From NCBI RefSeq assembly GCF_006540085.1, contig NZ_BJOG01000002.1:186001-250000 (forward strand): a DNA stretch of 64,000 bases. Direction: 5' to 3'. Under the pieces are notes generated by a model. It worked only from the letters and a program-made list of their open reading frames with translations, did no database searches and was not told the origin of the DNA. The position numbers and the translations under genes were made by a program. Positions 1-64,000 of this stretch are shown piece by piece (the stretch's first letter is position 1; every line of letters starts with the position of its first letter). This stretch comes from Microbacterium oxydans. Lineage in GTDB: Bacteria; Actinomycetota; Actinomycetes; Actinomycetales; Microbacteriaceae.

Positions 1-402
1 CACGATGCGCACCCCGTCGAGGCGGGAGGGGTCGAGGAACCCCTGCTCCATGCGCGAAGCGGCTGATCCGCTGCGGTAGTAGTAGACGGAGGAGGACTCC
101 GCGCCCGGGTCCTTGAACATGACCCCGGTCGGGGCGGCGTCGTCGCGCTCGACCCACAGCTCCACCCCGCGGCGTTCGAGCTCGGAGGCGATGCGGTCTC
201 CGAGCGGATCGGCGCCGAGGCGGGATGCCCAGGCGACGCGGTGTCCCGTCGAGGCGACGCCGGCGGCCACGTTGGACTCCGCGCCGGCGAGTCCGACCGA
301 CGCCTCGGCGGCTTCGGCGAGCCGGGAGTCGGTCGGAGTGATCAGCGCCATGGTCTCGCCGATGCAGATGATCTCGGGGAAGGAGGAGGAGGGAGAGCTC
401 AT
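1..402 (-). CDS. PfkB-family sugar kinase, N-terminal part (cut by window edge)
   Basis: Only the first 134 codons are in the window; the 3' end lies to the left. The protein begins MSSPSSSFPEIICIGETMAL and carries the Gly/Ala-rich sugar-binding motif of ribokinase-fold kinases (GLAGAESNVAAG, about residues 38-49), followed by RLGADPLGDRI. This resembles 2-keto-3-deoxygluconate kinases and fructokinases, which phosphorylate a sugar or sugar acid with ATP in the cytoplasm. The start ATG overlaps the stop of the upstream MFS gene as ATGA, so the two are translationally coupled and the transporter may import the substrate. The exact sugar cannot be told from this half; the catalytic GAGD motif is outside the window. 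Confidence 0.85.
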   Translation of the reverse strand, partial: MSSPSSSFPEIICIGETMALITPTDSRLAEAAEASVGLAGAESNVAAGVASTGHRVAWASRLGADPLGDRIASELERRGVELWVERDDAAPTGVMFKDPGAESSSVYYYRSGSAASRMEQGFLDPSRLDGVRIV

Positions 403-1607
403 GAGGGGGTGACCGCCAGGGGTTCGGTGTCGGGGTGAGGGCTCGCGTCGCGGTGACGCAGGTCCGGGAAGGAACGGACGAAGACGACGGCCACGATCAG
501 TCCGACCGCGGCGAAGATGGTGGCGGCGAGGTAGGCGCCGCGCCAGTCGCCCACATCCACGAGGAAGCCGGCGACAGCGGAACCGGCTGCGGCGCCGATG
601 AGCTGTCCGGTGCCGGCCCAGCCGAAGGCCTCAGCGGTCTCGCTGAACTTCACGCTGGCCGAGGTGATCGCGAAGAGCACCGCCAGGGCGGGCGCGATGC
701 CGATGCCGGCGAGGATGAGGGTGCCGCCCAGCCAGAACACGTTGAGCATGACCATCGTCAGCCCGAGGCCGATCGTGACGATCAGCAGACGGCGGGCCAT
801 GGCCCAGGGCCCGATGGGGATGTGGCCGAAGGCGAGACCACCGGCGAGGCTTCCGGCCGAGAACACGGCGAGGACGAGTCCGGCGGCGAGGCTTCCGTGC
901 TCGAAGGTCGCCACGACGCCGACCTCGACGGCGGCGCAGGCTCCGATCAGGAGGAACCCGATCACGGTCGCCAGCATCACGGGCGGCTTGAGCACGACTT
1001 TTCCGAGGGCGTTGCGGCTGCGCGGGATGCGCACCCGCCCGACCTCGGGGGAGAGGATGAACCACGCGCCGCCGCCGACGAGGATGATCGCGACCAGCAG
1101 CAGACCCTCGGCGGTGCCGATCTGGGTCGAGACGAGTGTGATCACGACGGGCGCGAGCACCCAGATGATCTCCTGCAGCGACGCGTCGAGGGAGAACAGC
1201 GGGGTGAGGTTCGAGGAGTTCACGAGCTTGGGGTAGATCGTGCGCACGGCGGCCTGTACCGGTGGGGTGGAGAGGCCGGCGATCATCCCGAGCGCCATGT
1301 ACCCCGGCACCTCGAGCGGAAGCAGAGCCAGACACAGTACGGCCACCACACACACCGACAGGGTGAGAGTGAGCACTCGACGCATGCCCCAGGCGCCCAT
1401 CCAACGGCTGGTGATGGGGCCGGCGATCGCCTGGCCGACGCTGGTCGCGGCGAGGACGAGACCAGCGGACCCGTAGGAGCCGGTCTGCTGCTCGACGTGC
1501 AGCAGGATCGCCAGCGACATCATCCCGTTGGGGAAGCGCGCGGTCAGTTGAGCAGCGATCATGCGCGCCACTCCCGGCGTGCGAAGAAGATCCCGATATC
1601 CCGCCAC
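399..1607 (-). CDS. MFS transporter, about 402 aa
   Basis: A hydrophobic protein with about 12 membrane segments and no other domain. The typical MFS opening (YRDLLRTPGVARMIAAQLTAR) follows a GTG at 1607, which I take as the start. The frame stays open to an ATG at 1748, but the added 47 residues are Arg/Ser/Pro-rich, unlike an MFS N-terminus, and would place the start inside what looks like the upstream control region. No convincing Shine-Dalgarno precedes either start. The overlap with the sugar kinase (ATGA) suggests sugar uptake or efflux, but the sequence also resembles MFS proteins annotated as drug exporters; the substrate is not known. Confidence 0.75.
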   Translation of the reverse strand: MAGYRDLLRTPGVARMIAAQLTARFPNGMMSLAILLHVEQQTGSYGSAGLVLAATSVGQAIAGPITSRWMGAWGMRRVLTLTLSVCVVAVLCLALLPLEVPGYMALGMIAGLSTPPVQAAVRTIYPKLVNSSNLTPLFSLDASLQEIIWVLAPVVITLVSTQIGTAEGLLLVAIILVGGGAWFILSPEVGRVRIPRSRNALGKVVLKPPVMLATVIGFLLIGACAAVEVGVVATFEHGSLAAGLVLAVFSAGSLAGGLAFGHIPIGPWAMARRLLIVTIGLGLTMVMLNVFWLGGTLILAGIGIAPALAVLFAITSASVKFSETAEAFGWAGTGQLIGAAAGSAVAGFLVDVGDWRGAYLAATIFAAVGLIVAVVFVRSFPDLRHRDASPHPDTEPLAVTPS

Positions 1608-1730
1608 CAGACAACGGTACCGGCCCGCGGGGCCGGTCGCGGATGGGGCGATCCGCGACACGCCCGCGACACGCCGAAGGGTGAATTCCACAGGAATCCG
1701 AATGTCGGTGGGGCGTCGTAACGTGCCCCC

Positions 1731-1859
1731 TGTGGATGGATCGCTCACAGGGGCTTCCCAGCCGCGATTTCACGCGGTTCGCCTGCCTTCGGAAGGGGGC
1801 TCGGCCTGTGGAAGAAACGGTGGAGAACCTGTGTTGTATCTGTTGAGAACGGTGGATAA
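1731..1859. promoter_or_regulatory. Cluster of imperfect DnaA-box-like 9-mers upstream of nrdH
   Basis: Four 9-mers on the + strand resemble the reverse complement of a DnaA box (TGTGGAYAA): TGTGGATGG at 1731, TGTGGAAGA at 1807, GGTGGAGAA at 1819 and GGTGGATAA at 1851. Each has one to three mismatches. DnaA control of nrd genes is known in E. coli, so the cluster is noted, but imperfect matches are common and this is weak. The rest of the 1608-1997 gap holds the NrdR boxes and the nrdH leader. Confidence 0.25.
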
Positions 1860-1873
1860 CTACACGGATGTAA

Positions 1874-1921
1874 CTACTACCCCTTGTGGTCGCCCCCAAT
1901 GTCGGTCCCCATATGTAGTAT
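1874..1921 (+). promoter_or_regulatory. Tandem NrdR boxes upstream of nrdHIEF
   Basis: Two 16-bp sites resemble the NrdR box consensus ACACTATATCTAGTGT. The downstream copy at 1906-1921 keeps ATAT-G-TAGT-A-T. The upstream copy at 1874-1889 keeps ACTA and CT-GTG. Their starts are 32 bp apart, the three-helical-turn spacing of known NrdR box pairs. NrdR represses ribonucleotide reductase genes when dATP is plentiful, so these sites predict repression of the nrdHIEF operon. The match of the upstream box is partial; the spacing is the stronger argument. Confidence 0.7.
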
Positions 1922-1997
1922 TGAAGTCCCGGCAGGGGGTCTACCGGGAAACAGCCTGATGAGAAGCAGGCCAGAGATTTGAGGGGTTACGAAAAAG

Positions 1998-2231
1998 ATG
2001 TCGATCACGGTCTACACCAAGCCTTCCTGCGTTCAGTGCAACGCCACCTACCGTGCCCTGGATGCCAAGGGAATCGAGTACGAGGTCCTCGACCTGTCGG
2101 AAGATCCGACGGCGCTCGAGCAGGTCAAGGCGCTCGGCTACATGCAGGCACCCGTCGTCGTCACCGACGAGGGCCACTGGTCGGGCTTCCGCCCCGACAA
2201 GATCGACGAGCTCGCGTCCCGTCTGGCGTGA
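1998..2231 (+). CDS. nrdH: Glutaredoxin-like redoxin NrdH
   Basis: A 77-residue thioredoxin-fold protein with the redox pair CVQC at residues 12-15 (KPSCVQCNATYRALD) and the conserved C-terminal part WSGFRPDKIDEL that lets NrdH accept electrons from thioredoxin reductase. It reduces the class Ib ribonucleotide reductase NrdE. It is the first gene of nrdHIEF, 6 bases ahead of nrdI. A GAGGGG element at about 1980-1985 lies a little far from the ATG (12 bases) but is the only candidate ribosome binding site. The NrdR box pair upstream predicts control of the whole operon. Confidence 0.97.
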   Translation: MSITVYTKPSCVQCNATYRALDAKGIEYEVLDLSEDPTALEQVKALGYMQAPVVVTDEGHWSGFRPDKIDELASRLA

Positions 2232-2237
2232 CGCACC

Positions 2238-2672
2238 ATGAGCGCCGTCGCGACCGCAGCGCCGCTCCTGGTCTACTTCTCGAGCGTCTCGGGTAACACC
2301 GCGCGTTTCATCGAGAAGCTCGGGTTCCCGTCCCGACGCATCCCCCTCCACCGGAACGAAGAAGACCTCGTCATCGACGAGCCCTTCGTGCTGGTCACCC
2401 CCACCTACGGCGGGGGAGCGGGGCGCGGCGTCGAGAAGGGCGCCGTTCCGAAACAGGTGATCCGGTTTCTCAACGACGAGCGCAACCGACGCCACATCCG
2501 CGGAGTGATCTCCGCGGGGAACACCAACTTCGGCGATGCCTTCTGCCTCGCCGGTGACATCATCAGCCGCAAGTGCCACGTGCCTCACTTGTATCGGCTC
2601 GAGATCTTCGGCACACAAGACGATGTGGATCGCGTGAGCGACGGATTGGAACGACGGTGGCAGCTTCAGTGA
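2238..2672 (+). CDS. nrdI: Flavodoxin-like NrdI, class Ib RNR activator
   Basis: A 144-residue flavodoxin-fold protein. The FMN phosphate loop is [14 protein letters not shown] (about residues 14-27) and the flavin-facing loops are [11 protein letters not shown] and [16 protein letters not shown]. NrdI supplies the oxidant (superoxide or peroxide made by its reduced flavin) that assembles the dimanganese-tyrosyl radical cofactor of NrdF. Length and motifs match the family. Its stop overlaps the nrdE start as GTGA, so translation of nrdE is coupled to it. Confidence 0.97.
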
Positions 2673-4813
2673 CCGAGACAGTGGCATTCAAGGCGAACCC
2701 CTCCTACGAGGGTCTCGACTATCACGCCCTCAACGCGATGCTCAACCTGTACGACGCGAACGGGAAGATCCAGTTCGACGCCGACAAGCGCGCCGCGCGG
2801 GAGTACTTCCTGCAGCACGTGAACCAGAACACGGCGTTCTTCCACTCGCTCAAGGAGCGCCTGGACTACCTCGTGGAGAAGGAGTACTACGAGGGCGCCG
2901 TCATCGAGAAGTACTCGATGGAGTTCATCCAGAAGCTCAACGACCTCGCCTACGGCAAGAAGTTCCGCTTCGAGACGTTCCTCGGCGCGTTCAAGTACTA
3001 CACGAGCTACACGCTGAAGACGTTCGACGGCAAGCGCTACCTCGAGCGCTTCGAGGACCGCGTCGTCATGACCGCCCTCGGTCTCGCCGACGGCGACGAG
3101 AAGCTCGCCGTGGCCCTCGTCGAGGAGATCATCTCCGGTCGTTTCCAGCCGGCGACCCCCACCTTCCTCAACGCCGGCAAGGCGCAGCGCGGCGAGCTCG
3201 TCAGCTGCTTCCTCCTGCGCATCGAAGACAACATGGAGTCGATCGCCCGCGGCATCAACTCCGCGCTGCAGCTCTCCAAGCGCGGTGGCGGCGTCGCACT
3301 CCTGCTGTCGAACATCCGCGAGTCGGGTGCGCCGATCAAGCAGATCGAGAACCAGTCCTCGGGCATCATCCCGGTCATGAAGCTCCTCGAAGACAGCTTC
3401 AGCTACGCCAACCAGCTCGGTGCGCGTCAGGGCGCCGGCGCGGTGTACCTCAACGCGCACCACCCCGACATCATGCGCTTCCTCGACACCAAGCGTGAGA
3501 ACGCCGACGAGAAGATCCGCATCAAGACGCTGTCGCTGGGCGTCGTCGTGCCCGACATCACGTTCGAGCTCGCCAAGAACGACGAGGACATGTACCTGTT
3601 CTCGCCGTACGACGTCGAGAAGGTCTACGGCGTTCCGTTCGGCGACATCTCGGTCACCGAGAAGTACCGCGAGATGGTCGACGACCCGCGCATCAAGAAG
3701 ACCAAGATCAACGCGCGCGAGTTCTTCCAGACCGTCGCCGAGATCCAGTTCGAGTCCGGCTACCCGTACGTCATGTTCGAGGACACGGTGAACAAGGCCA
3801 ACCCGATCAAGGGTCGGATCAACATGTCCAACCTCTGCAGCGAGATCCTGCAGGTGAACACGCCGACCACGTACAACGACGACCTGTCGTACGACAACAT
3901 CGGCAAGGACATCTCCTGCAACCTCGGTTCGATGAACATCGCGCTGTCGATGGACGCCGACGACCTCGGCCAGACCGTCGAGACCGCGATCCGGGCACTG
4001 ACCGCGGTCAGCGACCAGAGCCACATCGGCTCGGTTCGTTCGATCGAGGACGGCAATGACCGCTCCCACGCCATCGGCCTGGGCCAGATGAACCTGCACG
4101 GCTACCTCGCTCGCGAGCACGTGTACTACGGCTCCGAAGAGGGCATCGACTTCACGAACATCTACTTCTACACGGTGCTGTTCCACGCGCTGCGCGCGTC
4201 GAACAAGCTCGCCATCGAGCGCGGCACGACGTTCGACGGGTTCGAGGACTCGACCTACGCGTCGGGGGAGTTCTTCGACAAGTACATCGACCGCGCCTGG
4301 GTTCCCGAGACCGAGAAGGTCAAGGAGCTGTTCGCCGGCAAGCACATCCCGACACAGGACGACTGGGCCGAGCTGAAGGCGTCGATCCAGAAGCACGGCA
4401 TCTACAACCAGAACCTGCAGGCGGTGCCGCCGACCGGCTCGATCTCGTACATCAACAACTCGACGTCGTCGATCCACCCGATCGCGTCGAAGATCGAGAT
4501 CCGCAAGGAAGGCAAGCTCGGCCGCGTCTACTACCCGGCGGCGTTCATGACGAACGACAACCTGGAGTACTACCAGGACGCGTACGAGATCGGCTACGAG
4601 AAGGTCATCGACACGTACGCCGCGGCGACGCAGCACGTCGACCAGGGCCTGTCGCTGACGCTGTTCTTCAAGGACACCGCCACCACGCGTGACATCAACA
4701 AGGCGCAGATCTACGCATGGCGCAAGGGCATCAAGACGATCTACTACATCCGCCTGCGTCAGCTGGCGCTCGAGGGCACCGACATGGCCGAGTGCGTCTC
4801 GTGCATGCTCTGA
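2669..4813 (+). CDS. nrdE: Class Ib ribonucleoside-diphosphate reductase alpha subunit NrdE
   Basis: A 714-residue catalytic subunit that reduces ribonucleoside diphosphates to deoxyribonucleotides. The family opening [17 protein letters not shown] follows within 20 residues of the GTG at 2669, which overlaps the nrdI stop; longer upstream frames run inside nrdI and are rejected. Visible signatures are the substrate cysteine region LVSCFLLR, the active-site N-x-C-x-E in [14 protein letters not shown], the central [20 protein letters not shown] stretch, and the C-terminal redox pair in ECVSCML that is reduced by NrdH. There is no long N-terminal ATP-cone, as expected for class Ib enzymes. Confidence 0.98.
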
Positions 4814-4824
4814 CCTGTTGCTGA

Positions 4825-5841
<1,017 letters not shown>

Positions 5842-5875
5842 GAAACGCTGGTCAGTGGCGTATTTACTGACATCC

Positions 5876-5926
5876 AAAAGGCCCCCGGTTGGCTGCTCAT
5901 CATGGGTAGCTGACCGGGGGCCTTTT
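5876..5926 (+). terminator. Intrinsic terminator after nrdF
   Basis: A perfect 14-bp stem (AAAAGGCCCCCGGT with ACCGGGGGCCTTTT) surrounds a 23-base loop and ends in a T-run. Because the left arm starts with AAAA, the hairpin can work in both directions. It lies between nrdF and the convergent integrase gene. A small inverted repeat GTCAGT...ACTGAC (5851-5871) precedes it. Confidence 0.9.
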
Positions 5927-5930
5927 CGCG

Positions 5931-5950
5931 TTTGCCCACGTTTTGCCCAC
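5931..5950. repeat. Tandem TTTGCCCAC repeats next to the integrase gene
   Basis: TTTGCCCAC occurs at 5931-5939 and again at 5942-5950, an 11-bp period (one helical turn), just beyond the integrase stop codon at 5955. Short direct repeats in this place are often arm-type binding sites of a tyrosine recombinase, so this is a candidate attachment-site flank. No matching copy was found by eye near the other end of the island. Confidence 0.45.
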
Positions 5951-5954
5951 ACTC

Positions 5955-7055
5955 CTACGAGACCGCTGTCTCCCGAGCGGCACTCATCGCGCGCGCCACG
6001 GCTTCGAGGTCGTCGTCGAATAGGTCGGCGTAGACGTCGAGCGTCATGGCCGCGGAGGCATGGCCGAGCATGCGTTGCACGGCCTTCACCTGGGCACCGG
6101 ACGAGACGGCGAGGGACGCGGCCGTGTGGCGCAGGTCATGCGGCGTGATCGACGGGATGGTCGTGTCGACGGATTGAGCCTTCCTGACGGCCTTCACGAA
6201 CCAACCGCTGGTGGCGTGCGGGTAGGGGATCGGATCGGCACCGTCGCCGAACAAGAAGGCCTCCGGTCCCTTGTCTTCGCAGAGCCGTGCGATCGCCTTC
6301 ACGAGGTGCGGCGGGATGGGGATCTCTCGAGCGTGACCAGACTCCGGTGTGCCGATCTGATACCCGCCCTTCACGAGCACGGCGTTGTCCTCGATTCGGA
6401 TGCGCTTGCGCAGCATGTTGAGGTGCCGGACGCGGATCGCGACCGCCTCGCCCTATCTCGGTCCGGAGTACGCGAACAGCTCGATCAGAACGCGCGTCGT
6501 CTCATCGGCGGCGCTTTCTGACAGCTCCGCCACCTGCGCGTGGGTGAGATACCGGGGTGACTTGCGACGCTTCGCCGGCCGGGCGACGCCGACGGCAGGG
6601 TTCACGGGGATGGCGCGCTCACGCGTCGCGATCGCCAGCATGCCGGACAGCACGAACATGATCCGTCGCACGGTCTGCGCAGATCTGGTTTGGCTGAGTT
6701 CGGCGACCCACTCCGCGATCTCGGAGCGCTTGATGCCGGAGATTTCGCGCCCGGCCCATTTCGGTTCGACGTGTACACGCCAGGCCGTCTCCATCGCCTG
6801 CTGTGAGGATGGCTTGAGCGGAGCCAGGCGTTCGGCCTCCCACGCCCTGTGGAGCGTGTTGAGGAGCTTCCGGCTCTCGATCGGGTCCAGGTACTCGCCC
6901 TTCGCCTTCGAGACCGTCACGGAGGCCAGGAACAGGTCTGCTTCCTTCTTAGTGCGGAACCCGCGCTTGTCGGTTTGCGACTTGTCGGGCTTCCTGTACC
7001 GCACGCGGTACCGGCGACCCCGCGCCGTGTCGTAGGGCGTGATCGACCCGGCCAT
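5955..7055 (-). pseudogene. Tyrosine recombinase (phage-type integrase) interrupted by one in-frame TAG
   Basis: The frame encodes a 366-codon integrase. The N-terminal arm-binding part (about residues 8-60) and SAM-like core-binding domain (about 70-170) are followed by the catalytic domain with R (FAYSGPR), HDLRHT, LGHAS and the nucleophile tyrosine in LDVYADLF. The codon right after the first catalytic Arg is TAG at 6453-6455, where the family usually has Trp (RWGE); the frame then resumes with GEAVAIRVRHLN. There is no frameshift: a single TGG to TAG change explains it. The product is therefore probably split and inactive unless the amber codon is read through. Its ATG overlaps the stop of the upstream gene (TGATG), so it is the last gene of the island operon. 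Confidence 0.85.
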
Positions 7056-7606
7056 CAATTCCCGCCTTTGTCGCGCACCGCGTACCAGCGTCGGGCGATC
7101 GACTCGACTCGCTTCATCTCTCCGCGCACCCACCCGAGCGACTGGGCGGCCTTGAATACTCGCCACCACATCGACCCGTAGGTCGCTGCCTGCTCTGCCG
7201 TTGCCGTGCCGTCAACGGGTGCGATCGGAGGAAAACCATCCGGCACCCGTGAACGGACCCGGCCGGTTGTGCTGAGCCCCGCCGCTTGGCGAGCCATGTT
7301 CAGCCACGCGGCCTCGTCGGCCGCGGCGGACGCTGCCGCTTTGTCGATCTCGGCTGCTGACACGAGGCGCGTGACAGGCTTGAGTGCCATGCCGCGAGGT
7401 GGCGCCACGTCGACGGCGGCGACCACGGCGAATGCTGCGCGGCCGTCGCCCCCCGGGACAACAATGCGCGTGCCCACCGTGGGGGGCGTTGAGAGTGTCC
7501 ATTCGTAGACGTACGCGTGGTCAGCGTTCGGTGGTGTGCTCGTGGTGAGGTCGCGGAACGAGACGCTCACGAACCGCTGGCGGGCCTTGCGAGCGAACCA
7601 TCCCAT
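7055..7606 (-). CDS. Island protein of unknown function, 183 aa
   Basis: I do not recognise the family with certainty. Residues about 10-70 read like a small beta-domain (FVSVSFRDLTTSTPPN... VGTRIVVPGGDGRAAFAVVAAVD) that recalls the DNA-binding beta-domain at the N-terminus of PriA helicases. The middle (80-115) is Ala-rich and helical, and the C-terminus is basic with several Trp. It sits inside an operon whose four genes overlap by one base each, between the ImmA/IrrE gene and the integrase, so it probably serves the mobile element. The PriA resemblance is inference from pattern only. Confidence 0.7.
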   Translation of the reverse strand: MGWFARKARQRFVSVSFRDLTTSTPPNADHAYVYEWTLSTPPTVGTRIVVPGGDGRAAFAVVAAVDVAPPRGMALKPVTRLVSAAEIDKAAASAAADEAAWLNMARQAAGLSTTGRVRSRVPDGFPPIAPVDGTATAEQAATYGSMWWRVFKAAQSLGWVRGEMKRVESIARRWYAVRDKGGN

Positions 7607-8067
7607 CAGATGACCTCGACCTTCGCGTCGTACTCGCCGACGCCCATGCGTGGGCCGACGTACACGGCGCCGTCAACGCGCAGGAGAAGCCGGCGAAACA
7701 CCTCGACGAGGTCGGCTGTCACGTTGAGTGCGATCGCCATCGCCTCGACGTTGCCATCGTGGCGCGCCTCTTGACGGCGATACTCGTCGAGTCCGATCAT
7801 CTGCATTGCTGCCCACTCGTCTGCGCGTCGTTCCTGTTTCGCGTTCACTGGGCCGAACCGCGATCGGGTGTCGCCCCAGATCGCGTGGCAGCACTCGTGC
7901 GGGAGGGTCGAGCGGTACACGCGCGTTGACAGGTGGAACTGGATCCGGATGAGCTTCTCCTCGTGGATGTACTCGCCGTCGATGTCGTCCGGTAGTTCGC
8001 AGTACTCGATTCGTACGCCCAGCGCATCGATCATCTCGTAGATGCGCTTCAGCCTTGCGTCCTTCAT
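7606..8067 (-). CDS. ImmA/IrrE-family zinc metallopeptidase
   Basis: A 153-residue protein with the zinc motif HECCH (in STLPHECCHAIWGD, about residues 55-68) and the third-ligand region ERRADEWAAMQMIG, followed by the family helix DLVEVFRRLL. Proteins of this type cut the repressor of a mobile element or of a stress regulon after DNA damage. Unusually, the partner XRE repressor is not found next to it: the upstream gene has no clear helix-turn-helix. Its stop and start codons each overlap a neighbour by one base, so it is co-translated with the island operon. Confidence 0.88.
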   Translation of the reverse strand: MKDARLKRIYEMIDALGVRIEYCELPDDIDGEYIHEEKLIRIQFHLSTRVYRSTLPHECCHAIWGDTRSRFGPVNAKQERRADEWAAMQMIGLDEYRRQEARHDGNVEAMAIALNVTADLVEVFRRLLLRVDGAVYVGPRMGVGEYDAKVEVI

Positions 8068-8501
8068 CAGCTCTGCCCGTCGTCCCCTCCGCGGTCGCGA
8101 GACTTCTTCTTCGCAACCCTCGGTAGTTGAGTCTGGTCGGGAGCACGGACATCTTGCTCGCGTGATGCGCGTCGTGAGCTGAGATCGTCCGCGAGTGCGG
8201 CCGTATCCGACGCCATGGTGCCGGTGTAGTCGGCGACCACGCCGTAGAGCGGTTCGCCGTTATAGACACCAACGGGGCCGATCTTGCCCTCGAAGGCCCG
8301 GATCAGCGCGTCGGTGTCGACATCGGTCGGCGGGAGTCCCGGGCGCAGGCAACGAAGCTGGGCGGCCCCGAGCATCGCCGGATTACCCCGGCCTTCGCCG
8401 ATGTCGGCCACCCATCCGGTGAAGTCGTTGAGCAGCTCCATGCGCCGCTGCAGCTCGTTGAGTAGCGCGTCGGTCGAGACGGTATCAAGGTCTGCAGTCA
8501 T
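8067..8501 (-). CDS. Island hypothetical protein, 144 aa, first gene of the operon
   Basis: I do not recognise this protein. Residues 1-35 look like an amphipathic helix pair (DALLNELQRRMELLNDFTGWVADIG), the middle contains VYNGEPLYGVVADYTG, and the last 40 residues are charged and low-complexity (KKKSRDRGGDDGQ). It has no membrane segment and no obvious helix-turn-helix, but because it precedes an ImmA/IrrE peptidase by a one-base overlap it may be that protease's partner or target. The ATG at 8501 has only a weak ribosome binding site. Confidence 0.65.
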   Translation of the reverse strand: MTADLDTVSTDALLNELQRRMELLNDFTGWVADIGEGRGNPAMLGAAQLRCLRPGLPPTDVDTDALIRAFEGKIGPVGVYNGEPLYGVVADYTGTMASDTAALADDLSSRRASREQDVRAPDQTQLPRVAKKKSRDRGGDDGQS

Positions 8502-8621
8502 CGTGATCGTCAGGTCAAAGCGGAGTGAGCTCCAGGAAGACTACGAACACAGATGACCCCCACCCGGCCGATGGGCGAACTCCAGGAGTCGTTGCAACAC
8601 AACCTGCTCTGATCATATGAA

Positions 8622-8663
8622 GAGCGCCCGCTGTCAGCCGATCTGGCTGGGAGCGGGCGCTCT
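8622..8663. terminator. Hairpin between island operon and M15 peptidase
   Basis: AGAGCGCCCGCT pairs with AGCGGGCGCTCT (12-bp perfect stem, loop 18). It lies 26 bases past the stop of the minus-strand peptidase gene and would end its transcript before the island operon. The T-run is short on both sides. The remaining 8502-8621 sequence holds no gene I can support. Confidence 0.7.
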
Positions 8664-8689
8664 CTTGTCCATCGTTGGCGTTGATATGG

Positions 8690-9559
8690 TCAGGCCGTGG
8701 GGGCTCCGATGTACCCGGCGAGGAACGTGAAGGTATCCCACGTCACACCAGGAACTTGCGAAAGCTCCGGCAGCGGCATGATGTCCGTGGCTCCGAGGCC
8801 GCGCAGCGTGTTGACCTGCATGCGGAAATCGTTGTACTGCTGCTGACTAGCGAAGTCGGTCTTGCCCCCATATCGCAGGTGGACGACCGTGCCGTTGGGG
8901 ACCTTGACAATTGCTTCCACGTTGTTCTCCGTTGTTGTTGTCTCGGGCGGCGCGGTGTAGTCGCCCGTGTATTCCCAGTGCCATGCTTCGTCGGGCTTCC
9001 TCCCTCCGGGCTCTGCCCAATCTGGATGGATCCACCCCCATTGGCCGGCGTTCGCCTTCATCCAGAGGTAGATCGGATTCGTCCATCCATCGATAGGCAC
9101 ACCAATGTCGATGGCGACAGCCCAGCCGTGGTTCGACTCGCCAGGCACAGCTGCGTTCTCGCACTGGCGGCGGGCGCACCAATACTCGCGGGCTTTGACC
9201 TGGTTAGCGTAATCCCGGTAGCCATCTGAGAGGGGCAGGTCGCGCCCGAATTGCTTACGAAACTCGACGTTCAGAGCGACCAGCGCGGTTACCGCGTCGG
9301 TGCGCAGGTAGAGAGACGGCCTCCAAGGAATGGGAGTGAGCGCCGACAATGGTATTTCGCCATTCCGGTACGACCCCCAGTCGGCATGAGCGGGAGCCGT
9401 CTGCCCCGCAACCGGTCCCGCAGCAGCGACGAGGGCCGCGATAGCGGCTGCCGACAGAAACCGTCGTCGAGACAGTGGGGATGGTCGTGATGGTGATGGT
9501 TCCCCCGGAACGGCACCCGCGGTGGTGCCAGGCGGAGGTGCTCCGAGCGGTGTTGTCAT
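8690..9559 (-). CDS. Tat-exported M15-type peptidase (VanY/endolysin-like), 289 aa
   Basis: The N-terminus carries a twin-arginine signal (PLSRRRFLSAAAIAALVAAA) ending near AHA, so the mature enzyme starts about residue 60. The catalytic domain shows the zinc pattern of D-Ala-D-Ala carboxypeptidases and phage L-alanyl-D-Glu peptidases: SDGYRDY, SNHGWAVAIDIG (His and Asp ligands) and WHWEY (third ligand). A C-terminal segment of about 60 residues (NGTVVHLRYGGKTDF onward) resembles tails on actinophage lysins. It would cleave peptidoglycan stem peptides outside the membrane. The ATG at 9559 is chosen because it puts the signal peptide close to the N-terminus. Whether it is a former prophage lysin or a host wall enzyme is open. 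Confidence 0.85.
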   Translation of the reverse strand: MTTPLGAPPPGTTAGAVPGEPSPSRPSPLSRRRFLSAAAIAALVAAAGPVAGQTAPAHADWGSYRNGEIPLSALTPIPWRPSLYLRTDAVTALVALNVEFRKQFGRDLPLSDGYRDYANQVKAREYWCARRQCENAAVPGESNHGWAVAIDIGVPIDGWTNPIYLWMKANAGQWGWIHPDWAEPGGRKPDEAWHWEYTGDYTAPPETTTTENNVEAIVKVPNGTVVHLRYGGKTDFASQQQYNDFRMQVNTLRGLGATDIMPLPELSQVPGVTWDTFTFLAGYIGAPTA

Positions 9560-9648
9560 GAAGTCACCGTATCTGAGCCTGAACGTGACAAAGAAAATGA
9601 AAGGAGCCGCACACGAAGGGGTGAACTCCAGGTGCGTCCACCAGGTGG

Positions 9649-9824
9649 TCAAGCGACTCCGGCGATGAGCCTAGCGAGGCGCTTGGCTGGAGTTTCCCAA
9701 CCGAGCATCTTGCGGGGCCGGGTGTTGAGTTCGTGCGCGACTCGCTCGAGGTCTTCTCGGGTGTGTCCGGAGAGGTCAGTGTCTTTGGGGAAGTGCTGGC
9801 GCAGCAGGCCGTTGGTTGACTCTG
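9649..9824 (-). pseudogene. IS30-family transposase, C-terminal scrap
   Basis: The last 55 or so residues of an IS30-type transposase are readable: ESTNGLLRQHFPKDTDLSG, then ELNTRPRKMLGWETPAKRL. The region with the first two catalytic Asp residues is missing. Upstream homology stops at about 9815-9824, where the sequence changes abruptly to a serine hydrolase fragment on the other strand. This is a deletion scar, not a working insertion sequence. Confidence 0.8.
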
Positions 9825-9965
9825 CACAACGGGCAGACGGGAGGCTTCGCATCGTTCCCCGTCCTCGATCGTGAGGGCGGCCGGGGCACGATCGTGCTCT
9901 CCAACACCGCGGCCCAGCTTCCGGGGGTCGCTGTGAACCTCATCGAGAAGGGCATCACCGAATGA
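9822..9965 (+). pseudogene. Serine hydrolase (beta-lactamase-like), 3' stump
   Basis: About 47 codons encode the C-terminus of a class C beta-lactamase/serine hydrolase: HNGQTGGFASFPVLD, then GTIVLSNTA and VNLIEKGITE before the stop. The HNG-x-TGG motif is the third conserved box of the family; the catalytic SxxK box and everything before is gone, replaced by the IS30 scrap. The stop overlaps the ATG of the next gene (ATGA), which shows that the hydrolase once formed an operon with the small membrane protein. Confidence 0.8.
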
Positions 9966-10321
9966 ACCTGTTCCTCGCCATCGCACTCGTGGCGTTCTCC
10001 GCGCTCTACGCCGTCAGAGCGTGGGGGATCAAGCGGTTCCGGATCGCGGACCGGACGGCCGCCATCGCCGAATCCGTCGGACTCCTCGCCGTGTTCACCG
10101 TGCTGCACTTCGCCACGGGCTGGGCCGGCGTGCCGATCGCGCTGTGGTTCGCGGCCGTCGCGCTCGCCGCCGGTGGCGTGGTGGGGCTCGTGCTGCGCGT
10201 CGACGCTCTCCCGTGGATCCGGACGCGCCGCCGACTCACCTGGCGTGTGATCCGCCTGGCGCTCGGCGGGCTGGTGTCTGCGGTCGTGTTCGGACTCGGG
10301 GCGATCTCCGCCTTCGGATGA
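9962..10321 (+). CDS. Small integral membrane protein, 119 aa
   Basis: Unrecognised family. Three to four membrane segments are evident (about residues 2-20, 38-55, 56-75 and 95-117) with an Arg-rich loop (WIRTRRRLTWRVIRL) near residues 84-98. It starts inside the stop codon of the truncated serine hydrolase, so it was the second gene of that operon. With the hydrolase gone and the IS scar upstream, it may have lost its promoter. A hairpin follows its stop. Confidence 0.7.
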   Translation: MNLFLAIALVAFSALYAVRAWGIKRFRIADRTAAIAESVGLLAVFTVLHFATGWAGVPIALWFAAVALAAGGVVGLVLRVDALPWIRTRRRLTWRVIRLALGGLVSAVVFGLGAISAFG

Positions 10322-10338
10322 CCCGGACGATCGACGGG

Positions 10339-10378
10339 GAGAGGAGCCGTGGCATCACTCGATCCCGCGGCTCCTCTC
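10339..10378 (+). terminator. Terminator hairpin overlapping the end of the convergent gene
   Basis: GAGAGGAGCCG pairs with CGGCTCCTCTC (11 bp) around an 18-base loop. It ends the small membrane protein transcript. The right arm and part of the loop lie inside the last codons of the convergent gene that stops at 10355. Confidence 0.7.
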
Positions 10379-11365
10379 GTCCGCCAGGCGGGCGCGTCGA
10401 TCCTCCTCACGCTTCGAGTAGGTGGCGGCGCGGATCGCGTCGTCGGATTCCAAACCCGTGCCCAGAGCCCCGCCGAGCGTCGCCGCCGATGCGACGAACC
10501 ACGTGAGCACGAAGAGATCCTCGACGCCGACCGTCCGGCCGAGCGCTTCGCTCATCACGGTCGTATCGAGCACGAAGAGCGCCCAGGCCAGATTCACCAC
10601 GTACAACGCCAGGTAGCAGATGATGATGCCGATGGTCAGCGTCAGGATCGTCGAGGTGTTGTAGAGGCGGGATCTCTCGCGCGCCTGTGTCGAGTCGTCG
10701 TCCGGGCGGTCCCAGAGCCTGCCGTCGATCACGATCCAGGCGATGAGGATCGCGATGGAGGCAACGGTCGCTGCCGCCAGGCGCCAGCCGGACAGCGAGA
10801 TGGCGAGCGACCACACCGTCGGCTCGATCGTCGCCACGGCCCCGGTGGCCAGGGCTGCGACCAGCGCGGACTTGAGGCCGGCCGCGAGAAGCCACGGACG
10901 GTTCGCCAGCACCATGCCCCGCAGCACGCGCCCCCGGGCGCTGAGGCGGGGAAGCGGCAGACGCTGCTCTTCGGGCGAGGTGGGAGCAGCCATCCCGCTG
11001 ACGAGCCCGCGCACTGCGTGGCGTGCCCTGCTCTGCACCCGGTAACCGCCCAGTGCGGGCAGGGACAGCACTGCGGCCTGGCGTCGAGGATCGATCGCCG
11101 CCAGTAGATAGCGACCGTCGTCGTCGCGAAGCGGGAGCTCGGTGACGCCGACGACGAGGTCCCACCGGTTCTGCTCGGCGTGTGCGCGGAGTCGTTCGAG
11201 GGCGACGTCGACGTCTTCGGATCCGAGGGTGAACGGCTCGCTGAGGAGCTCGACGATCCAGCCGTCGGCCTGCGCGGCGACCGGCGGTGTGAGATCGGTC
11301 ATCCGACGCGCGACGACGGTGGGCGAAGCCGGGTCCGCCACGAGCCCCACTCGGATCGGCTCCAT
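10355..11365 (-). CDS. Membrane protein of unknown function, 336 aa
   Basis: I do not recognise a named family. The first 150 residues are soluble and look like an alpha/beta domain (IRVGLVADPASPTVVARR, DLVVGVTELPL). The rest holds four to five membrane segments (about 158-178, 190-212, 235-257, 270-290 and 292-310) and a basic C-terminal tail (SKREEDRRARLADERSRG). The start is supported by TAGGTT placed six bases before the ATG, the leaderless pattern repeated across this window. It converges with the small membrane protein on its left. Confidence 0.75.
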   Translation of the reverse strand: MEPIRVGLVADPASPTVVARRMTDLTPPVAAQADGWIVELLSEPFTLGSEDVDVALERLRAHAEQNRWDLVVGVTELPLRDDDGRYLLAAIDPRRQAAVLSLPALGGYRVQSRARHAVRGLVSGMAAPTSPEEQRLPLPRLSARGRVLRGMVLANRPWLLAAGLKSALVAALATGAVATIEPTVWSLAISLSGWRLAAATVASIAILIAWIVIDGRLWDRPDDDSTQARERSRLYNTSTILTLTIGIIICYLALYVVNLAWALFVLDTTVMSEALGRTVGVEDLFVLTWFVASAATLGGALGTGLESDDAIRAATYSKREEDRRARLADERSRGIE

Positions 11366-11455
11366 CTCCGCAACCTACACCTCTCCCGAATACACCGCAC
11401 GGGAGCGAACTGATCTTCGCCCTGTGATGTCGGCGGCCCGTGGCAAGATCCGTGC

Positions 11456-11956
11456 ATGGAAACCCTCAGACTCCGGACCTGGTCCGAGAACGACCTCGAG
11501 CTGCTGCATGCCGCCAACACCCCGGAGATGACCGCGCACCTCAACGGGCCTGAGACCGACGACCAGATCACGGAGCGCCACGCCCGTTACCTGCGCCTGG
11601 TCGCCTCCGGGGAAGCGCGGATGTTCGTCGTCGAGGACGAGGAGGGGATGTCCTTCGGGTCGATCGGCTACTGGCCGGTCGTGTGGAGGGATGAGCCGGC
11701 ATGGGAGACCGGATGGTTCGTCCGACCCGAAGCGCAGGGGCGCGGGGTCGCATCGAAAGCCCTCGCCCTCCTGATAGACGACGCCCGTGCGCACCCCGAG
11801 CCGCGGCGGCTCCTGATGGCCTGTCCCGCGATCGAGAACTCCGCCTCAAACGGAGTCTGCCGACGTAACGGTTTCACGCTGCACGGCACGGTCACGGACC
11901 AGTTCCGTGGCGCCGAGATGACCGTGAACGAATGGGCCCTCGACCTCACGGCCTGA
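11456..11956 (+). CDS. GNAT-family N-acetyltransferase, 166 aa
   Basis: A GNAT fold of the RimJ/RimL type: it opens METLRLRTWSENDLELLH and has the acetyl-CoA loop RPEAQGRGVASKAL (about residues 82-95), then ENSASNGVCRRNGF with the Asn of motif B. It would move an acetyl group from acetyl-CoA to an amine; the acceptor is unknown. CAAGAT sits six bases before the ATG (leaderless-type promoter) and there is no ribosome binding site. It converges with the flavodoxin-like gene, whose stop is only six bases away. Confidence 0.87.
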   Translation: METLRLRTWSENDLELLHAANTPEMTAHLNGPETDDQITERHARYLRLVASGEARMFVVEDEEGMSFGSIGYWPVVWRDEPAWETGWFVRPEAQGRGVASKALALLIDDARAHPEPRRLLMACPAIENSASNGVCRRNGFTLHGTVTDQFRGAEMTVNEWALDLTA

Positions 11957-11962
11957 TCGACG

Positions 11963-12574
11963 TCATTCCGCGGGGTACTTCTGCGCCTTGAGCAACCGCG
12001 CCAGGTGAGCGGCGTTCCTGGTGGCAGTGCTGATCGCGGACGCGACCTTCTCGGGAGTCTCCTCGAGGTCCTTGTAGTCGGTGGTCTGCATCGCCTCGCC
12101 GTTCCAGTAGACCGAGCTCTGTGCGGGAACCGTGTATCCGACGTCGTTCAGTGACTGGAAGAGGATCGCCGCGATGTGGTGGGCGCCGTCCTCGTTGCCG
12201 ACGACGCCGGCGATGGCCACCTTGTCGAACAGGATGGGGCGGCCGTCTTCGTCGCTCTCGCCCAGCTCAGCGTCGAGGCGTTCCAGCACGCGCTGCGCGA
12301 CGCTCGAATGCTGACCCATCCACGTCGGCGTGACGAAGACCAGGATGTCGGCGTCGAGTACCTGCTGACGGATCCGCGGCCACTCATCACCGTCACCCAT
12401 GTCCTTCTCGACCCCAGGGCTCAGCGAGAAGTCGACGGCGCGCACGAGGTCGCCGGTGACATCGTGCGCTGCCAGGGCGTCGAGGAGCTGCGTCGCGAGG
12501 AGGTCGGAGCTGGACGACGCGGGAGACGGCTTGAGCGTGCAGGAGATGGCGACGGCGGTGAGGGGAGTGTTCAT
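11963..12574 (-). CDS. NAD(P)H-dependent flavodoxin/FMN reductase-family protein
   Basis: A 203-residue flavodoxin-like protein. The N-terminal strand and phosphate-binding loop (AVAISCTLKPSPASSSSDLLA) are of the FMN reductase type, followed by DADILVFVTPTWMGQHSSVAQRVLERLD, which contributes the flavin ring contacts, and VAIAGVVGNEDGAHHI. Such proteins bind FMN and reduce quinones, azo dyes or flavins with NAD(P)H. The ATG follows a GGAG element at short distance. It stands alone on the minus strand. Confidence 0.82.
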   Translation of the reverse strand: MNTPLTAVAISCTLKPSPASSSSDLLATQLLDALAAHDVTGDLVRAVDFSLSPGVEKDMGDGDEWPRIRQQVLDADILVFVTPTWMGQHSSVAQRVLERLDAELGESDEDGRPILFDKVAIAGVVGNEDGAHHIAAILFQSLNDVGYTVPAQSSVYWNGEAMQTTDYKDLEETPEKVASAISTATRNAAHLARLLKAQKYPAE

Positions 12575-12629
12575 GCTCCGAGCACACCAGACCTCGAAGA
12601 ACGTGCACAGGGGGTTTCCCAGTCCGGGC

Positions 12630-12635
12630 TATCCT
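12630..12635 (+). promoter_or_regulatory. -10 box TATCCT for the small membrane protein gene
   Basis: TATCCT would place the transcript start near 12642, giving a short leader that carries the AGGAGA ribosome binding site before the GTG at 12665. No clear -35 element is visible. Confidence 0.4.
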
Positions 12636-12664
12636 GGTAGACGGCACCGACGACAGGAGATCCC

Positions 12665-12868
12665 GTGATCCTCAGCTTCCTCTTCTTCATGATCCTCTTC
12701 ATCGGAGGCATCCTGCTGATGGGCATCTCCTTCGGGCTGCCGGCATTCCAGGCGCTCGCCTTCTGCGGCGGTCTTCTGCTGGTGACGCTGGCGCTCGCCT
12801 TCATCTTCCGGCAGGGCGGTTCGGCCACTCGTCGCTCGAACAACTGGTCGGGCAACGCCACCGAGTAA
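12665..12868 (+). CDS. Small two-helix membrane protein, 67 aa
   Basis: A short protein with two membrane segments (about residues 2-22 and 28-47) and a polar tail (RQGGSATRRSNNWSGN). It uses a GTG start after AGGAGA at five bases. I do not recognise the family; small proteins of this build are common in Microbacteriaceae and often lie alone. It converges with the amino acid permease. Confidence 0.7.
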   Translation: MILSFLFFMILFIGGILLMGISFGLPAFQALAFCGGLLLVTLALAFIFRQGGSATRRSNNWSGNATE

Positions 12869-12887
12869 CCCGCGCGGCGTCGTCGCC

Positions 12888-14462
12888 TCAGGGCTTCTTG
12901 CGCCGCAACGCCTCCGCTGCCTGGCGCCCGGCGACGACCGGCAGGACGCCGGTGAAGCCTTCCCGGGCCCGGGCAGCCTCGGCGATCTTGCCGCGCGCGG
13001 CGAACCATCCGATGACGAGTGCGGGGATGAGCAGCACGAGCGAGGCCAGCACCCAACGTCCGGTCTCGGAGAAGCCCATGGACACCAGCACGAACAGCAG
13101 GAACGCCAGGGTCAGGTAGCCCGTGTAGGGGGTTCCGAACATCCGGAACGATGGGCGTTCCACCAGTCCTCTCTTCGCGAGCGTGTGCATCTTCAGCTGA
13201 CACAGGATGATCGTCGCCCAGCCGCCGATGATGCCGATGGCCGAGACCTCCAGCACGATCTCGAAGGCCTGCGAGGGCCAGAGGGCATTGATGCCGACCC
13301 CGATCAGCGTGATCGAGGCGGTGAGGAGGATGCCGCCGAACGGGACGCCGTTCGCGCTCATCCTCGCCGTGAAGCGAGGCGCCGAGCCGTTGACGGACAT
13401 GGATCGCAGAATGCGACCAGTGGAGTAGAGGCCCGCATTGAGGCTGGAGAGCGCTGCGGTGAGGACGACGAAGTTCATGACCGACCCGGCGACCGCTCCG
13501 GTGTGCGGCGAGCCGATGTGGGAGAAGAAGGTGACGAAGGGCGACTCCCCAGCCTTGTATGTGTCGAACGGCAGCAGTAGCGAGAGCAACAGGATCGAGC
13601 CCACGTAGAAGACGGCGATCCGTACCACGACGGTGTTGATGGCCTTGGGCATGACCTTCGCGGGCTCTGAGGTTTCACCGGCGGCGGTGCCGACGAGTTC
13701 GATCGACGCGTACGCGAACACGACACCCGAGATGGCGAGTATCGGGGCGAAGTAGCCCATCGGGAACACACCGCCGTTGTCGGCGATGACGGCGATCCCG
13801 GTGACTCCGAGATCCGTGGTGCCGTTGAAGATGATGAAGCAGGTCCCGACCACGAGGAAGACGACCAGAGCGGTCACCTTGATCATCGCGAACCAGAACT
13901 CCATCTCGCCGAACAGCTTCACGCTGACCAGGTTGAGCGACAGCACGACGACCAGAGCGACGAGGGCGATGAGCCATTGGGGGACGGCCTGCAGCGGCTC
14001 CCAGTACTGCGCCCAGAACTTGACGTAGAGCGCTGCGGCCGTGACGTCGACGATCGAGGTCATCGCCCAGTTCAGGAAGTACAGCCACCCGCTCGCGAAC
14101 GCCAGCTTCTCACCGTAGAACTCTCGTGCGTACGAGACGAAGGAGCCCGAGGAAGGGCGGTGCAGCACGAGTTCGCCGAGCGCGCGGAGGATGAGGAACG
14201 CGAAGAAACCGCAGAGGGCGTAGACGAGGATGAGTGCAGGGCCGCTGGATGCGAGACGTGCGCCCGCACCCATGAACAGCCCCGTGCCGATCGCGCCGCC
14301 GATCGCGATCATCTGGATCTGGCGGGGCTTGAGGGTCTTGTGATACCCCGCCTCCTCGTTGGAGAAGTCTGCGACCGCGAGGGTGCGATCACCCGTGAGC
14401 TCACGCTCGTTCTCGCGTGCGTCTTCGGGATCGAGGGGGACGCGGGATGTGGGGTCGGCCAT
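12888..14462 (-). CDS. Amino acid permease of the APC superfamily (L-asparagine permease-like), 524 aa
   Basis: The AAT-family signature opens the first helix ([20 protein letters not shown], then [11 protein letters not shown]), and the consensus amphipathic part [20 protein letters not shown] follows. About 12 membrane helices are readable. The polar N-terminus of about 60 residues and the overall sequence recall AnsP-type asparagine permeases, but specificity within this family cannot be read reliably. The ATG at 14462 has GGAGAGG seven bases upstream; the longer frame to 14570 lacks such a site and begins with unlikely sequence. Transport is proton-coupled uptake through the cytoplasmic membrane. 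Confidence 0.9.
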
Positions 14463-14631
14463 GCGATACCTCTCCGGGCGAAGCGACGCGGACGCGATCT
14501 GCGCCCGACCTCCTGTGCGAATTCCTGCACAGGCTCCATGAATCATGGCGGCGATCGCGTTCGAGGACACGCATCTGGCGAGGATTCTCGCGCAAAGTAC
14601 CGGTATGGGATCCGGCGTCCCGATATCGACG

Positions 14632-15234
14632 TCAGCGTCGTCTGGCGAGTCTCGCCTCGAGGTTCGCCCTGACAGCAGGCCACTCCGGTTCGATGATCGA
14701 GTACTCCACGCTGTCGCGCAGCGCGCCGTTGCGGTAGCGGCTCATCGCCCGCATGACCCCGTCCTGCTTCGCGCCGAGGCGCTCGATCGCCGCCCGCGAC
14801 TGGAAGTTGACCCACTGCGTGGTGAGGCCGACGCGGAAGACTCCGAGGGACTCGAATGCGTGACGCAGCAGCAGCAGCTTGGACTCGGCGTTCGTGCCCG
14901 AGCCGTGCGCGGACGGTCGATTCCAGGTGAAGCCGATGTGCAGTCGGGGTACGTCGGCCACGATGTCGTAGTACGACGTGAGCCCGAGGATGCGACCGTT
15001 GGTGTCGAAGGCCGTGAAGGGGATCATCTCGCCCTTCTCGATGAGGCCGATCCGTCGCTCGACCTCCGCAGCCACGCCGTCGGGTGCGGGGACCGAGGTG
15101 TACCACGCCGTCTTCCAGAGCTCCCCCTCCTGCACGGCCTCGATCAGTCCGTCGATGTGCGATCGATCGAGAGGTCGGAGTTCCACGAGCTCGCCGGAGA
15201 GGGTGACGGGGGAGGGGGCGACGAGGAAGGCCAT
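14632..15234 (-). CDS. RimJ/RimL-type GNAT acetyltransferase, 200 aa
   Basis: The protein opens with [20 protein letters not shown], has the acetyl-CoA loop [19 protein letters not shown] and the motif [21 protein letters not shown] that is typical of the RimJ/RimL branch. It lies eight bases after the ImmA/IrrE gene on the same strand, and that gene follows an XRE regulator, so acetylation may be the output of a repressor/protease switch. The ATG at 15234 is preferred because longer frames read through the ImmA/IrrE gene. The acceptor is unknown. Confidence 0.88.
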
Positions 15235-15242
15235 GCCGATAT

Positions 15243-15635
15243 TCAACCAGCAGTGACGAGGGGCCTCTGACGCAGCAGGCGCTGGTAGGCCTCGACCAAC
15301 TCGATGGTGACGTCCAGCTCGAAGGCGAGACTCGCCAGGTGCGGCCCGCGCACCTCTTCCGCCTCGGCATACGCCCGCGGCGTGATCAGGCGGGACGCCG
15401 CCCATTCGTCGGCCTGACGCTCCTGCTGCGTTCGTGTGGCCGATGTCGTCGCGGGGAAATGGCCGAGGCAGGCGTGCCCCAGCTCATGGGCGAGCACACT
15501 GCGGGTCGTGCGGGCGCTCATCCCCGGAGCGAGGCGGATCGTGCGGGTGGTGGGGTCGTAGCCCCCGCGGGTGCGGCCGGGCCGCTCGACCACGCGCACC
15601 CGCTGCGCGTCGGCGAGGTGGAGGAGCTGGTGCAT
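15243..15635 (-). CDS. ImmA/IrrE-family zinc peptidase, 130 aa
   Basis: The zinc motif HELGH is in VLAHELGHACLGHFP (about residues 49-63) and ERQADEWAASRLITP supplies the third ligand; IELVEAYQRLL closes the domain. Known members cut a partner XRE repressor. The XRE gene lies 44 bases upstream on the same strand, and the acetyltransferase eight bases downstream, so the three look co-transcribed. It is not closely similar to the island ImmA/IrrE at 7606-8067, so this is an independent copy. Confidence 0.9.
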   Translation of the reverse strand: MHQLLHLADAQRVRVVERPGRTRGGYDPTTRTIRLAPGMSARTTRSVLAHELGHACLGHFPATTSATRTQQERQADEWAASRLITPRAYAEAEEVRGPHLASLAFELDVTIELVEAYQRLLRQRPLVTAG

Positions 15636-15679
15636 TCTCTCCTCCTCGTGACGTCTCGCGGGCGGAAGCCGGTATCGGC

Positions 15680-16066
15680 CTACTCGTAGAGGTCGTCGGT
15701 GTCGGCGTCGTGCCGGACGCCGGATTCGAAGGCGACCTCACGGCTATCTTCGCGGGGGCCGGCGACATCGGGGGTGCGCCAGATCGGCGTGATGCGCGCT
15801 GTGGTCTCGCCGTCGGCTCTGAGGCGCTCTTCCGCGCGGGCGAGCAGGACATGGGGCTCGACGCCGAGGTCGGCGCAGACCGCGTAGACGACGGGTACCG
15901 GGATCGCTCGCTTGCCCGTCACGTAGTTGTCGAGTGCACTTCGGGCGATGCCGATGCTGCGCGCCATCGCGGCGATGCTGCTCCGCGAGGCGGCGATCTC
16001 CGCGCGCATCTGGCGACCCACGGCCTCGTTGAACTCCTCTGCAGGTGTCTTCACCCGGCTCACCAT
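15680..16066 (-). CDS. XRE-type helix-turn-helix regulator, 128 aa
   Basis: The helix-turn-helix is SIAAMARSIGIARSALDNYVTGKRAIPVPVVYAVCADLG within residues 30-70, followed by a polar tail that could be the protease target. It is the likely repressor partner of the ImmA/IrrE peptidase 44 bases downstream. A perfect inverted repeat lies 15 bases before its ATG, in the gap shared with the divergent small XRE gene, so it probably represses both directions. The ATG at 16066 fits the domain start; the frame stays open to 16117 across the operator, which argues against the longer form. Confidence 0.87.
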   Translation of the reverse strand: MVSRVKTPAEEFNEAVGRQMRAEIAASRSSIAAMARSIGIARSALDNYVTGKRAIPVPVVYAVCADLGVEPHVLLARAEERLRADGETTARITPIWRTPDVAGPREDSREVAFESGVRHDADTDDLYE

Positions 16067-16080
16067 AGCAGCGTGACGAC

Positions 16081-16102
16081 GCCAGAATGCCGCCATTCTG
16101 GC
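16081..16102. promoter_or_regulatory. Perfect inverted-repeat operator of the XRE/ImmA locus
   Basis: GCCAGAATG, four bases (CCGC), then CATTCTGGC: 9-bp perfect arms. It lies between the divergent XRE genes, 15 bases ahead of one start and 35 bases ahead of the -10 box (TAGTGT, 16137-16142) of the other. XRE repressors bind such sites as dimers. Confidence 0.75.
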
Positions 16103-16148
16103 CCATTCGACCCCCATGCGTGTCCGTTCGTGGCGCTAGTGTAGGCGT

Positions 16149-16379
16149 ATGGGGACGGAATTGCGTCATTTGCTGGCATCGGAAGTCGACGGAGCACGGT
16201 TTCACGCCGGGGTGTCCTTTTCTGAGCTGTCGGAGCGTTCGGGTATCGGCCCTGACGCCCTGGGGGAGCTTCTCGACGGCAGGGAGGACTTCACCGTCGT
16301 CGACCTCGTGCGTATCGCCGATGTGCTCGGCATCCCGGTCACCGCGCTTCTTCCGGGAGCGGCAGGCGACGACTCGTGA
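16149..16379 (+). CDS. Small XRE-type helix-turn-helix protein, 76 aa
   Basis: Nearly the whole protein is one helix-turn-helix domain: VSFSELSERSGIGPDALGEL is the DNA-binding part and VDLVRIADVLGIPVTALLP the closing helix. It is transcribed away from the larger XRE regulator over the shared operator, an arrangement like the repressor/anti-repressor pairs of phages. TAGTGT lies six bases before the ATG, so the message is probably leaderless. Confidence 0.82.
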   Translation: MGTELRHLLASEVDGARFHAGVSFSELSERSGIGPDALGELLDGREDFTVVDLVRIADVLGIPVTALLPGAAGDDS

Positions 16380-16429
16380 CGGTTGCTGTGCCGGACCGCC
16401 GTGTCCGTGCCTGGCGATAGCGTGGGGGC

Positions 16430-17359
16430 ATGAAGACAGTGTCGTTCGGATCGTCCACCGCCCCCGCCGTGATCGCCGGCATGATGCGCATCGACGACAA
16501 GGATGACGCGCACATCCGCCACCTCTACGACACGACCAGGGCTGCGGGCATCGACTTCTTCGACCATGCGGACATCTACGGCGGCAGCATGCACCACTGC
16601 GAGTCGCGGTTCGCCGAGGCGCTGCAGCTGACCTCTTCCGAGCGCGACGAGATCGTGCTGCAGACGAAATGCGGCATCGTGCCCTCGCAGGGGATGTTCG
16701 ACTTCTCCTACGAGCACATCGTGGCCCAGGTCGAGGGTTCGCTCGCTGCTCTGCGGACCGACCGCCTCGATGTGCTCCTGCTCCACCGCCCCGATGCGCT
16801 CGTCGAGCCCGAGGAGGTCGCCCGCGCGTTCGATGACCTGGAGAGCGCGGGAAAGGTCAGGGCGTTCGGCGTCTCGAACCACACCCCGCGTCAGATCGAT
16901 CTGCTCCGCACCGCAGTCCGGCAGCCGCTGGTGGCGAATCAGCTCCAGCTGTCGATCACGCACGCACCGATCATCGCGCAGCCGGTCGCTGCCAACATGG
17001 CCGGCCATGACCAGAGCCTGGTGCGCGATGGCGGCGGCATCGTGGAGTACTGCCGTATCAACGGGATCACGATCCAGGCATGGTCGCCGTTTCAGGACGG
17101 CTTCTCGCACGGGGTGTTCCTCGGCAACCCCGCCTACGCGGAGCTGAACGCCGTGATCGATCGCCTCGCGGCGGTGCACGACGTCACCCCGATCGCCATC
17201 GCGACCGCCTGGATCACCCGCCACCCCGCCGGCATGCAGGTGGTCCTCGGAACCACGACGCCCGAGCGGGTGCGTGATGCGGCAGCCGGTGCCGATGTCG
17301 CGCTCACCCGACCCGAGTGGTACGAACTGTTCCGTGCCGGCGGACACCTGCTTCCGTAG
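16430..17359 (+). CDS. Aldo/keto reductase (YdhF-like), 309 aa
   Basis: A TIM-barrel oxidoreductase using NADPH. The catalytic tetrad is visible: Asp and Tyr in FFDHADIYGGSMHHCE, Lys in IVLQTKCGI and His in LDVLLLHRPDAL. The coenzyme end is VVLGTTTPERVRDAA. Length and layout match the YdhF group of E. coli, whose substrate is unknown. TAGCGT sits six bases before the ATG (leaderless). It stands alone between the small XRE gene and a small membrane protein. Confidence 0.9.
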   Translation: MKTVSFGSSTAPAVIAGMMRIDDKDDAHIRHLYDTTRAAGIDFFDHADIYGGSMHHCESRFAEALQLTSSERDEIVLQTKCGIVPSQGMFDFSYEHIVAQVEGSLAALRTDRLDVLLLHRPDALVEPEEVARAFDDLESAGKVRAFGVSNHTPRQIDLLRTAVRQPLVANQLQLSITHAPIIAQPVAANMAGHDQSLVRDGGGIVEYCRINGITIQAWSPFQDGFSHGVFLGNPAYAELNAVIDRLAAVHDVTPIAIATAWITRHPAGMQVVLGTTTPERVRDAAAGADVALTRPEWYELFRAGGHLLP

Positions 17360-17398
17360 ACCCCTGCGGTCCGTCGCGGCGTCGTCTACCCTGAACTC

Positions 17399-17779
17399 AT
17401 GTCGTTCCTGTTCTCGCTCCTCGTCATCGCCCTGATGATCGGCGCGCTGATCGACATCATCACGCGGGACAGCTCGCTGGTGAAGTTCCTGCCGAAACTG
17501 GCGTGGATCATCATCGTGATCCTGCTGCCGCTGATCGGTGGCCTGCTCTGGTTCGGTCTCGGCCGCGAGTACGGGGAGTCCGGCATACAGATGCCGCGGA
17601 TGCGACGAGCTGAGCGGCCCGCGGCGTCGACCGACGTGCGTCCGGCGCCACCGAGGGACACGAGAACCACCGAGCAGCAGATCGCCGATCTCGACCGTGA
17701 GATCGAGGAGTGGCGGTTGCGCCAGGAGATCGAGAAGAAGCGCGGGGCCGACGGCGACGCGCCAGCCGGCACCTCTTAG
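17399..17779 (+). CDS. PLDc_N-domain small membrane protein, 126 aa
   Basis: Two membrane segments (about residues 2-22 and 36-56) end in the PLDc_N signature LPLIGGLLWFGLGR, found at the N-terminus of cardiolipin synthases but common alone in actinobacteria. The second half is charged, with a predicted coiled coil (QQIADLDREIEEWRLRQEIE). TACCCT lies six bases before the ATG. Its stop overlaps the stop of the convergent epimerase gene by four bases. Confidence 0.85.
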   Translation: MSFLFSLLVIALMIGALIDIITRDSSLVKFLPKLAWIIIVILLPLIGGLLWFGLGREYGESGIQMPRMRRAERPAASTDVRPAPPRDTRTTEQQIADLDREIEEWRLRQEIEKKRGADGDAPAGTS

Positions 17780-18762
17780 GCGGCCGGCAGTCCCTGATCT
17801 GCCGGCGGGAGGTCGAAGGACTCGCGGATCGCGTCCTCCAGGAACGGATATCGGAATTCGAAACCGGCCTCTGTGAGCATCTCCGGCAGCACCCACCGGC
17901 TCTTCAGGATCAGCTCGGTCTCGGTGCGCATGCCGATGGCTCCGAGCTCCAGCATCCATCGGGGCATCGGAACCCCGATCCGCGCTCCGAGGGCCCGCCG
18001 CACCGTCGCCATGAACTCGACGTTGTCCACCGGATGCGGAGAGGCAGCGTTGACGGGGCCCTCGAGCGCCGGATTCCGCTCGAGGAAGTCGATGATGCGC
18101 GCGACATCCTCGATGTGCACCCAGCTGAAACGCTGGCGGCCACGACGCGCGCCGGGGAGATGTCCCGTGCCCGCAGCGCGCCGAGCCGCGCTGACCGGCC
18201 ATCGTCCGTCGTACTGGGACCCGCCGAGCCCGAACCGCGCCAGGTCTCTCACCGGGCCGAGCACGCCGCCGTGGCCGAGCACGATCGTGCTGCGCAGGGC
18301 GACGCGGCGGGTGGCGGGGAGCTCGTCGGCGAACAGCGCCTTCTCCCACGCCTTCGCGACCTCGACCGAGAACCCACTGCCGACCTCGCCCGTCGATTCG
18401 GTCATCGGACGATCCTCCGCGTGGCGATAGATCGTCGCCGTCGAGGAGTTGATCCAGAGCGCGGGAGGTGCGGAGGACCGGGTGATCGCGGTGCTCAGCG
18501 ACGCGGTGGTGTCGAGGCGGGAGCGGAAGATCTCCGCCCGGTTCTCTGGGGTGTAACGGCAGTTGACGCTCTTGCCGGCCAATCCGATCACGAGGGCGGC
18601 ACCGTCGACGGCGCGATCGATCTCCACCTGATCGCCCCAGCGGATGTCGGCGCCTGAACGCGAGATCGTGACGACCTCGCGCCCCTCCGCGCGGAACCGG
18701 GGCACGAGGAAGCGCCCCATGAACCCGGTGGAACCGCCGATGACGACCCGTCCTGTGCTCAT
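17776..18762 (-). CDS. TIGR01777-type NAD-dependent epimerase (SDR39U1-like), 328 aa
   Basis: An atypical short-chain dehydrogenase fold: the nucleotide loop is VIGGSTGFMGRFLVPRFRAEG (residues 6-26), then VIGLAGKSVNCRYTPENRAEI and INSSTATIYRHAEDR with the active-site Ser/Tyr, and RFSWVHIEDVARIIDFLE as in this subfamily. Its reaction is not established. The ATG at 18762 overlaps the stop of the upstream DUF4166 gene (ATGA); in related bacteria the two domains may be fused, so they probably work together. Confidence 0.88.
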   Translation of the reverse strand: MSTGRVVIGGSTGFMGRFLVPRFRAEGREVVTISRSGADIRWGDQVEIDRAVDGAALVIGLAGKSVNCRYTPENRAEIFRSRLDTTASLSTAITRSSAPPALWINSSTATIYRHAEDRPMTESTGEVGSGFSVEVAKAWEKALFADELPATRRVALRSTIVLGHGGVLGPVRDLARFGLGGSQYDGRWPVSAARRAAGTGHLPGARRGRQRFSWVHIEDVARIIDFLERNPALEGPVNAASPHPVDNVEFMATVRRALGARIGVPMPRWMLELGAIGMRTETELILKSRWVLPEMLTEAGFEFRYPFLEDAIRESFDLPPADQGLPAA

Positions 18763-19391
18763 GCGGTCTGCTCCTTCTCGTGATGCTGGATGCGATAGGC
18801 GAACTCTCCCCGATACTCGTACAGGCGGCCGAGGAACGGCGCATCGACGGTCAGGGCCATGCGCTGCCGATCGAGGTCGTCGTCGAAGCGCTCGGTGAGG
18901 CGGATGACAGGTGCCACGGGCCGGGGGATCCGCACCCGGAGGCGACCGAAGCGAAGTCCGACGGCTCGGCTCCTCAGATGCAGTGCGCCCTGACGTACCT
19001 CGACGTCGAAGCAGGCGGCGAGGAGGCCCGGTTCGCCGAGCTCGTCGACGACGCGGCCATGGCGGGTGAGTGCGACGGCGTCTCGCATGGTCCACGTGCC
19101 ACGGCCGAAGAAGAAGGTCCGCTCACTGAGCGCTCTGGACGCGATGGTGCGGTTCTCGACCCGGAACGGCACCTCTCGCTCCCACCCCGCGGCGACCACG
19201 CCGCGTCGTTCGAGGACCCGGAGGAAGGGCCACAGCCATCGACGCGGAGTGCCCACTCGCTCGAACACCCCCTCGCCGATGCCGGTCGCTCCGTCCGGGA
19301 TCGGTGCGAAGTACAGGCGCAGTCGGGGGTGAAGGTCGGCCATGCGCTCGCCGAGTGCTCTGGCGTACGGGGACTGCGGCACGGGCGTCAC
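18759..19391 (-). CDS. DUF4166-domain protein, 210 aa
   Basis: The sequence matches my memory of DUF4166: GIGEGVFERVGTPRRWLWPFL near the start, EVPFRVENRTIASRALSERTF in the middle and GRLYEYRGEFAYRIQHH at the end. Its function is unknown. It is soluble, with no signal. The GTG at 19391 lies six bases after TAGGCT, a leaderless promoter, and it is the first gene of a two-gene operon with the epimerase. Confidence 0.75.
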   Translation of the reverse strand: MTPVPQSPYARALGERMADLHPRLRLYFAPIPDGATGIGEGVFERVGTPRRWLWPFLRVLERRGVVAAGWEREVPFRVENRTIASRALSERTFFFGRGTWTMRDAVALTRHGRVVDELGEPGLLAACFDVEVRQGALHLRSRAVGLRFGRLRVRIPRPVAPVIRLTERFDDDLDRQRMALTVDAPFLGRLYEYRGEFAYRIQHHEKEQTA

Positions 19392-19444
19392 GGTTCGAGC
19401 CTAGCCTCGGCTTCGCGTCGCCCCGCACTGCGGTCCACCCGTCG

Positions 19445-20062
19445 TCAGGCTCCTGGTCGCAGCAGTCGATCGAGCAGGGCGAGCGCCTCGTGCTGAGGAG
19501 CGGTCTCGTCGAGCAGCCACTGCGTCTGCAGGCCGTCGGACGCCGCCACCACCAGGGCTGCGACCGCATCAGCGTCGAGGTCGTCGCGGATCCTCCCCTC
19601 CTCCTGCTGGCGTCGGACGACGTCGGCGAGTCGGGCGCGGAGGCGCGTGAAGCGACCGGTGGCGAACGTGCGCGCCGCCGGATGGCCCTCCTCGAGCGCC
19701 GTGGCGACGAGCGTCGAGTACAGCTGCACGAGACCGGGTATCGCACGGTTGAGCCGCGCGGACTCGATCATCATCTCCACCGGCGTCGCGTCGGGCGGGG
19801 GAGAGCTCGGTTGGCGCGACGGTACGGTGCTCTCCTCGTAGACCGCAACGAGGAGCTCCTCCAGGGAGCCGAAGTAGTGGGTGAGAGCCGCGTGCGTGAC
19901 CCCGACCTCGCGCGCGATGGCCCGCAGGCTCGTGCGGTCGGCGCCACGTTCGGCGAACACCTCGATGGCGCGGTCGAGGATCTCCTGCCGACGGGCGATC
20001 CCCTTCGCGTAGGCCCCGCGCTGCCGTGGGGGCTCCGGGGGTTCGGGGGTGTCGAGGGGCAT
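19445..20062 (-). CDS. TetR/AcrR-family regulator, 205 aa
   Basis: The helix-turn-helix is TSLRAIAREVGVTHAALTHY (about residues 44-63) followed by FGSLEELLVAVYEE. The C-terminal ligand domain is of the type with ESARLNRAIPGLVQLYSTLVATA. It is transcribed away from the sugar isomerase/dehydrogenase pair across a 108-base gap with an inverted repeat, so it most likely represses that operon. TAGACT lies six bases before its ATG. Confidence 0.88.
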   Translation of the reverse strand: MPLDTPEPPEPPRQRGAYAKGIARRQEILDRAIEVFAERGADRTSLRAIAREVGVTHAALTHYFGSLEELLVAVYEESTVPSRQPSSPPPDATPVEMMIESARLNRAIPGLVQLYSTLVATALEEGHPAARTFATGRFTRLRARLADVVRRQQEEGRIRDDLDADAVAALVVAASDGLQTQWLLDETAPQHEALALLDRLLRPGA

Positions 20063-20122
20063 GAGGGCAGTCTAGCGATTCAAAACTTCCGCGTGGAGGT
20101 ATTTGATGATAGCGTGCCTGAA

Positions 20123-20138
20123 CGGGACACCGGTCCCG
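20123..20138. promoter_or_regulatory. Inverted repeat between TetR gene and sugar operon
   Basis: CGGGAC, four bases (ACCG), GTCCCG: perfect 6-bp arms in the shared intergenic gap, 33 bases before the start of the isomerase gene. It is a candidate operator for the divergent TetR protein, though the arms are short for that family. Confidence 0.4.
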
Positions 20139-20170
20139 CCACGTCACCGATGACCGAAGGAGCACGACCG

Positions 20171-20977
20171 ATGACGATTCGGACTTCCCTGCAGCTGTTC
20201 ACCATCAAGGACGAGCTGGAGGCCGACCTCGAATCCTCCCTGCAGGCGGTGGCAGCCCGCGGTTTCACGGCCGTCGAGCCGTACGACTTCGTGCGCCGCG
20301 CCGAGCCCCTCGCAGCCGCGCTCACCGCCGCCGGTCTGGTCGCCCCCTCCGGACACGCCTTCCTGGCGTCGCCGTCGTTCGTCAACCCCGACGGCAGCGG
20401 CACCACGGTGCCCGTCCCCTCCCCGGCTGAGGTCTTCGCCGCGGCGAAGGTGCTCGGCATGGATACGGTCATCGACCCCTACACCGAACCGGCGCGTTGG
20501 GAGTCGATCGAGCAGATCGAGGAGACGGCGCGACTGCTCAACGAGGCCGCGGAGATCGGTGCGGCCGTCGGTGTGCGGGTCGGATACCACAACCACGCCC
20601 ACGAGCTGGAGGCCGTGTTCGACGGCGTCACCGGCCTGGAGGTCCTCGCCGGGCTGCTCGACGACCGCGTCGTGCTCGAGGTCGACCTGTACTGGGTGGC
20701 CCGTGGCGGCGTCGATCCCGTCGCGCTGCTGGAGCGTCTGGGCAGTCGGGTGATCGCCGTGCACGCGAAGGACGGCACACTCGACCCCGCACTCGCGGGA
20801 GCGTATCCGCCCGCCGATCAGGTGGCCGCCGGTGAGGGTAACGTCCCGCTGATCGAGGCCATCACCGCAGCACCGGCGCTGGAGCTCGCGATCGTCGAGT
20901 TCGACCACTACGAGGGCGACCTGTTCGACGCCATCGAGCGCAGCCGGGTCTACCTCGACGAGAAGGTGGCGGCCTGA
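20171..20977 (+). CDS. Sugar phosphate isomerase/epimerase family protein (AP2 TIM barrel), 268 aa
   Basis: A xylose-isomerase-like TIM barrel. It opens IRTSLQLFTIKDELEADLES and has the metal-site strands VGYHNHAHELE, VLEVDLYWVARGG, VIAVHAKDG and LAIVEFDHYEGD, with Glu, Asp and His ligands at the usual places. The enzyme interconverts keto- or epi-forms of a sugar. An AAGGAG site precedes the ATG at 20171 by eight bases. The stop overlaps the next ATG (TGATG), so it is co-translated with a Gfo/Idh/MocA dehydrogenase, as in catabolic pathways for inositol, trehalose-like or C-methyl sugars. Confidence 0.87.
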   Translation: MTIRTSLQLFTIKDELEADLESSLQAVAARGFTAVEPYDFVRRAEPLAAALTAAGLVAPSGHAFLASPSFVNPDGSGTTVPVPSPAEVFAAAKVLGMDTVIDPYTEPARWESIEQIEETARLLNEAAEIGAAVGVRVGYHNHAHELEAVFDGVTGLEVLAGLLDDRVVLEVDLYWVARGGVDPVALLERLGSRVIAVHAKDGTLDPALAGAYPPADQVAAGEGNVPLIEAITAAPALELAIVEFDHYEGDLFDAIERSRVYLDEKVAA

Positions 20978-22101
20978 TGGCGGTGGGCGTCGGCATCATC
21001 GGTGCCGGGAACATCAGCGACCAGTACCTGTCCAACCTCACGACGTTCCCCGATGTGCGCGTCGTCGCGATCGGCGACCTGCTCGAGGAGCGCGCCAAAG
21101 CGCAGGCCGAGAAGTACGGCGTGCCTCGTGCCGGCGGTGTCGACACGGTGCTCCAGGATCCGGAGATCGACATCGTCGTGAATCTCACGATCCCGGCCGT
21201 GCACGTGGAGGTCTCCGAGGCGATCATCGCGGCGGGGAAGCACGTCTGGACCGAGAAGCCGATCGGTGTGAGCCGTGAGGAGTCCCGCGGCCTGCTGCAG
21301 AAAGCGGACGCGGCGGGCCTGCGCGTCGGCGTCGCCCCCGACACCGTCCTCGGTCCTGGCGTGCAGACGGCGAAGCGAGCGATCGCGCGCGGAGACATCG
21401 GGCGTCCGCTGTTCGCGCAGACCACGTTCCAGTGGTCGGGACCGGAGATCTTCCACCCGAATCCCGCGTTCCTCTACGCCAAGGGCGGCGGACCGCTGCT
21501 CGACATGGGGCCGTACTACGTGTCGGCCCTCGTGCACGTGTTCGGGCCTGTCGCCTCGGTCGCAGCACTCGGACTGCAGGGCTCTCCCACGCGCCGGGTG
21601 CAGGTCGGTGAACTCGCAGGCCAGGAGTTCCCGGTCGAGATCCCCTCGACGCTCAGCGTGCTGATGGCGTTCGAGGAGGGCGGGCAGGCGCAGAGCCTGT
21701 ACAGCACCGACTCACCCGTCGTCCGCCAGGGCATCGTCGAGATCACCGGCACCGAGGGCACGATCGTGATCCCGGACCCGAACACGTTCGGCGGCGCGAT
21801 CTCGATCACCCGTCCGCTCACACGTCTGTTCATCCCGCCGGAGCCCGTGCAGCAGGAGATCATCGACGTCGAGCAGGAGGGCGTGCTGTCCGGCCGCGGC
21901 GTCGGGCTGCTCGACATGGCGCGGGCGATCGCCGCGGGGCGTCCACACGTCGCCACCGGCGAGTTCGGCTACCACGTGCTCGACACCCTGCTCTCGATCG
22001 AGGAGGCCGCCGAGGCGCGGAGCTTCGTCGAGGTCGAGAGCACCCTCGATCAGGTGGGGTCGATCGCCGCGGACTTCGACCCGTTCGAAGCCACGCTCTG
22101 A
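20977..22101 (+). CDS. Gfo/Idh/MocA-family oxidoreductase, 374 aa
   Basis: The Rossmann loop is GIIGAGNISDQYLSNLTTFP (residues 5-24) and the family mark EKPIGVSREE follows at about residue 93. FHPNPAFLYAKGGGPLLDMGPYY contains the Asp of the catalytic region. The enzyme oxidises or reduces a sugar or inositol with NAD(P). It is the second gene of the TetR-flanked sugar operon and is closed by a strong hairpin. Confidence 0.9.
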   Translation: MAVGVGIIGAGNISDQYLSNLTTFPDVRVVAIGDLLEERAKAQAEKYGVPRAGGVDTVLQDPEIDIVVNLTIPAVHVEVSEAIIAAGKHVWTEKPIGVSREESRGLLQKADAAGLRVGVAPDTVLGPGVQTAKRAIARGDIGRPLFAQTTFQWSGPEIFHPNPAFLYAKGGGPLLDMGPYYVSALVHVFGPVASVAALGLQGSPTRRVQVGELAGQEFPVEIPSTLSVLMAFEEGGQAQSLYSTDSPVVRQGIVEITGTEGTIVIPDPNTFGGAISITRPLTRLFIPPEPVQQEIIDVEQEGVLSGRGVGLLDMARAIAAGRPHVATGEFGYHVLDTLLSIEEAAEARSFVEVESTLDQVGSIAADFDPFEATL

Positions 22102-22111
22102 CACCGGCCGT

Positions 22112-22154
22112 ACGTGGCGGCCAGGAGCGGATCACCGCGTCCTGGCCGCCACGT
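22112..22154. terminator. Bidirectional terminator between converging operons
   Basis: ACGTGGCGGCCAGGA pairs with TCCTGGCCGCCACGT (15 bp). The loop itself contains GCGG-ATCA-CCGC, which lengthens the stem. It separates the Gfo/Idh gene on the plus strand from the NYN-domain gene on the minus strand. No T-run follows. Confidence 0.8.
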
Positions 22155-22166
22155 CGCGGACCACTC

Positions 22167-23159
22167 TCAGGGCTCGAGCAGGCGGACGAGACGCTCGTGC
22201 CCGGTCTCCTCGAGTTCCGCGATGTCGTCGCGGGACTTCAGGAAGTCGGAGAACGACCGGTAGCCGAGTGCCTTCTCGCTGAACGACGGGTCCATGCGAC
22301 GCATATGCGTCTTGACCGCGGAGCTGTGCAGCCACTCGTCGGCGTCGGCCTTGTCGTGCCCCAGACGGAGCGCGCGCTCCAGCAGCTGCGTCGCCACCTC
22401 CTGATCGTCGACTTTGTCCTCGACCCGCACTTCCTCCGCCTTCGGGGCGGCCTTGGATCGCGATCGCTTCGAGGCGGCCTTCGGCTTCGAGGCGGTCTCC
22501 GTCACCGTCTCGGCGACAGCCTCCGCCTCCGCCACCGGCGTCGGCGCCTCGACCGCGGGAGTGGCCGCGGCGGCGGCGACCGGCTTGGAGGGGCGCACGA
22601 CACCGGGCAGCGAGTCGTACGACTCGAACTCGTCGCACGCGGCGGCCAGCGACTTGGCTGTGGAGCCAGACACCCCGACGCCGATCACGTAGCGGCCGAG
22701 GCGCTTGCAGCGCTGAGCCAGGGGCACGTAGTCGCTGTCACCCGCGACGATCACGACATGGGTGAGATCGGGGAGGCGGAACATGTCCTCGACCGCATCC
22801 ACGGCGAGCCGGATGTCGGCGCCGTTCTTGGCATACGCCGCGGCGGGGAACAGCTGCACGAGGTCGACAGCGCGGGCAACGAGCTGCGAGCGGTACACGG
22901 CGTTGACGGGGGAGGACCAGTCCGCGTATGCGCGGGTGAGCACCAGCGTGCCGAACGAGGCCGCGTAGTCGATGATGGCGCCGACCTCGATCATCGCCCG
23001 GCTCAATCGCTCGGTGACCTCGGGGTCGTTCGGGTTCTCGCTGATCCGCTGACGGTCCTTGCCGTAGGCGTTGCGACCGTGCACCCGGTCGTACCAGGAG
23101 ATGACGATGTTGTCGAAGTCGAGGTAGACGGCGACGCGGGCATCGGTGGTCTCGGCCAT
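22167..23159 (-). CDS. NYN-domain protein with C-terminal OST-HTH/LOTUS-like domain, 330 aa
   Basis: The N-terminal 150 residues are a PIN-like NYN nuclease domain: RVAVYLDFDNIVISWYDRV holds the first Asp residues, and HVVIVAGDSDYVPLAQRCKRLG with YVIGVG the later ones. A Pro/Ala/Glu-rich linker with a basic patch (KPKAASKRSRSKAAPK) runs to about residue 250. The last 75 residues (VATQLLERALRLGHDKADAD... YRSFSDFLKSRDDI) look like an OST-HTH/LOTUS RNA-binding domain. RNA cleavage or processing is likely. The ribosome binding site GGAGGTG lies over the end of the upstream dehydrogenase gene, so the two are co-transcribed. Confidence 0.88.
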   Translation of the reverse strand: MAETTDARVAVYLDFDNIVISWYDRVHGRNAYGKDRQRISENPNDPEVTERLSRAMIEVGAIIDYAASFGTLVLTRAYADWSSPVNAVYRSQLVARAVDLVQLFPAAAYAKNGADIRLAVDAVEDMFRLPDLTHVVIVAGDSDYVPLAQRCKRLGRYVIGVGVSGSTAKSLAAACDEFESYDSLPGVVRPSKPVAAAAATPAVEAPTPVAEAEAVAETVTETASKPKAASKRSRSKAAPKAEEVRVEDKVDDQEVATQLLERALRLGHDKADADEWLHSSAVKTHMRRMDPSFSEKALGYRSFSDFLKSRDDIAELEETGHERLVRLLEP

Positions 23160-23161
23160 GC

Positions 23162-24148
23162 TTACACCTCCTCGCGGGGGTAGCGGACGCCGATCTGCGC
23201 CCTGATCTCGTCAAGGGTGCCCATGATCGCGACGCTCTCGGCGATGGGCAGGATGTCGCCCGCGAGGGTGCCTTCGCTCACCAGACGCTCGGCGGCGAGC
23301 GCCTGGAACTGCATGCCACGGCCCTCGACCTCGGAGGTGTAGCTCTCCTGCACCGTGCCGTCCGGCAGGACGAGGCGGAACGTGGTCGGGCTGTACCAGA
23401 CGGTGTCGATGTCGATGCGGGCGGCCGTGCCGATGATGCTCGCGACGTTGGGGCCTGCAGCCCGCGACGACGAGAGGCTGGTCGAGACCGCACCGCCGTC
23501 GTGGGTCATGACCGTGGCGACCTCGGAGTCGGCTCCCGTCTCGATGAGGCGGCCGACGGCGCGGATGCTGGTCGGTGCGCCGAGGATGTCCCAGATGAAG
23601 GAGATCGGGTAGATCCCGAGGTCCAGCAGGGCGCCGCCACCGAGTTCGAGGGCGTTGAGCCGATGCGCGGGTTCGGAGGGCAGCAGCTGGGTGTGATCGG
23701 CGCTCACGGCCCGGATCTCACCGAGGGCGCCGTCGACGATGAGCTCGCGGATGCGGACCATGTGCGGCAGGTACCGCGTCCACATCGCTTCCATCACCAG
23801 CAGACCGCGCTCGGCGGCGAGCGCCTGCAGGTCTTCCGCCTCGGCGCGGTTCAGGGTGAACGCCTTCTCGGCGAGCACATGCTTGCCGTGCTCGAGGGCA
23901 AGGCGGGCGTTCTCGTGATGCATCGGGTGCGGTGTCGACACGTAGATGATGTCGACATCGGGGTCCGCGACGAGGTCTTCATACGAAGAATGCGCGCGGG
24001 GGATGTCGAAGCGGGCGGCGAACGCGTCGGCCGACTCCTGTGACCGGGATCCGACGGCCACGAGGTCGAGCCCGGCGGTTCGCAGATCGGACGCGAATGC
24101 GCCGGCGATTCCGCCGGTCGCGAGGATTCCCCACCGAAGACCTGTCAT
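23162..24148 (-). CDS. Gfo/Idh/MocA-family oxidoreductase, 328 aa
   Basis: The nucleotide loop is WGILATGGIAGAFASDLRTAG and the family mark is HVLAEKAFTLNRAEAE, with MEAMWTRYLPHMVRIREL typical of the dihydrodiol dehydrogenase-like branch. It would reduce or oxidise a sugar-type substrate with NAD(P)H. TACGCT lies six bases before the ATG at 24148. The gene is divergent from a flavin monooxygenase and is followed two bases later by the NYN gene. Confidence 0.9.
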   Translation of the reverse strand: MTGLRWGILATGGIAGAFASDLRTAGLDLVAVGSRSQESADAFAARFDIPRAHSSYEDLVADPDVDIIYVSTPHPMHHENARLALEHGKHVLAEKAFTLNRAEAEDLQALAAERGLLVMEAMWTRYLPHMVRIRELIVDGALGEIRAVSADHTQLLPSEPAHRLNALELGGGALLDLGIYPISFIWDILGAPTSIRAVGRLIETGADSEVATVMTHDGGAVSTSLSSSRAAGPNVASIIGTAARIDIDTVWYSPTTFRLVLPDGTVQESYTSEVEGRGMQFQALAAERLVSEGTLAGDILPIAESVAIMGTLDEIRAQIGVRYPREEV

Positions 24149-24154
24149 GGTCTC

Positions 24155-24160
24155 AGCGTA
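24155..24160 (-). promoter_or_regulatory. -10 box TACGCT of the Gfo/Idh gene
   Basis: Read on the minus strand, TACGCT is followed by six bases and then the ATG at 24148, predicting a leaderless message. Confidence 0.55.
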
Positions 24161-24241
24161 GGGGGTGCTCCGGGTGTGACGGACTGTTACATCCCGTGAC
24201 GCCCGGCATCGACGCCATGGCAGCGGGTGGGGAGCGGCTCC

Positions 24242-24247
24242 TACCGT
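24242..24247 (+). promoter_or_regulatory. -10 box TACCGT of the NtaA-type monooxygenase gene
   Basis: TACCGT is followed by seven bases and the ATG at 24255. Because the box covers the alternative GTG at 24246, it favours the ATG as the true, leaderless start. Confidence 0.55.
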
Positions 24248-24254
24248 GACGGGC

Positions 24255-25646
24255 ATGACCGAACCCCTCATCATCGGCGCCATGGTGCGCACCCTCGGCG
24301 CGTATCCCTCGGGCTGGCGGCAGCCAGGGGCGCACCGCGACCCTGCGAGAGACGCCGACATCCTGCGCCACATCGCGCGAGAGGGAGAGGATGCCGGGCT
24401 CGACTATCTGTTCTTCGGCGACTGGCTCGCCACGGGGCCGGACCTGGAGTTCCGCGATCCGTATCTGCTGGCGCGCATCGACCCCGTGAGCGCCGTGCTC
24501 TTCCTCGCGGGAGTGACCTCGCGGATCGGCCTGATCGCCACGGTGAACACGACCTACGCCGACCCGTACACGACCGCGCGGTCGCTCGCCTCGCTCGACG
24601 TGCTCACCCGCGGCCGTGCCGGCATCAACCTCGTCACCGGCGCCGAGCCGCGCGCGGCCGGGAACCACGGTCGCGACGCGCACGCCGACAACGAGACCCG
24701 CTACGACCGGGCGGAGGAGTTCGTCGAAGCCCTGCGCCGGCTGTGGGATTCGTGGGGCGAGGACGCCTGGATCGCCGACGCCGATCGTGGGGTGCTGATC
24801 GATCCGGAGGGGCTGCGCGCCGCCGAGCTGCGGGGCGCTCAGGTGCGGGTCGCCGGGCCGCTCAACGTCGCTCGACCTCCGCAGGGCCGGATCCCGATCG
24901 TGCATGCCGGCACATCGCCGCGGTCGAGGGCGCTCGCGGCGACCGCGGCCGATCTCGCCCTGACCGCCGCACCGACGCTGGCGGACGCCATCGCCACACG
25001 ACGGCTGCTGCGGGACATCGCCGCCGAGTCCGGACGCTCGCCCGATGCGCTGAAGGTGATCGCGCCGGTGCTCCCGGTCGTCGCGGACACGGATGCCGAT
25101 GCTCGTCGCATCGTGGAGCGGCTGCTCGCCCTGGTGCCGCTCGCCGAGGGGCACCAGGCGGCGCGGACGGCGTTCCCGCTGAACCGCAGCATCGCCGCGC
25201 TCGCCGACGCGTTCGACGTTCCGGTCGACGACCCGCTGCGCTCCGCCACCTTCGATGCGCCGGTGACTGCCGCGGAAGCACTCCGGCTGGGCGCGCGCGG
25301 TGCGGCGCTGATCGAACGTCTCGCCCTCATCGCCGGGCTGAACGTCTCCGGGGGCGCGACCGCCGATCCCCTCACCTGGCGGCACCTGGTCGCCGCGCAC
25401 GCGGTGCCGGCCGCCTTCGTCGTCGGTGACGCGGGAACCATCGCCGATCATTTCGAGACCTGGCGGGAGGAAGGCGGGGCGGACGGGTTCAACGTGCTGT
25501 CGGCTTTCCAACCGGCGCAGTTCGAGGCGTTCACGCGTAACGCGGCGCCGGAGTTGCGCCGTCGCGGGCTGCTGCGAAGCGAGGAGCAGGGCGACGGGAC
25601 CACACTCCGCGACCGCCTGCGCATTACGTCGTATGTCGACGCATGA
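24255..25646 (+). CDS. LLM-class FMN-dependent monooxygenase, NtaA/SnaA/DszA-like, 463 aa
   Basis: A flavin-dependent bacterial luciferase-fold enzyme of the long NtaA/DszA branch: GAYPSGWRQPGAHRD, FFGDWLATGPDL, IGLIATVNTTYADPYTTARS, GRAGINLVTGAEPRAAGNHG and YDRAEEFVEALRRLWDSW are in the family order. Relatives oxidise nitrilotriacetate, dibenzothiophene sulfone, dimethyl sulfide or related small molecules with reduced FMN supplied by a reductase. It is 126 bases ahead of the ABC transporter operon in the same direction and probably belongs to the same pathway. A GTG nine bases earlier is less likely as start. Confidence 0.9.
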   Translation: MTEPLIIGAMVRTLGAYPSGWRQPGAHRDPARDADILRHIAREGEDAGLDYLFFGDWLATGPDLEFRDPYLLARIDPVSAVLFLAGVTSRIGLIATVNTTYADPYTTARSLASLDVLTRGRAGINLVTGAEPRAAGNHGRDAHADNETRYDRAEEFVEALRRLWDSWGEDAWIADADRGVLIDPEGLRAAELRGAQVRVAGPLNVARPPQGRIPIVHAGTSPRSRALAATAADLALTAAPTLADAIATRRLLRDIAAESGRSPDALKVIAPVLPVVADTDADARRIVERLLALVPLAEGHQAARTAFPLNRSIAALADAFDVPVDDPLRSATFDAPVTAAEALRLGARGAALIERLALIAGLNVSGGATADPLTWRHLVAAHAVPAAFVVGDAGTIADHFETWREEGGADGFNVLSAFQPAQFEAFTRNAAPELRRRGLLRSEEQGDGTTLRDRLRITSYVDA

Positions 25647-25772
25647 CGACCGGCGTCGCCCGGGTCGCGCGTTCCCGCCCCTGATTCCTACCGTGAAGTC
25701 ACCTCAACGCACGGCATCTCGACACACAGCACCTCACCCGAAGCATCACACCCGAAACCTGGAGAACCACCC

Positions 25773-27407
25773 ATGAACCGTCGCCTCCTCCGCGCCGCCG
25801 CCATCGCGGTGCCGCTCATCCTGGCGGGAAGCCTCGCCGCCTGCGCGTCGACGCCCGCCCCGGCGAACTCTCCCGCCGAAGGCGGCGACCCCGTAAAGGG
25901 TGGAACGCTCACGTACCTCGAGCACCAGGCCTACACGAACCTGTATCCGCCGCAGGCCGGCTTCTACCCCAACGGCGGCATCGTGAACAACATCGCGGCC
26001 CGCCTGACCTGGCAGAACCCTGACACGCTCGAGATCGAGCCGTGGATCGCCTCCGACTGGACCGTGAACGACGACGCGACCGAGTACACGTTCAACCTGA
26101 ACCCCGACGTGACGTTCTCGGACGGCACGGTGCTCGACGCCGCGGCAGTGAAGAAGAACTTCGACACCTACGGCCTGGGCGATGCGGAACGGGGCCTGAC
26201 CGTCTCCGAGGCGATCAACAACTACGCCAGCAGCGAGGTGGTCGACGACGACACCGTGACGTTCCACTTCTCCGCACCGTCCCCCGGGTTCCTGCAGGCG
26301 ACCTCGACCATCAACTCGGGTCTGCTGTCGCCGGAGACGCTCGACGGCACGATCGAGGACTTCGGCGCGGGCAACGCCGCCGAGATCATCGGGTCCGGTC
26401 CGTTCACGGTCACGGGGGAGAAGCTCGGCACCGAGTACACGCTCACCGCGCGCGACGACTACGACTGGGGACCCGACAGCGTCGACAATGACGGTCGCCC
26501 GTACCTCGACGCCGTGCACGTGCTGATCACCCCCGAAGACTCGGTGCGGATCGGCTCGCTGCTCGCGGGCCAGGCCGACTACGTGCGCTACGTGCAGGCG
26601 TTCGACGAGGACCGCGTCGAGGCAGCCGGCTTCACCCTCTACGCGCCGCAGACCCGCGGCGTCAACAACTCGATCGCCCTGCGTCCCGAGAATCCGCTGC
26701 TCACCGACATCCGCGTGCGGCAGGCGATCATCGCCGCGGTGAACGCGCAGGAGGTCGTCGACACGCTGTTCACCGAGAACTACCCGGCGGCGACGTCGGT
26801 GCTCTCCTCCCAGGCGCTCGGCTACAAGGACGAGTCGAAGCACTACGCCTACGACCCGAAGAAGGCCGAGAAGCTGCTCGACGAGGCCGGCTGGGAGCCC
26901 GGCGCCGACGGCATCCGCGAGAAGGATGGCGAGCGCCTCTCGATCACGGTGTACGAGGCGAAGCCGCAGCCGCTGTCGAAGCAGACCCTGGAGCTCGTGG
27001 CGCAGCAGCTGGCGAAGGTGGGTGTCGAGCTCTCGGTCAAGCCCGGTGATGCCGGAAGCTACGCCGAGGACACGCGCGACCCGCTCAAGACCGGCTTCTA
27101 CCACTCGATGGTCGGACGCGCGGATCTGGACGTGATCAAGAGCCAGTACTTCACGAAGAACCGCGATGTGCTGATCTCGAAGGACGCGAAGCTCGATGAA
27201 CTGCTGCTCGCCGTGGCCTCAGAGCCGGACGCCGACAAGCGCGTCGCCGCATCGCAGGCCGTGCAGGACTACATCGCCGAGCAGGCCTACGTGATCCCGC
27301 TCTTCGAGGAGCCGCAGGTGTACGGCACCGCGACCTACGTGCACGGCGTCGCCTTCGAGTCGGTCGGACGCCCGACGTTCTCCGGCGTCTGGCTCGCCGA
27401 GCACTGA
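25773..27407 (+). CDS. ABC transporter substrate-binding lipoprotein (peptide/nickel class, family 5), 544 aa
   Basis: A lipoprotein signal is clear: MNRR, a hydrophobic stretch, then LAAC at residues 21-24. The mature part has the family 5 layout, with PWIASDWTVNDDATEYTFNL and FHFSAPSPGFLQATSTI. It would capture a substrate outside the membrane and hand it to the two permeases encoded next. From memory it resembles NCBI family TIGR04028 (KPN_01854 type), which travels with the same set of genes. The substrate is unknown. Confidence 0.92.
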   Translation: MNRRLLRAAAIAVPLILAGSLAACASTPAPANSPAEGGDPVKGGTLTYLEHQAYTNLYPPQAGFYPNGGIVNNIAARLTWQNPDTLEIEPWIASDWTVNDDATEYTFNLNPDVTFSDGTVLDAAAVKKNFDTYGLGDAERGLTVSEAINNYASSEVVDDDTVTFHFSAPSPGFLQATSTINSGLLSPETLDGTIEDFGAGNAAEIIGSGPFTVTGEKLGTEYTLTARDDYDWGPDSVDNDGRPYLDAVHVLITPEDSVRIGSLLAGQADYVRYVQAFDEDRVEAAGFTLYAPQTRGVNNSIALRPENPLLTDIRVRQAIIAAVNAQEVVDTLFTENYPAATSVLSSQALGYKDESKHYAYDPKKAEKLLDEAGWEPGADGIREKDGERLSITVYEAKPQPLSKQTLELVAQQLAKVGVELSVKPGDAGSYAEDTRDPLKTGFYHSMVGRADLDVIKSQYFTKNRDVLISKDAKLDELLLAVASEPDADKRVAASQAVQDYIAEQAYVIPLFEEPQVYGTATYVHGVAFESVGRPTFSGVWLAEH

Positions 27408-27423
27408 TCGGGATGGTGCGTCG

Positions 27424-28404
27424 ATGAGTTTCGTCCTCCGACGAGCCGGGCAGGCCGCGATCGTTCTGATCGCGGCCTTCACGGCCACGTTCTTCCTGCT
27501 GCAGCTGCTGCCGGGCGATGCGATCCTGATCAAGTTCTCCGATCCCAGCCTCGGGCTGTCCACGGATCAGCTCGACAGCATCCGAGCCACCTACGGCACG
27601 GATCTGCCGTGGTGGGAGCAGTACGTGCACGCGGGGCTCGGGTTCCTCGCCGGGGACTTCGGCTACTCCACGCAGTTCGGCACGCCCGTGCTGACGATGC
27701 TCGCGGAGGCGCTCCCCGCGACGCTGCTGCTCGCGTCCCTCGGGCTCCTCGTCGCTCTGCTCCTGGCCGTGCTGATCGCCGGACTCTCCTCGCTCGCCCC
27801 GTTCGCCTGGCTTCGCGACGGACTTCGTCAGGTGCCCGGTCTCTTCGTCGCGGTGCCGGTCTTCTGGCTCGGCATCCTGCTCATCCAGGTGTTCTCGTTC
27901 GGGCTCGGCTGGGTGCCGATCGTCGGGGCCGACCCGGTGAGCGGACTCATCCTGCCCGTGCTGACCCTCGCCGTGCCGATCTCGGCTCCGCTGGCGCAGG
28001 TGCTGGTCCGCGCGATCGATCAGGTGCAGGCGCAGCCGTTCGTCACGGTGGTCCGGGCGAAGGGGGCCCCGCCGCTGTGGGTGCTCACGCGCTCCGTCGC
28101 CCGCAACGCCGCCGTGCCGACCCTGACGATCGCGGGCGTGCTGTTCGGGGAACTCGTCGGGGGAGCCGTCGTCACCGAGACGGTGTTCGGCCGCACGGGC
28201 ATCGGCCGTCTCACCGAGCAGGCCGTCGCGAACCAGGACATCCCGGTGCTGCAGGGTGTGGTGCTGCTCTCGGCGCTCGGCTTCGTCGTCATCAGCTTCG
28301 CCGTCGACCTCGTCACGCCGCTCATCGACCCGCGTCAGCGCGCGGTCGCGCGCTCCACCGCGTCCGTCGCCGCCCGCCCCGCGCCTCAGGAGGTGCCCGC
28401 ATGA
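27424..28404 (+). CDS. ABC transporter permease (DppB-like), 326 aa
   Basis: Six membrane helices and the EAA-type coupling loop (TVVRAKGAPPLWVLTRSVARNA) identify an Opp/Dpp-type permease; LLQLLPGDAILIKFSD near the N-terminus is the usual opening. It starts 16 bases after the binding protein, and its stop overlaps the next start (ATGA). It forms the channel with the following permease. Confidence 0.92.
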   Translation: MSFVLRRAGQAAIVLIAAFTATFFLLQLLPGDAILIKFSDPSLGLSTDQLDSIRATYGTDLPWWEQYVHAGLGFLAGDFGYSTQFGTPVLTMLAEALPATLLLASLGLLVALLLAVLIAGLSSLAPFAWLRDGLRQVPGLFVAVPVFWLGILLIQVFSFGLGWVPIVGADPVSGLILPVLTLAVPISAPLAQVLVRAIDQVQAQPFVTVVRAKGAPPLWVLTRSVARNAAVPTLTIAGVLFGELVGGAVVTETVFGRTGIGRLTEQAVANQDIPVLQGVVLLSALGFVVISFAVDLVTPLIDPRQRAVARSTASVAARPAPQEVPA

Positions 28405-29297
28405 CCGCTCCCGTGATCGCTGCGACGAGTGTCGAACCGGACTCCGAGCCGACCCCGACCGTCCCCGAGCTTCCGCGGACCCCTCGCCGCCCTGGCCGTC
28501 TGCGCGGCCGCGCGTGGGGGCTGTATCTCGCGTTCGCCGTGGTCGCCGTCGCTGTGTTGTGGGCGGTCATCCCCGGCGTGTTCGCGCCCGGCGACCCGCT
28601 CACCGGTGTGCCGGCCGACAAGCTGCTGCCGCCGAGTGCCGCGCATTGGTTCGGCACCGACACCCTCGGCCGTGATCTGTTCGGCCGTGTCGTCCACGGT
28701 GCCGTGCACTCGCTCTCGGGCGCGCTGATCGCCGTCACGGTGGGTCTCGCTCTCGGCACGGTTCTCGGCGCGATAGCCGGAGCCGTGGGCGGGGTGGTGG
28801 ACGACGTGCTGATGCGCATCGTCGACGTGCTGCTCGCGATTCCCGGGCTGCTCCTGTCCCTCTCGGTGATCATCCTGCTCGGATTCGGCACGGTCAACGC
28901 CGCCCTCGCCGTGGGACTCGGCAGCGTCGCGGCGTTCGCGCGGCTGATGCGCGCCGAGGTCGCCCGGGTGCGGCGCACCGAGTACGTCGAGGCCGCCTTC
29001 GGCAGCGGTGCCACCTTCTTGGCCGTGCTGCGTCGACACGTGCTTCCCAACTCCCTCACCCCCATCGTCGCGCTCGCCGCCCTGCAGTTCGGGACGGCGA
29101 TCCTCGCCATCTCGACGCTCGGGTTCCTCGGCTACGGCGCTCCGCCACCCACCCCGGAATGGGGACTGCTGATCGCCGAGGGCCGCAACTACATGGGCAC
29201 CGCCTGGTGGCTCACGGCATTGCCGGGTCTCATCGTCGTCGCGGTCGTGCTCAGCGCCAACCGCATCAGCCACCGCATCGGAAGGGGCACGCGATGA
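28401..29297 (+). CDS. ABC transporter permease (DppC-like), 298 aa
   Basis: The DppC mark HWFGTDTLGRDLFGRVVHGA lies at about residues 72-91, after an N-terminal helix and a proline-rich cytoplasmic tail. The coupling loop is YVEAAFGSGATFLAVLRRHVLPN and the end LAISTLGFLGYGAPPPTPEWG is typical. The ATG at 28401 overlaps the stop of the first permease; a longer frame inside that gene is rejected. Its stop overlaps the ATPase start by four bases. Confidence 0.92.
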   Translation: MTAPVIAATSVEPDSEPTPTVPELPRTPRRPGRLRGRAWGLYLAFAVVAVAVLWAVIPGVFAPGDPLTGVPADKLLPPSAAHWFGTDTLGRDLFGRVVHGAVHSLSGALIAVTVGLALGTVLGAIAGAVGGVVDDVLMRIVDVLLAIPGLLLSLSVIILLGFGTVNAALAVGLGSVAAFARLMRAEVARVRRTEYVEAAFGSGATFLAVLRRHVLPNSLTPIVALAALQFGTAILAISTLGFLGYGAPPPTPEWGLLIAEGRNYMGTAWWLTALPGLIVVAVVLSANRISHRIGRGTR

Positions 29298-30910
29298 GCG
29301 TTCTGACCGCATCGGATCTGCGCATCTCCTACGGGGGTCGTGAAGTCGTGCACGGCGTCTCCTTCGAGATCGGCGAGGGGGAGACCCTCGCCCTCGTCGG
29401 GGAGTCGGGGTCGGGCAAGTCCACGACCGCCCACGCGCTCCTCGGGCTCCTCCCCGCAGGGGGCAGGGTCGACGGCGGGACGGTCGTCCTGGGCGACCTC
29501 GACATCTCAGGGTGGTCCGATCGTGCGCTGCGCGGCATCCGCGGTGCGGAGATCGGCCTGGTCCCGCAGGATCCGACGACCTCCCTCGACCCGGTGCGTC
29601 CGGTCGGGAAGCAGGTCGAGGAGATCCTGCGCCTGCATGGGCATCGGGATCGGCGCTCGCGTCGTGCACGGGCCATCGAGCTGCTCGACCGTGTCGGTAT
29701 CGACGACCCGGATCTGCGGGCGCGTCAGTATCCGCACGAGCTCTCCGGAGGCATGCGGCAGCGTGTGCTGATCGCGACCGCGATCGCCCTGCGACCCCGC
29801 CTGCTGATCGCCGACGAGCCCACCAGTGCCCTCGACGCCACGGTGCAGCGCAAGGTGCTCGATCTGCTCGACGAGCTGCAGCGCGAGGAGGGCACCAGCA
29901 TCCTGCTCGTGACCCACGACCTGGGCGTTGCCGCCGATCGGGCGGAGCGACTCGTCGTGCTCAAGGACGGCCGGATCGTGGAGCAGGGGCGGAGCGAGGA
30001 GGTGCTCGCCGCACCGACGGACCCGTACACGCGTCAGCTGCTCGCCGATGCTCCCGCGTTCACGACCGGCTTCCGGCGTCCGGACGCCCCGCCGTTCCTG
30101 CGGGATGCCGCAGCCGTCGCCGCGGAGAACCCGTACGCGATCGTCGCCGAAGGGCTTGTGAAGGAGTTCCGCGTCGCCGGCCGGGAGCGGTTCCGCGCTG
30201 TCGACGACGTCTCGTTCCGGGTTCGCCGTGGTACCACCCACGCGCTCGTCGGCGAATCGGGGTCGGGGAAGACCACGACGGCGAGACTGGTCACGCGCTT
30301 CCATCAGCCGGACGCCGGGACCATCGAGGTCGCCGGAGAAGACGTGACCCACGCGAAGCGCGAGCAGCTGCGAGCGCTGCGCCGCCGTGTGCAGCTCGTC
30401 TACCAGAACCCGTTCGCCTCGCTGGATCCCCGCCAGCAGATCGTCGACATCGTCGCGGAGCCGCTGCAGAACTTCCACGTCGGATCTCGCGCCGAGCGCA
30501 GCGAACGCGCGCTCGCTCTCCTCGACCGGGTCGCGCTCCCGTCCGATGTCGCGCGGCGCACCCCGCGCGAACTCTCGGGCGGACAGCGGCAGCGTGTCGC
30601 GATCGCGAGGGCCCTCGCGATCGATCCCGAGGTCGTGGTGCTCGACGAGGCGGTGTCGGCGCTGGACGTGACCGTGCAGGCGCGCATCCTGGAACTGCTC
30701 ACCTCGCTGCAGGCGGAGCTCGGGCTCACCTACCTGTTCATCTCGCACGACCTCGCCGTCGTGCGCAGGATCAGTCACACGGTCTCGGTGATGCGCCGCG
30801 GCCGGATCGTGGAGGAGGGGCAGACGGAAGACCTCTTCCGCGACCCGCAGCACGAGTACACCAGGGAGTTGCTGGCAGCGGTCCCCGGACGAACGGAGAT
30901 CGTCGTATGA
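29294..30910 (+). CDS. Fused double ABC ATPase (DppD-DppF-like), 538 aa
   Basis: Two complete ATPase domains are in one chain. The first has [15 protein letters not shown] and [14 protein letters not shown]; the second (from about residue 285) has [15 protein letters not shown] and [22 protein letters not shown] and DEAVSALD are the Walker B regions. The C-terminal extension of each ([15 protein letters not shown]) marks oligopeptide-type importers. It powers the transporter built from the two upstream permeases. Both ends overlap neighbours by four bases. Confidence 0.93.
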
Positions 30911-31962
30911 CCACCGAATCCGCCCCTTCGACCGGGCCCACCGTCGCGTTCTTCACGCGTCTGCTCGACGACGCGTCTCCTGCCGAGAGGTATGCGCTCG
31001 CCACCTCGCAGATCCAGCAGGCGGAGCGCCACGGGATCGGGAGAGCCTGGGTCGCACAGCATCATTTCCACGCGGCCGAGGGTGGTCTGCCGTCGCCGCT
31101 GGTGTTCCTCGCGCACGCGGCCGCCGTCACGAGTGACATCCGACTGGGGACCGGCGTGATCACCCTGCCGTTGGAGGACCCGGTGCGGGTGGCCGAGGAT
31201 GCCGTGGTCGCAGATCTGCTCTCCGGGGGGCGAGTGGATCTGGGCCTCGGCAGCGGCGGCACCCCGTCGTCGTTCGTGCCGTTCGGGGAGGATGTGCGAG
31301 ACAAGGCGGTGACCTACGACCGCAAGCTGCGCACGCTCCTCGACGGCCTCGCCGGTCGCGACGTCGGCGCGGGCAACACGCTCTACCCGGATGCGGGAGA
31401 CCTCGCCGACCGTGTGTGGCAGGCCACCTTCTCCGCTCCCGGCGGTCACCGCGCCGGCATCCACGGGCACGGGCTCCTGCTCTCCCGCACTCAGCCGCGC
31501 AGGCCCGACCGCCTGTACGCCCCCTTGTCCGAGCTGCAGGACCCGATCATCGACGCGTACCTCGAGGCACTGCCGGTCGGGGTGACTCCGCGGATCACCG
31601 CCTCGCGCACCGTGTTCGTCGCGGATGACCGCGCCGAGGCTCTGCGGTTCGCCGAGGTCGGGCTGCGTCGGGCGGCGGACGGCTTCCGTCGGCAGGGCCA
31701 GACCATCCCCGGTGACGACATCGACGAGTTGATAGCCGCGCTCGACACGCATCTGGGCACGCCAGACCAGGTTGCCGAGTCGCTCGCCGCCGACGCCACC
31801 CTCACCCGCGCGACAGAGGTGGCCTTCCAGGTGCACTCGGTCGATGCGCCGCACGAGCACGTGCTGCGCTCGATCGCACTGTTCGCCGACGAGGTCGCCC
31901 CGGCCCTCGGCTACGCCATCGCGGAGACAGCAAACACCGAGACAATCAAGGAGAACGCATGA
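30907..31962 (+). CDS. FMN-dependent luciferase-like monooxygenase, 351 aa
   Basis: A LLM-fold flavoenzyme: VAFFTRLLDDASPAERYALA at the N-terminus, AWVAQHHFHAAEGGLPSPLVF (the flavin-side His/Glu region), IRLGTGVITLPLEDPVRVAED and GRVDLGLGSGGTPSSF. Its size and sequence recall NCBI family TIGR04027 (KPN_01858 type), whose members sit beside this kind of ABC transporter. It would oxidise the imported compound with reduced flavin and oxygen. Start and stop overlap the ATPase and the CMD gene by four bases. Confidence 0.9.
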   Translation: MTTESAPSTGPTVAFFTRLLDDASPAERYALATSQIQQAERHGIGRAWVAQHHFHAAEGGLPSPLVFLAHAAAVTSDIRLGTGVITLPLEDPVRVAEDAVVADLLSGGRVDLGLGSGGTPSSFVPFGEDVRDKAVTYDRKLRTLLDGLAGRDVGAGNTLYPDAGDLADRVWQATFSAPGGHRAGIHGHGLLLSRTQPRRPDRLYAPLSELQDPIIDAYLEALPVGVTPRITASRTVFVADDRAEALRFAEVGLRRAADGFRRQGQTIPGDDIDELIAALDTHLGTPDQVAESLAADATLTRATEVAFQVHSVDAPHEHVLRSIALFADEVAPALGYAIAETANTETIKENA

Positions 31963-32618
31963 CCGACGACACCGTCCTCACCGACGACACCGTCCTCACC
32001 GACGACACCGTGGACCGGATCGTGGGGGTGACGCCGGAGCTGGACGAACTGCGCCGCCGCCGTCCGGTCACCAGAGAGCAGCTGCAGGCGAGCTTCGACG
32101 CCCTCTTCCGACCGGTCACGGTCGCGCATGTGTCGCAGGCGGAGCGCGAGCTCGTCGCAGCCTTCGCCACCGGACTCGCCGGCGTCGACGATGCGACAGC
32201 GGCGTTCTATGCCGCCCGCGCGCGCGAGGCCGATCCGGAGCGGGCGGGAGCAGTGCTCGCCGAGGCAGCCGGGGCGTCGACGAGCGGTCCGTTCGGCGCC
32301 TACACCGAACTCGGCCTGCAGTCCGAGAACACGGAGGGCGAACGGTATGAGCCCGATGGTGCCGTGACCGCCGTCATCGGCGAGCGCCTCGCCGCAGCCC
32401 TCGCGCACACGCACCTGCTCGTGTTCCGGCCCCGTGAAGCGTCGGGCGCCGATCTCGGGCGACTGCTCGATGCCGGGTGGTCGACCGAGGGGATCGTCAC
32501 GCTGTCCCAGCTGGTGTCGTTCCTCGCCTTCCAGCAGCGGGTCGTCACCGGACTCCGTGCGCTCGCCGCTGCAGGACTCACCGCCCAGACCGAGATCTCC
32601 GAGGAGGAGGCCGCATGA
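31959..32618 (+). CDS. CMD/AhpD-fold protein without cysteines, 219 aa
   Basis: The middle and end (AHVSQAERELVAAFATGLAG, STEGIVTLSQLVSFLAFQQR) have the helix pattern of the carboxymuconolactone decarboxylase/AhpD fold, and the context recalls TIGR04029 (Avi_7170 type). There is no Cys in the whole protein, so it cannot be a thiol peroxidase and is probably a structural or substrate-binding partner of the next gene product. The N-terminus is a threefold TDDTVL repeat encoded by 18-bp units. Its start overlaps the monooxygenase stop and its stop overlaps the next start, both by four bases. Confidence 0.82.
   Translation: MTDDTVLTDDTVLTDDTVDRIVGVTPELDELRRRRPVTREQLQASFDALFRPVTVAHVSQAERELVAAFATGLAGVDDATAAFYAARAREADPERAGAVLAEAAGASTSGPFGAYTELGLQSENTEGERYEPDGAVTAVIGERLAAALAHTHLLVFRPREASGADLGRLLDAGWSTEGIVTLSQLVSFLAFQQRVVTGLRALAAAGLTAQTEISEEEAA
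31962..32013 (+). repeat. 18-bp tandem repeat coding TDDTVL
   Basis: The unit ACCGACGACACCGTCCTC occurs at 31962-31979 and 31980-31997, with a third copy at 31998-32013 that differs at its end. The period keeps the reading frame, so copy number can change without a frameshift. Confidence 0.9.
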
Positions 32619-33223
32619 CCGCCGCACAGACCGTGCTCCGGCACGACGACGCCCCGCACCCGTACGCCTTCACCCGCGGAGAGGTGGGCTGGGTCCCGCA
32701 TCTCGAGCCCCTCGCGGAGAAGGAGCTGACGCCACGGCACTACGACGGGCTCGTCGATGCCGCGCGGGCGAAGAACGACTACTTCCGGTTGCTGGCCCGT
32801 GACCCCGAGGTGCTCAAGGCGCGGACACTCGTCGACAAGGACATCTTCTACAACGTCGCCGAGGGTCTGCCGCGCGCCGACCGCGAGCTGGCGGCGACCG
32901 CAGCATCACGGCGCAACGGGTGCGTGTTCTGCGCCTCGGTGCATTCCCGCTTCGCCGCACACCACAGCAAGCGGGTCGAGGACGTCGACCTGCTGCTGGA
33001 CGAGGGGGTCGACGCCGATCTCGGCGAGCGCTGGAACGCGATCGTGGCCGCGTCGGTCGCGCTCACCGACACTCCGAGCACATTCGGGGAGCACGAGATC
33101 GCCCGGCTGCGGGCGGCAGGACTCGACGACCTGGAGGTCGCTGATGTCATCCACGGCGCGGCGTTCTTCAACTGGGCGAACCGCCTGATGCTGTCGATCG
33201 GTCGGCCGGTCGCTCCCGCCTGA
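32615..33223 (+). CDS. AhpD-family alkylhydroperoxidase-domain protein, 202 aa
   Basis: The complete AhpD signature E-x11-C-x2-C-x3-H is present: the Glu of ADRELAATAAS, then NGCVFCASVH. The rest (WNAIVAASVALTDTPSTFGE, DLEVADVIHGAAFFNWANRL) is the typical helix bundle. It would reduce a peroxide or remove a hydroperoxy intermediate made by the flavin monooxygenase; the family recalled is TIGR04030 (Avi_7169 type). The ATG at 32615 overlaps the stop of the CMD gene. It is the last gene of the transporter/oxidation operon. Confidence 0.88.
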   Translation: MTAAQTVLRHDDAPHPYAFTRGEVGWVPHLEPLAEKELTPRHYDGLVDAARAKNDYFRLLARDPEVLKARTLVDKDIFYNVAEGLPRADRELAATAASRRNGCVFCASVHSRFAAHHSKRVEDVDLLLDEGVDADLGERWNAIVAASVALTDTPSTFGEHEIARLRAAGLDDLEVADVIHGAAFFNWANRLMLSIGRPVAPA

Positions 33224-33258
33224 CCCTCGCTCTCGGCTACAGAAGCAGCCGCTCTGCG

Positions 33259-34203
33259 CTACGGGAGCAGGATGATCTTGCCCGAGGCGGCGCCGGATTC
33301 CATGAGCTCATGGGCCTGCGCCGCCTCGGCGAGCGGCAGCTGAGGGCCGAGCTCGATCGTGAAGTCGCCGGCGTCGAGGAGGGCGATCGTCTCGGGCAGG
33401 GCCTCGGCGCGCCAGGCGAGCTCCTGCGTGGTCAGCGGGACGGGCGAGCCGCCGGAGAACGCCCGGATGCCGAAGGACGCCGCATCCGGCCCTCGCACGA
33501 TCGTCGCGATGCGCTCACGGTCGGCGACGAGCGCCAGCGACGCCTCGATCGCCTCATCGGTGCCGGCGCAGTCGAGCACCACGGTCACGGGTGACGGAGC
33601 GACGGCTCGCACCCGGTCGAGCAGACCATCACCGTAGGCGACGGGGATCGCCCCGAGCTCGCGCAGCTGGTCGTGGCGGGCGGGGCTTCCTGTGGCGATC
33701 ACGGTGGCACCCCAGGCGACCGCGAACTGCACGGCGGCCTGGCCGACGGATCCGGAACCGCCGTGCACCAGCAGCACGTCGCCCTCGGTCACTCCCAGCG
33801 ACCGCAGCGACTGGTAGGCGGTGCCCGCGGGGATGCCGATCCCGGCGCCCTCGGCCGTCGTGACCGAGTCGGGGAGCTTCGCGAGCTTCTCGGTCGCGAT
33901 CGCGAGCGCCGAGGCGTAGGTGCCGTTCCCGTCGCGGATGGCCACCCGGTCGCCGACGGCGAGATCGTCGACCCCTTCGCCCAGCACCTCGACGATGCCG
34001 GCGCCGTCGAAGCCGACAGGACGCGGCTCGGTGATCGGCGGGGACGGGCGCTTGCCGCCCCGCAGCTTGGCGTCGATCGGGTTCGCTCCCGCCGCCTCGA
34101 TCCGCACGACGACCTCACCGCGTGCGGCGACCGGATCCGGGATCTCGATCAGGTGGAGGACAGCGGGGGAGCCGATTTCGGTGTAGACGATCGCGCGAGC
34201 CAT
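33259..34203 (-). CDS. NADPH:quinone reductase-like MDR oxidoreductase, 314 aa
   Basis: A zinc-free medium-chain dehydrogenase: VVVRIEAAGANPIDAKLRGGK near residue 40, VGFDGAGIVEVLGEGVDDLAVGDRV, then the NADP loop VLLVHGGSGSVGQAAVQFA. Cys/His zinc ligands are absent. Such enzymes reduce quinones or enones with NADPH. TAGCCT lies six bases before the ATG. It stands downstream of hrpA on the same strand but has its own promoter. Confidence 0.9.
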   Translation of the reverse strand: MARAIVYTEIGSPAVLHLIEIPDPVAARGEVVVRIEAAGANPIDAKLRGGKRPSPPITEPRPVGFDGAGIVEVLGEGVDDLAVGDRVAIRDGNGTYASALAIATEKLAKLPDSVTTAEGAGIGIPAGTAYQSLRSLGVTEGDVLLVHGGSGSVGQAAVQFAVAWGATVIATGSPARHDQLRELGAIPVAYGDGLLDRVRAVAPSPVTVVLDCAGTDEAIEASLALVADRERIATIVRGPDAASFGIRAFSGGSPVPLTTQELAWRAEALPETIALLDAGDFTIELGPQLPLAEAAQAHELMESGAASGKIILLP

Positions 34204-34243
34204 GCGTTCAGGCTACCCGGGGTACGCGGGGCCCGGTCTCGGG

Positions 34244-37200
34244 TCAGCGGCCGGAGAGGACCTTCATGATGCGCTGAGGCGACACCGGCTGCGCGGTGCC
34301 CAGACGCTGTGCGAACACACTCACGCGATACTCCTCGAGCAGCCAGCGCACCTCGACGAGCGCGGGCGTCGCGTCGGGGGCGAGGGGGATGGTGCCGCCC
34401 GCGTCTTGGAACGCCTTCGCCATCCGTTCGTACTCGGTCATGCGCGCGCGGTCCTTGCCCGGCTCGCTCGCCAGAGTCTTCAAGCGGTCCAGCATCCCCT
34501 CCAGATAGCGGGGGAAGTGCGCGAGGCGCTCGGCTCCCGCGGCGGAGACGAATCCCGGGTGCAGCAGGCCGCTCAGCTGGGTGCGGATGTCGTTCAGTGG
34601 TCCGAGCAGGGCGAGCGAGTTCTGCGACTTGATGCCGCGCTCGACGTCCCGGGACTTGGTGAGGATGCGTGCGACCAGCGACACGCAGGTGAACAGCTCG
34701 TCGACGAGCACGGCGGAGACCGCGTCCCGCACCCGGTCGAAATCGGCCTCGTTGCGAGCGATCCCTTCCGGCACGAGGCTCTGGATGACCTTTCTGGCCA
34801 CTGCCGCGCGGCAGTCTTCGATGAGTGCGGCCGCTGAGGGATACGGCGAGGCTGCGAGCGCCAGCTTCTCCTGGCTCGTGAGGTGCTCCTGCACGTACGA
34901 GGACGGAGAGGGGACGCCCAGCAGCACGAGCCGCAGCACGCCGTCGCGCGTCGCCGCTGCCGCCGCGTCGGGGGTGGATTCGACACGCACCGACACCGTC
35001 TTGCCCTGATCGACGACGGCCGGGTAGCCGCGGACCACCCCTCCGGCGACGCGGGTGTCGAGCACCTCCGGCAGCTCCCCGAAAGTCCAGGCCGTGAGAC
35101 CAGTCTGCTCGAGCGACGCGGCGGCGATGCGTTCGACGCCCTCGCCCGGGGTGCCGCGTTTCGCGCCGGGGGCGCCGGAGCGGGGAGGGGCGGCGATCGA
35201 GCGGGCGACGCTGCTGCGAGCGCGGTCGGAGAGCTGCGTCTGCAGGGCACGCAGATCGCGTCCGGAGCCGACCACCCTGCCGCGCTCGTCCACGGCGCGG
35301 AAGTTCATGCGCAGATGCGGGGGCACCCGTTCATCGTCGAAGTCGGCGGCGGAGACCAGTTGATTGGCGAGCGGCTGGATGCGACGGGCGAGGGCTTCCT
35401 TGAGCGTGCGCGGGGGCAGACCGCCGTGCGACTCCGGCCCTTCGTCGATGAGCTCGGCACCGAACTTCTCCGCCCAGTCGGCCGCGGGCACCACGTGGCG
35501 ACGGATGGCCTTGGGGAGAGCGCGCAGCAGACCGGTCACGAGCTCGGCACGCAGGCCGGGAACCTGCCAGTCGAAGCCGCGATCCTCGATCTGGGCGAGC
35601 AGGGGCAGGGGCACGACGACGCTCACTCCGTCGTCGTCGGCGCCCGGCTCGAATCGGTAGGCGAGGCCGAGCACCTGATCGCCCTGCGTCCACCGGGTCG
35701 GGAACTCGCGCTGATCCGCGCGCTCCTCGTCGTCGATCAGGTCGCTCTCGCGCATCACGAGCAGCTTCGGCGTGGCCGCCATGGCCTCGCGCCACCAGCT
35801 CTCGAACGAGCGCACATCGAAAACCTCGGCGGGGATGCGTTCGTCGTAGAAACGGAACACGGCCTCGTCGCCCGCGAGGATGTCGCGGCGGCGCTCGCGC
35901 TCCTCCAGCTTCTCGAGGCGCTTGCGCAGCTCGGCGTTGCTGCGCCAGAACGCACTCACCCTCTTGTCGATCCGCGTCGGATCCCACTCGCCCTCGACCA
36001 GCGCGTGCCGCACGAACAGCTCGCGTGAGGCGGCTCTGTCGATGCGCGCGAACTGCACGCGCCTGCGCGGGATGATCTCGAGCCCGAAGAGCGTCACCTT
36101 CTCGAACGCGACAGCGGCCCCCGCATCCTTGGACCAGTGCGGCTCGGTCACCTGGCGCTTGGCCAGATCCCCGGCGAGGGGTTCGGCCCAGGCCGGATCG
36201 ATCGCGGCGACCGTGCGTGCGAACGTGCGGGAGGTCTCGACGATCTCGGCGGCGATCACCGCGCGCGGGCTCTTCTTGCGCAGCCCGGAGCCGGGGAAGA
36301 TCGAGAAGCGGATCCCTCGGGCTCCGCGATACTCCGCGATGCGCCGACCCTTCTGCTCCTTCGCGGGGGCGTGCGTCTTGCCGGCGGGGGCGGTGCGCTC
36401 GTCGAGGATGCCGATCTGCGAGAGCAGGCCGGAGAGCAGGGCGCGGTGGATCGCATCGGGGTCGCTGGCGCCCCCGCCCTCCCCGTCACGGTCGTTCGTC
36501 TTCACGAGGGTGCGGAGCTGGCGGTGCACATCGAACCACTCGCGCACCCGCACGTAGTTGAGGTGCTCGGAGCGGCAGAGTCGACGGAACGCGCTCGAAC
36601 CGAGCTCGCGCTGCTGCTCACGCAGGTGGTTCCACAGGTTCAGCAGGGTCAGGAAGTCGCTGGTCGGGTCGACGAACCGCGCATGCAGGCGGTCGGCCTC
36701 CTCCCGACGCTCTTCCGGCCGCTCCCGCACGTCCTGGATCGTCATGCCTGAGACGATCGCGAGCACGTCGCGTGTCACAGACGAGTGGGTCGGCGAACCC
36801 GTCGAAGGGCGCCCCGCCTCGATCAGCATGCGTGCGAACCGCGGATCGATCGGCATGCGCGAGATCTCGCGGCCGATGCGGGTCAGGTGCGGGGACCCGT
36901 CCCTGCGCGACGCCTCGACGGCGCCGAGCTCGGTGAGCAGGTCGAACGCGGCCTTCACCCCACGGGAGTCGGGCGGGGTGAGGAACGGGAACGCCGTGAT
37001 GTCGCCGAAGCCCAGCGACAGCATCTGCAGGATGACCGAGGCCAGCGAGGTGCGCAGGATCTCGGGCTCGGTGTACTCCGGCCGCCTGTCGTAGTCGTCC
37101 TCTGAGTACAGGCGGATCGCGATGCCGTCGCTCGTACGGCCTGCGCGACCGGAACGCTGGTTGGCCGAGGCCTGCGAGACGGGCTCGATCGGAAGCCGCT

Positions 37201-38203
37201 GCACCTTGGAGCGGTTGCTGTAGCGGGAGATGCGCGCCGTGCCGGTGTCGATCACGTACTTGATGCCGGGCACGGTGAGGCTCGTCTCGGCCACGTTGGT
37301 GGCGAGGATCACCCGACGGCGCACGCCGGCCACCCTGCTGCGTTCGAACACCCGATGCTGGTCGGCGGCGGATAGGCGGCCGAACAGCGGCAGCACCTCG
37401 GTGGGGGAGCGGTCGTTCGCGTAGGCGCCGCGCACCGCGTCCGCGGCGTCGCGGATCTCGGCCTCACCGGGGAGGAAGACGAGCACGTCTCCCGGCGGTT
37501 CACGGTCGAGCTCCCGCAGGGCGGAGACGATCGCCGACACCTCGTCCTCCGGCTCGGCAGGCGAGCTCTCGTCGTCCGCATCCTCGACCGGCCCGCGGTA
37601 ACGGATCTCCACCGGATAGGTGCGGCCGGAGACCTCGATGATCGGGGCGGGGGTTCCGTCGCCGCCGGTCTCCGAGGGAGCGGCGAAGTGCTTCGCGAAG
37701 CTCTCCGGATCGATCGTCGCGGAGGTGATGATCACCTTCAGATCCGGACGCTCCGGAAGGATGCGGGCGAGGTAGCCGAGCAGGAAGTCGACGTTGAGGG
37801 AGCGCTCGTGCGCTTCGTCGATGATGATCGTGTCGTAGCGCGTGAGCAGACGGTCGCGGTGGATCTCATTGAGGAGGATGCCGTCGGTCATCAGGGCGAT
37901 GCGCGTGGCGTCGGACACCTTGTCGGTGAAGCGCACCTTGTAGCCGACGAGCGTGCCGAGCTCGACCTGCAGCTCTTCGGCCACGCGCTCCGCGATCGTG
38001 CGTGCGGCCAGGCGACGGGGCTGGGTGTGCGCGATGCGCTCGCGCCCGAGCTCGAGAGCGATCTTCGGCAGCTGCGTGGTCTTTCCCGATCCCGTGGCAC
38101 CGGCGACGATCACGACCTGATGGTCGCGGATGGCGTCGGCGATCTCGGCCCTCGCCGCACTGACCGGCAGCTCGGGGGGATAGGAGATCACGGGAGAAGA
38201 CAT
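34244..38203 (-). CDS. hrpA: ATP-dependent RNA helicase HrpA, 1319 aa
   Basis: A full-length DEAH-box helicase. Walker A GATGSGKT is at residues 35-42 and DEAH at 129-132; SATID and the motif QRSGRAGRTSDG close the helicase core. The HA2/OB-fold region and the long C-terminal domain typical of bacterial HrpA follow, giving about 1300 residues as in E. coli. It unwinds RNA and, in other bacteria, rescues stalled ribosomes. The ATG at 38203 follows TACGAT by eight bases. No truncation or frameshift was seen. Confidence 0.95.
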   Translation of the reverse strand: MSSPVISYPPELPVSAARAEIADAIRDHQVVIVAGATGSGKTTQLPKIALELGRERIAHTQPRRLAARTIAERVAEELQVELGTLVGYKVRFTDKVSDATRIALMTDGILLNEIHRDRLLTRYDTIIIDEAHERSLNVDFLLGYLARILPERPDLKVIITSATIDPESFAKHFAAPSETGGDGTPAPIIEVSGRTYPVEIRYRGPVEDADDESSPAEPEDEVSAIVSALRELDREPPGDVLVFLPGEAEIRDAADAVRGAYANDRSPTEVLPLFGRLSAADQHRVFERSRVAGVRRRVILATNVAETSLTVPGIKYVIDTGTARISRYSNRSKVQRLPIEPVSQASANQRSGRAGRTSDGIAIRLYSEDDYDRRPEYTEPEILRTSLASVILQMLSLGFGDITAFPFLTPPDSRGVKAAFDLLTELGAVEASRRDGSPHLTRIGREISRMPIDPRFARMLIEAGRPSTGSPTHSSVTRDVLAIVSGMTIQDVRERPEERREEADRLHARFVDPTSDFLTLLNLWNHLREQQRELGSSAFRRLCRSEHLNYVRVREWFDVHRQLRTLVKTNDRDGEGGGASDPDAIHRALLSGLLSQIGILDERTAPAGKTHAPAKEQKGRRIAEYRGARGIRFSIFPGSGLRKKSPRAVIAAEIVETSRTFARTVAAIDPAWAEPLAGDLAKRQVTEPHWSKDAGAAVAFEKVTLFGLEIIPRRRVQFARIDRAASRELFVRHALVEGEWDPTRIDKRVSAFWRSNAELRKRLEKLEERERRRDILAGDEAVFRFYDERIPAEVFDVRSFESWWREAMAATPKLLVMRESDLIDDEERADQREFPTRWTQGDQVLGLAYRFEPGADDDGVSVVVPLPLLAQIEDRGFDWQVPGLRAELVTGLLRALPKAIRRHVVPAADWAEKFGAELIDEGPESHGGLPPRTLKEALARRIQPLANQLVSAADFDDERVPPHLRMNFRAVDERGRVVGSGRDLRALQTQLSDRARSSVARSIAAPPRSGAPGAKRGTPGEGVERIAAASLEQTGLTAWTFGELPEVLDTRVAGGVVRGYPAVVDQGKTVSVRVESTPDAAAAATRDGVLRLVLLGVPSPSSYVQEHLTSQEKLALAASPYPSAAALIEDCRAAVARKVIQSLVPEGIARNEADFDRVRDAVSAVLVDELFTCVSLVARILTKSRDVERGIKSQNSLALLGPLNDIRTQLSGLLHPGFVSAAGAERLAHFPRYLEGMLDRLKTLASEPGKDRARMTEYERMAKAFQDAGGTIPLAPDATPALVEVRWLLEEYRVSVFAQRLGTAQPVSPQRIMKVLSGR

Positions 38204-38234
38204 AGCCCTCCATCGTATGCCGGGAATCGCCCCC

Positions 38235-38240
38235 TACGAT
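38235..38240 (+). promoter_or_regulatory. -10 box TACGAT of the acyltransferase-like gene
   Basis: TACGAT is followed by six bases and a GTG at 38247, so the message is predicted to be leaderless. The hrpA promoter lies on the other strand within the same 45-base gap. Confidence 0.5.
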
Positions 38241-38246
38241 CATGGG

Positions 38247-39455
38247 GTGATCACCGCTCTCGCCCCTGTCCAGTGGTTCCGCGAGTTCGGGCGGCCGCCG
38301 CGCATCCTCGGGCTCGACATCGCCAGAGGACTGGCGATCCTCGGCATGGCCGGAGCGCACATCGGCGAGACAGAGGCATTCGACTGGTTCGACCCCTCGA
38401 CGTGGACCGACCTGGTGCACGGGCGGTCCTCGATCCTGTTCGCGGTGCTCGCCGGTATCTCGATCGCCCTGATGACCGGGCGCAGTGCCGGTCCCGACCG
38501 CGAGCGGATCCCGAGCATCCGCCTGCAGCTGATCGGGCGCGGTGCGGTGATCTTCGTGATCGGGCTGGCGCTGGAGATGCTGAACACCCCGATCGCCGTG
38601 ATCCTGACGCTCTACGGTCTGCTCTATGTCGCGGTCATCCCGTTCCTGCGGTGGCGGCCCTGGCAGCTGCTGAGCGCCAGTGCGGTGCTCGCGCTGCTGG
38701 GCCCGTCTCTGCTCGCCTTCCTGAACGCGGTGATGCTGAACCCCTACGGTTCCGGTATCGGATTCGTGCTCTACGGCACGTATCCGATCACGGTCTGGAT
38801 GGCACTGGTGCTCGCCGGCATGGCGTTCGGTCGCCTGCACGTCGAGCGGCTGCGCACGGCGGCGGTCGCGCTCGGGATCGGGTTCGTGCTCGCCGTGATC
38901 GGCTACGGCTTGGGCGGAATCGGTCAGGCAGCGGGACTCGCCGGGGGCTTCAGCAGCAGCTCGTTCTCCGACAGCAGCTCCTTCTCCGACAGCAGCTCCT
39001 TCTCCGACGGCAGCTCCGGCAGCGTCGTCTCCCCGCCCTCCGGGTGGGAGGGATACCCGCAGGCGCTGACCGAGACAGATCCCCTCCGCGCCGTGCTCAC
39101 CGCGGTGTTCGCGGTCGAACCGCACAGCGGCGGCACCGCAGAGATCCTCGGATCGGGCGGCTTCGCGCTCGTGGTCATCGCGCTGTGTCTGCTGCTGAGC
39201 CGGCCGCTGCGCTGGGTGCTGCTGCCGCTCGGCGCGCTCGGCTCTATGCCCCTGACGGCATACAGCGCTCACGTCGTCTCCGTCGTGCTGGTGGCCGGGC
39301 CAGGAGGGTTCTTCTCGAGCAACGCCTTCTGGGCGGCCACCGCGCTCGGACTGCTGCTCCTGACGACGCTCTGGTCGATGTTCTTCGGACGGGGCCCGCT
39401 GGAACGCCTGGTCGGACGAGGGGCAGCGGCGATGGCGGCGGTGCCGCGGCGCTGA
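38247..39455 (+). CDS. Acyltransferase-like polytopic membrane protein (DUF418/DUF1624 type), about 402 aa
   Basis: The opening GLDIARGLAILGMAGAHIGE and later VLFAVLAGISIALMTG are typical of the heparan-alpha-glucosaminide N-acetyltransferase-like membrane family; the last helices contain GSMPLTAYSAHVVSVVLVAG as in DUF418 proteins. About ten membrane helices are readable. A Ser/Phe/Asp-rich loop made of 18-bp repeats lies at about residues 235-262. The GTG at 38247 fits the leaderless promoter; an ATG ten codons earlier is possible. Its substrate, perhaps a cell-envelope sugar, is unknown. Confidence 0.8.
   Translation: MITALAPVQWFREFGRPPRILGLDIARGLAILGMAGAHIGETEAFDWFDPSTWTDLVHGRSSILFAVLAGISIALMTGRSAGPDRERIPSIRLQLIGRGAVIFVIGLALEMLNTPIAVILTLYGLLYVAVIPFLRWRPWQLLSASAVLALLGPSLLAFLNAVMLNPYGSGIGFVLYGTYPITVWMALVLAGMAFGRLHVERLRTAAVALGIGFVLAVIGYGLGGIGQAAGLAGGFSSSSFSDSSSFSDSSSFSDGSSGSVVSPPSGWEGYPQALTETDPLRAVLTAVFAVEPHSGGTAEILGSGGFALVVIALCLLLSRPLRWVLLPLGALGSMPLTAYSAHVVSVVLVAGPGGFFSSNAFWAATALGLLLLTTLWSMFFGRGPLERLVGRGAAAMAAVPRR
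38955..39008 (+). repeat. 18-bp tandem repeat coding SSSFSD in a membrane-protein loop
   Basis: Three head-to-tail copies of AGCAGCTCSTTCTCCGAC (S = G or C), followed by a partial fourth. The unit keeps the frame and builds a Ser/Phe/Asp loop between two membrane helices. Confidence 0.9.
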
Positions 39456-39526
39456 TATGGCGGCGGTGCGGTGGCGCTGATCCGGCCGGCTTCGAGCGTT
39501 CCTCCGGATCGGGAGGCGCGATGTGT

Positions 39527-39532
39527 TACCGT
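39527..39532 (+). promoter_or_regulatory. -10 box TACCGT for the large secreted protein
   Basis: TACCGT fits the -10 pattern used across the window and would start the transcript near 39539, leaving a leader of about 170 bases. The 39456-39709 gap holds no gene I can support. Confidence 0.35.
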
Positions 39533-39583
39533 GGGTGCGCAACGCCTGTCTGGCGTCTGCGACCGACTGGCATGGCTGGTCGG

Positions 39584-39705
39584 ACTGGGGAGTTTCGAAC
39601 TGGGGAGTTCACACCACCGCGTCGCGGCGATCTTTCGCCGCCTCGATGTCGTCGAGCGCGCGGGGGATGATCACGCCGCGTTCGGGACAGCATCGACTGG
39701 GGAGT
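39584..39705 (+). repeat. Three copies of ACTGGGGAGT in the leader of the secreted-protein gene
   Basis: ACTGGGGAGT occurs at 39584-39593, 39599-39608 and 39696-39705. The third copy contains the GGGGAG ribosome binding site of the GTG at 39710; the first two are 15 bases apart upstream in the same leader. Confidence 0.8.
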
Positions 39706-39709
39706 CACG

Positions 39710-42700
39710 GTGGGGAACACGAGTTTCGGGCGACGGACACGCTTCGGGCGACAGACACGCTTCGGGCGACAGACACGCTTCGGGCGACAGACAAGGGGTG
39801 TCGTCGCATCAATGCTGACGGCCGGCCTGCTGATCGCGGGTCTGTCGGGTGTGGGAGCGACGGCGGCCGCCGCGGCGGATGTGCCGCCGACGATGCCGCC
39901 GCAGTTGCAGCGCGACGAGAACGTGGTGACGTCGGACCCGATCCCGACTGTGCAGATCGACAACGGCTACGTATGGGCGCAGACCACGATCGGCACCACG
40001 GTGTACGCGGTCGGCAAGTTCGACAACGCGCGGGAGCCGAAGGCGGCGCCCGGGACAGCCCTCACCGCCCGTTCGAACGTGCTGGCCTACGACATCGTCT
40101 CGGGTGCTCTGTCCTCGTTCGCCCCGACGGTCAACGGCGTCATCAAGGCGGTCGCCGCGTCTCCCGACGGGTCCCGCATCTACATCGGCGGCTCGTTCAA
40201 CAAGGTGAACGGGAAGGACCGCTGGAACTTCGCGGCGCTCGATGCCAAGACCGGTGAGCTGGTCCCGCAGTTCGCGCCGTCGATCGGCGGCAGCGGCGTG
40301 TACGCCATCACGACCGACGGGTCGAACATCTACCTCGGCGGTCTGTTCACCCAGGCCAACGGCGTCGCCCGGAAGAACCTCGCGGCCTTCGACCAGAAGA
40401 ACGGAGCGCTCCTGAGCTGGGCCCCGCAGGCCGACCGCCAGGTCGACGCCCTCGTCATGGACCCGGCGGGCACGAACGTCATCGTGGGAGGACGCTTCTC
40501 CGCGGTGAACGGCAGCAGCCTGCGCGGTTCCGCAGCGGTCGACAAGTCCACGGGTGCCGCCGACACCGCCTGGGGCATCTCCAAGGTCGTGAAGAACAGC
40601 GGCAGCAGCAGCAACTCCGGCATCTTCGCGCTCGCCACGGACGCGAACACCGTCTACGGCACCGGGTGGAGCTGGGCCGGCGGGGGCAACCTCGAGGGCA
40701 CGTTCGCCGCTGAGGCCGGCACGGGTGCGGTGCGGTGGATCGCAGACTGCCACGGCGATCACTACGGCGTCTACTCGACCGGCAAGGTGGTCTACACGAC
40801 CAGCCACATGCATTCCTGCAACACGATGGGGCTCCAGCCGCAGAAGAACCCGGCGGTGTACCAGTACGCCGAGGCCTACACGGCCGACGCGCGCGGAACC
40901 CTCTCCGCGAACACCTACTCCGGGTACGCCAACTGGGCCGGCACCCCCGCTCCGTCGCCGTACCAGTGGGCGCCCGACTTCGCGGTCGGCACCACGAGCG
41001 GCCTCGGCCAGGCGGGCCTGTCGATCACGGGCGCGGGCGACATGATCTCGATCGGCGGAGAGTTCCGCTCGGTGAACAACGGGCAGTTCGAGGGAATCGT
41101 GCGCTTCTCCACGAACCCTCCGGGTGGTGCGAAGGACGGGCCCCGGCTCTCCGACGCGGCATGGAAGCCCACGGCGGGCACCTCGCCCGTCCCCGGCAGC
41201 GCCCGGGTGTCGATCCCCACGAACTGGGACAGGGACGACCTGACCCTCACCTACGAGCTGCGCCGCGACGGTGCCACCGAGCCTGTGGCCACCGCGACAG
41301 CGGACGGCACCTGGTGGAAGCAGACGACGGTCACCCTCGACGACCCGACGGCGACCCCGGGAGCCACGCAGAGCTACACGGTGGTCGCGAAGGACCGTGA
41401 CGGCAACATCGCCACGAGCGCGAGCGTGAACGCGAAGGCCACGGCGGGCACCGCCTCGGCCTACTCGAAGAAGATCCTCGCGGACAAGCCTTCGCTGTAC
41501 TACCCGATGGGCAACGTCTCGAAGGACTGGGCCGGATCGAACAACCCGGTGAGCGGCACGGGAGCCTCAGCCTCGTCGTCGGGCATCGAGAACAGCGGCA
41601 CCGGTTCGACAACGTTCAACGGCACCACGAACGGGCGGGTGTCTTCCGATGCGAAGGCGCCGGTGTCGAGCGAGTTCTCCGCGGAGATCTGGTTCCAGAC
41701 CACCACGAAGACCGGTGGCATGCTCATCGGCTCCGGAGCGGCCAAGACGGGAAGCTCCGCGAGCGTCGACCGGCAGCTGTACATGGCCAACAGCGGCACC
41801 CTGACCTTCGGCGTCTTCGCCGGGCAGGCCCGATCCACGATCGCCGGAACCAAGGCGCTGAACGACGGCGTCTGGCATCACGCTGTCGTGTCGCAGGGTG
41901 CGGCCGGGATGAAGCTGTACGTCGACGGCGAGCTCGTCGCGTCCGACGCCGCGGTCACGACGGCCAAGACCGACCCCGCCTACCTCCGCATCGGGGGAGA
42001 CGCACTCACGGGCTGGCCCTCTGCTCCTTCGTCGAACTACTTCAAGGGATCGCTGGACGAGGCCGCGGTGTACCCGCTCGCGTTGAACGCCGACCAGGTG
42101 CGCTCGCACTTCCAGCTGGGCAAGGGTCTCAAGGCTCCGACGGCGGCCTTCACGGCCCAGGCGACCGACCTGACCGTCGCGGTCGACGGGTCGGGATCCA
42201 CCGCAGACGGCGCAGCGTCGATCAGCGGCTACGCGTGGGACTTCGGCGACGGCTCGTCGGCGACCGGCGCGACGGCGACGCATGACTATGCAGCGGCCGG
42301 CACCTACACCGTGCGGCTGACGGTGACGGACAGCAGCGGACTGTCGGCGTCGAGCGAGAAGCAGGTCGCGGTGACGGCTCTCGTCGTGGCCGATGTCGTG
42401 GTGGCATCCGACCGGTTCGACCGTGCGGTGGAATCCGGCTGGGGCACTGCTGAGGTCGGTGGCGTATGGACGCCCATGCAGGGGAAGTCGACGGCTCTCT
42501 CGGTGGCCGACGGTGCGGGAGTGATCGACCTCGTCGCCGGGCAGACCAGGGAGATGCTGTTGGACGATGCGTCGGTGAGGGATGCCGCCACCACCATGTC
42601 CTACACGCTCTCCGGCGGTCCGGAGTCTGGCACCGTCTACGTCGGAGCGGGTTCTCGGCGCAACGCGGACGCCGGCTACCGCGCCCTGGCGTGGCACCGC

Positions 42701-43021
42701 GCTGATGGGGCGACGTGGGTCGTGATCCAGCGCAACGGGACGGCCATCGCGAGCGCCGCTGTGCCGGGGCTGACCTGGAGTGCCGGCACCGTGTTCCATC
42801 TGTCGACCGAGACGACCGGGTCGTCCTCGACCACGATCCGCGCCAAGGTGTGGGCCGACGGGCAGCCGGAACCGGCGACGTGGCAGGTGTCCGCGAGTGA
42901 CGCGACCGCGGCGCTGCAGAGCGAGGGCTCGCCCTCGGTGTTCTCCTACCGGGCCGGCACCGCGACCGGCACGAACGTCGTGCGGGTGAACGAGGTCAAG
43001 ACCACCCGGATCGGTGGCTGA
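39710..43021 (+). CDS. Large secreted protein: beta-propeller repeats, LamG-like and PKD domains, 1103 aa
   Basis: A secretory signal ends near residue 56 (hydrophobic core about 31-50, AAAAA before the cut). Residues about 60-470 contain propeller-type repeats (GGSFNKVNG, GGLFTQANG, GGRFSAVNG, GGEFRSVNN) like delta-60/DUF5122 proteins. A fibronectin-like part follows, then a LamG/concanavalin-like domain at about 590-790 (EIWFQTTTKTGGMLIGSG, GVWHHAVVSQGAAGMKLYVD), a PKD domain at about 800-880 (WDFGDGSS) and a C-terminal beta-rich domain. There is no wall anchor. It probably binds polysaccharide outside the cell. The signal's n-region has an unusual FGRQTR repeat. The GTG has a GGGGAG site. 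Confidence 0.85.
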   Translation: MGNTSFGRRTRFGRQTRFGRQTRFGRQTRGVVASMLTAGLLIAGLSGVGATAAAAADVPPTMPPQLQRDENVVTSDPIPTVQIDNGYVWAQTTIGTTVYAVGKFDNAREPKAAPGTALTARSNVLAYDIVSGALSSFAPTVNGVIKAVAASPDGSRIYIGGSFNKVNGKDRWNFAALDAKTGELVPQFAPSIGGSGVYAITTDGSNIYLGGLFTQANGVARKNLAAFDQKNGALLSWAPQADRQVDALVMDPAGTNVIVGGRFSAVNGSSLRGSAAVDKSTGAADTAWGISKVVKNSGSSSNSGIFALATDANTVYGTGWSWAGGGNLEGTFAAEAGTGAVRWIADCHGDHYGVYSTGKVVYTTSHMHSCNTMGLQPQKNPAVYQYAEAYTADARGTLSANTYSGYANWAGTPAPSPYQWAPDFAVGTTSGLGQAGLSITGAGDMISIGGEFRSVNNGQFEGIVRFSTNPPGGAKDGPRLSDAAWKPTAGTSPVPGSARVSIPTNWDRDDLTLTYELRRDGATEPVATATADGTWWKQTTVTLDDPTATPGATQSYTVVAKDRDGNIATSASVNAKATAGTASAYSKKILADKPSLYYPMGNVSKDWAGSNNPVSGTGASASSSGIENSGTGSTTFNGTTNGRVSSDAKAPVSSEFSAEIWFQTTTKTGGMLIGSGAAKTGSSASVDRQLYMANSGTLTFGVFAGQARSTIAGTKALNDGVWHHAVVSQGAAGMKLYVDGELVASDAAVTTAKTDPAYLRIGGDALTGWPSAPSSNYFKGSLDEAAVYPLALNADQVRSHFQLGKGLKAPTAAFTAQATDLTVAVDGSGSTADGAASISGYAWDFGDGSSATGATATHDYAAAGTYTVRLTVTDSSGLSASSEKQVAVTALVVADVVVASDRFDRAVESGWGTAEVGGVWTPMQGKSTALSVADGAGVIDLVAGQTREMLLDDASVRDAATTMSYTLSGGPESGTVYVGAGSRRNADAGYRALAWHRADGATWVVIQRNGTAIASAAVPGLTWSAGTVFHLSTETTGSSSTTIRAKVWADGQPEPATWQVSASDATAALQSEGSPSVFSYRAGTATGTNVVRVNEVKTTRIGG
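39725..39794 (+). repeat. 18-bp tandem repeat coding FGRQTR in the signal peptide
   Basis: The unit TTCGGGCGACRGACACGC occurs three times in full (39725-39778), with a nearly complete fourth copy. It gives the signal peptide n-region four FGR(R/Q)TR units, eleven or more positive residues before the hydrophobic core. Confidence 0.92.
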
Positions 43022-43045
43022 GCAGCCGCTGGGCTGAGCGCATAC

Positions 43046-43083
43046 GCAGAGGGGGCACCGGCATCGGCCGGTGCCCCCTCTGC
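43046..43083. terminator. Strong bidirectional terminator
   Basis: GCAGAGGGGGCACCGG pairs with CCGGTGCCCCCTCTGC, a perfect 16-bp stem with a 6-base loop. It lies between the secreted-protein gene and the convergent SDR gene. Confidence 0.9.
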
Positions 43084-43107
43084 GCCTCTCAGACGTCTCC
43101 GGGCATC

Positions 43108-43893
43108 TCAGAAGTGGGTGCCGCCGTCGATGCGTACCTCGGTGCCGGTGATGAAGGCGCCGTCCTCGCTCGCGAGCATCGCCACGACACCGGCGACCGA
43201 TTCCGGCCCGGCGAAACCCTCGCCGATCGCGGGTGCGAGCTTCATGAACAGGCTCATGTCGGCGTCGGCGGGGAGGCCGGGGCCGTTGCTCTGGTTGCTC
43301 CGTCCGGACCCGTCGGTCATGCCGGACGAGATCGACCCCGGCTGCACCGCGGTGAAGCGGATACCGCTCTTCGCGTACTCCGCTGCGAGCGCATGGGTCA
43401 TCGACTGCACGCCGCCCTTGCTGGCCGCATAGGCCGCCATGTAGGGGTGTGCGAATCCGGCTGAGGTCGAGCTGAAGTTGACCACGGCGGCCGAGGAGCC
43501 CTCCTGCAGGGCGGGGATCGCCGCGCGGATGACGAGGAACGTCCCGACCAGGTTGATGCGGATGACCTGCTCGAACTGGTCGAGCGTCGTCTCGTGGGTG
43601 TGCGAGGAGCGGAGGATGCCGGCAGCGTTGACGAGCACGTCGAGTCCGCCCAGAGCGGCGACGGCTTCGGCGACGCCCGCGGCAACGGAGGCCTCGTCGG
43701 CGATGTTCATCGTGACGGTGGTGAGGCGTTCGGCGAGCGGCCCTGCCTTGGCGACCGTGTCGTCGAGGCCTTCGGTGCTGACGTCGGCGGCGACGACGCT
43801 GCCGCCTTCACGGAGCATCCGCAGCACGGTGGCCTGGCCGATGCCCGACCCTCCTCCGGTGACGAGAGCCCGACGTCCTTCGTAGCGGTTCAT
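43108..43893 (-). CDS. Short-chain dehydrogenase/reductase, 261 aa
   Basis: A classical SDR: the cofactor loop is ALVTGGGSGIGQATV, NAAGILRS the structural motif, and the catalytic Ser and Tyr-x3-Lys are in NFSSTSAGFAHPYMAAYAASK. The C-terminus IDGGTHF is typical. It oxidises an alcohol or reduces a ketone with NAD(P). The ATG at 43893 follows GAAGGGAAG; the longer frame crosses the twin operator. The divergent TetR gene is its likely regulator. Confidence 0.92.
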   Translation of the reverse strand: MNRYEGRRALVTGGGSGIGQATVLRMLREGGSVVAADVSTEGLDDTVAKAGPLAERLTTVTMNIADEASVAAGVAEAVAALGGLDVLVNAAGILRSSHTHETTLDQFEQVIRINLVGTFLVIRAAIPALQEGSSAAVVNFSSTSAGFAHPYMAAYAASKGGVQSMTHALAAEYAKSGIRFTAVQPGSISSGMTDGSGRSNQSNGPGLPADADMSLFMKLAPAIGEGFAGPESVAGVVAMLASEDGAFITGTEVRIDGGTHF

Positions 43894-43917
43894 GATCTTC
43901 CCTTCGTGATGAGTACT

Positions 43918-43948
43918 GGCAGGATATGCCTGTTTGGCATGTTGTGCC
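43918..43948. promoter_or_regulatory. Twin GGCA-N5-TGCC operators between SDR and TetR genes
   Basis: Two inverted repeats of the same design, GGCA-GGATA-TGCC (43918-43930) and GGCA-TGTTG-TGCC (43936-43948), are 18 bp apart centre to centre in the divergent gap. Equal arms and equal spacers suggest paired binding of a TetR-type repressor. Confidence 0.7.
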
Positions 43949-43998
43949 ACCTAGTCCCAACCTGCCGGTGCGCGGATCTGTTCCCGTACGCTGTGACG

Positions 43999-44607
43999 GT
44001 GGAGACGTCGACCCTCACCGAGCGCCGTAAGGCCGCGACCGAGCGCGAGATCGCTGCCGCTGCGGCCGCGTTGTTCGCGGAGCAGAGCGTGGCGGGCGTC
44101 ACCGCAGAGCAGATCGCGGCGCGTGCGGGCGTCTCGGTGCGGACGTTCTACCGCTACTTCGCACGCAAGGAAGACGCGATCGCGCCGATCCTCAGCGTCG
44201 GCGCGCAACGGTGGCAGGAGGCCTTCGCGCAGGTCGGAGAGGGGGCTCTGGGTGAGCAGATCCCGGCCGTGATCGAGGCGCAGCTCGCCGAGGGACAGTC
44301 AGGTGCGGGCATCGCCGACGGGCTCGAACTCGACACGATGCTCGGCGTGCTCCGCGGACTCGACGACGATTCCGAGATGCGCGACGTGTGGCTGCGTGTG
44401 AACGATGATTCCGAGCGCAGGTTGCGTGCGATCCTTCAGGAACGCGGCCTCGCCGTGTGGGATGCCGCATTGCTCGCCGCCGTCGCGACCGCCTCGATCC
44501 GTGTCGGGCTCGAACAGTGGGCGGCGGATCCCGACGGCCCTCGTCCCGCCGTGCGCGCAGTCGACGCCTTCCGGTCGATGTCGCAAGGGCTGAGCGGACT
44601 CGATTGA
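43999..44607 (+). CDS. TetR-family regulator, 202 aa
   Basis: The helix-turn-helix is VTAEQIAARAGVSVRTFYRY (about residues 34-53) followed by FARKEDAIAPIL; the C-terminal domain resembles TetR_C for acyl or antibiotic ligands. TACGCT lies six bases before the GTG at 43999, which fixes the start. Twin operators in the gap with the divergent SDR gene make that gene the likely target and point to autorepression. Confidence 0.88.
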   Translation: METSTLTERRKAATEREIAAAAAALFAEQSVAGVTAEQIAARAGVSVRTFYRYFARKEDAIAPILSVGAQRWQEAFAQVGEGALGEQIPAVIEAQLAEGQSGAGIADGLELDTMLGVLRGLDDDSEMRDVWLRVNDDSERRLRAILQERGLAVWDAALLAAVATASIRVGLEQWAADPDGPRPAVRAVDAFRSMSQGLSGLD

Positions 44608-44623
44608 CGTCGTCCGCTCACCG

Positions 44624-44653
44624 GCCCGTGCGCGGCGCCGTCGCTACACGGGC
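44624..44653. terminator. Possible hairpin between converging genes
   Basis: GCCCGTG pairs with CACGGGC (7 bp) over a 16-base loop; it covers the last codons of the minus-strand gene stopping at 44644. Weak but the only structure in this short convergent gap. Confidence 0.35.
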
Positions 44654-45396
44654 AATGCCAGGTACAAGCGGTAGGCGGCTTGACCGGCGAAGCTGTCCGC
44701 GGCGTTCGCGGGCGCTTCGACGAGGTACAGGCGCCCGGGAGCATGCGGACGCGATTGCGCGTCGAGGTGCCACACCACCCGGCTGATCGTCGCTCCCTCG
44801 AAGTCGTATCGGGTGCCGGACCCGTCGTCGAAGACCTGTTCCGTGTAGGTGGGGTCGCCGATCCTGCTCCGGATGTCGATGGCGGCCTGTGCTGCCTCCT
44901 CGTCGGAGGCGAACTGCAGCACGGTCAGCGTGGCGCGTCCGGTGTCGGAGCTGAACACGGCGGTCGTGGCGTCGCGGGAGCCGAGGTCGTTCGGAGTATC
45001 CGTCCACTCGCCTTCGAGCTTCCAGTCGCCGGCAGCGGTTCCAACCTCCGTCGAGGCCGCGGTGCACAGCTCACCGCACCCCGATGTCGGAAGGGCAGGG
45101 GGTGGCGTCGTGGTCGGGGTGGATTCCGGCGTCGCCGATGTCGATGGTGCCGTGGTCGACTGTCCGCGTCCCTCGCCGATCTCGGCGCGCAGACCGGCGG
45201 CGAGAAGAAGATTCGTCCCGATGGTTCCGAGAAGGAGGAAGGCGGCGACGACGATGACCAGGATGACGATGGTCCGACTGCGCCTCTTCGTCGCTGTGAC
45301 GACCCGTGTCTCATCCTCGTCGGGATCATGCGTCTCGGCCGCGGGCGGCGGGGGCGGGAGATACTCCTCATCGCCGGACGTGTCGCGTTCATTCAT
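44644..45396 (-). CDS. Membrane-anchored protein with extracellular domain, 250 aa
   Basis: Not recognised. An acidic, Pro-rich cytoplasmic part (residues 1-38) leads to one membrane helix (about 41-65), a Thr/Pro/Ser-rich linker and a globular outer domain of about 150 residues that has a Cys pair in GCGELCTAAS and strands such as ATLTVLQFASDEEAAQAAID. The layout is that of a sensor or lipoprotein-like anchor. TAGGCT lies seven bases before the ATG at 45396. Confidence 0.75.
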   Translation of the reverse strand: MNERDTSGDEEYLPPPPPAAETHDPDEDETRVVTATKRRSRTIVILVIVVAAFLLLGTIGTNLLLAAGLRAEIGEGRGQSTTAPSTSATPESTPTTTPPPALPTSGCGELCTAASTEVGTAAGDWKLEGEWTDTPNDLGSRDATTAVFSSDTGRATLTVLQFASDEEAAQAAIDIRSRIGDPTYTEQVFDDGSGTRYDFEGATISRVVWHLDAQSRPHAPGRLYLVEAPANAADSFAGQAAYRLYLALPV

Positions 45397-45489
45397 CGAC
45401 CTCAGCCTACGGAAGTCGGTCGGGCACTGCGGCGACCGCACCGACTTCTTTCGTCACCGGCCGGGTCCACCTGTCATCACAGGTCATAG

Positions 45490-46335
<846 letters not shown>

Positions 46336-46370
46336 CCCTCTCGGGGAGACGGAGCCTCCGGGCCTACATG

Positions 46371-46403
46371 ACGCCCCGTGTCGCCTCGCGCGACACGGGG
46401 CGT
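46371..46403 (+). terminator. Hairpin after the aldo/keto reductase
   Basis: ACGCCCCGTGTCGC pairs with GCGACACGGGGCGT, a perfect 14-bp stem with a 5-base loop. It lies 36 bases after the stop and ends 10 bases before the -10 box of the next gene. No T-run. Confidence 0.75.
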
Positions 46404-46424
46404 CGTCCTGAGTACCGTCGAGGC

Positions 46425-46994
46425 ATGACAGCTCCGTACCGTGTCGTCGCCGTGTCGGGATCCCTGCACGAGCCCAGCAAGACGACCGCCCTCGTCCGCG
46501 CGATCACGGCCGCCATCGCCGAGCGCGCCGACATCGAGTCGCAGCTCATCGAGCTGACGCGGATCGGACCGGGGCTGGCCGGCGCGTTGCAGCGTGACCA
46601 GCTGCCGCCGGAGGTCGAGGCGCAGTTGCAGGCGATCGAGTCCGCCGATCTGCTGATCGTGGGCAGCCCCGTGTATCGGGCGTCGTTCACCGGGCTCTTC
46701 AAGCACCTGTTCGACTTCGTCGGTCAGTACGACCTGGTGGGAAAGCCGGTGCTGCTCGCCGCGACGGGCGGCGGCGAGAAGCACGCCCTCATCATCGAGC
46801 ACCAGCTGCGTCCGCTGTTCGCGTTCTTCCAGGCGCTCACCCTGCCCCTCGGCGTCTACGCCAGCAACACCGACTTCGACGGCTACGAGATCACCTCCGA
46901 GGTGCTCGAAGCCCGCATCGCTCTGGCAGCCGAGCGTGCGCTGCCGCTGGTGGGGTACGCGGCCTCGCGTCCGGTCGAACTCCTCGTCGGCTGA
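46425..46994 (+). CDS. NADPH-dependent FMN reductase (SsuE/MsuE-like), 189 aa
   Basis: A flavodoxin-like reductase: [20 protein letters not shown] is the FMN phosphate loop, [25 protein letters not shown] the flavin ring loop and [23 protein letters not shown] the closing motif of the SsuE/MsuE group. Such enzymes supply reduced FMN to two-component monooxygenases, of which two are encoded at 24-32 kb, although they are not adjacent. TACCGT lies six bases before the ATG. Confidence 0.88.
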
Positions 46995-47028
46995 CCGCAG
47001 TCGCCACGCGCGGCGTAGCGTGGAGGCT

Positions 47029-48831
47029 ATGACCAATCGGCTCGCGGACACCCTCAGCCCGTACCTGCGCGCGCACGCCGACAATCCGGTCGACTGGTAC
47101 CCGTGGGGTGAGGAGGCCTTCGCGGAGGCCCGGCGGCGGGACGTGCCGCTGCTCATCTCGATCGGCTATTCGACCTGCCACTGGTGTCACGTGATGGCGA
47201 GGGAGTCTTTCGCCGATCCCGTCACCGCGGCGCTCATCAACGAGGGCTTCGTCGCCGTCAAGGTCGACCGTGAGGAGCACCCCCAGGTCGACGGTGCGTA
47301 CATGGCGGCGGCCTCGGCCTTCACGCAGAACCTGGGTTGGCCGCTGACGGTGTTCGCCACGCCGCGCGGACGCACCTTCTACGCCGGCACGTACTGGCCG
47401 CCGGAGGCCCGTGCGCCGATGCCCGCCTTCCGTGAGGTCCTCGCCGCGGTGCGGGAGGCCTGGACGCTCCGTCGCACCGAGGCCGAGGAGTCGGCGGATG
47501 CCGTGACGGACGCACTCGCCCGAGCAGCGGAATCGGCGCCATCGGACGTCCCGGATGTCGTTGCGATCACGACGGCGGCGGAGGCGATCGCGCAGCGGGA
47601 GGACCGCCGGTTCGGCGGCTTCGGCGGCGCGCCGAAGTTCCCCGTCGCCACCACGCTGCGGTTCTTGCAGCATCCCCTCGTGCGAGAAGGTGCGCCGGAG
47701 GCATCTGCCGCTGGTGCGCGCGCGCTCGCCGCGATGGCGGCCTCCGACCTTCGCGACGCCGACGGCGGGTTCTTCCGCTACGCGACCGGGCGCGACTGGA
47801 CCGTGCCGCACTACGAGCGGATGCTGACCGACAACGCGCAGCTGCTCGACATCGCTCGTGACGGGGGAGACGAGCCGACCGTGCGAGGTATCGCCTCGTT
47901 CCTGACGGGCGTGCTCCCGCGCGACGGAGGCGGATTCGGCGCGGCGCAGGATTCCGAGTCGACGATCGACGGCGTGCGCTCCGAGGGCGGGTACTACCTC
48001 CGCCCGGTGGCCGAGCGCGCGGGCCTGGAGCCCCCGGCGGTCGACGGCAAGGTGATCACCGGATGGAACGGACTCGCGATCGGTGCCCTCGCCCGCGCCG
48101 GAGCCGCGTTCGGAGAACGGGCGTGGATCGACGCGGCCGCCGCGGCTGCCGACCACGTGCTGCGCACCAATCGGGACGCCGAAGGCGCTCTCGTGCGTGC
48201 ATCGCTGGATGGACGGGCATCGGCTGCCGTCGCGACCGCCGCCGACCTCGGCCTTCTCGCCGACGGCCTCTTCGCGCTCGCGCTGGCGACCGGCGAGACG
48301 GACTGGGCGATCACGGCGCGTGGCATCCTCGACGACGTCCTGTCGGGAGCGGGAGGCGACGACCCCCTGCTCTCGGCGCAGGGCATCGCGACCTCGCCCG
48401 ATCAGACCGACGGCGATCTGCCGTCGGATGCCGCGGCGATCGCGAGCGCCGCCCTGACCGCGTGGTGGATGGGCGCGGGGGATCGGTATCGGGAAGCGGC
48501 CGTGTCGACGGTGAGCGCGCTCGCGACCAGGTCGCTGGAGCAGCCGTTCGCCCACGGCACCCTGCTGCGGGTGGCCGCCGGCCTCGCGGCCCCGCCCCGT
48601 CAGCTCGTCGTGGTCACCGGGGAGCCGCACAGTGCGCTCGCCGCCGCAGGCCGAGGCGCTGACGCCGAGGTCGTCGCCGTGGTCACCCCGGACCAGGCGC
48701 GGGCACTCGCGGATGCCGGGTTCGAGCTGTTCGAGGGCAAGGACACGTCGACGGACCGCGCCTACGACTGTCGGGCGTTCGTGTGCCGGCTGCCGGTCAG
48801 CGATCCTGCCGAGGTGTCGGTCGCGCGCTGA
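47029..48831 (+). CDS. Thioredoxin-domain protein of the DUF255/YyaL (spermatogenesis-associated 20) family, 600 aa
   Basis: The N-terminus [21 protein letters not shown] and the redox pair CHWC in [15 protein letters not shown] are diagnostic. The following 400 residues form the alpha/alpha toroid domain ([46 protein letters not shown]) that looks like N-acylglucosamine epimerase folds. The function is not known. Full length. TAGCGT lies seven bases before the ATG. Confidence 0.92.
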
Positions 48832-48835
48832 CCTT

Positions 48836-48851
48836 CACACTGTGCAGTGTG
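48836..48851. promoter_or_regulatory. Inverted repeat upstream of the aminotransferase operon
   Basis: CACACTG, two bases, CAGTGTG: 7-bp perfect arms just after the preceding gene. Two copies of TTGCGCGA follow at 48882-48889 and 48943-48950. Any of these could be a site for the Lrp regulator encoded at the end of the operon. Confidence 0.4.
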
Positions 48852-48913
48852 TCCAGCCCATCCCGAGGGACGGGCGCTCGATTGCGCGAGATGCGCAGCT
48901 TCCGGTGCGCCGA

Positions 48914-48941
48914 TTGCCCAGTGGTGGGATTCCGTTCTAGT
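48914..48941 (+). promoter_or_regulatory. Candidate promoter of the aminotransferase operon
   Basis: TTGCCC (48914) and TCTAGT (48936) are 16 bases apart. The fit to consensus is moderate. It would give a leader of about 35 bases before the ATG at 48985. Confidence 0.35.
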
Positions 48942-48984
48942 GTTGCGCGACACCTCACCCGATCACAGCAAGGACGCTCTGACG

Positions 48985-50052
48985 ATGCCCCTTCCCACTC
49001 GCGCCGGACTCGACGCCGTTCCCGCTTACCGTCAGGGGCGCTCCGCTCCGGCCGGTGCGTCCAAGCTCTCCTCGAACGAGTCCCCGCACCCGCCGCTCCC
49101 GTCGGTCGTCGAGGCCGTGCGTGAGCGCCTCGACGGAATCAACCGCTATCCCGATATGAGTGCCGCGAAGCTGCGCGAGCGACTCGCCTCCCGCTACGGT
49201 GTCGACGTCTCCGAAGTCACCGTCGGTGCGGGGTCGGTGGAGATCGCGGCGCAGCTCATCCACGCGGTCGCCGGTGACGGCGACGAGGTCATCTTCGCGT
49301 GGCGGTCGTTCGAGGCGTATCCGTCGCTCGTCCGCATCGCCGGGGCGACGCCCGTCCCGGTGCCGCTCGACGCGGACCACGCTCACGACCTCGACGCGAT
49401 GCTGGCGGCGATCACCCCACGCACCCGCCTGATCTTCGTCTGCAATCCGAACAACCCGACGGGCACCGTCGTGAGTGCCGACGAGTTGGAGCGTTTCGTC
49501 GCGGCGGTGCCGCACGACGTGCTCGTGGTGATCGACGAGGCCTACGTGCACTTCGACCGCACCGAGAGCAGGGGAGCCGGCATCGAGCTGTTCCGACGTC
49601 ACCCGCACGTGGCCGTGCTGCACACGTTCTCCAAGGCCTACGGGCTCGCCGGGCTCCGGATCGGCTACGCCATCGCGCCGGCCGCCGTCGCCGAGAACCA
49701 GCGCAAGGTGGCGGTGCCGTTCGGTGTGACCGACCTCGCCCAGACCGCTGCCCTCGCGTCCCTCGACGCCGAGGAGGAGCTCGCGACGCGTATCGACGAG
49801 GTGGTCGCCCAGCGCGACCGCCTGCACGACGTGCTCACTGCCGCCGGATGGCCCGCCGTCCGCTCGCAGGCCAACTTCGTCTGGGTGCCATCCGGGGACC
49901 GCACACCGGAGCTCGAACGACTGCTCCAGGAGGGCGGCGTGGTCGCACGCGTCTTCCCCGGCGAGGGCGTCCGCATCTCCTCGGGCTCCGTAGAGGACAT
50001 CGATCGGGTGCAAGCCGCCCTCGAGACCGAGCTCGCCGAGGTGAACGCATGA
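48985..50052 (+). CDS. Class I/II aminotransferase, histidinol-phosphate/aromatic type, 355 aa
   Basis: A PLP enzyme of the HisC/Pat group: KLSSNESPHPPLPSVVEAV at the start, FVCNPNNPTGTVVSADEL, VVIDEAYVHFD, and the PLP lysine in HTFSKAYGLAGLRIGYA. It lies directly upstream of an amino acid permease and an Lrp regulator with four-base overlaps, not near other his genes, so it is more likely an aromatic or other amino acid transaminase than the biosynthetic HisC. The ATG at 48985 is chosen over longer frames that cross the promoter region. Confidence 0.9.
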   Translation: MPLPTRAGLDAVPAYRQGRSAPAGASKLSSNESPHPPLPSVVEAVRERLDGINRYPDMSAAKLRERLASRYGVDVSEVTVGAGSVEIAAQLIHAVAGDGDEVIFAWRSFEAYPSLVRIAGATPVPVPLDADHAHDLDAMLAAITPRTRLIFVCNPNNPTGTVVSADELERFVAAVPHDVLVVIDEAYVHFDRTESRGAGIELFRRHPHVAVLHTFSKAYGLAGLRIGYAIAPAAVAENQRKVAVPFGVTDLAQTAALASLDAEEELATRIDEVVAQRDRLHDVLTAAGWPAVRSQANFVWVPSGDRTPELERLLQEGGVVARVFPGEGVRISSGSVEDIDRVQAALETELAEVNA

Positions 50053-51467
50053 CCGATGGACGCGTGACCAACGATCCCGTGACCGAGGTGCCCACCACCA
50101 CGACGACCACCAAGGGTCTGCACCCGGGGCTGACGCGCCGTCAGATCTCGATGATGGGACTCGGCGGCGCGATCGGCGCCGGCCTGTTCGTCGGCTCGGG
50201 CCAGGCGATCAGCATCGCGGGGCCCGCAGTGCTGGTGTCGTACCTCGTGGCCGGCGGCATCGTCGTGCTCGTGATGGCGATGCTGGCCGAGATGGTCGCG
50301 GCGAGGCCGAGCTCCGGTGCCTTCAGCTCGTACGCGCAGAAGGCGATGGGCCGTAGCGCAGGCAGCGCGGTGGGCTGGCTGTACTGGATCCAGCTGGTCG
50401 TGGTGATCGCGGCCGAGGCGACGGGCGCCGGCGCGATCGTGGCGAACTGGACCCCCGGGATCCCGGCCTGGGTGTGGGTGCTGATCTTCGTCGTGGCGCT
50501 CACGGCCGTGAACCTGTTCGGCGTGCGCAACTACGGTCGCTTCGAGTTCTGGTTCGCGGCGATCAAGGTCGCGGCGATCATCGCCTTCCTCGTGGTCGGG
50601 GTGTGCGCGATCGTCGGCCTCATCCCGGGCGTGCCGGGTACCGGCATCTCGAACCTCGTCGACAACGGCGGGTTCGCCCCGAACGGCATCGCGGGCATCG
50701 CCGGTGCCCTGCTGATCGTGGTCTTCGCGTTCGGCGGCACCGAGGTGGTCGCTATCGCCGCCGCCGAGTCGAACGATCCCGCGCGCAACATCCGCCGCAT
50801 CGTCCGCGAGGTGCTCGTGCGCATCATGGTGTTCTACGTCGGGTCGATCTTCGTGATCGTGGCGGTGCTGCCCTGGAACGATCCTGCGGTGAAGGCCGGC
50901 CCGTTCTCCGCGGTGCTCGAGACCCTGAACGTACCGGGAGTCGGCCTCGTGATGGACCTGATCGTGATCATCGCGCTGCTCTCGGCCATGAACGCCAACA
51001 TCTACGGTGCCTCCCGCATGGCGTACTCGCTGGGGGAGCGGGGCCTTGCTCCGCTGGCTGCGACCCGGACGAGCCTCAAGGGCGTGCCGTTCGTCGCGGT
51101 GCTGGCCTCCGTCGCCTTCGGGTTCGTCACGGTCGGACTCAACTGGGCGTTCCCCGACGTCGTGCTGCCGGCCCTGCTCAACGTGGTCGGCTCGACGCTG
51201 CTGGTGATCTGGACCGCGACCGCGGTGGCGCAGATCATCCTCCGCCGTCGTGCGGACCGCGCAGGCGACGAGATGCCGATGCGGATGTGGGGCTTCCCCT
51301 GGCTGTCGTGGCTGTGTCTGGTGCTGCTCGCTGCGGTGATCGCCCTCGCGATGATCGATGAGGCCGCCCGCATCCAGTTGCTGCTGACACTCGGGCTCAC
51401 CGCCGTGCTCCTGCTCGTCGCACGCGCGACCAGGAGCGTGGCGAGGCCCGGCGTCCCGCGGGAGTGA
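50049..51467 (+). CDS. Amino acid permease (APC superfamily, GABA/aromatic type), 472 aa
   Basis: TKGLHPGLTRRQISMMGLGG leads into the first helix (GAIGAGLFVGSGQAI) and SSYAQKAMGRSAGSAVGWLYW is the conserved loop. Twelve membrane helices are readable. It overlaps the aminotransferase stop (ATGA) and the Lrp start (GTGA), so uptake, transamination and regulation are one unit. Confidence 0.92.
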   Translation: MTDGRVTNDPVTEVPTTTTTTKGLHPGLTRRQISMMGLGGAIGAGLFVGSGQAISIAGPAVLVSYLVAGGIVVLVMAMLAEMVAARPSSGAFSSYAQKAMGRSAGSAVGWLYWIQLVVVIAAEATGAGAIVANWTPGIPAWVWVLIFVVALTAVNLFGVRNYGRFEFWFAAIKVAAIIAFLVVGVCAIVGLIPGVPGTGISNLVDNGGFAPNGIAGIAGALLIVVFAFGGTEVVAIAAAESNDPARNIRRIVREVLVRIMVFYVGSIFVIVAVLPWNDPAVKAGPFSAVLETLNVPGVGLVMDLIVIIALLSAMNANIYGASRMAYSLGERGLAPLAATRTSLKGVPFVAVLASVAFGFVTVGLNWAFPDVVLPALLNVVGSTLLVIWTATAVAQIILRRRADRAGDEMPMRMWGFPWLSWLCLVLLAAVIALAMIDEAARIQLLLTLGLTAVLLLVARATRSVARPGVPRE

Positions 51468-51952
51468 CGATGCGCATCGATCGCCTCGACGCCCAGCTCA
51501 TCCGACTGCTGACGGAGTCGCCGCAGCTGCCGATCCTGGAGTGCGCGCGGCGGCTCGGCATCGCGCGGGGAACGGCGACGAGCCGACTCGCGCGCCTGCA
51601 CGAGGGCGGGGTGATCGAGGCGATCGTGCCGCGCATCGATCCGGCCGGATTCGGATACGGTGTCGTCGCCTTCTGCCTGGTCGAGATCGATCAGAAGGTC
51701 GGGCATGACGAGGTGGCGACGGCGCTGGCCGACGCCGTCCCAGAGATCGTCGACATGCACACCGTCACCGGAGCGAGCGACATGCAACTGCGACTGGTGG
51801 CGCGCGATGCCACGCAGTTGCAGGAGGTGCTCGACCGGGTCGCCCTGGTGCCGGGGGTCGCCCGCACCGCGTCGTCGATCGCGATGCGCACGCATCTCTC
51901 CGGTCGGGTGCTCCCTCTGGTCGAACACGTCGCGGCGGACGAGATGCCGTAG
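51464..51952 (+). CDS. Lrp/AsnC-family regulator, 162 aa
   Basis: The N-terminal helix-turn-helix is LPILECARRLGIARGTATSRL and the C-terminal RAM domain holds VVAFCLVEIDQKV, IVDMHTVTGASDMQLRLVAR and the amino-acid-sensing loop. It starts with a GTG over the permease stop; an ATG two codons later is also possible. It probably senses the permease's substrate and controls this operon. Confidence 0.92.
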   Translation: MTMRIDRLDAQLIRLLTESPQLPILECARRLGIARGTATSRLARLHEGGVIEAIVPRIDPAGFGYGVVAFCLVEIDQKVGHDEVATALADAVPEIVDMHTVTGASDMQLRLVARDATQLQEVLDRVALVPGVARTASSIAMRTHLSGRVLPLVEHVAADEMP

Positions 51953-51957
51953 CGCGG

Positions 51958-51963
51958 TAGAGT
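51958..51963 (+). promoter_or_regulatory. -10 box TAGAGT of the cmx leader transcript
   Basis: TAGAGT is followed by six bases and the ATG of the 21-codon leader ORF at 51970, the same spacing as other leaderless starts in the window. It lies six bases after the Lrp stop. Confidence 0.5.
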
Positions 51964-51969
51964 TCGAGC

Positions 51970-52035
51970 ATGTCGAGTCCCGAGTCAGACGAGTCGGGGG
52001 CCGTCGGTCACACCGCCGGCCCCGTGCGCCGATAG
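51970..52035 (+). CDS. Leader peptide ORF upstream of cmx, 21 aa
   Basis: A 21-codon frame reads MSSPESDESGAVGHTAGPVR plus one Arg. It begins six bases after TAGAGT, so it would be translated from the very 5' end of the cmx transcript. A strong hairpin lies within its second half (51997-52023). Leader peptides that stall ribosomes in the presence of chloramphenicol are known for other chloramphenicol-resistance genes, so this may be an attenuation control. That the peptide is made is inference. Confidence 0.45.
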   Translation: MSSPESDESGAVGHTAGPVRR

Positions 52036-52124
52036 CTGCGATCCCGTAGCTGCGCCTCCCCTCCGCGGAGGCGCCTACTGGTGCATCCCCGGATGCCGGC
52101 CGTGGTGACGAGAAGCCCCCTTCT
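51997..52124 (+). promoter_or_regulatory. Structured leader (attenuator-like) of the cmx gene
   Basis: Three hairpins follow each other: GGGGCCGTCGG with CCGCCGGCCCC (51997-52023, one mismatch), GCGCCTCC with GGAGGCGC (52052-52074) and AGAAG with CTTCT (52111-52124). Two copies of AGCTGCG lie between the first two. The leader spans about 180 bases before the cmx ribosome binding site (GGAG, 52139-52142). Confidence 0.5.
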
Positions 52125-52149
52125 TGATCTCTCACCTCGGAGTACTGCC

Positions 52150-53334
52150 ATGCCCTCTGCTCTCTACCTGCTCGCCCTTGCCGTCTTCGTCATGGGCACG
52201 TCCGAATTCATGCTCGCGGGTCTCCTGCCCGCGATCGCCGCCGATCTCGACGTCTCCGTCGGCACCGCTGGTCTGCTCACCTCGGCCTTCGCGGTCGGCA
52301 TGGTGGTCGGCGCGCCGATGATGGCGGCCTTCGCACGCCGATGGCCGCCCCGACGCACGCTGGTCGCGTGTCTCGTGCTGTTCGCCGTGTGCCATGTCGT
52401 CGGGGCGCTGACCCCGATGTTCCCGGTGCTGCTCCTCACCCGTGTGCTCGCGGCGCTCGCCAACGCGGGCTTCCTCGCGGTGGCCCTGCGCGCGGCCACT
52501 GCCATGGTTCCGGCCGATCGGAAGGGGCGGGCGCTGTCGATCCTGCTCGCCGGCACGACGGTCGCCACGGTCGCGGGAGTGCCGGCCGGCTCCCTGCTCG
52601 GCTCGGCCCTGGGGTGGAGGGCGACCTTCTGGGCTGTCGCCCTCCTGTGCGCTCCGGCGATCATCGGCGTCGTGCGCGGCGTCGCGAACTCGGTGGGCTC
52701 AGCGGAGCAGGCCGCAGCCTCACCGCGCCTCCGCGCAGAACTCCGTCAGCTGGCGACGCCGATGCTCCTGCTGCCCATGGGCATCGGTGCGCTGATCAAC
52801 GGTGGCACCTTCGCGGCTTTCACCTTCCTCGCCCCCGTCGTCACCGAGGCGGCGGGTCTTGCGGAGATCTGGGTGTCGGCGGCGCTGGTGCTGTTCGGTA
52901 TCGGTTCCTTCCTCGGCGTGGCGCTCGCGGGCCGGCTCTCCGACCGGCGTCCCGGGCTCGTGCTCTTCGTCGGCGGACCGCTGCTGCTGACGGGCTGGGT
53001 CGGGCTGGCGGCGTTCGCCTCCGCCCCGGCTGCGCTCCTCGCGCTCGTCTTCGTGCAGGGCGTGCTGTCCTTCGCCGTCGGGAGCACGGTGATCACCCGC
53101 GTGCTCTACGCCGCATCGGGTGCGCCCACGATGGCGGGCTCGTACGCCACGGCGGCATTGAACGTCGGCGCGGCCGTCGGTCCGGTGCTCGGTGCGGTTG
53201 CCCTCAGCGCGGGGTGGGGCCTGCTCGCCCCGATCTGGGTCGCGTCAGGCCTGACAGCCGCGGCTCTCGCGATCCTGCTGCTGACGCGTCACACCCAGCC
53301 GGGCAGCCAGTTGTGCAGCAGCCAGAAGTCGTAG
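52150..53334 (+). CDS. cmx: Cmx-type chloramphenicol exporter (MFS), 394 aa
   Basis: Twelve membrane helices. From memory the sequence is close to Cmx of Corynebacterium transposon Tn5564: LYLLALAVFVMGTSEFMLAG, AFAVGMVVGAPMMAAFARRW, NAGFLAVALRAATAMVP, GALINGGTFAAFTFLAPVVT and RVLYAASGAPTMAGSYATAA follow it nearly residue for residue. It pumps chloramphenicol out using the proton gradient. The ATG has GGAG seven bases upstream. The C-terminal 12 or so residues (HTQPGSQLCSSQKS) do not fit the family and lie inside the convergent PMT gene, so the 3' end looks replaced. A structured leader precedes it. Confidence 0.88.
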   Translation: MPSALYLLALAVFVMGTSEFMLAGLLPAIAADLDVSVGTAGLLTSAFAVGMVVGAPMMAAFARRWPPRRTLVACLVLFAVCHVVGALTPMFPVLLLTRVLAALANAGFLAVALRAATAMVPADRKGRALSILLAGTTVATVAGVPAGSLLGSALGWRATFWAVALLCAPAIIGVVRGVANSVGSAEQAAASPRLRAELRQLATPMLLLPMGIGALINGGTFAAFTFLAPVVTEAAGLAEIWVSAALVLFGIGSFLGVALAGRLSDRRPGLVLFVGGPLLLTGWVGLAAFASAPAALLALVFVQGVLSFAVGSTVITRVLYAASGAPTMAGSYATAALNVGAAVGPVLGAVALSAGWGLLAPIWVASGLTAAALAILLLTRHTQPGSQLCSSQKS

Positions 53335-54842
53335 GGCACACTCATCCCGGTCCACAGCGGCAGGAAGAACGCCGACACCAGCACGACGAAGGCGAGGAAG
53401 ATCATCACGGTGCGCTCGCCCGACTGTCGACGGTGCAGCGGATCCTCGCGCTTCCCGGCGATGATCCGCAACGTCATCGCGAGGGCGATCACCAGGAACG
53501 GCATCATGACGACCGTGTAGAACTGGAAGATCGTGCGCTCGGGGAACATGAGCCAGGGCAGGTACGTCACAGCGAGACCGACCAGGGGGATGCTCAGCTC
53601 CGGGCCCACGGGCTGCTTCGTGATCCACCCCCGCACGAGGCGGTACACCAGGTAGATCGAGGCCGCGACCCCCGCGTACCAGATGAGGGGATTCGGGATC
53701 GCCGAGATCACGCCGATGCAGTGGTCGGTGCCGCATCCCGTGGGGTCGGAGTCGACCCAGACCGCGGTGGGGCGCAGCAGGAACGGCCACTCCCATGCGG
53801 CGCTCGCATACGGGTGCCCTCTGGTGAGACCGACGTGGAAGCCGAGCATCGACTCGTGGTACTTCCACAGGGCGATCAGCGGGTTGGATTCGCTCTGCCG
53901 GTCGTACCCTCCGGCCGTCACGAGCCATCCGGTCCAGCTGACCAGGTACACGGCGAGAGCGGGGAAGACGAGCAGCACGAACGAGACGGGACCCTGGCGG
54001 AACGCGGCGGCAGTCGGCCACAGGACCACGCTGGCGCGGCGCCGCGCCAGCGCATCGGTGATGACGACGTAGAGGCCGAAACCCGCGAGCACGTACAGGC
54101 CCGACCATTTCACGGCCGAGGCCGCCCCGAGCGCCAGCCCTGCGGCGACGAGCCAGGGGCGACGCCAGAGCACCGGCCCCCAGAACGGGTCGGGACGCTC
54201 GGGGTCTCGCCTCTCGAGCACGGGGATCGTCCGTTGCCGGTCGATGATCACGAAGAGCACGCCCAGCAGGACGAAGAAGGTCAGGATGCCGTCGAGCAGG
54301 GCGATGCGGCTCATCACGATGCTCAGACCGTCGATCGCGAGCAGCGTCCCCGCCACGCTCGCGACGACGACCGAGCCGCTGAGGCGGCGGGCGATCAGGT
54401 AGACCAGCAGCACCGATGCGGTGCCGAGCACCGCGGTGGCGAGGCGCCATCCCGCGCTGTTGTCGGGTCCGCCGATCGCCATGCCGAGCGCGATGAGCCA
54501 CTTGCCGAGCGGGGGGTGCACGATGAACGCGCCCTGCTCGGACAACGGCAGCTGCTGCAGCGTGACGAACGCATCGTTGGCGTTCTCGCCCCAGGTGCCC
54601 TCGTAGCCCAGGGTCCACAGCGACCAGGCGTCTTTGACGTAGTAGGTCTCGTCGAAGGCGAGCTGGTGCGGGTGGGCGACGTTGATCAGGCGCAGGAGCG
54701 CGGCGATCGCGGTGATGACGAGCGGCGCGAGCCAGCGGATCGCGCGACCCCAGTCGGGATCCAGCAGCAGACGATCGCGGAGCTGCCCGTAGCGCGTCGA
54801 CCGCTCGGGGGGAGCGGGGAGCAATGGTTCGGGCGCGGTCAC
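53289..54842 (-). CDS. PMT-family protein O-mannosyltransferase, 517 aa
   Basis: A polytopic GT39 enzyme. The catalytic Asp-Glu motif is in HQLAFDETYYVKDAW (first outer loop), followed by FIVHPPLGKWLIALGMA and later LLRPTAVWVDSDPTGCG; about 11 membrane helices are readable. It moves mannose from a polyprenyl phosphate to exported proteins. The GTG at 54842 lies six bases after TAGGCT. Its last 46 bases overlap the convergent cmx gene. It is divergent from rsmI, as in other actinobacteria. Confidence 0.93.
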   Translation of the reverse strand: MTAPEPLLPAPPERSTRYGQLRDRLLLDPDWGRAIRWLAPLVITAIAALLRLINVAHPHQLAFDETYYVKDAWSLWTLGYEGTWGENANDAFVTLQQLPLSEQGAFIVHPPLGKWLIALGMAIGGPDNSAGWRLATAVLGTASVLLVYLIARRLSGSVVVASVAGTLLAIDGLSIVMSRIALLDGILTFFVLLGVLFVIIDRQRTIPVLERRDPERPDPFWGPVLWRRPWLVAAGLALGAASAVKWSGLYVLAGFGLYVVITDALARRRASVVLWPTAAAFRQGPVSFVLLVFPALAVYLVSWTGWLVTAGGYDRQSESNPLIALWKYHESMLGFHVGLTRGHPYASAAWEWPFLLRPTAVWVDSDPTGCGTDHCIGVISAIPNPLIWYAGVAASIYLVYRLVRGWITKQPVGPELSIPLVGLAVTYLPWLMFPERTIFQFYTVVMMPFLVIALAMTLRIIAGKREDPLHRRQSGERTVMIFLAFVVLVSAFFLPLWTGMSVPYDFWLLHNWLPGWV

Positions 54843-54848
54843 CGGTCC

Positions 54849-54854
54849 AGCCTA
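54849..54854 (-). promoter_or_regulatory. -10 box TAGGCT of the PMT gene
   Basis: On the minus strand TAGGCT is followed by six bases and the GTG at 54842 (leaderless pattern). Confidence 0.5.
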
Positions 54855-54892
54855 GACAACGTGCCTTCTCGTTCCGCTGCATCGCGCCCGCC

Positions 54893-54898
54893 TAAGCT
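54893..54898 (+). promoter_or_regulatory. -10 box TAAGCT of rsmI
   Basis: TAAGCT is followed by six bases and the GTG at 54905 (leaderless pattern). The gap to the divergent PMT promoter is 38 bases. Confidence 0.5.
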
Positions 54899-54904
54899 GG
54901 GCGG

Positions 54905-55732
54905 GTGATCATCCTCGCCGCCACTCCGATCGGAAATCTCGGCGACGCGTCTCGCCGCCTCGTGGAGGTGCTGGAGAACGCCGAGGTCGTCGTGGCCGAG
55001 GACACCCGCACCACGCAGCGACTGCTCAAGGCGCTGGAGATCGACAACAGACCTCGCCTGATCGCCCTGCACGACCACAACGAGAAGCAGAAGGCGGCCG
55101 AGCTGGCGGCGCTCGCCGCGGAGACCGACATCGTCGTGATGAGCGATGCCGGGATGCCCACCGTGAGCGATCCGGGATACGGATTGGTCGCCGAGGCCGT
55201 TGCCCAGGGCGTGACGGTGACCGCGATCCCCGGGCCGAGCGCGGTGCTGATGGCACTGGCGATCTCGGGCCTGCCCACCGATCGCTTCACGTTCGAGGGC
55301 TTCCTGCCGCGCAAGCCGGGGGAGCGGCGTTCGACTCTTCGCGCCCTGGCTGCCGAACCCCGCACCATGGTCTTCTTCGAGTCGCCCGCACGTCTGGCCG
55401 GTGCGCTGACGGACATGGGAGCCGCGTTCGGCGACGAGCGGCGCATCGCCGTGTGTCGCGAGCTCACGAAGTTCTACGAGGAAGTACGTCGCGGCACCGC
55501 GCCCGAACTCGTCGCGTGGGCGCAGGACGGCGTCAAGGGCGAGATCGTGATCGTGGTCGAAGGGGCCTCCCGCCGAGACGCCTCTCCGGAAGACGCCCTC
55601 ACCCAGGTGCAGACGCTCGTCGCGGACGGCGTCCGCCTGAAGGACGCCGCCTCCGAGGTCGCCGCCCTCACCGGTCTCTCCTCCCGCGACCTCTACCAGG
55701 CGGCTCTCGCCGCTCGCTCCGGAGGAGTGTGA
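54905..55732 (+). CDS. rsmI: 16S rRNA (cytidine(1402)-2'-O)-methyltransferase RsmI, 275 aa
   Basis: A tetrapyrrole-methylase-fold enzyme: IILAATPIGNLGDASRRLVE at the start, VVAEDTRTTQRLLKAL, IPGPSAVLMALAISGLPTDR and FVFESPAR-like VFFESPARLAGAL are all present. It adds a 2'-O-methyl group to C1402 of 16S rRNA with S-adenosylmethionine. The LacI gene follows with a GGAGGAG site inside its last codons, so the two are co-transcribed. Confidence 0.95.
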   Translation: MIILAATPIGNLGDASRRLVEVLENAEVVVAEDTRTTQRLLKALEIDNRPRLIALHDHNEKQKAAELAALAAETDIVVMSDAGMPTVSDPGYGLVAEAVAQGVTVTAIPGPSAVLMALAISGLPTDRFTFEGFLPRKPGERRSTLRALAAEPRTMVFFESPARLAGALTDMGAAFGDERRIAVCRELTKFYEEVRRGTAPELVAWAQDGVKGEIVIVVEGASRRDASPEDALTQVQTLVADGVRLKDAASEVAALTGLSSRDLYQAALAARSGGV

Positions 55733-55734
55733 CC

Positions 55735-56841
55735 GTGAGCAAGGCGGCGACCGTGTACGACGTGGCCGATCGGGCCGGCGTCTCGATCGCCACGGTCTCG
55801 CGCGTGCTGCGCTCGCCGGATGCCGTGCGTCCGGTCACGCGGGAGCGCGTGCTCGATGCGGTGACCGCTCTCGGGTACGTCCCCAGCGGCAGTGCCCGCG
55901 GACTCGCCGAACGCCGCACCGGCGTGCTCGGGCTGTACTTCCCCGGCTTCGACGCCGCGGAGGATGCCCCGCCGCTCGACGCGCTCTCCGCCGCTGAGGA
56001 ACACGCGCCTCCCTTCGCGATCGTCCGCGATGAGACCGAGTCCGACGGCGGGCACACCTCGATGCTGTTCCTCGACGAGGTGCTGCGCGGCGCCGAGCTC
56101 GAAGCATGGAAGCAGGGTTTCGTGCTGATGGTCGGCGTCGGCCGCGATGATCCTGACCGTTCCACGGTGCGGGACATGGCTGGTCGAGTCGACGGCCTCA
56201 TGGTGCTCGCGAGCAGCGTGCCGGACGACGTTCTGGCGCGACTGGCGCGACGCATCCCCGTGGTGGTGCTCTCCGGCCCGCCACGCGGAGATCACTACGA
56301 CCATGTGACGGTGAGCAACGCCGAGGCCATGGCGGAGCTGACCCGGCACGTGCTCGGGCAGGTGGGAGACGGGCGGCTCGCCTTCCTCGCGGGACCGGCG
56401 GACTCTCCCGACGGTCTGCAGCGCTGGGACGGCTTCGCCGCCGCGGTGGCGGGGGCGGGGCGGAGCCTCGACGACGTGACGGTGCTGCGCGGCGACTTCA
56501 CACGGGCGTCTGGTCGGAGGGCGGCCGAGGAGCTTCTCGCCACGGGGACGCCGGCCGCGCTGATCTCGGCGAACGATCAGATGGCGCTCGGAGCGCTCGA
56601 CGTGTTCCGCGGAGCGGACGTCCACGTACCGGACGACATGCTCGTGACGGGCTTCGACGGCATCGAGGCCGCTGCCCTGTCGCAGCCCCCGCTGACCACG
56701 ATCCGTCAGCCGATGATCGACCTCGGACGCGCGGCCGTGCAGGTGCTGGCCCGCCGCCTCGAGCACGCCGAGGCGGAGCCCGTGGTGGCACGTCTGCCGC
56801 TGCAGATCCTGCTCCGCGAGAGCTCGCAGCGCCCCGTCTGA
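55735..56841 (+). CDS. LacI-family transcriptional regulator, 368 aa
   Basis: The helix-turn-helix is TVYDVADRAGVSIATVSRVL and the hinge LGYVPSGSARGLAERRTGVLG; a periplasmic-binding-like sugar domain follows (FLDEVLRGAELEAWKQGF, GRLAFLAGPADSPDGLQRWDGF, ALISANDQMALGALDVF). GGAGGAG lies seven bases before the GTG at 55735; a GTG two codons earlier is possible. An operator for this type lies over the promoter of the next operon, so it is the likely repressor of the oligosaccharide genes, released by a sugar. Confidence 0.92.
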   Translation: MSKAATVYDVADRAGVSIATVSRVLRSPDAVRPVTRERVLDAVTALGYVPSGSARGLAERRTGVLGLYFPGFDAAEDAPPLDALSAAEEHAPPFAIVRDETESDGGHTSMLFLDEVLRGAELEAWKQGFVLMVGVGRDDPDRSTVRDMAGRVDGLMVLASSVPDDVLARLARRIPVVVLSGPPRGDHYDHVTVSNAEAMAELTRHVLGQVGDGRLAFLAGPADSPDGLQRWDGFAAAVAGAGRSLDDVTVLRGDFTRASGRRAAEELLATGTPAALISANDQMALGALDVFRGADVHVPDDMLVTGFDGIEAAALSQPPLTTIRQPMIDLGRAAVQVLARRLEHAEAEPVVARLPLQILLRESSQRPV

Positions 56842-56877
56842 CCGGCCGGAAACGCTCGCCGCGCCGGTGTCAAGGGG

Positions 56878-56907
56878 TTGCGGTCTCAAAATGTATGCGC
56901 TTACAAT
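56878..56907 (+). promoter_or_regulatory. Promoter of the oligosaccharide ABC operon
   Basis: TTGCGG (56878-56883) and TACAAT (56902-56907) are 18 bases apart. The -10 box matches the sigma-70 consensus in five of six bases and is overlapped by the LacI-type operator. Confidence 0.6.
56892..56905. promoter_or_regulatory. LacI-family operator TGTATGCGCTTACA
   Basis: The 14-mer differs by one base from the palindrome TGTAAGCGCTTACA bound by many LacI-type sugar regulators. It covers the -10 box of the transporter operon, 50 bases after the LacI gene. Confidence 0.85.
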
Positions 56908-56992
56908 CTGGAAGGCGGCGTCGGTCGCCGGTCATGACAGAGACGACATGAGGTGGCAGATGTCAGAGGGCACAACGCCGAGAGGGCGCGTG

Positions 56993-58639
56993 ATGCAGCG
57001 CTGGCGCAGAGCGGCGATCGTGGGCCTCGCGGCCGTGGCGGTCGCACTCAGCGGCTGCAGCATCCAGATCACATCCCAACCCGATCCCTCGATCGGTGCC
57101 GACACGATGCTGATCAATGCCGACAAGGGCAACCCGTTCTTCACGAAGAACTTCAACCCGTATCTCACCAACACGCGCACCGCGTCCCGGTGGATCTACG
57201 AGCCGCTCATCCTGATCAACCCGCTCGACGGCACGCAGAACCCCTGGCTCGCGTCCGAATGGACGCAGCCCGACGCCCGCACCATCGTCATGACGATCCG
57301 CGATGGCGTCACCTGGAGCGATGGGGAAGACCTGACGCCCGAAGACGTGGCGTTCACCTTCCAGCTGCTCAAGGACAACCCGTCCCTCGACATCAAGGGT
57401 GCGTGGCAGCACCTCGACAGTGTCGACACCTCGGGCGACGATGTGGTGCTGCACCTCAAGACCGAAGACGCCCCCTCGCTGTCGATCCTGGGCCAGACCA
57501 TGATCGTCCCCGAGCACCTCTGGGCCGACGTGAAGGATCCGGGCACATACCGCAACGAGAACCCGGTCGGCACCGGTCCCTTCGTGCTCGGCAACTACAA
57601 CGACCAGCAGTACTCGATGGACAAGAACCCCGACTACTGGCAGGCCGACTCGATCGAGATCGAGCACATCATCCTCCCCGCCACGAACTCCCAGCTCGAC
57701 ACCGTCACCCGCGGCTATGACTGGGCCTACTCCTTCATCTCCGACGTCGAGGGCACCTGGGGCGCGGCGAGCGAGCACAACAACTGGTGGTTCCCGCCGG
57801 GTGGCGTGATCGCGCTCATGCCGAACCTGGAGGTGGCTCCCTTCGACGACGTGAACGTGCGCCGGGGCATCGCTCTCTCGCTCGACCGCGACGAGATCGC
57901 CGAGACGGCATCGGAGGGCTACATGAAGCCTGCCGGTCAGACCGGACTCATCCTGCCCAACCAGCAGCAGTACCTCGACCCGAGCATCCCCGACCAGGGC
58001 ATGATCACGCAGGACAGGGACGCAGCGCTCGCCGCCTTCGCCGAGGCGGGGTACACACTCGACGGCGACCGGCTCATCGGGGCCGACGGCCAGCAGCTCG
58101 AGTTCGCCCTGACCACCGCGAACGGCTACTCCGACTGGACGCGCGCGGCGCAGACCGTGCAGAGCCAGCTCGCCGCGGTCGGCGTGAAGGTCACCCTCAA
58201 GCTCCCGCAGCCCGCGGGCTATCAGAGCGCGATCAGCAACGGCGACTTCGAGATGGCCATCGGCGGCATGGGGAACGGCGACATCTACCAGGCGTACAAC
58301 AACCTGCTCTCCAGCGAGTTCTATGTGCCGTCCGGCGAGGCCACGGCGAACAACTTCGAGCGCTACAAGTCACCCGAGGTCGATGAGCTGCTGGCCGAGT
58401 ACCGCGAGACCGTCGACACCGCTCGCCAGACCGAGATCGTCAAGGAGCTGCAGCGCATCGTCTACGACGAGATGCCCGTGATCGGCCTCTACTACGGCGG
58501 CATCTGGGGCCTGTTCAGCGATGCCAAGTTCACCGGCTGGCCGAGTGAGGAAGACCCGTACATGATCCCGCAGAACTACGACTCCGCGCCGCTGGGTATC
58601 TTCACCCGGCTGGAGCGAGTGCAGGAGGACGACAAGTGA
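56993..58639 (+). CDS. Oligosaccharide/peptide-class ABC substrate-binding lipoprotein, 548 aa
   Basis: A lipoprotein signal: MQRWRR, a hydrophobic core and LSGC at residues 19-22. The mature protein is a family 5 binding protein (EPLILINPLDGTQNPWLASE, TIRDGVTWSDGEDLTPEDVA, VGTGPFVLGNY, LMPNLEVAPFDDVNVRRGIA). With a LacI regulator and a GH1 glycosidase in the unit it more likely binds an oligosaccharide than a peptide. The ATG at 56993 gives a normal signal length and has GAGAGGG before it; an ATG at 56960 would add eleven residues. Confidence 0.9.
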   Translation: MQRWRRAAIVGLAAVAVALSGCSIQITSQPDPSIGADTMLINADKGNPFFTKNFNPYLTNTRTASRWIYEPLILINPLDGTQNPWLASEWTQPDARTIVMTIRDGVTWSDGEDLTPEDVAFTFQLLKDNPSLDIKGAWQHLDSVDTSGDDVVLHLKTEDAPSLSILGQTMIVPEHLWADVKDPGTYRNENPVGTGPFVLGNYNDQQYSMDKNPDYWQADSIEIEHIILPATNSQLDTVTRGYDWAYSFISDVEGTWGAASEHNNWWFPPGGVIALMPNLEVAPFDDVNVRRGIALSLDRDEIAETASEGYMKPAGQTGLILPNQQQYLDPSIPDQGMITQDRDAALAAFAEAGYTLDGDRLIGADGQQLEFALTTANGYSDWTRAAQTVQSQLAAVGVKVTLKLPQPAGYQSAISNGDFEMAIGGMGNGDIYQAYNNLLSSEFYVPSGEATANNFERYKSPEVDELLAEYRETVDTARQTEIVKELQRIVYDEMPVIGLYYGGIWGLFSDAKFTGWPSEEDPYMIPQNYDSAPLGIFTRLERVQEDDK

Positions 58640-59616
58640 AGTACGTGCTCCAGAAGTTCGGCCTGTTCGTGCTCACCCTGTGGGCCGCGGTCACCCTGAA
58701 CTTCTTCCTGCCGCGAATGATGCCGGGCTCCCCGGCGGATGCCGCCATCGCCAAGCTGTCCCAGAACGGGCCGGTGTCGGATGCGACGCGTGCCGCCATC
58801 GAGGCACAGCTGGGTGTTCCGACCGGGTCGCTGTGGGATCAGTACATCGCCTACCTCGGTCAGGTCGTGCGGCTCGACTTCGGCGTTTCGTACACGTTCT
58901 ACCCGCAGTCGGTGTCGAGCATGGTCTCCACGGCCTTCCCCTACACGATCGGGCTGGTCGGCATCGTCACCGTGCTCGCGTTCGTGATCGGCACGCTCAT
59001 CGGAGTGATGGCCGCCTGGCGCCGAGGGACGTGGCTCGATTCGCTGCCCACGCTGACCGGATCGTTCCTGAGCACGTTCCCCTATTTCTGGACGGCGCTG
59101 CTGCTGCTCTTCTTCTTCGGGTACGTGCTGCACTGGTTCCCGACGACCGGCGCCTACTCCGCGACGACGACCCCTGGCTTCACGTGGGAGTTCCTCGGTG
59201 ATCTGATCAGTCATGCGTTCCTTCCGGCGCTGACGATCCTGCTCACCTCGCTGGGCGGCTGGATCATCGGGATGCGCAACGCCATGATCAACACCCTCGG
59301 CGAGGACTACATCACCTTCGGTGAGGCGAACGGTCTGCGGGGGCACACGATCGCCCTCCGGTACGCGGCCCGCAACGCGATCCTGCCGAACCTCACGGGC
59401 TTCGGGCTCACGCTCGGCGGCGTGGTGGGCGGATCGATCCTCGTCGAGCAGGTCTTCGGCTATCCCGGCATCGGATACCTGCTGTTCAACGCCGTGATCG
59501 GGCAGGACTACCCGCTCATGCAGGCGCTCTTCCTGATGATCACCGTGAGCGTGCTCATCGCCAACTTCCTCGTAGACATCCTCTACGGGGTTCTCGACCC
59601 GAGGACTCGCCGATGA
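58636..59616 (+). CDS. ABC transporter permease (DppB-like), 326 aa
   Basis: Six membrane helices, the family opening FLPRMMPGSPADAAI and the coupling loop YITFGEANGLRGHTIALRYA. It begins with a GTG inside the stop of the binding protein, after a GGAGG site, and its stop overlaps the next permease by four bases. Confidence 0.92.
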   Translation: MKYVLQKFGLFVLTLWAAVTLNFFLPRMMPGSPADAAIAKLSQNGPVSDATRAAIEAQLGVPTGSLWDQYIAYLGQVVRLDFGVSYTFYPQSVSSMVSTAFPYTIGLVGIVTVLAFVIGTLIGVMAAWRRGTWLDSLPTLTGSFLSTFPYFWTALLLLFFFGYVLHWFPTTGAYSATTTPGFTWEFLGDLISHAFLPALTILLTSLGGWIIGMRNAMINTLGEDYITFGEANGLRGHTIALRYAARNAILPNLTGFGLTLGGVVGGSILVEQVFGYPGIGYLLFNAVIGQDYPLMQALFLMITVSVLIANFLVDILYGVLDPRTRR

Positions 59617-60527
59617 CCTCCACCATGAACGTCAAGATCCCCGCCGAGCGCATCGCCGCGCCCAGCCCGTGGCGCGCCTTCGGACGCATGGTCGCCACGC
59701 TCTGGAGCAACGGCAAGGCGCGGCTCGGGCTGTGCATCCTCGCCTTCTTCGTGCTGGTAGCGGTGTTCGCCCCTCTCCTGGCCCCGTACGGCGCGAAGGA
59801 CAACGGCTTCGAGCGCAACGCCGATGCGTCGTGGGCGCACTGGCTCGGCACGACCGCTGCCGGGGAGGACGTGCTCAGCCAGCTCATCTACGGCGCACAG
59901 GTCAGCCTCCTGGTCGGCTTCGCCGCCGGAATCCTGTCCACGATCGTGGCCGTGCTCATCGGCCTCAGCTGGGGGTACATGCGAGGGTTCCTCGGCGAGG
60001 TGATCGGCTTCATCGTCAACCTCTTCCTCGTGATCCCCGGCCTGCCGCTCATGATCGTGATCGCCGCCTACCTGCAGAACGGCGGCATCCTGATGATCAT
60101 CGCGGTGATCGTCGTGACCGGTTGGGCGTGGGGTGCGCGTGTGCTCCGCAGCCAGACGCAGTCGCTGCGGGGGAACGATTTCGTCACCTCGGCGCAGTTC
60201 TCGGGCGACAGCAGGACGCGCATCGTGTTCCGCGAGATCCTGCCGAACATGACCTCGATCATCGCGGGCACCCTCTTCGGTGCGGCGACTGCGGCGATCC
60301 TGGCGGAGGCGGGGCTGGAGTTCCTCGGCCTCGGCGACTCCAGCATCGTCAGCTGGGGCACCATGCTCTACTGGGCGCAGAACTCCAACTCGCTGCTCAC
60401 CGGACAGTGGCTGCTGCTGTTCGCCCCCGGTCTGTGCATCGCCCTGCTGGCGCTCAGTCTGACACTGATCAACTTCGGCGTGGACGGCATCTCCAATCCG
60501 CGCCTGCGAGAGGGGAAGGGGCGATGA
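59613..60527 (+). CDS. ABC transporter permease (DppC-like), 304 aa
   Basis: The DppC mark HWLGTTAAGEDVLSQLIYGA lies near residue 72; the coupling loop contains DFVTSAQFSGDSRTRIVFRE. Six membrane helices follow an N-terminal cytoplasmic stretch. Both ends overlap neighbours by four bases, so translation is coupled through the operon. Confidence 0.92.
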   Translation: MTSTMNVKIPAERIAAPSPWRAFGRMVATLWSNGKARLGLCILAFFVLVAVFAPLLAPYGAKDNGFERNADASWAHWLGTTAAGEDVLSQLIYGAQVSLLVGFAAGILSTIVAVLIGLSWGYMRGFLGEVIGFIVNLFLVIPGLPLMIVIAAYLQNGGILMIIAVIVVTGWAWGARVLRSQTQSLRGNDFVTSAQFSGDSRTRIVFREILPNMTSIIAGTLFGAATAAILAEAGLEFLGLGDSSIVSWGTMLYWAQNSNSLLTGQWLLLFAPGLCIALLALSLTLINFGVDGISNPRLREGKGR

Positions 60528-62251
60528 CCGCCATGACGGAGAACATCGACATGCGCGAGAACGACATCCTGCTGGACGTGCAGAACCTCTCGGTGCAGTA
60601 CGCCTCGCCGGGGACGACGCCGGTCACCGCGGTCGAGGACGTCTCGTTCTCCCTCCGCCGTGGGGAGTTCGTCGGACTGGTCGGCGAATCCGGCTCAGGG
60701 AAGTCCACGCTCGGCTTCGCCCTCACGCGACTGCAGAAGCCGCCGGCACGGATCAGCGCAGGACGCATCCTGTTCGGAGGACGTGACATCCGGGAGCTCG
60801 ACGCCGAGGAGCTGCGCCGTCAGCGTCAGGGCGGGTTCGCGATGGTGCTGCAGTCGGGCATGAACGCGCTCAACCCGGTGCGCACGATCGGCAACCACTT
60901 CCGCGACATCTTCGCTGCGCACGGCCACGTGCCGAAGGACGCGCGCGAGGCGAGGGCTCAGGAGCTCGTGGGCAAGGTGGGCCTCGATCCCTCGGTGCTC
61001 GCACGCTTCCCCGGCGAGCTCTCCGGCGGCATGCGCCAGCGCGCCTCGATCGCCCTCGCCCTGTCGCTCGAACCGCAGCTGATGGTGTTCGACGAGCCCA
61101 CCACCGCGCTCGACGTGCTGGTGCAGCATGCCGTGATGGACACGATCAAGGACCTGCAGCGGGCCGAGGGCTTCACCGCGATCCTGATCAGCCACGATCT
61201 CGGCATCGTGCTGGAGGCGACGGACCGGGTGATGGTGATGCACGAGGGACACATCGTCGAGGACGCCAGGAGCATCGACATCCTGGAACGCCCGAAGGAC
61301 GAGTACACGCGGATGCTGCTGAGCCACTACGCCGACCCCCGGGCCGAGAAGATCGAGATCCCCGGATTCCTCGACGCGGGCACCCGGCGTCGTGAGGGAC
61401 GTTCGCGCACCGACGTCACCGAGACCCTGCCGACCGTGTCGTCGCGCGACACCCGTCGGGCGGATGCGGCGATCGTGGTCGAGGGCGTCTCGAAGCACTA
61501 CCCGGCACCGCGTCGCGGACAGAGCGCCGTCACCGCGGTCGACGACGTGTCGTTCCGGCTGGAACCGGGGGAGTCCCTCGCCCTGGTCGGCGCATCGGGT
61601 TCGGGCAAGTCGACCATCGCCAAGATGCTCACCGGCGTCGAGAAGCCCACCTCCGGCACCGTCCGCTTCGGGGACACCGACGTGGCGACGCTCAAGCGCC
61701 GCGGTCTGCGCGATCTGCGCAAGGACGTGCAGATGGTGTTCCAGGATCCGTACGCGGCGCTCAACCCGCTGCACACGGTCGAGTACGCCCTGACCCGGCC
61801 GGTCGTGAACTACACGAAGCTGCGCGGTCCGGAGGCCAGAGCCCGGGTGTTCGAGCTGCTCGAGACCGTCGGCCTGACTCCCGTCGAGCAGTTCGCGGCC
61901 AAGCTGCCGCACCAGCTCTCCGGAGGACAGCGACAGCGCGTGGTGATCGCCAGGGCGCTCGCGAGCGACCCGCAGGTGCTGATCGCCGACGAACCGGTCT
62001 CGATGCTCGACGTATCGCTCCGCGCCGGAGTGCTGGCGCTGCTGGAGGACCTGCGCGAGCGGTGGGGCATCAGCATGCTCTACATCACGCACGACCTGCT
62101 GAGCGCGCGTCTCGTCACCGAGAACATCCTCGTGCTCAACAGCGGCCGAGTGGTCGAACGCGGTGAGACCTCGCAGGTGCTGCAGCATCCGGAGGACCCG
62201 TACACGGTCGAACTGCTCGACGCCGTGCCGAACCCCGCCCGCGCCCGCTGA
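60524..62251 (+). CDS. Fused double ABC ATPase (DppD-DppF-like), 575 aa
   Basis: Two ATPase domains in one chain. The first has [15 protein letters not shown] and [14 protein letters not shown] with DEPTTALD; the second (from about residue 312) has GASGSGKSTIAKMLT and [14 protein letters not shown] with DEPVSMLD. It energises the two permeases upstream. The ATG overlaps the second permease's stop. Confidence 0.93.
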   Translation: MTAMTENIDMRENDILLDVQNLSVQYASPGTTPVTAVEDVSFSLRRGEFVGLVGESGSGKSTLGFALTRLQKPPARISAGRILFGGRDIRELDAEELRRQRQGGFAMVLQSGMNALNPVRTIGNHFRDIFAAHGHVPKDAREARAQELVGKVGLDPSVLARFPGELSGGMRQRASIALALSLEPQLMVFDEPTTALDVLVQHAVMDTIKDLQRAEGFTAILISHDLGIVLEATDRVMVMHEGHIVEDARSIDILERPKDEYTRMLLSHYADPRAEKIEIPGFLDAGTRRREGRSRTDVTETLPTVSSRDTRRADAAIVVEGVSKHYPAPRRGQSAVTAVDDVSFRLEPGESLALVGASGSGKSTIAKMLTGVEKPTSGTVRFGDTDVATLKRRGLRDLRKDVQMVFQDPYAALNPLHTVEYALTRPVVNYTKLRGPEARARVFELLETVGLTPVEQFAAKLPHQLSGGQRQRVVIARALASDPQVLIADEPVSMLDVSLRAGVLALLEDLRERWGISMLYITHDLLSARLVTENILVLNSGRVVERGETSQVLQHPEDPYTVELLDAVPNPARAR

Positions 62252-62292
62252 CGCGCGGACGACGCCTGCAAGAAAGAGAGAGGAGCGCATCC

Positions 62293-63462
62293 GTGCTCAC
62301 ATTCCCCGACGGCTTCCTCTGGGGTGCCGCGACAGCGGCCCACCAGGTGGAGGGCAACAACACCACGAGCAACTGGTGGGCGATGGAACATGCGCCCGGC
62401 TCGCCCATGGTGGAGCCCTCCGGTGACGCTGCCGACCACTTCCACCGCTACCCGGAGGACATGCGGCTGCTCGCCGAGGCGGGGCTGAACTCCTATCGCT
62501 TCTCGGTCGAGTGGGCGCGGATCGAGCCGGAGCGCGGGTTCATCTCGCGGGCGATGCTCGACCACTACCGCCGCATGATCGACACGGCGCGTGAGAACGG
62601 ACTGGACCCCACCGTCACGCTCATGCACTTCACGGTGCCGCAGTGGTTCCAGAAGGACGGCTTCTGGCGCGCGGACGACGCGGTGGATCTGTTCTCCCGC
62701 TACGTCGAGACCGTGCTGCCGATCCTCGACGGCGTCGACTACGTGTGCACGATCAACGAGCCGAACATCGCCGCGATGCTGGCCGGGGGAGAGGACGCCG
62801 CGAACCTCGTCGCCTACGGCCTCCCGAACCCCGACCTCGCCGTGGCCGACACCCTGCTGGACGCGCACCACCGCGCGTCCGAGATCCTGCACTCGGTGCC
62901 GGGAGTCAAAGCCGGATGGACGATCGCCACACAGGCGTTCCACTCCACAGGTGAGCCCGGAGCCGACGAGATGCTCGCCACCTACGGCGATCCGCGCGAC
63001 CACTGGTACCTGGAGCAGTCGGCCGGAGACGACTTCGTCGGCGTGCAGGCATACACCCGCACCTTCATCGGCCCGGAAGGTCCGCGTCCGGTGTCGGACG
63101 ACGTCGAGACGACGCTCACAGGCTGGGAGTTCTTCCCCGATGCGCTCGAACTGGGCGTGCGCAGCGCGTGGGAGCGCAGCGGTGGGGTACCGATCCTCGT
63201 GACGGAGAACGGCATCGCGACCGCCGACGACACCCGACGCGTCGCCTACACGCAGGGAGCGCTGGAAGGCCTGCACCGCGCGATCGCCGACGGCATCGAC
63301 GTGCGCGCCTACCAGCACTGGAGCGCGCTGGACAACTACGAGTGGGCCAGCGGCTTCCGGCCCACGTTCGGGCTGATCGGCTTCGATCACGAGACCTTCG
63401 AGCGCTCGCCGAAGCCGTCGCTGGCCTGGCTCGGAGAAGTCGCCCGCCGCAACGGTCTCTGA
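62293..63462 (+). CDS. Glycoside hydrolase family 1 beta-glycosidase, 389 aa
   Basis: FPDGFLWGAATAAHQVEGN opens the GH1 barrel. The acid/base Glu is in CTINEPNIAAML and the nucleophile Glu in ILVTENGIATADDT; YQHWSALDNYEWASGF and FGLIGFD close it. There is no signal peptide, so it cuts imported beta-glycosides in the cytoplasm. At 389 residues it is about 50 shorter than usual GH1 enzymes. A GTG start with GAGAGGAG upstream. It ends the LacI-controlled operon. Confidence 0.94.
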   Translation: MLTFPDGFLWGAATAAHQVEGNNTTSNWWAMEHAPGSPMVEPSGDAADHFHRYPEDMRLLAEAGLNSYRFSVEWARIEPERGFISRAMLDHYRRMIDTARENGLDPTVTLMHFTVPQWFQKDGFWRADDAVDLFSRYVETVLPILDGVDYVCTINEPNIAAMLAGGEDAANLVAYGLPNPDLAVADTLLDAHHRASEILHSVPGVKAGWTIATQAFHSTGEPGADEMLATYGDPRDHWYLEQSAGDDFVGVQAYTRTFIGPEGPRPVSDDVETTLTGWEFFPDALELGVRSAWERSGGVPILVTENGIATADDTRRVAYTQGALEGLHRAIADGIDVRAYQHWSALDNYEWASGFRPTFGLIGFDHETFERSPKPSLAWLGEVARRNGL

Positions 63463-63476
63463 GAGCGCACAGCTGA

Positions 63477-63513
63477 CCCCGCCGCGGATGCGCCCCCGGC
63501 ATCCGCGGCGGGG
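63477..63513. terminator. Terminator after the GH1 operon
   Basis: CCCCGCCGCGGATGC pairs with GCATCCGCGGCGGGG (15-bp perfect stem, 7-base loop). It ends two bases before the -10 box of the next gene. Confidence 0.88.
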
Positions 63514-63526
63514 TTACCCTCGGGTC

Positions 63527-64000
63527 ATGACGAACGCGAAGCACGCGACACGGGGCGAAGAGACACGGTCAGACACCCTCCGGTCGGCCGCGGCAGGCTT
63601 GAGCGCGTCGTTCCTCGCCGTCGGGCTGGCAGAGCTCGTCGCCGCTGTGGTCGAGCCGAGTGCGAGCCCGTTCGCGGTGATCGGGAGCGGACTCATCGAC
63701 CTCGCACCGAGCTGGGCGAAGGACACCGCGATCGCGCTGTTCGGCACCGGCGACAAGGTGGCGCTGATCGTGGGCATCGCCCTGGTGCTCGTGGTCGTCG
63801 CCGCGCTCGCCGGCATCCTGGAGCGGCGACGGTCCGGTATCGGAGCGGTCATCCTCGGCGCACTCGGTGTGCTCGCGGTCGTGGCCGCGATGATCCGTCC
63901 GGGCGCTGGACCGTTCGCCTGGCTCCCGGGTCTCGTCGCCGGACTCGTCGCGGTGATAGTGCTGCGTCTCCTCGTCGCTCGACTGCGTCCGGTCGCGGGC
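63527..64000 (+). CDS. Probable membrane-anchored molybdopterin oxidoreductase, N-terminal part (cut by window edge)
   Basis: Only the first 158 codons are visible. They form four membrane helices (about residues 20-45, 70-92, 97-115 and 122-150) with the stretch ASPFAVIGSGLIDLAP and ALFGTGDKVALI that I know from the N-terminus of actinobacterial sulfite-oxidase-like molybdopterin enzymes. The catalytic part lies beyond the window, so the call rests on the anchor alone. TACCCT lies six bases before the ATG. Confidence 0.65.
   Translation, partial: MTNAKHATRGEETRSDTLRSAAAGLSASFLAVGLAELVAAVVEPSASPFAVIGSGLIDLAPSWAKDTAIALFGTGDKVALIVGIALVLVVVAALAGILERRRSGIGAVILGALGVLAVVAAMIRPGAGPFAWLPGLVAGLVAVIVLRLLVARLRPVAG

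Follow-up and report, generated by a model that had tools for sequence, protein, structure and literature searches.

What does a repressor-protease switch of the kind known from phages and integrative elements do in a bacterial chromosome, and which genes belong to it? The question is raised by a locus in the window (the whole 64-kb stretch of Microbacterium oxydans DNA analyzed here), where genes for an XRE repressor, an ImmA/IrrE-type metallopeptidase (ImmA), and a GNAT acetyltransferase lie in line, while a 76-residue mini-XRE gene runs divergently and a perfect 9-4-9 inverted repeat lies between the two XRE genes (Table 1). The original prediction described this layout, and both the open reading frames and the repeat were found as it had stated. 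Absent from it was the aldo/keto-reductase (AKR) gene to the right of mini-XRE, on the same strand.

Table 1. Coordinates of genes and putative regulatory sites at the locus (positions are those of the window)
Feature	Position	Strand	Description	Basis
XRE repressor	15680..16066	-	five-helix HTH, then low-confidence (probably flexible) tail ending EVAFESGVRHDADTDDLYE	Pfam, AlphaFold
XRE start options	ATG 16066 or GTG 16054	-	GTG favored (124 aa)	comparison of relatives
ImmA/IrrE-type (M78) metallopeptidase	15243..15635	-	HExxH at residues 50-54	
mini-XRE	16149..16379	+	single HTH domain, divergent from XRE; Cro- or Mor-like by position and size	
GNAT acetyltransferase	14632..15234	-	resident gene flanking the cassette, outside the trio	
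Aldo/keto-reductase (AKR)	16430..17359	+	resident gene, in line with mini-XRE, 50 bp after it	
Putative operator	16081..16102		perfect 9-4-9 dyad GCCAGAATG-CCGC-CATTCTGGC	
TATGGT	16062..16067	-	probable extended -10 box of XRE, 7 nt before GTG 16054	by eye
TAGTGT	16137..16142	+	probable -10 box of mini-XRE, 6 nt before its ATG	by eye
TTGAAT	15241..15246	-	promoter-like motif before GNAT, overlapping the ImmA stop codon	
TAGCGT	16418..16423	+	promoter-like motif before AKR	

Gene content

According to Pfam, the two HTH proteins exceed their curated cut-offs narrowly (HTH_3 for XRE, 23.8 bits versus 23; HTH_31 for mini-XRE, 27.6 versus 27), and the corresponding values are 45.2 versus 22 for ImmA (Peptidase_M78) and 54.7 versus 25.4 for GNAT (Acetyltransf_3). 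The XRE gene is directly followed by the M78 peptidase gene with its HExxH motif. The AlphaFold model of XRE, computed from an alignment of 16 rows, shows a head of five helices predicted with confidence, followed by a tail of low confidence. A structure search with the two HTH domains is non-discriminating, since each of them resembles a large number of XRE folds, C.BclI and ClgR among them.

The statement of the original prediction that no integrase or phage genes are nearby does not hold for the window, which contains an interrupted tyrosine-integrase gene and a second ImmA gene at 5955-8067, about 6-9 kb from GNAT. These genes look like the remnant of an element separate from the XRE-ImmA and mini-XRE trio. 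A tie between the trio and the mobile remnant (5955-9852) was considered and is not favored, the trio having the same flanking genes in the 33 named loci described below.

Distribution and genomic position

Two partly overlapping sets of loci were compared. Among 119 congeneric (Microbacterium) genomes, an XRE orthologue is present in 16 (E <=2.2e-42, the next match having 4.4e-10), and in all 16 the divergent mini-XRE adjoins XRE, ImmA follows XRE, and GNAT follows ImmA. The second set comes from a scan of a named genome collection with peptide patterns, which reaches close relatives only, and comprises 33 XRE loci, all from Microbacterium or Microbacteriaceae. The order AKR, XRE, ImmA, GNAT is kept in 33/33 named loci, as is the HExxH motif; mini-XRE is detected by tblastn in 30, and a reading frame of 60-115 residues is open at its position in every named locus as well as the window (34/34). 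In L129 the match to AKR is split in two pieces. Many other genomes match mini-XRE weakly, through general XRE genes.

The trio stands between GNAT and AKR in the window and in 15/15 fetched loci. Carriage by a mobile element with an integrase was found at none of the 33 named or 15 fetched loci, where the flanks are resident genes throughout. A GNAT orthologue with at least 76% identity occurs in 26 genomes, 10 of which have no trio. In 6 of these 10, GNAT and AKR are back-to-back neighbors with 34-52 bp between them, while in the remaining 4 AKR is elsewhere or was not seen; in the window, the start codons of the two genes are 1195 bp apart. The back-to-back arrangement in relatives thus places the cassette between two divergently transcribed resident genes, in their promoter region. 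As for separation of the genes in relatives, a comparison proposed along with the original prediction, the trio is together wherever an XRE orthologue was found, whereas GNAT is separable from it. The unit is thus the trio of XRE, ImmA, and divergent mini-XRE, without GNAT.

With the XRE profile, 11 of 299 genomes of the family gave a match at E 1e-8. Nine of them are outside the genus, and because these matches do not extend beyond the head (at most 98 of 125 positions, best E 8e-24), no trio is seen outside the genus in this set. The ImmA profile matched 16 of the 299 genomes at E 1e-15.

Operator and promoters

The gap between the in-frame ATG of XRE and the start of mini-XRE is 82 bp long and contains the dyad. 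Perfect repeats with arms of at least 9 bp and a loop of 0-10 appear in 10 of 5000 dinucleotide shuffles of this gap, and the whole 64-kb window has 25 of them. Within 14000-17000 there are five other inverted repeats, some of them longer, but imperfect. The exact operator repeat has a single copy in the genome of the window, next to one place with 3 mismatches, and the relaxed operator (at most 1 mismatch) finds one further place. A genome-wide regulon was accordingly rejected for this genome, which has one good operator only.

Across the 34 loci, the consensus on the XRE strand is CCAnnATGnCRGCATnnTGG. Operator columns average 1.45 bits, versus 0.61 and 0.93 in the flanking spacers, and the operator axis is the best dyad among all axes with 0.70 paired (mean 0.26, sd 0.08), although these column statistics are not independent because the loci are related. 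Perfect pairing of the dyad is limited to few species, the symmetry being broken at inner positions. The spacing from start codon to start codon and from start to operator is nearly fixed. As far as sequence alone can tell, the divergent promoter region between the repressor and the opposed gene thus holds the operator.

The longest open reading frame of XRE (start 16117) would run over the repeat. The in-frame ATG at 16066 is missing in 7/15 other loci, where it is replaced, and the start is therefore best set at GTG 16054. Across loci, the XRE start is preceded at seven bases by TATSGT, and that of mini-XRE at six bases by TAnTGT. Both were read by eye from sequence comparison as -10 boxes, and the mRNAs of XRE and mini-XRE would probably be leaderless. 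On that reading, if the -10 boxes are right, the operator would cover the -35 region of XRE and lie just upstream of the mini-XRE promoter.

Origin

The original prediction compared the layout with an element immunity switch, and this comparison is supported by Microbacterium elements and phages, in which ImmA stands beside a repressor and usually an integrase, by the viral contig L157, and by relatives of the divergent mini-XRE. Of 13 further ImmA loci in the genus, 12 have a repressor before ImmA and an integrase after it; these were recognized by eye, integrases being checked by profile in the window, L157, and L117 only. Phages of Microbacterium and Corynebacterium likewise carry repressor, ImmA, and integrase together. 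The L157 repressor has a different DNA-binding head and a closely similar tail (EVAFESDLPHEQDTDDLYDA versus EVAFESGVRHDADTDDLYE in the window). Its ImmA, which is followed by a phage-type integrase gene, with a gene for a RecE-like exonuclease nearby, has 59% identity to the ImmA of the window and 64-67% to the best trio ImmAs. Relatives of mini-XRE are divergent to XRE genes in four loci of the family, L117, L118, L119, and L121 (profile E 7e-14 to 4e-18, searched against these four only), and in L117 an integrase lies directly behind XRE with no ImmA between. On these sequence relationships, the trio derives from immunity modules of phages or integrative elements. Plasmids gave 3 ImmA matches, all below 60% identity.

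Descent and selection

On a tree of the flanks (GNAT, AKR, and two further flanking proteins in 26 genomes), the state of the trio changes 2 times, versus a shuffled mean of 8.2. The simplest history would be a single gain with a loss in G014, the alternative being two gains. Compared by eye, no supported clade of the XRE+ImmA tree conflicts with the flank tree, which suggests vertical descent of the trio.

Median dN/dS values between the window and 12 relatives or loci are 0.12 for XRE, 0.20 for ImmA, and 0.21 for mini-XRE. The six flanking genes have medians of 0.08-0.18, the value of GNAT (0.08) indicating strong purifying selection. The trees and dN/dS therefore indicate that the trio is inherited and under selection, and all three of its genes are open across the 34 loci. 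The C-terminal segment of element ImmAs is kept in only 3/16 trio ImmAs, and the shortened C-terminus in most species could mean an altered activity. In L064, the start codon of mini-XRE is out of frame.

Repressor tail and ImmA

How an ImmA chooses its repressor is, to our knowledge, understood in only a few models, ICEBs1 and Deinococcus among them. Here the question was addressed with 34 repressor-ImmA pairs. They were obtained from 36 loci by dropping L175, which duplicates L092, and both L177 and L179, where the repressor or the ImmA had no assignment, and by adding one representative of the trio. Similarity of ImmA follows that of the repressor tail (Spearman rho 0.35, permutation p 0.001, the minimum of 1000 permutations), versus rho -0.03 and p 0.68 for the head; in this test, repressor starts were picked by eye, some of them not ATG, and the ImmAs of L099, L165, and L162 were trimmed by hand. 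Part of the covariation may also be linkage or relatedness, because tail and ImmA are adjacent in the DNA and the pairs are related. The head of the trio repressor is closest to those of L164 and L166, pairs with differing tail and ImmA, and one head type (L089, L097, L099) is joined to two classes of tail and ImmA. This pattern suggests that the repressor tail may be the part recognized by ImmA.

A tentative generalization, somewhat less probable than not, is that actinobacterial ImmA repressors are modular, in that an exchangeable DNA-binding head carries a short C-terminal tag, which fits its own ImmA and travels with it. The Microbacterium trio would then be a captured set of head, tag, and protease that became a permanent chromosomal switch, with mini-XRE being Mor-like and not a DNA-binding Cro. 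The mosaic of head, tail, and protease amounts to a simple testable rule for which repressor an ImmA recognizes. If true, a tag some 20-30 residues long could suffice to predict the partners of many actinobacterial ImmAs, or to re-pair them in laboratory strains. Literature searches, mostly without subscription papers, returned nothing on this locus or on matching of tail and ImmA.

Role of the mini-XRE

In the 34 loci, the least conserved segment of mini-XRE is its recognition helix (majority frequency 0.50), compared with 0.53-0.58 for helices 1-2 and 0.75 for helix 4, whereas the recognition helix of XRE is invariant (1.00). Because of this difference, XRE and mini-XRE probably do not share an operator, unlike CI and Cro. 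Although the distance from helices 1-2 is small, the conservation pattern favors a mini-XRE that would act by protein contact (Mor-like) over an operator-sharing Cro.

Comparison with known systems

Among the nearest described systems are the ImmR-ImmA switches of ICEBs1, TnSmu1, SaPI3, and phages, which have an XRE protein of about 127 residues with a five-helix head, an M78 antirepressor after it, and an opposed divergent promoter (PMC8960796, PMC10233336). In ICEBs1, ImmR has 127 residues and a five-helix head, binds six sites, and is cleaved at F95-M96, within a loose C-terminal portion (PMC8960796). The trio, however, has no adjoining integrase or transfer genes, one operator instead of six, and one chromosomal locus over many species.

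Regarding domestication, the closest published parallel found is the CI/Cro-like switch with mtz-tim in Listeria (PMC8235301), which also consists of XRE genes of phage or mobile origin that are conserved in a clade without the phage and accompanied by adjacent genes. In contrast to the trio, the Listeria switch has no ImmA, and the adjacent pair in Listeria is mobile in origin, whereas GNAT and AKR are resident. The CI/Mor pairs of TP901-1 and phi13 have a small HTH protein divergent from the repressor (PMC7250872), and mini-XRE is likewise a small divergent single-HTH gene, such as a CI/Cro or CI/Mor pair has. Mor, despite its HTH, does not bind DNA by itself and works by attaching to CI (PMC11149083). 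No ImmA is described for CI/Mor in these sources, and the Mor-like action of mini-XRE is putative.

In the DdrO-IrrE/PprI system of Deinococcus, an M78 protease likewise inactivates an XRE repressor, with stimulation by ssDNA, which activates PprI, a relative of ImmA (PMC10904395). However, DdrO has a folded C-terminal domain needed for dimers and controls many genes, whereas the XRE of the trio has a low-confidence tail and one operator. The several operator copies of a DdrO-IrrE-type regulon were not found in the genome of the window, which has one good site. CapH-CapP of CBASS is a further switch of repressor and metallopeptidase (PMC10233336), and PADLOC gives a weak match to the capP profile (E 4.6e-5). 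Unlike in CapH-CapP, no CBASS genes were identified in the flanks of the trio, the neighbors being AKR and GNAT. Mitomycin C is reported to induce an ImmA-bearing prophage of M. oxydans R1 (PMC9030533).

Proposed mechanism and alternatives

The trio is probably a domesticated immunity switch of the CI/ImmA/Cro-or-Mor type that governs its own divergent promoters and perhaps also its neighbors, having entered the GNAT-AKR region in the ancestor of one Microbacterium subclade and descended vertically since. What carries this reading is the gene content, the fixed place, the conserved operator and spacing, purifying selection, the origin, and the covariation of tail and ImmA, all read from sequence comparison. 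The trio then clearly exemplifies a phage-type switch that bacteria have retained in the absence of a phage, with one site in 33/33 named loci, and the undivided GNAT-AKR region of relatives shows its point of entry.

From here we infer DNA binding by XRE, its cleavage, the direction of regulation, an inducing signal, and any effects on AKR and GNAT. A set of XRE, ImmA, and mini-XRE from a phage or integrative element would have entered the short divergent region between GNAT and AKR in the ancestor of the subclade. XRE would bind the dyad over its own -35 region, thereby limiting its own transcription and setting that of mini-XRE. ImmA would recognize XRE by its conserved C-terminal tail and remove it by cleavage, in the way known for ImmA and ImmR. 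Mini-XRE would oppose XRE as a counter-regulator, binding DNA like Cro or pairing with XRE like Mor. The outputs would be the two divergent transcripts, possibly with read-through into AKR on the right and GNAT on the left.

Superinfection immunity, in which XRE would silence phages or elements entering with the same operator, the neighbors being irrelevant, agrees with descent from immunity modules and with the one good operator in the genome of the window, which leaves no wide host regulon. It is nevertheless rather unlikely. In a search limited to the window's arms, the operator was found in one IMG/VR contig only, as two copies inside a repeated stretch that were judged unrelated by eye, so that superimmunity through a shared viral operator was rejected; moreover, L157, the viral relative, differs from the trio in the DNA-binding head of its repressor, and none of the 13 records matching XRE among 50,697 phage records covers 80% of it (33-41% among the matches listed). 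A neutral prophage relic without present function would fit the element origin, the shortened C-terminus of ImmA in most species, and the displaced start codon in L064. However, with three genes open over 34 loci, dN/dS of 0.12-0.21, an invariant recognition helix of XRE, and a conserved operator, it is the least probable of the alternatives.

Acetyltransferase toxins exist, and a toxin-antitoxin system would have GNAT as the toxin, or XRE and ImmA as an addiction pair. XRE-COG2856 pairs were once predicted to be toxin-antitoxin systems (PMC2701414). The toxin-antitoxin character suspected in the original prediction is, however, rejected as highly improbable, since GNAT persists without XRE, its putative antitoxin, in 10/26 genomes, which is not the constant company of toxin and antitoxin seen in type II systems. 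Its median dN/dS is 0.08, PADLOC has no match for GNAT (E 0.001) or AKR, and the trio is absent inside its own clade in G014, which argues against addiction. The original prediction further assumed acetylation as the output, and a stress-triggered host regulator with GNAT as its main output is favored by the co-directional position of GNAT behind ImmA in 16/16 and 33/33 trio loci, with a gap of 4-42 bp in the 16 (8 bp in the window). That close linkage stands, but GNAT occurs without the trio in 10/26 genomes and has TTGAAT before its start in 15/16 trio and 7/10 trio-less loci. Because GNAT thus retains its own promoter-like motif in the majority of loci of either kind, acetylation as the output is unproven, and with AKR as an equally placed candidate on the other side, a role centered on GNAT is unlikely. 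Triggering by stress, which the original prediction also suggested, is possible.

As for the domesticated switch, read-through into GNAT and AKR is plausible because both lie close behind genes of the trio, the gap between mini-XRE and AKR being 10-50 bp in 15/16 genomes (G116 left out). A second XRE site at the GNAT start was considered and dropped, the motif ATG-N4-CAT being present in 8/16 trio loci, 6/10 trio-less loci, and not in the window. AKR is preceded by TAnnGT in 16/16 trio loci and in 5 of the 8 trio-less loci having AKR. From the motifs before GNAT and AKR, it follows that the neighbors may keep promoters of their own, and since such motifs are kept in many loci, the switch may regulate only itself.

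XRE-ImmA tails and the putative second element

DDGGx(P/E)E(F/Y)PNG is a second strong class of repressor tail (the C-terminal part of XRE, after the HTH head). It follows different heads in L165, L167, L170, L172, L178, and L180, six XRE-ImmA pairs that all come from a single genus, g18, other than that of the window. As for the window, its reverse-strand stretch 5955-9852 looks like the remnant of a second integrative element, the genes of which are listed in the table.

Window coordinates of the second element remnant and of the gene-start stretches compared
Feature	Position	Strand
Tyrosine-integrase gene, interrupted, two frames	5955-6416, 6453-7169	-
ImmA gene of the remnant	7606-8067	-
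Gene ending in an SRDRGGDDGQS tail, just upstream of the remnant ImmA	8067-8501	-
Gene with partial match to a tail-protein profile	8690-9652	-
Presumed transposase fragment	9649-9852	-
XRE start	16046-16054	-
Mini-XRE start	16149-16157	+
AKR start	16430-16438	+

Gene starts and operator copies

The motif RTGAAGACA forms the first bases of XRE and the aldo/keto-reductase gene (AKR), and in some species of mini-XRE, and at each such gene start it is directly preceded by a TAnnnT box. In genome G002 (L064, about 6401-6410) mini-XRE has a start codon that does not share the reading frame of the remainder of the gene, for which an internal TTG may be an alternative start.

The window-type operator is present twice in the 76-kb IMG/VR contig L158 (3284-3303 and 4131-4150), both copies lying inside one repeated stretch. 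By eye, this occurrence was judged to be unrelated.

GNAT surroundings

An amino-acid permease gene (window 12888-14570, reverse strand) separates GNAT from the small gene at 12665 in the window and in L124. None of the other 32 named loci has it at this place, which L155 ends short of. Genome G076 carries a second GNAT copy (L078, 2903-3502), with 92% identity to the window GNAT; the contig that bears this copy is 5 kb long and lacks the trio.
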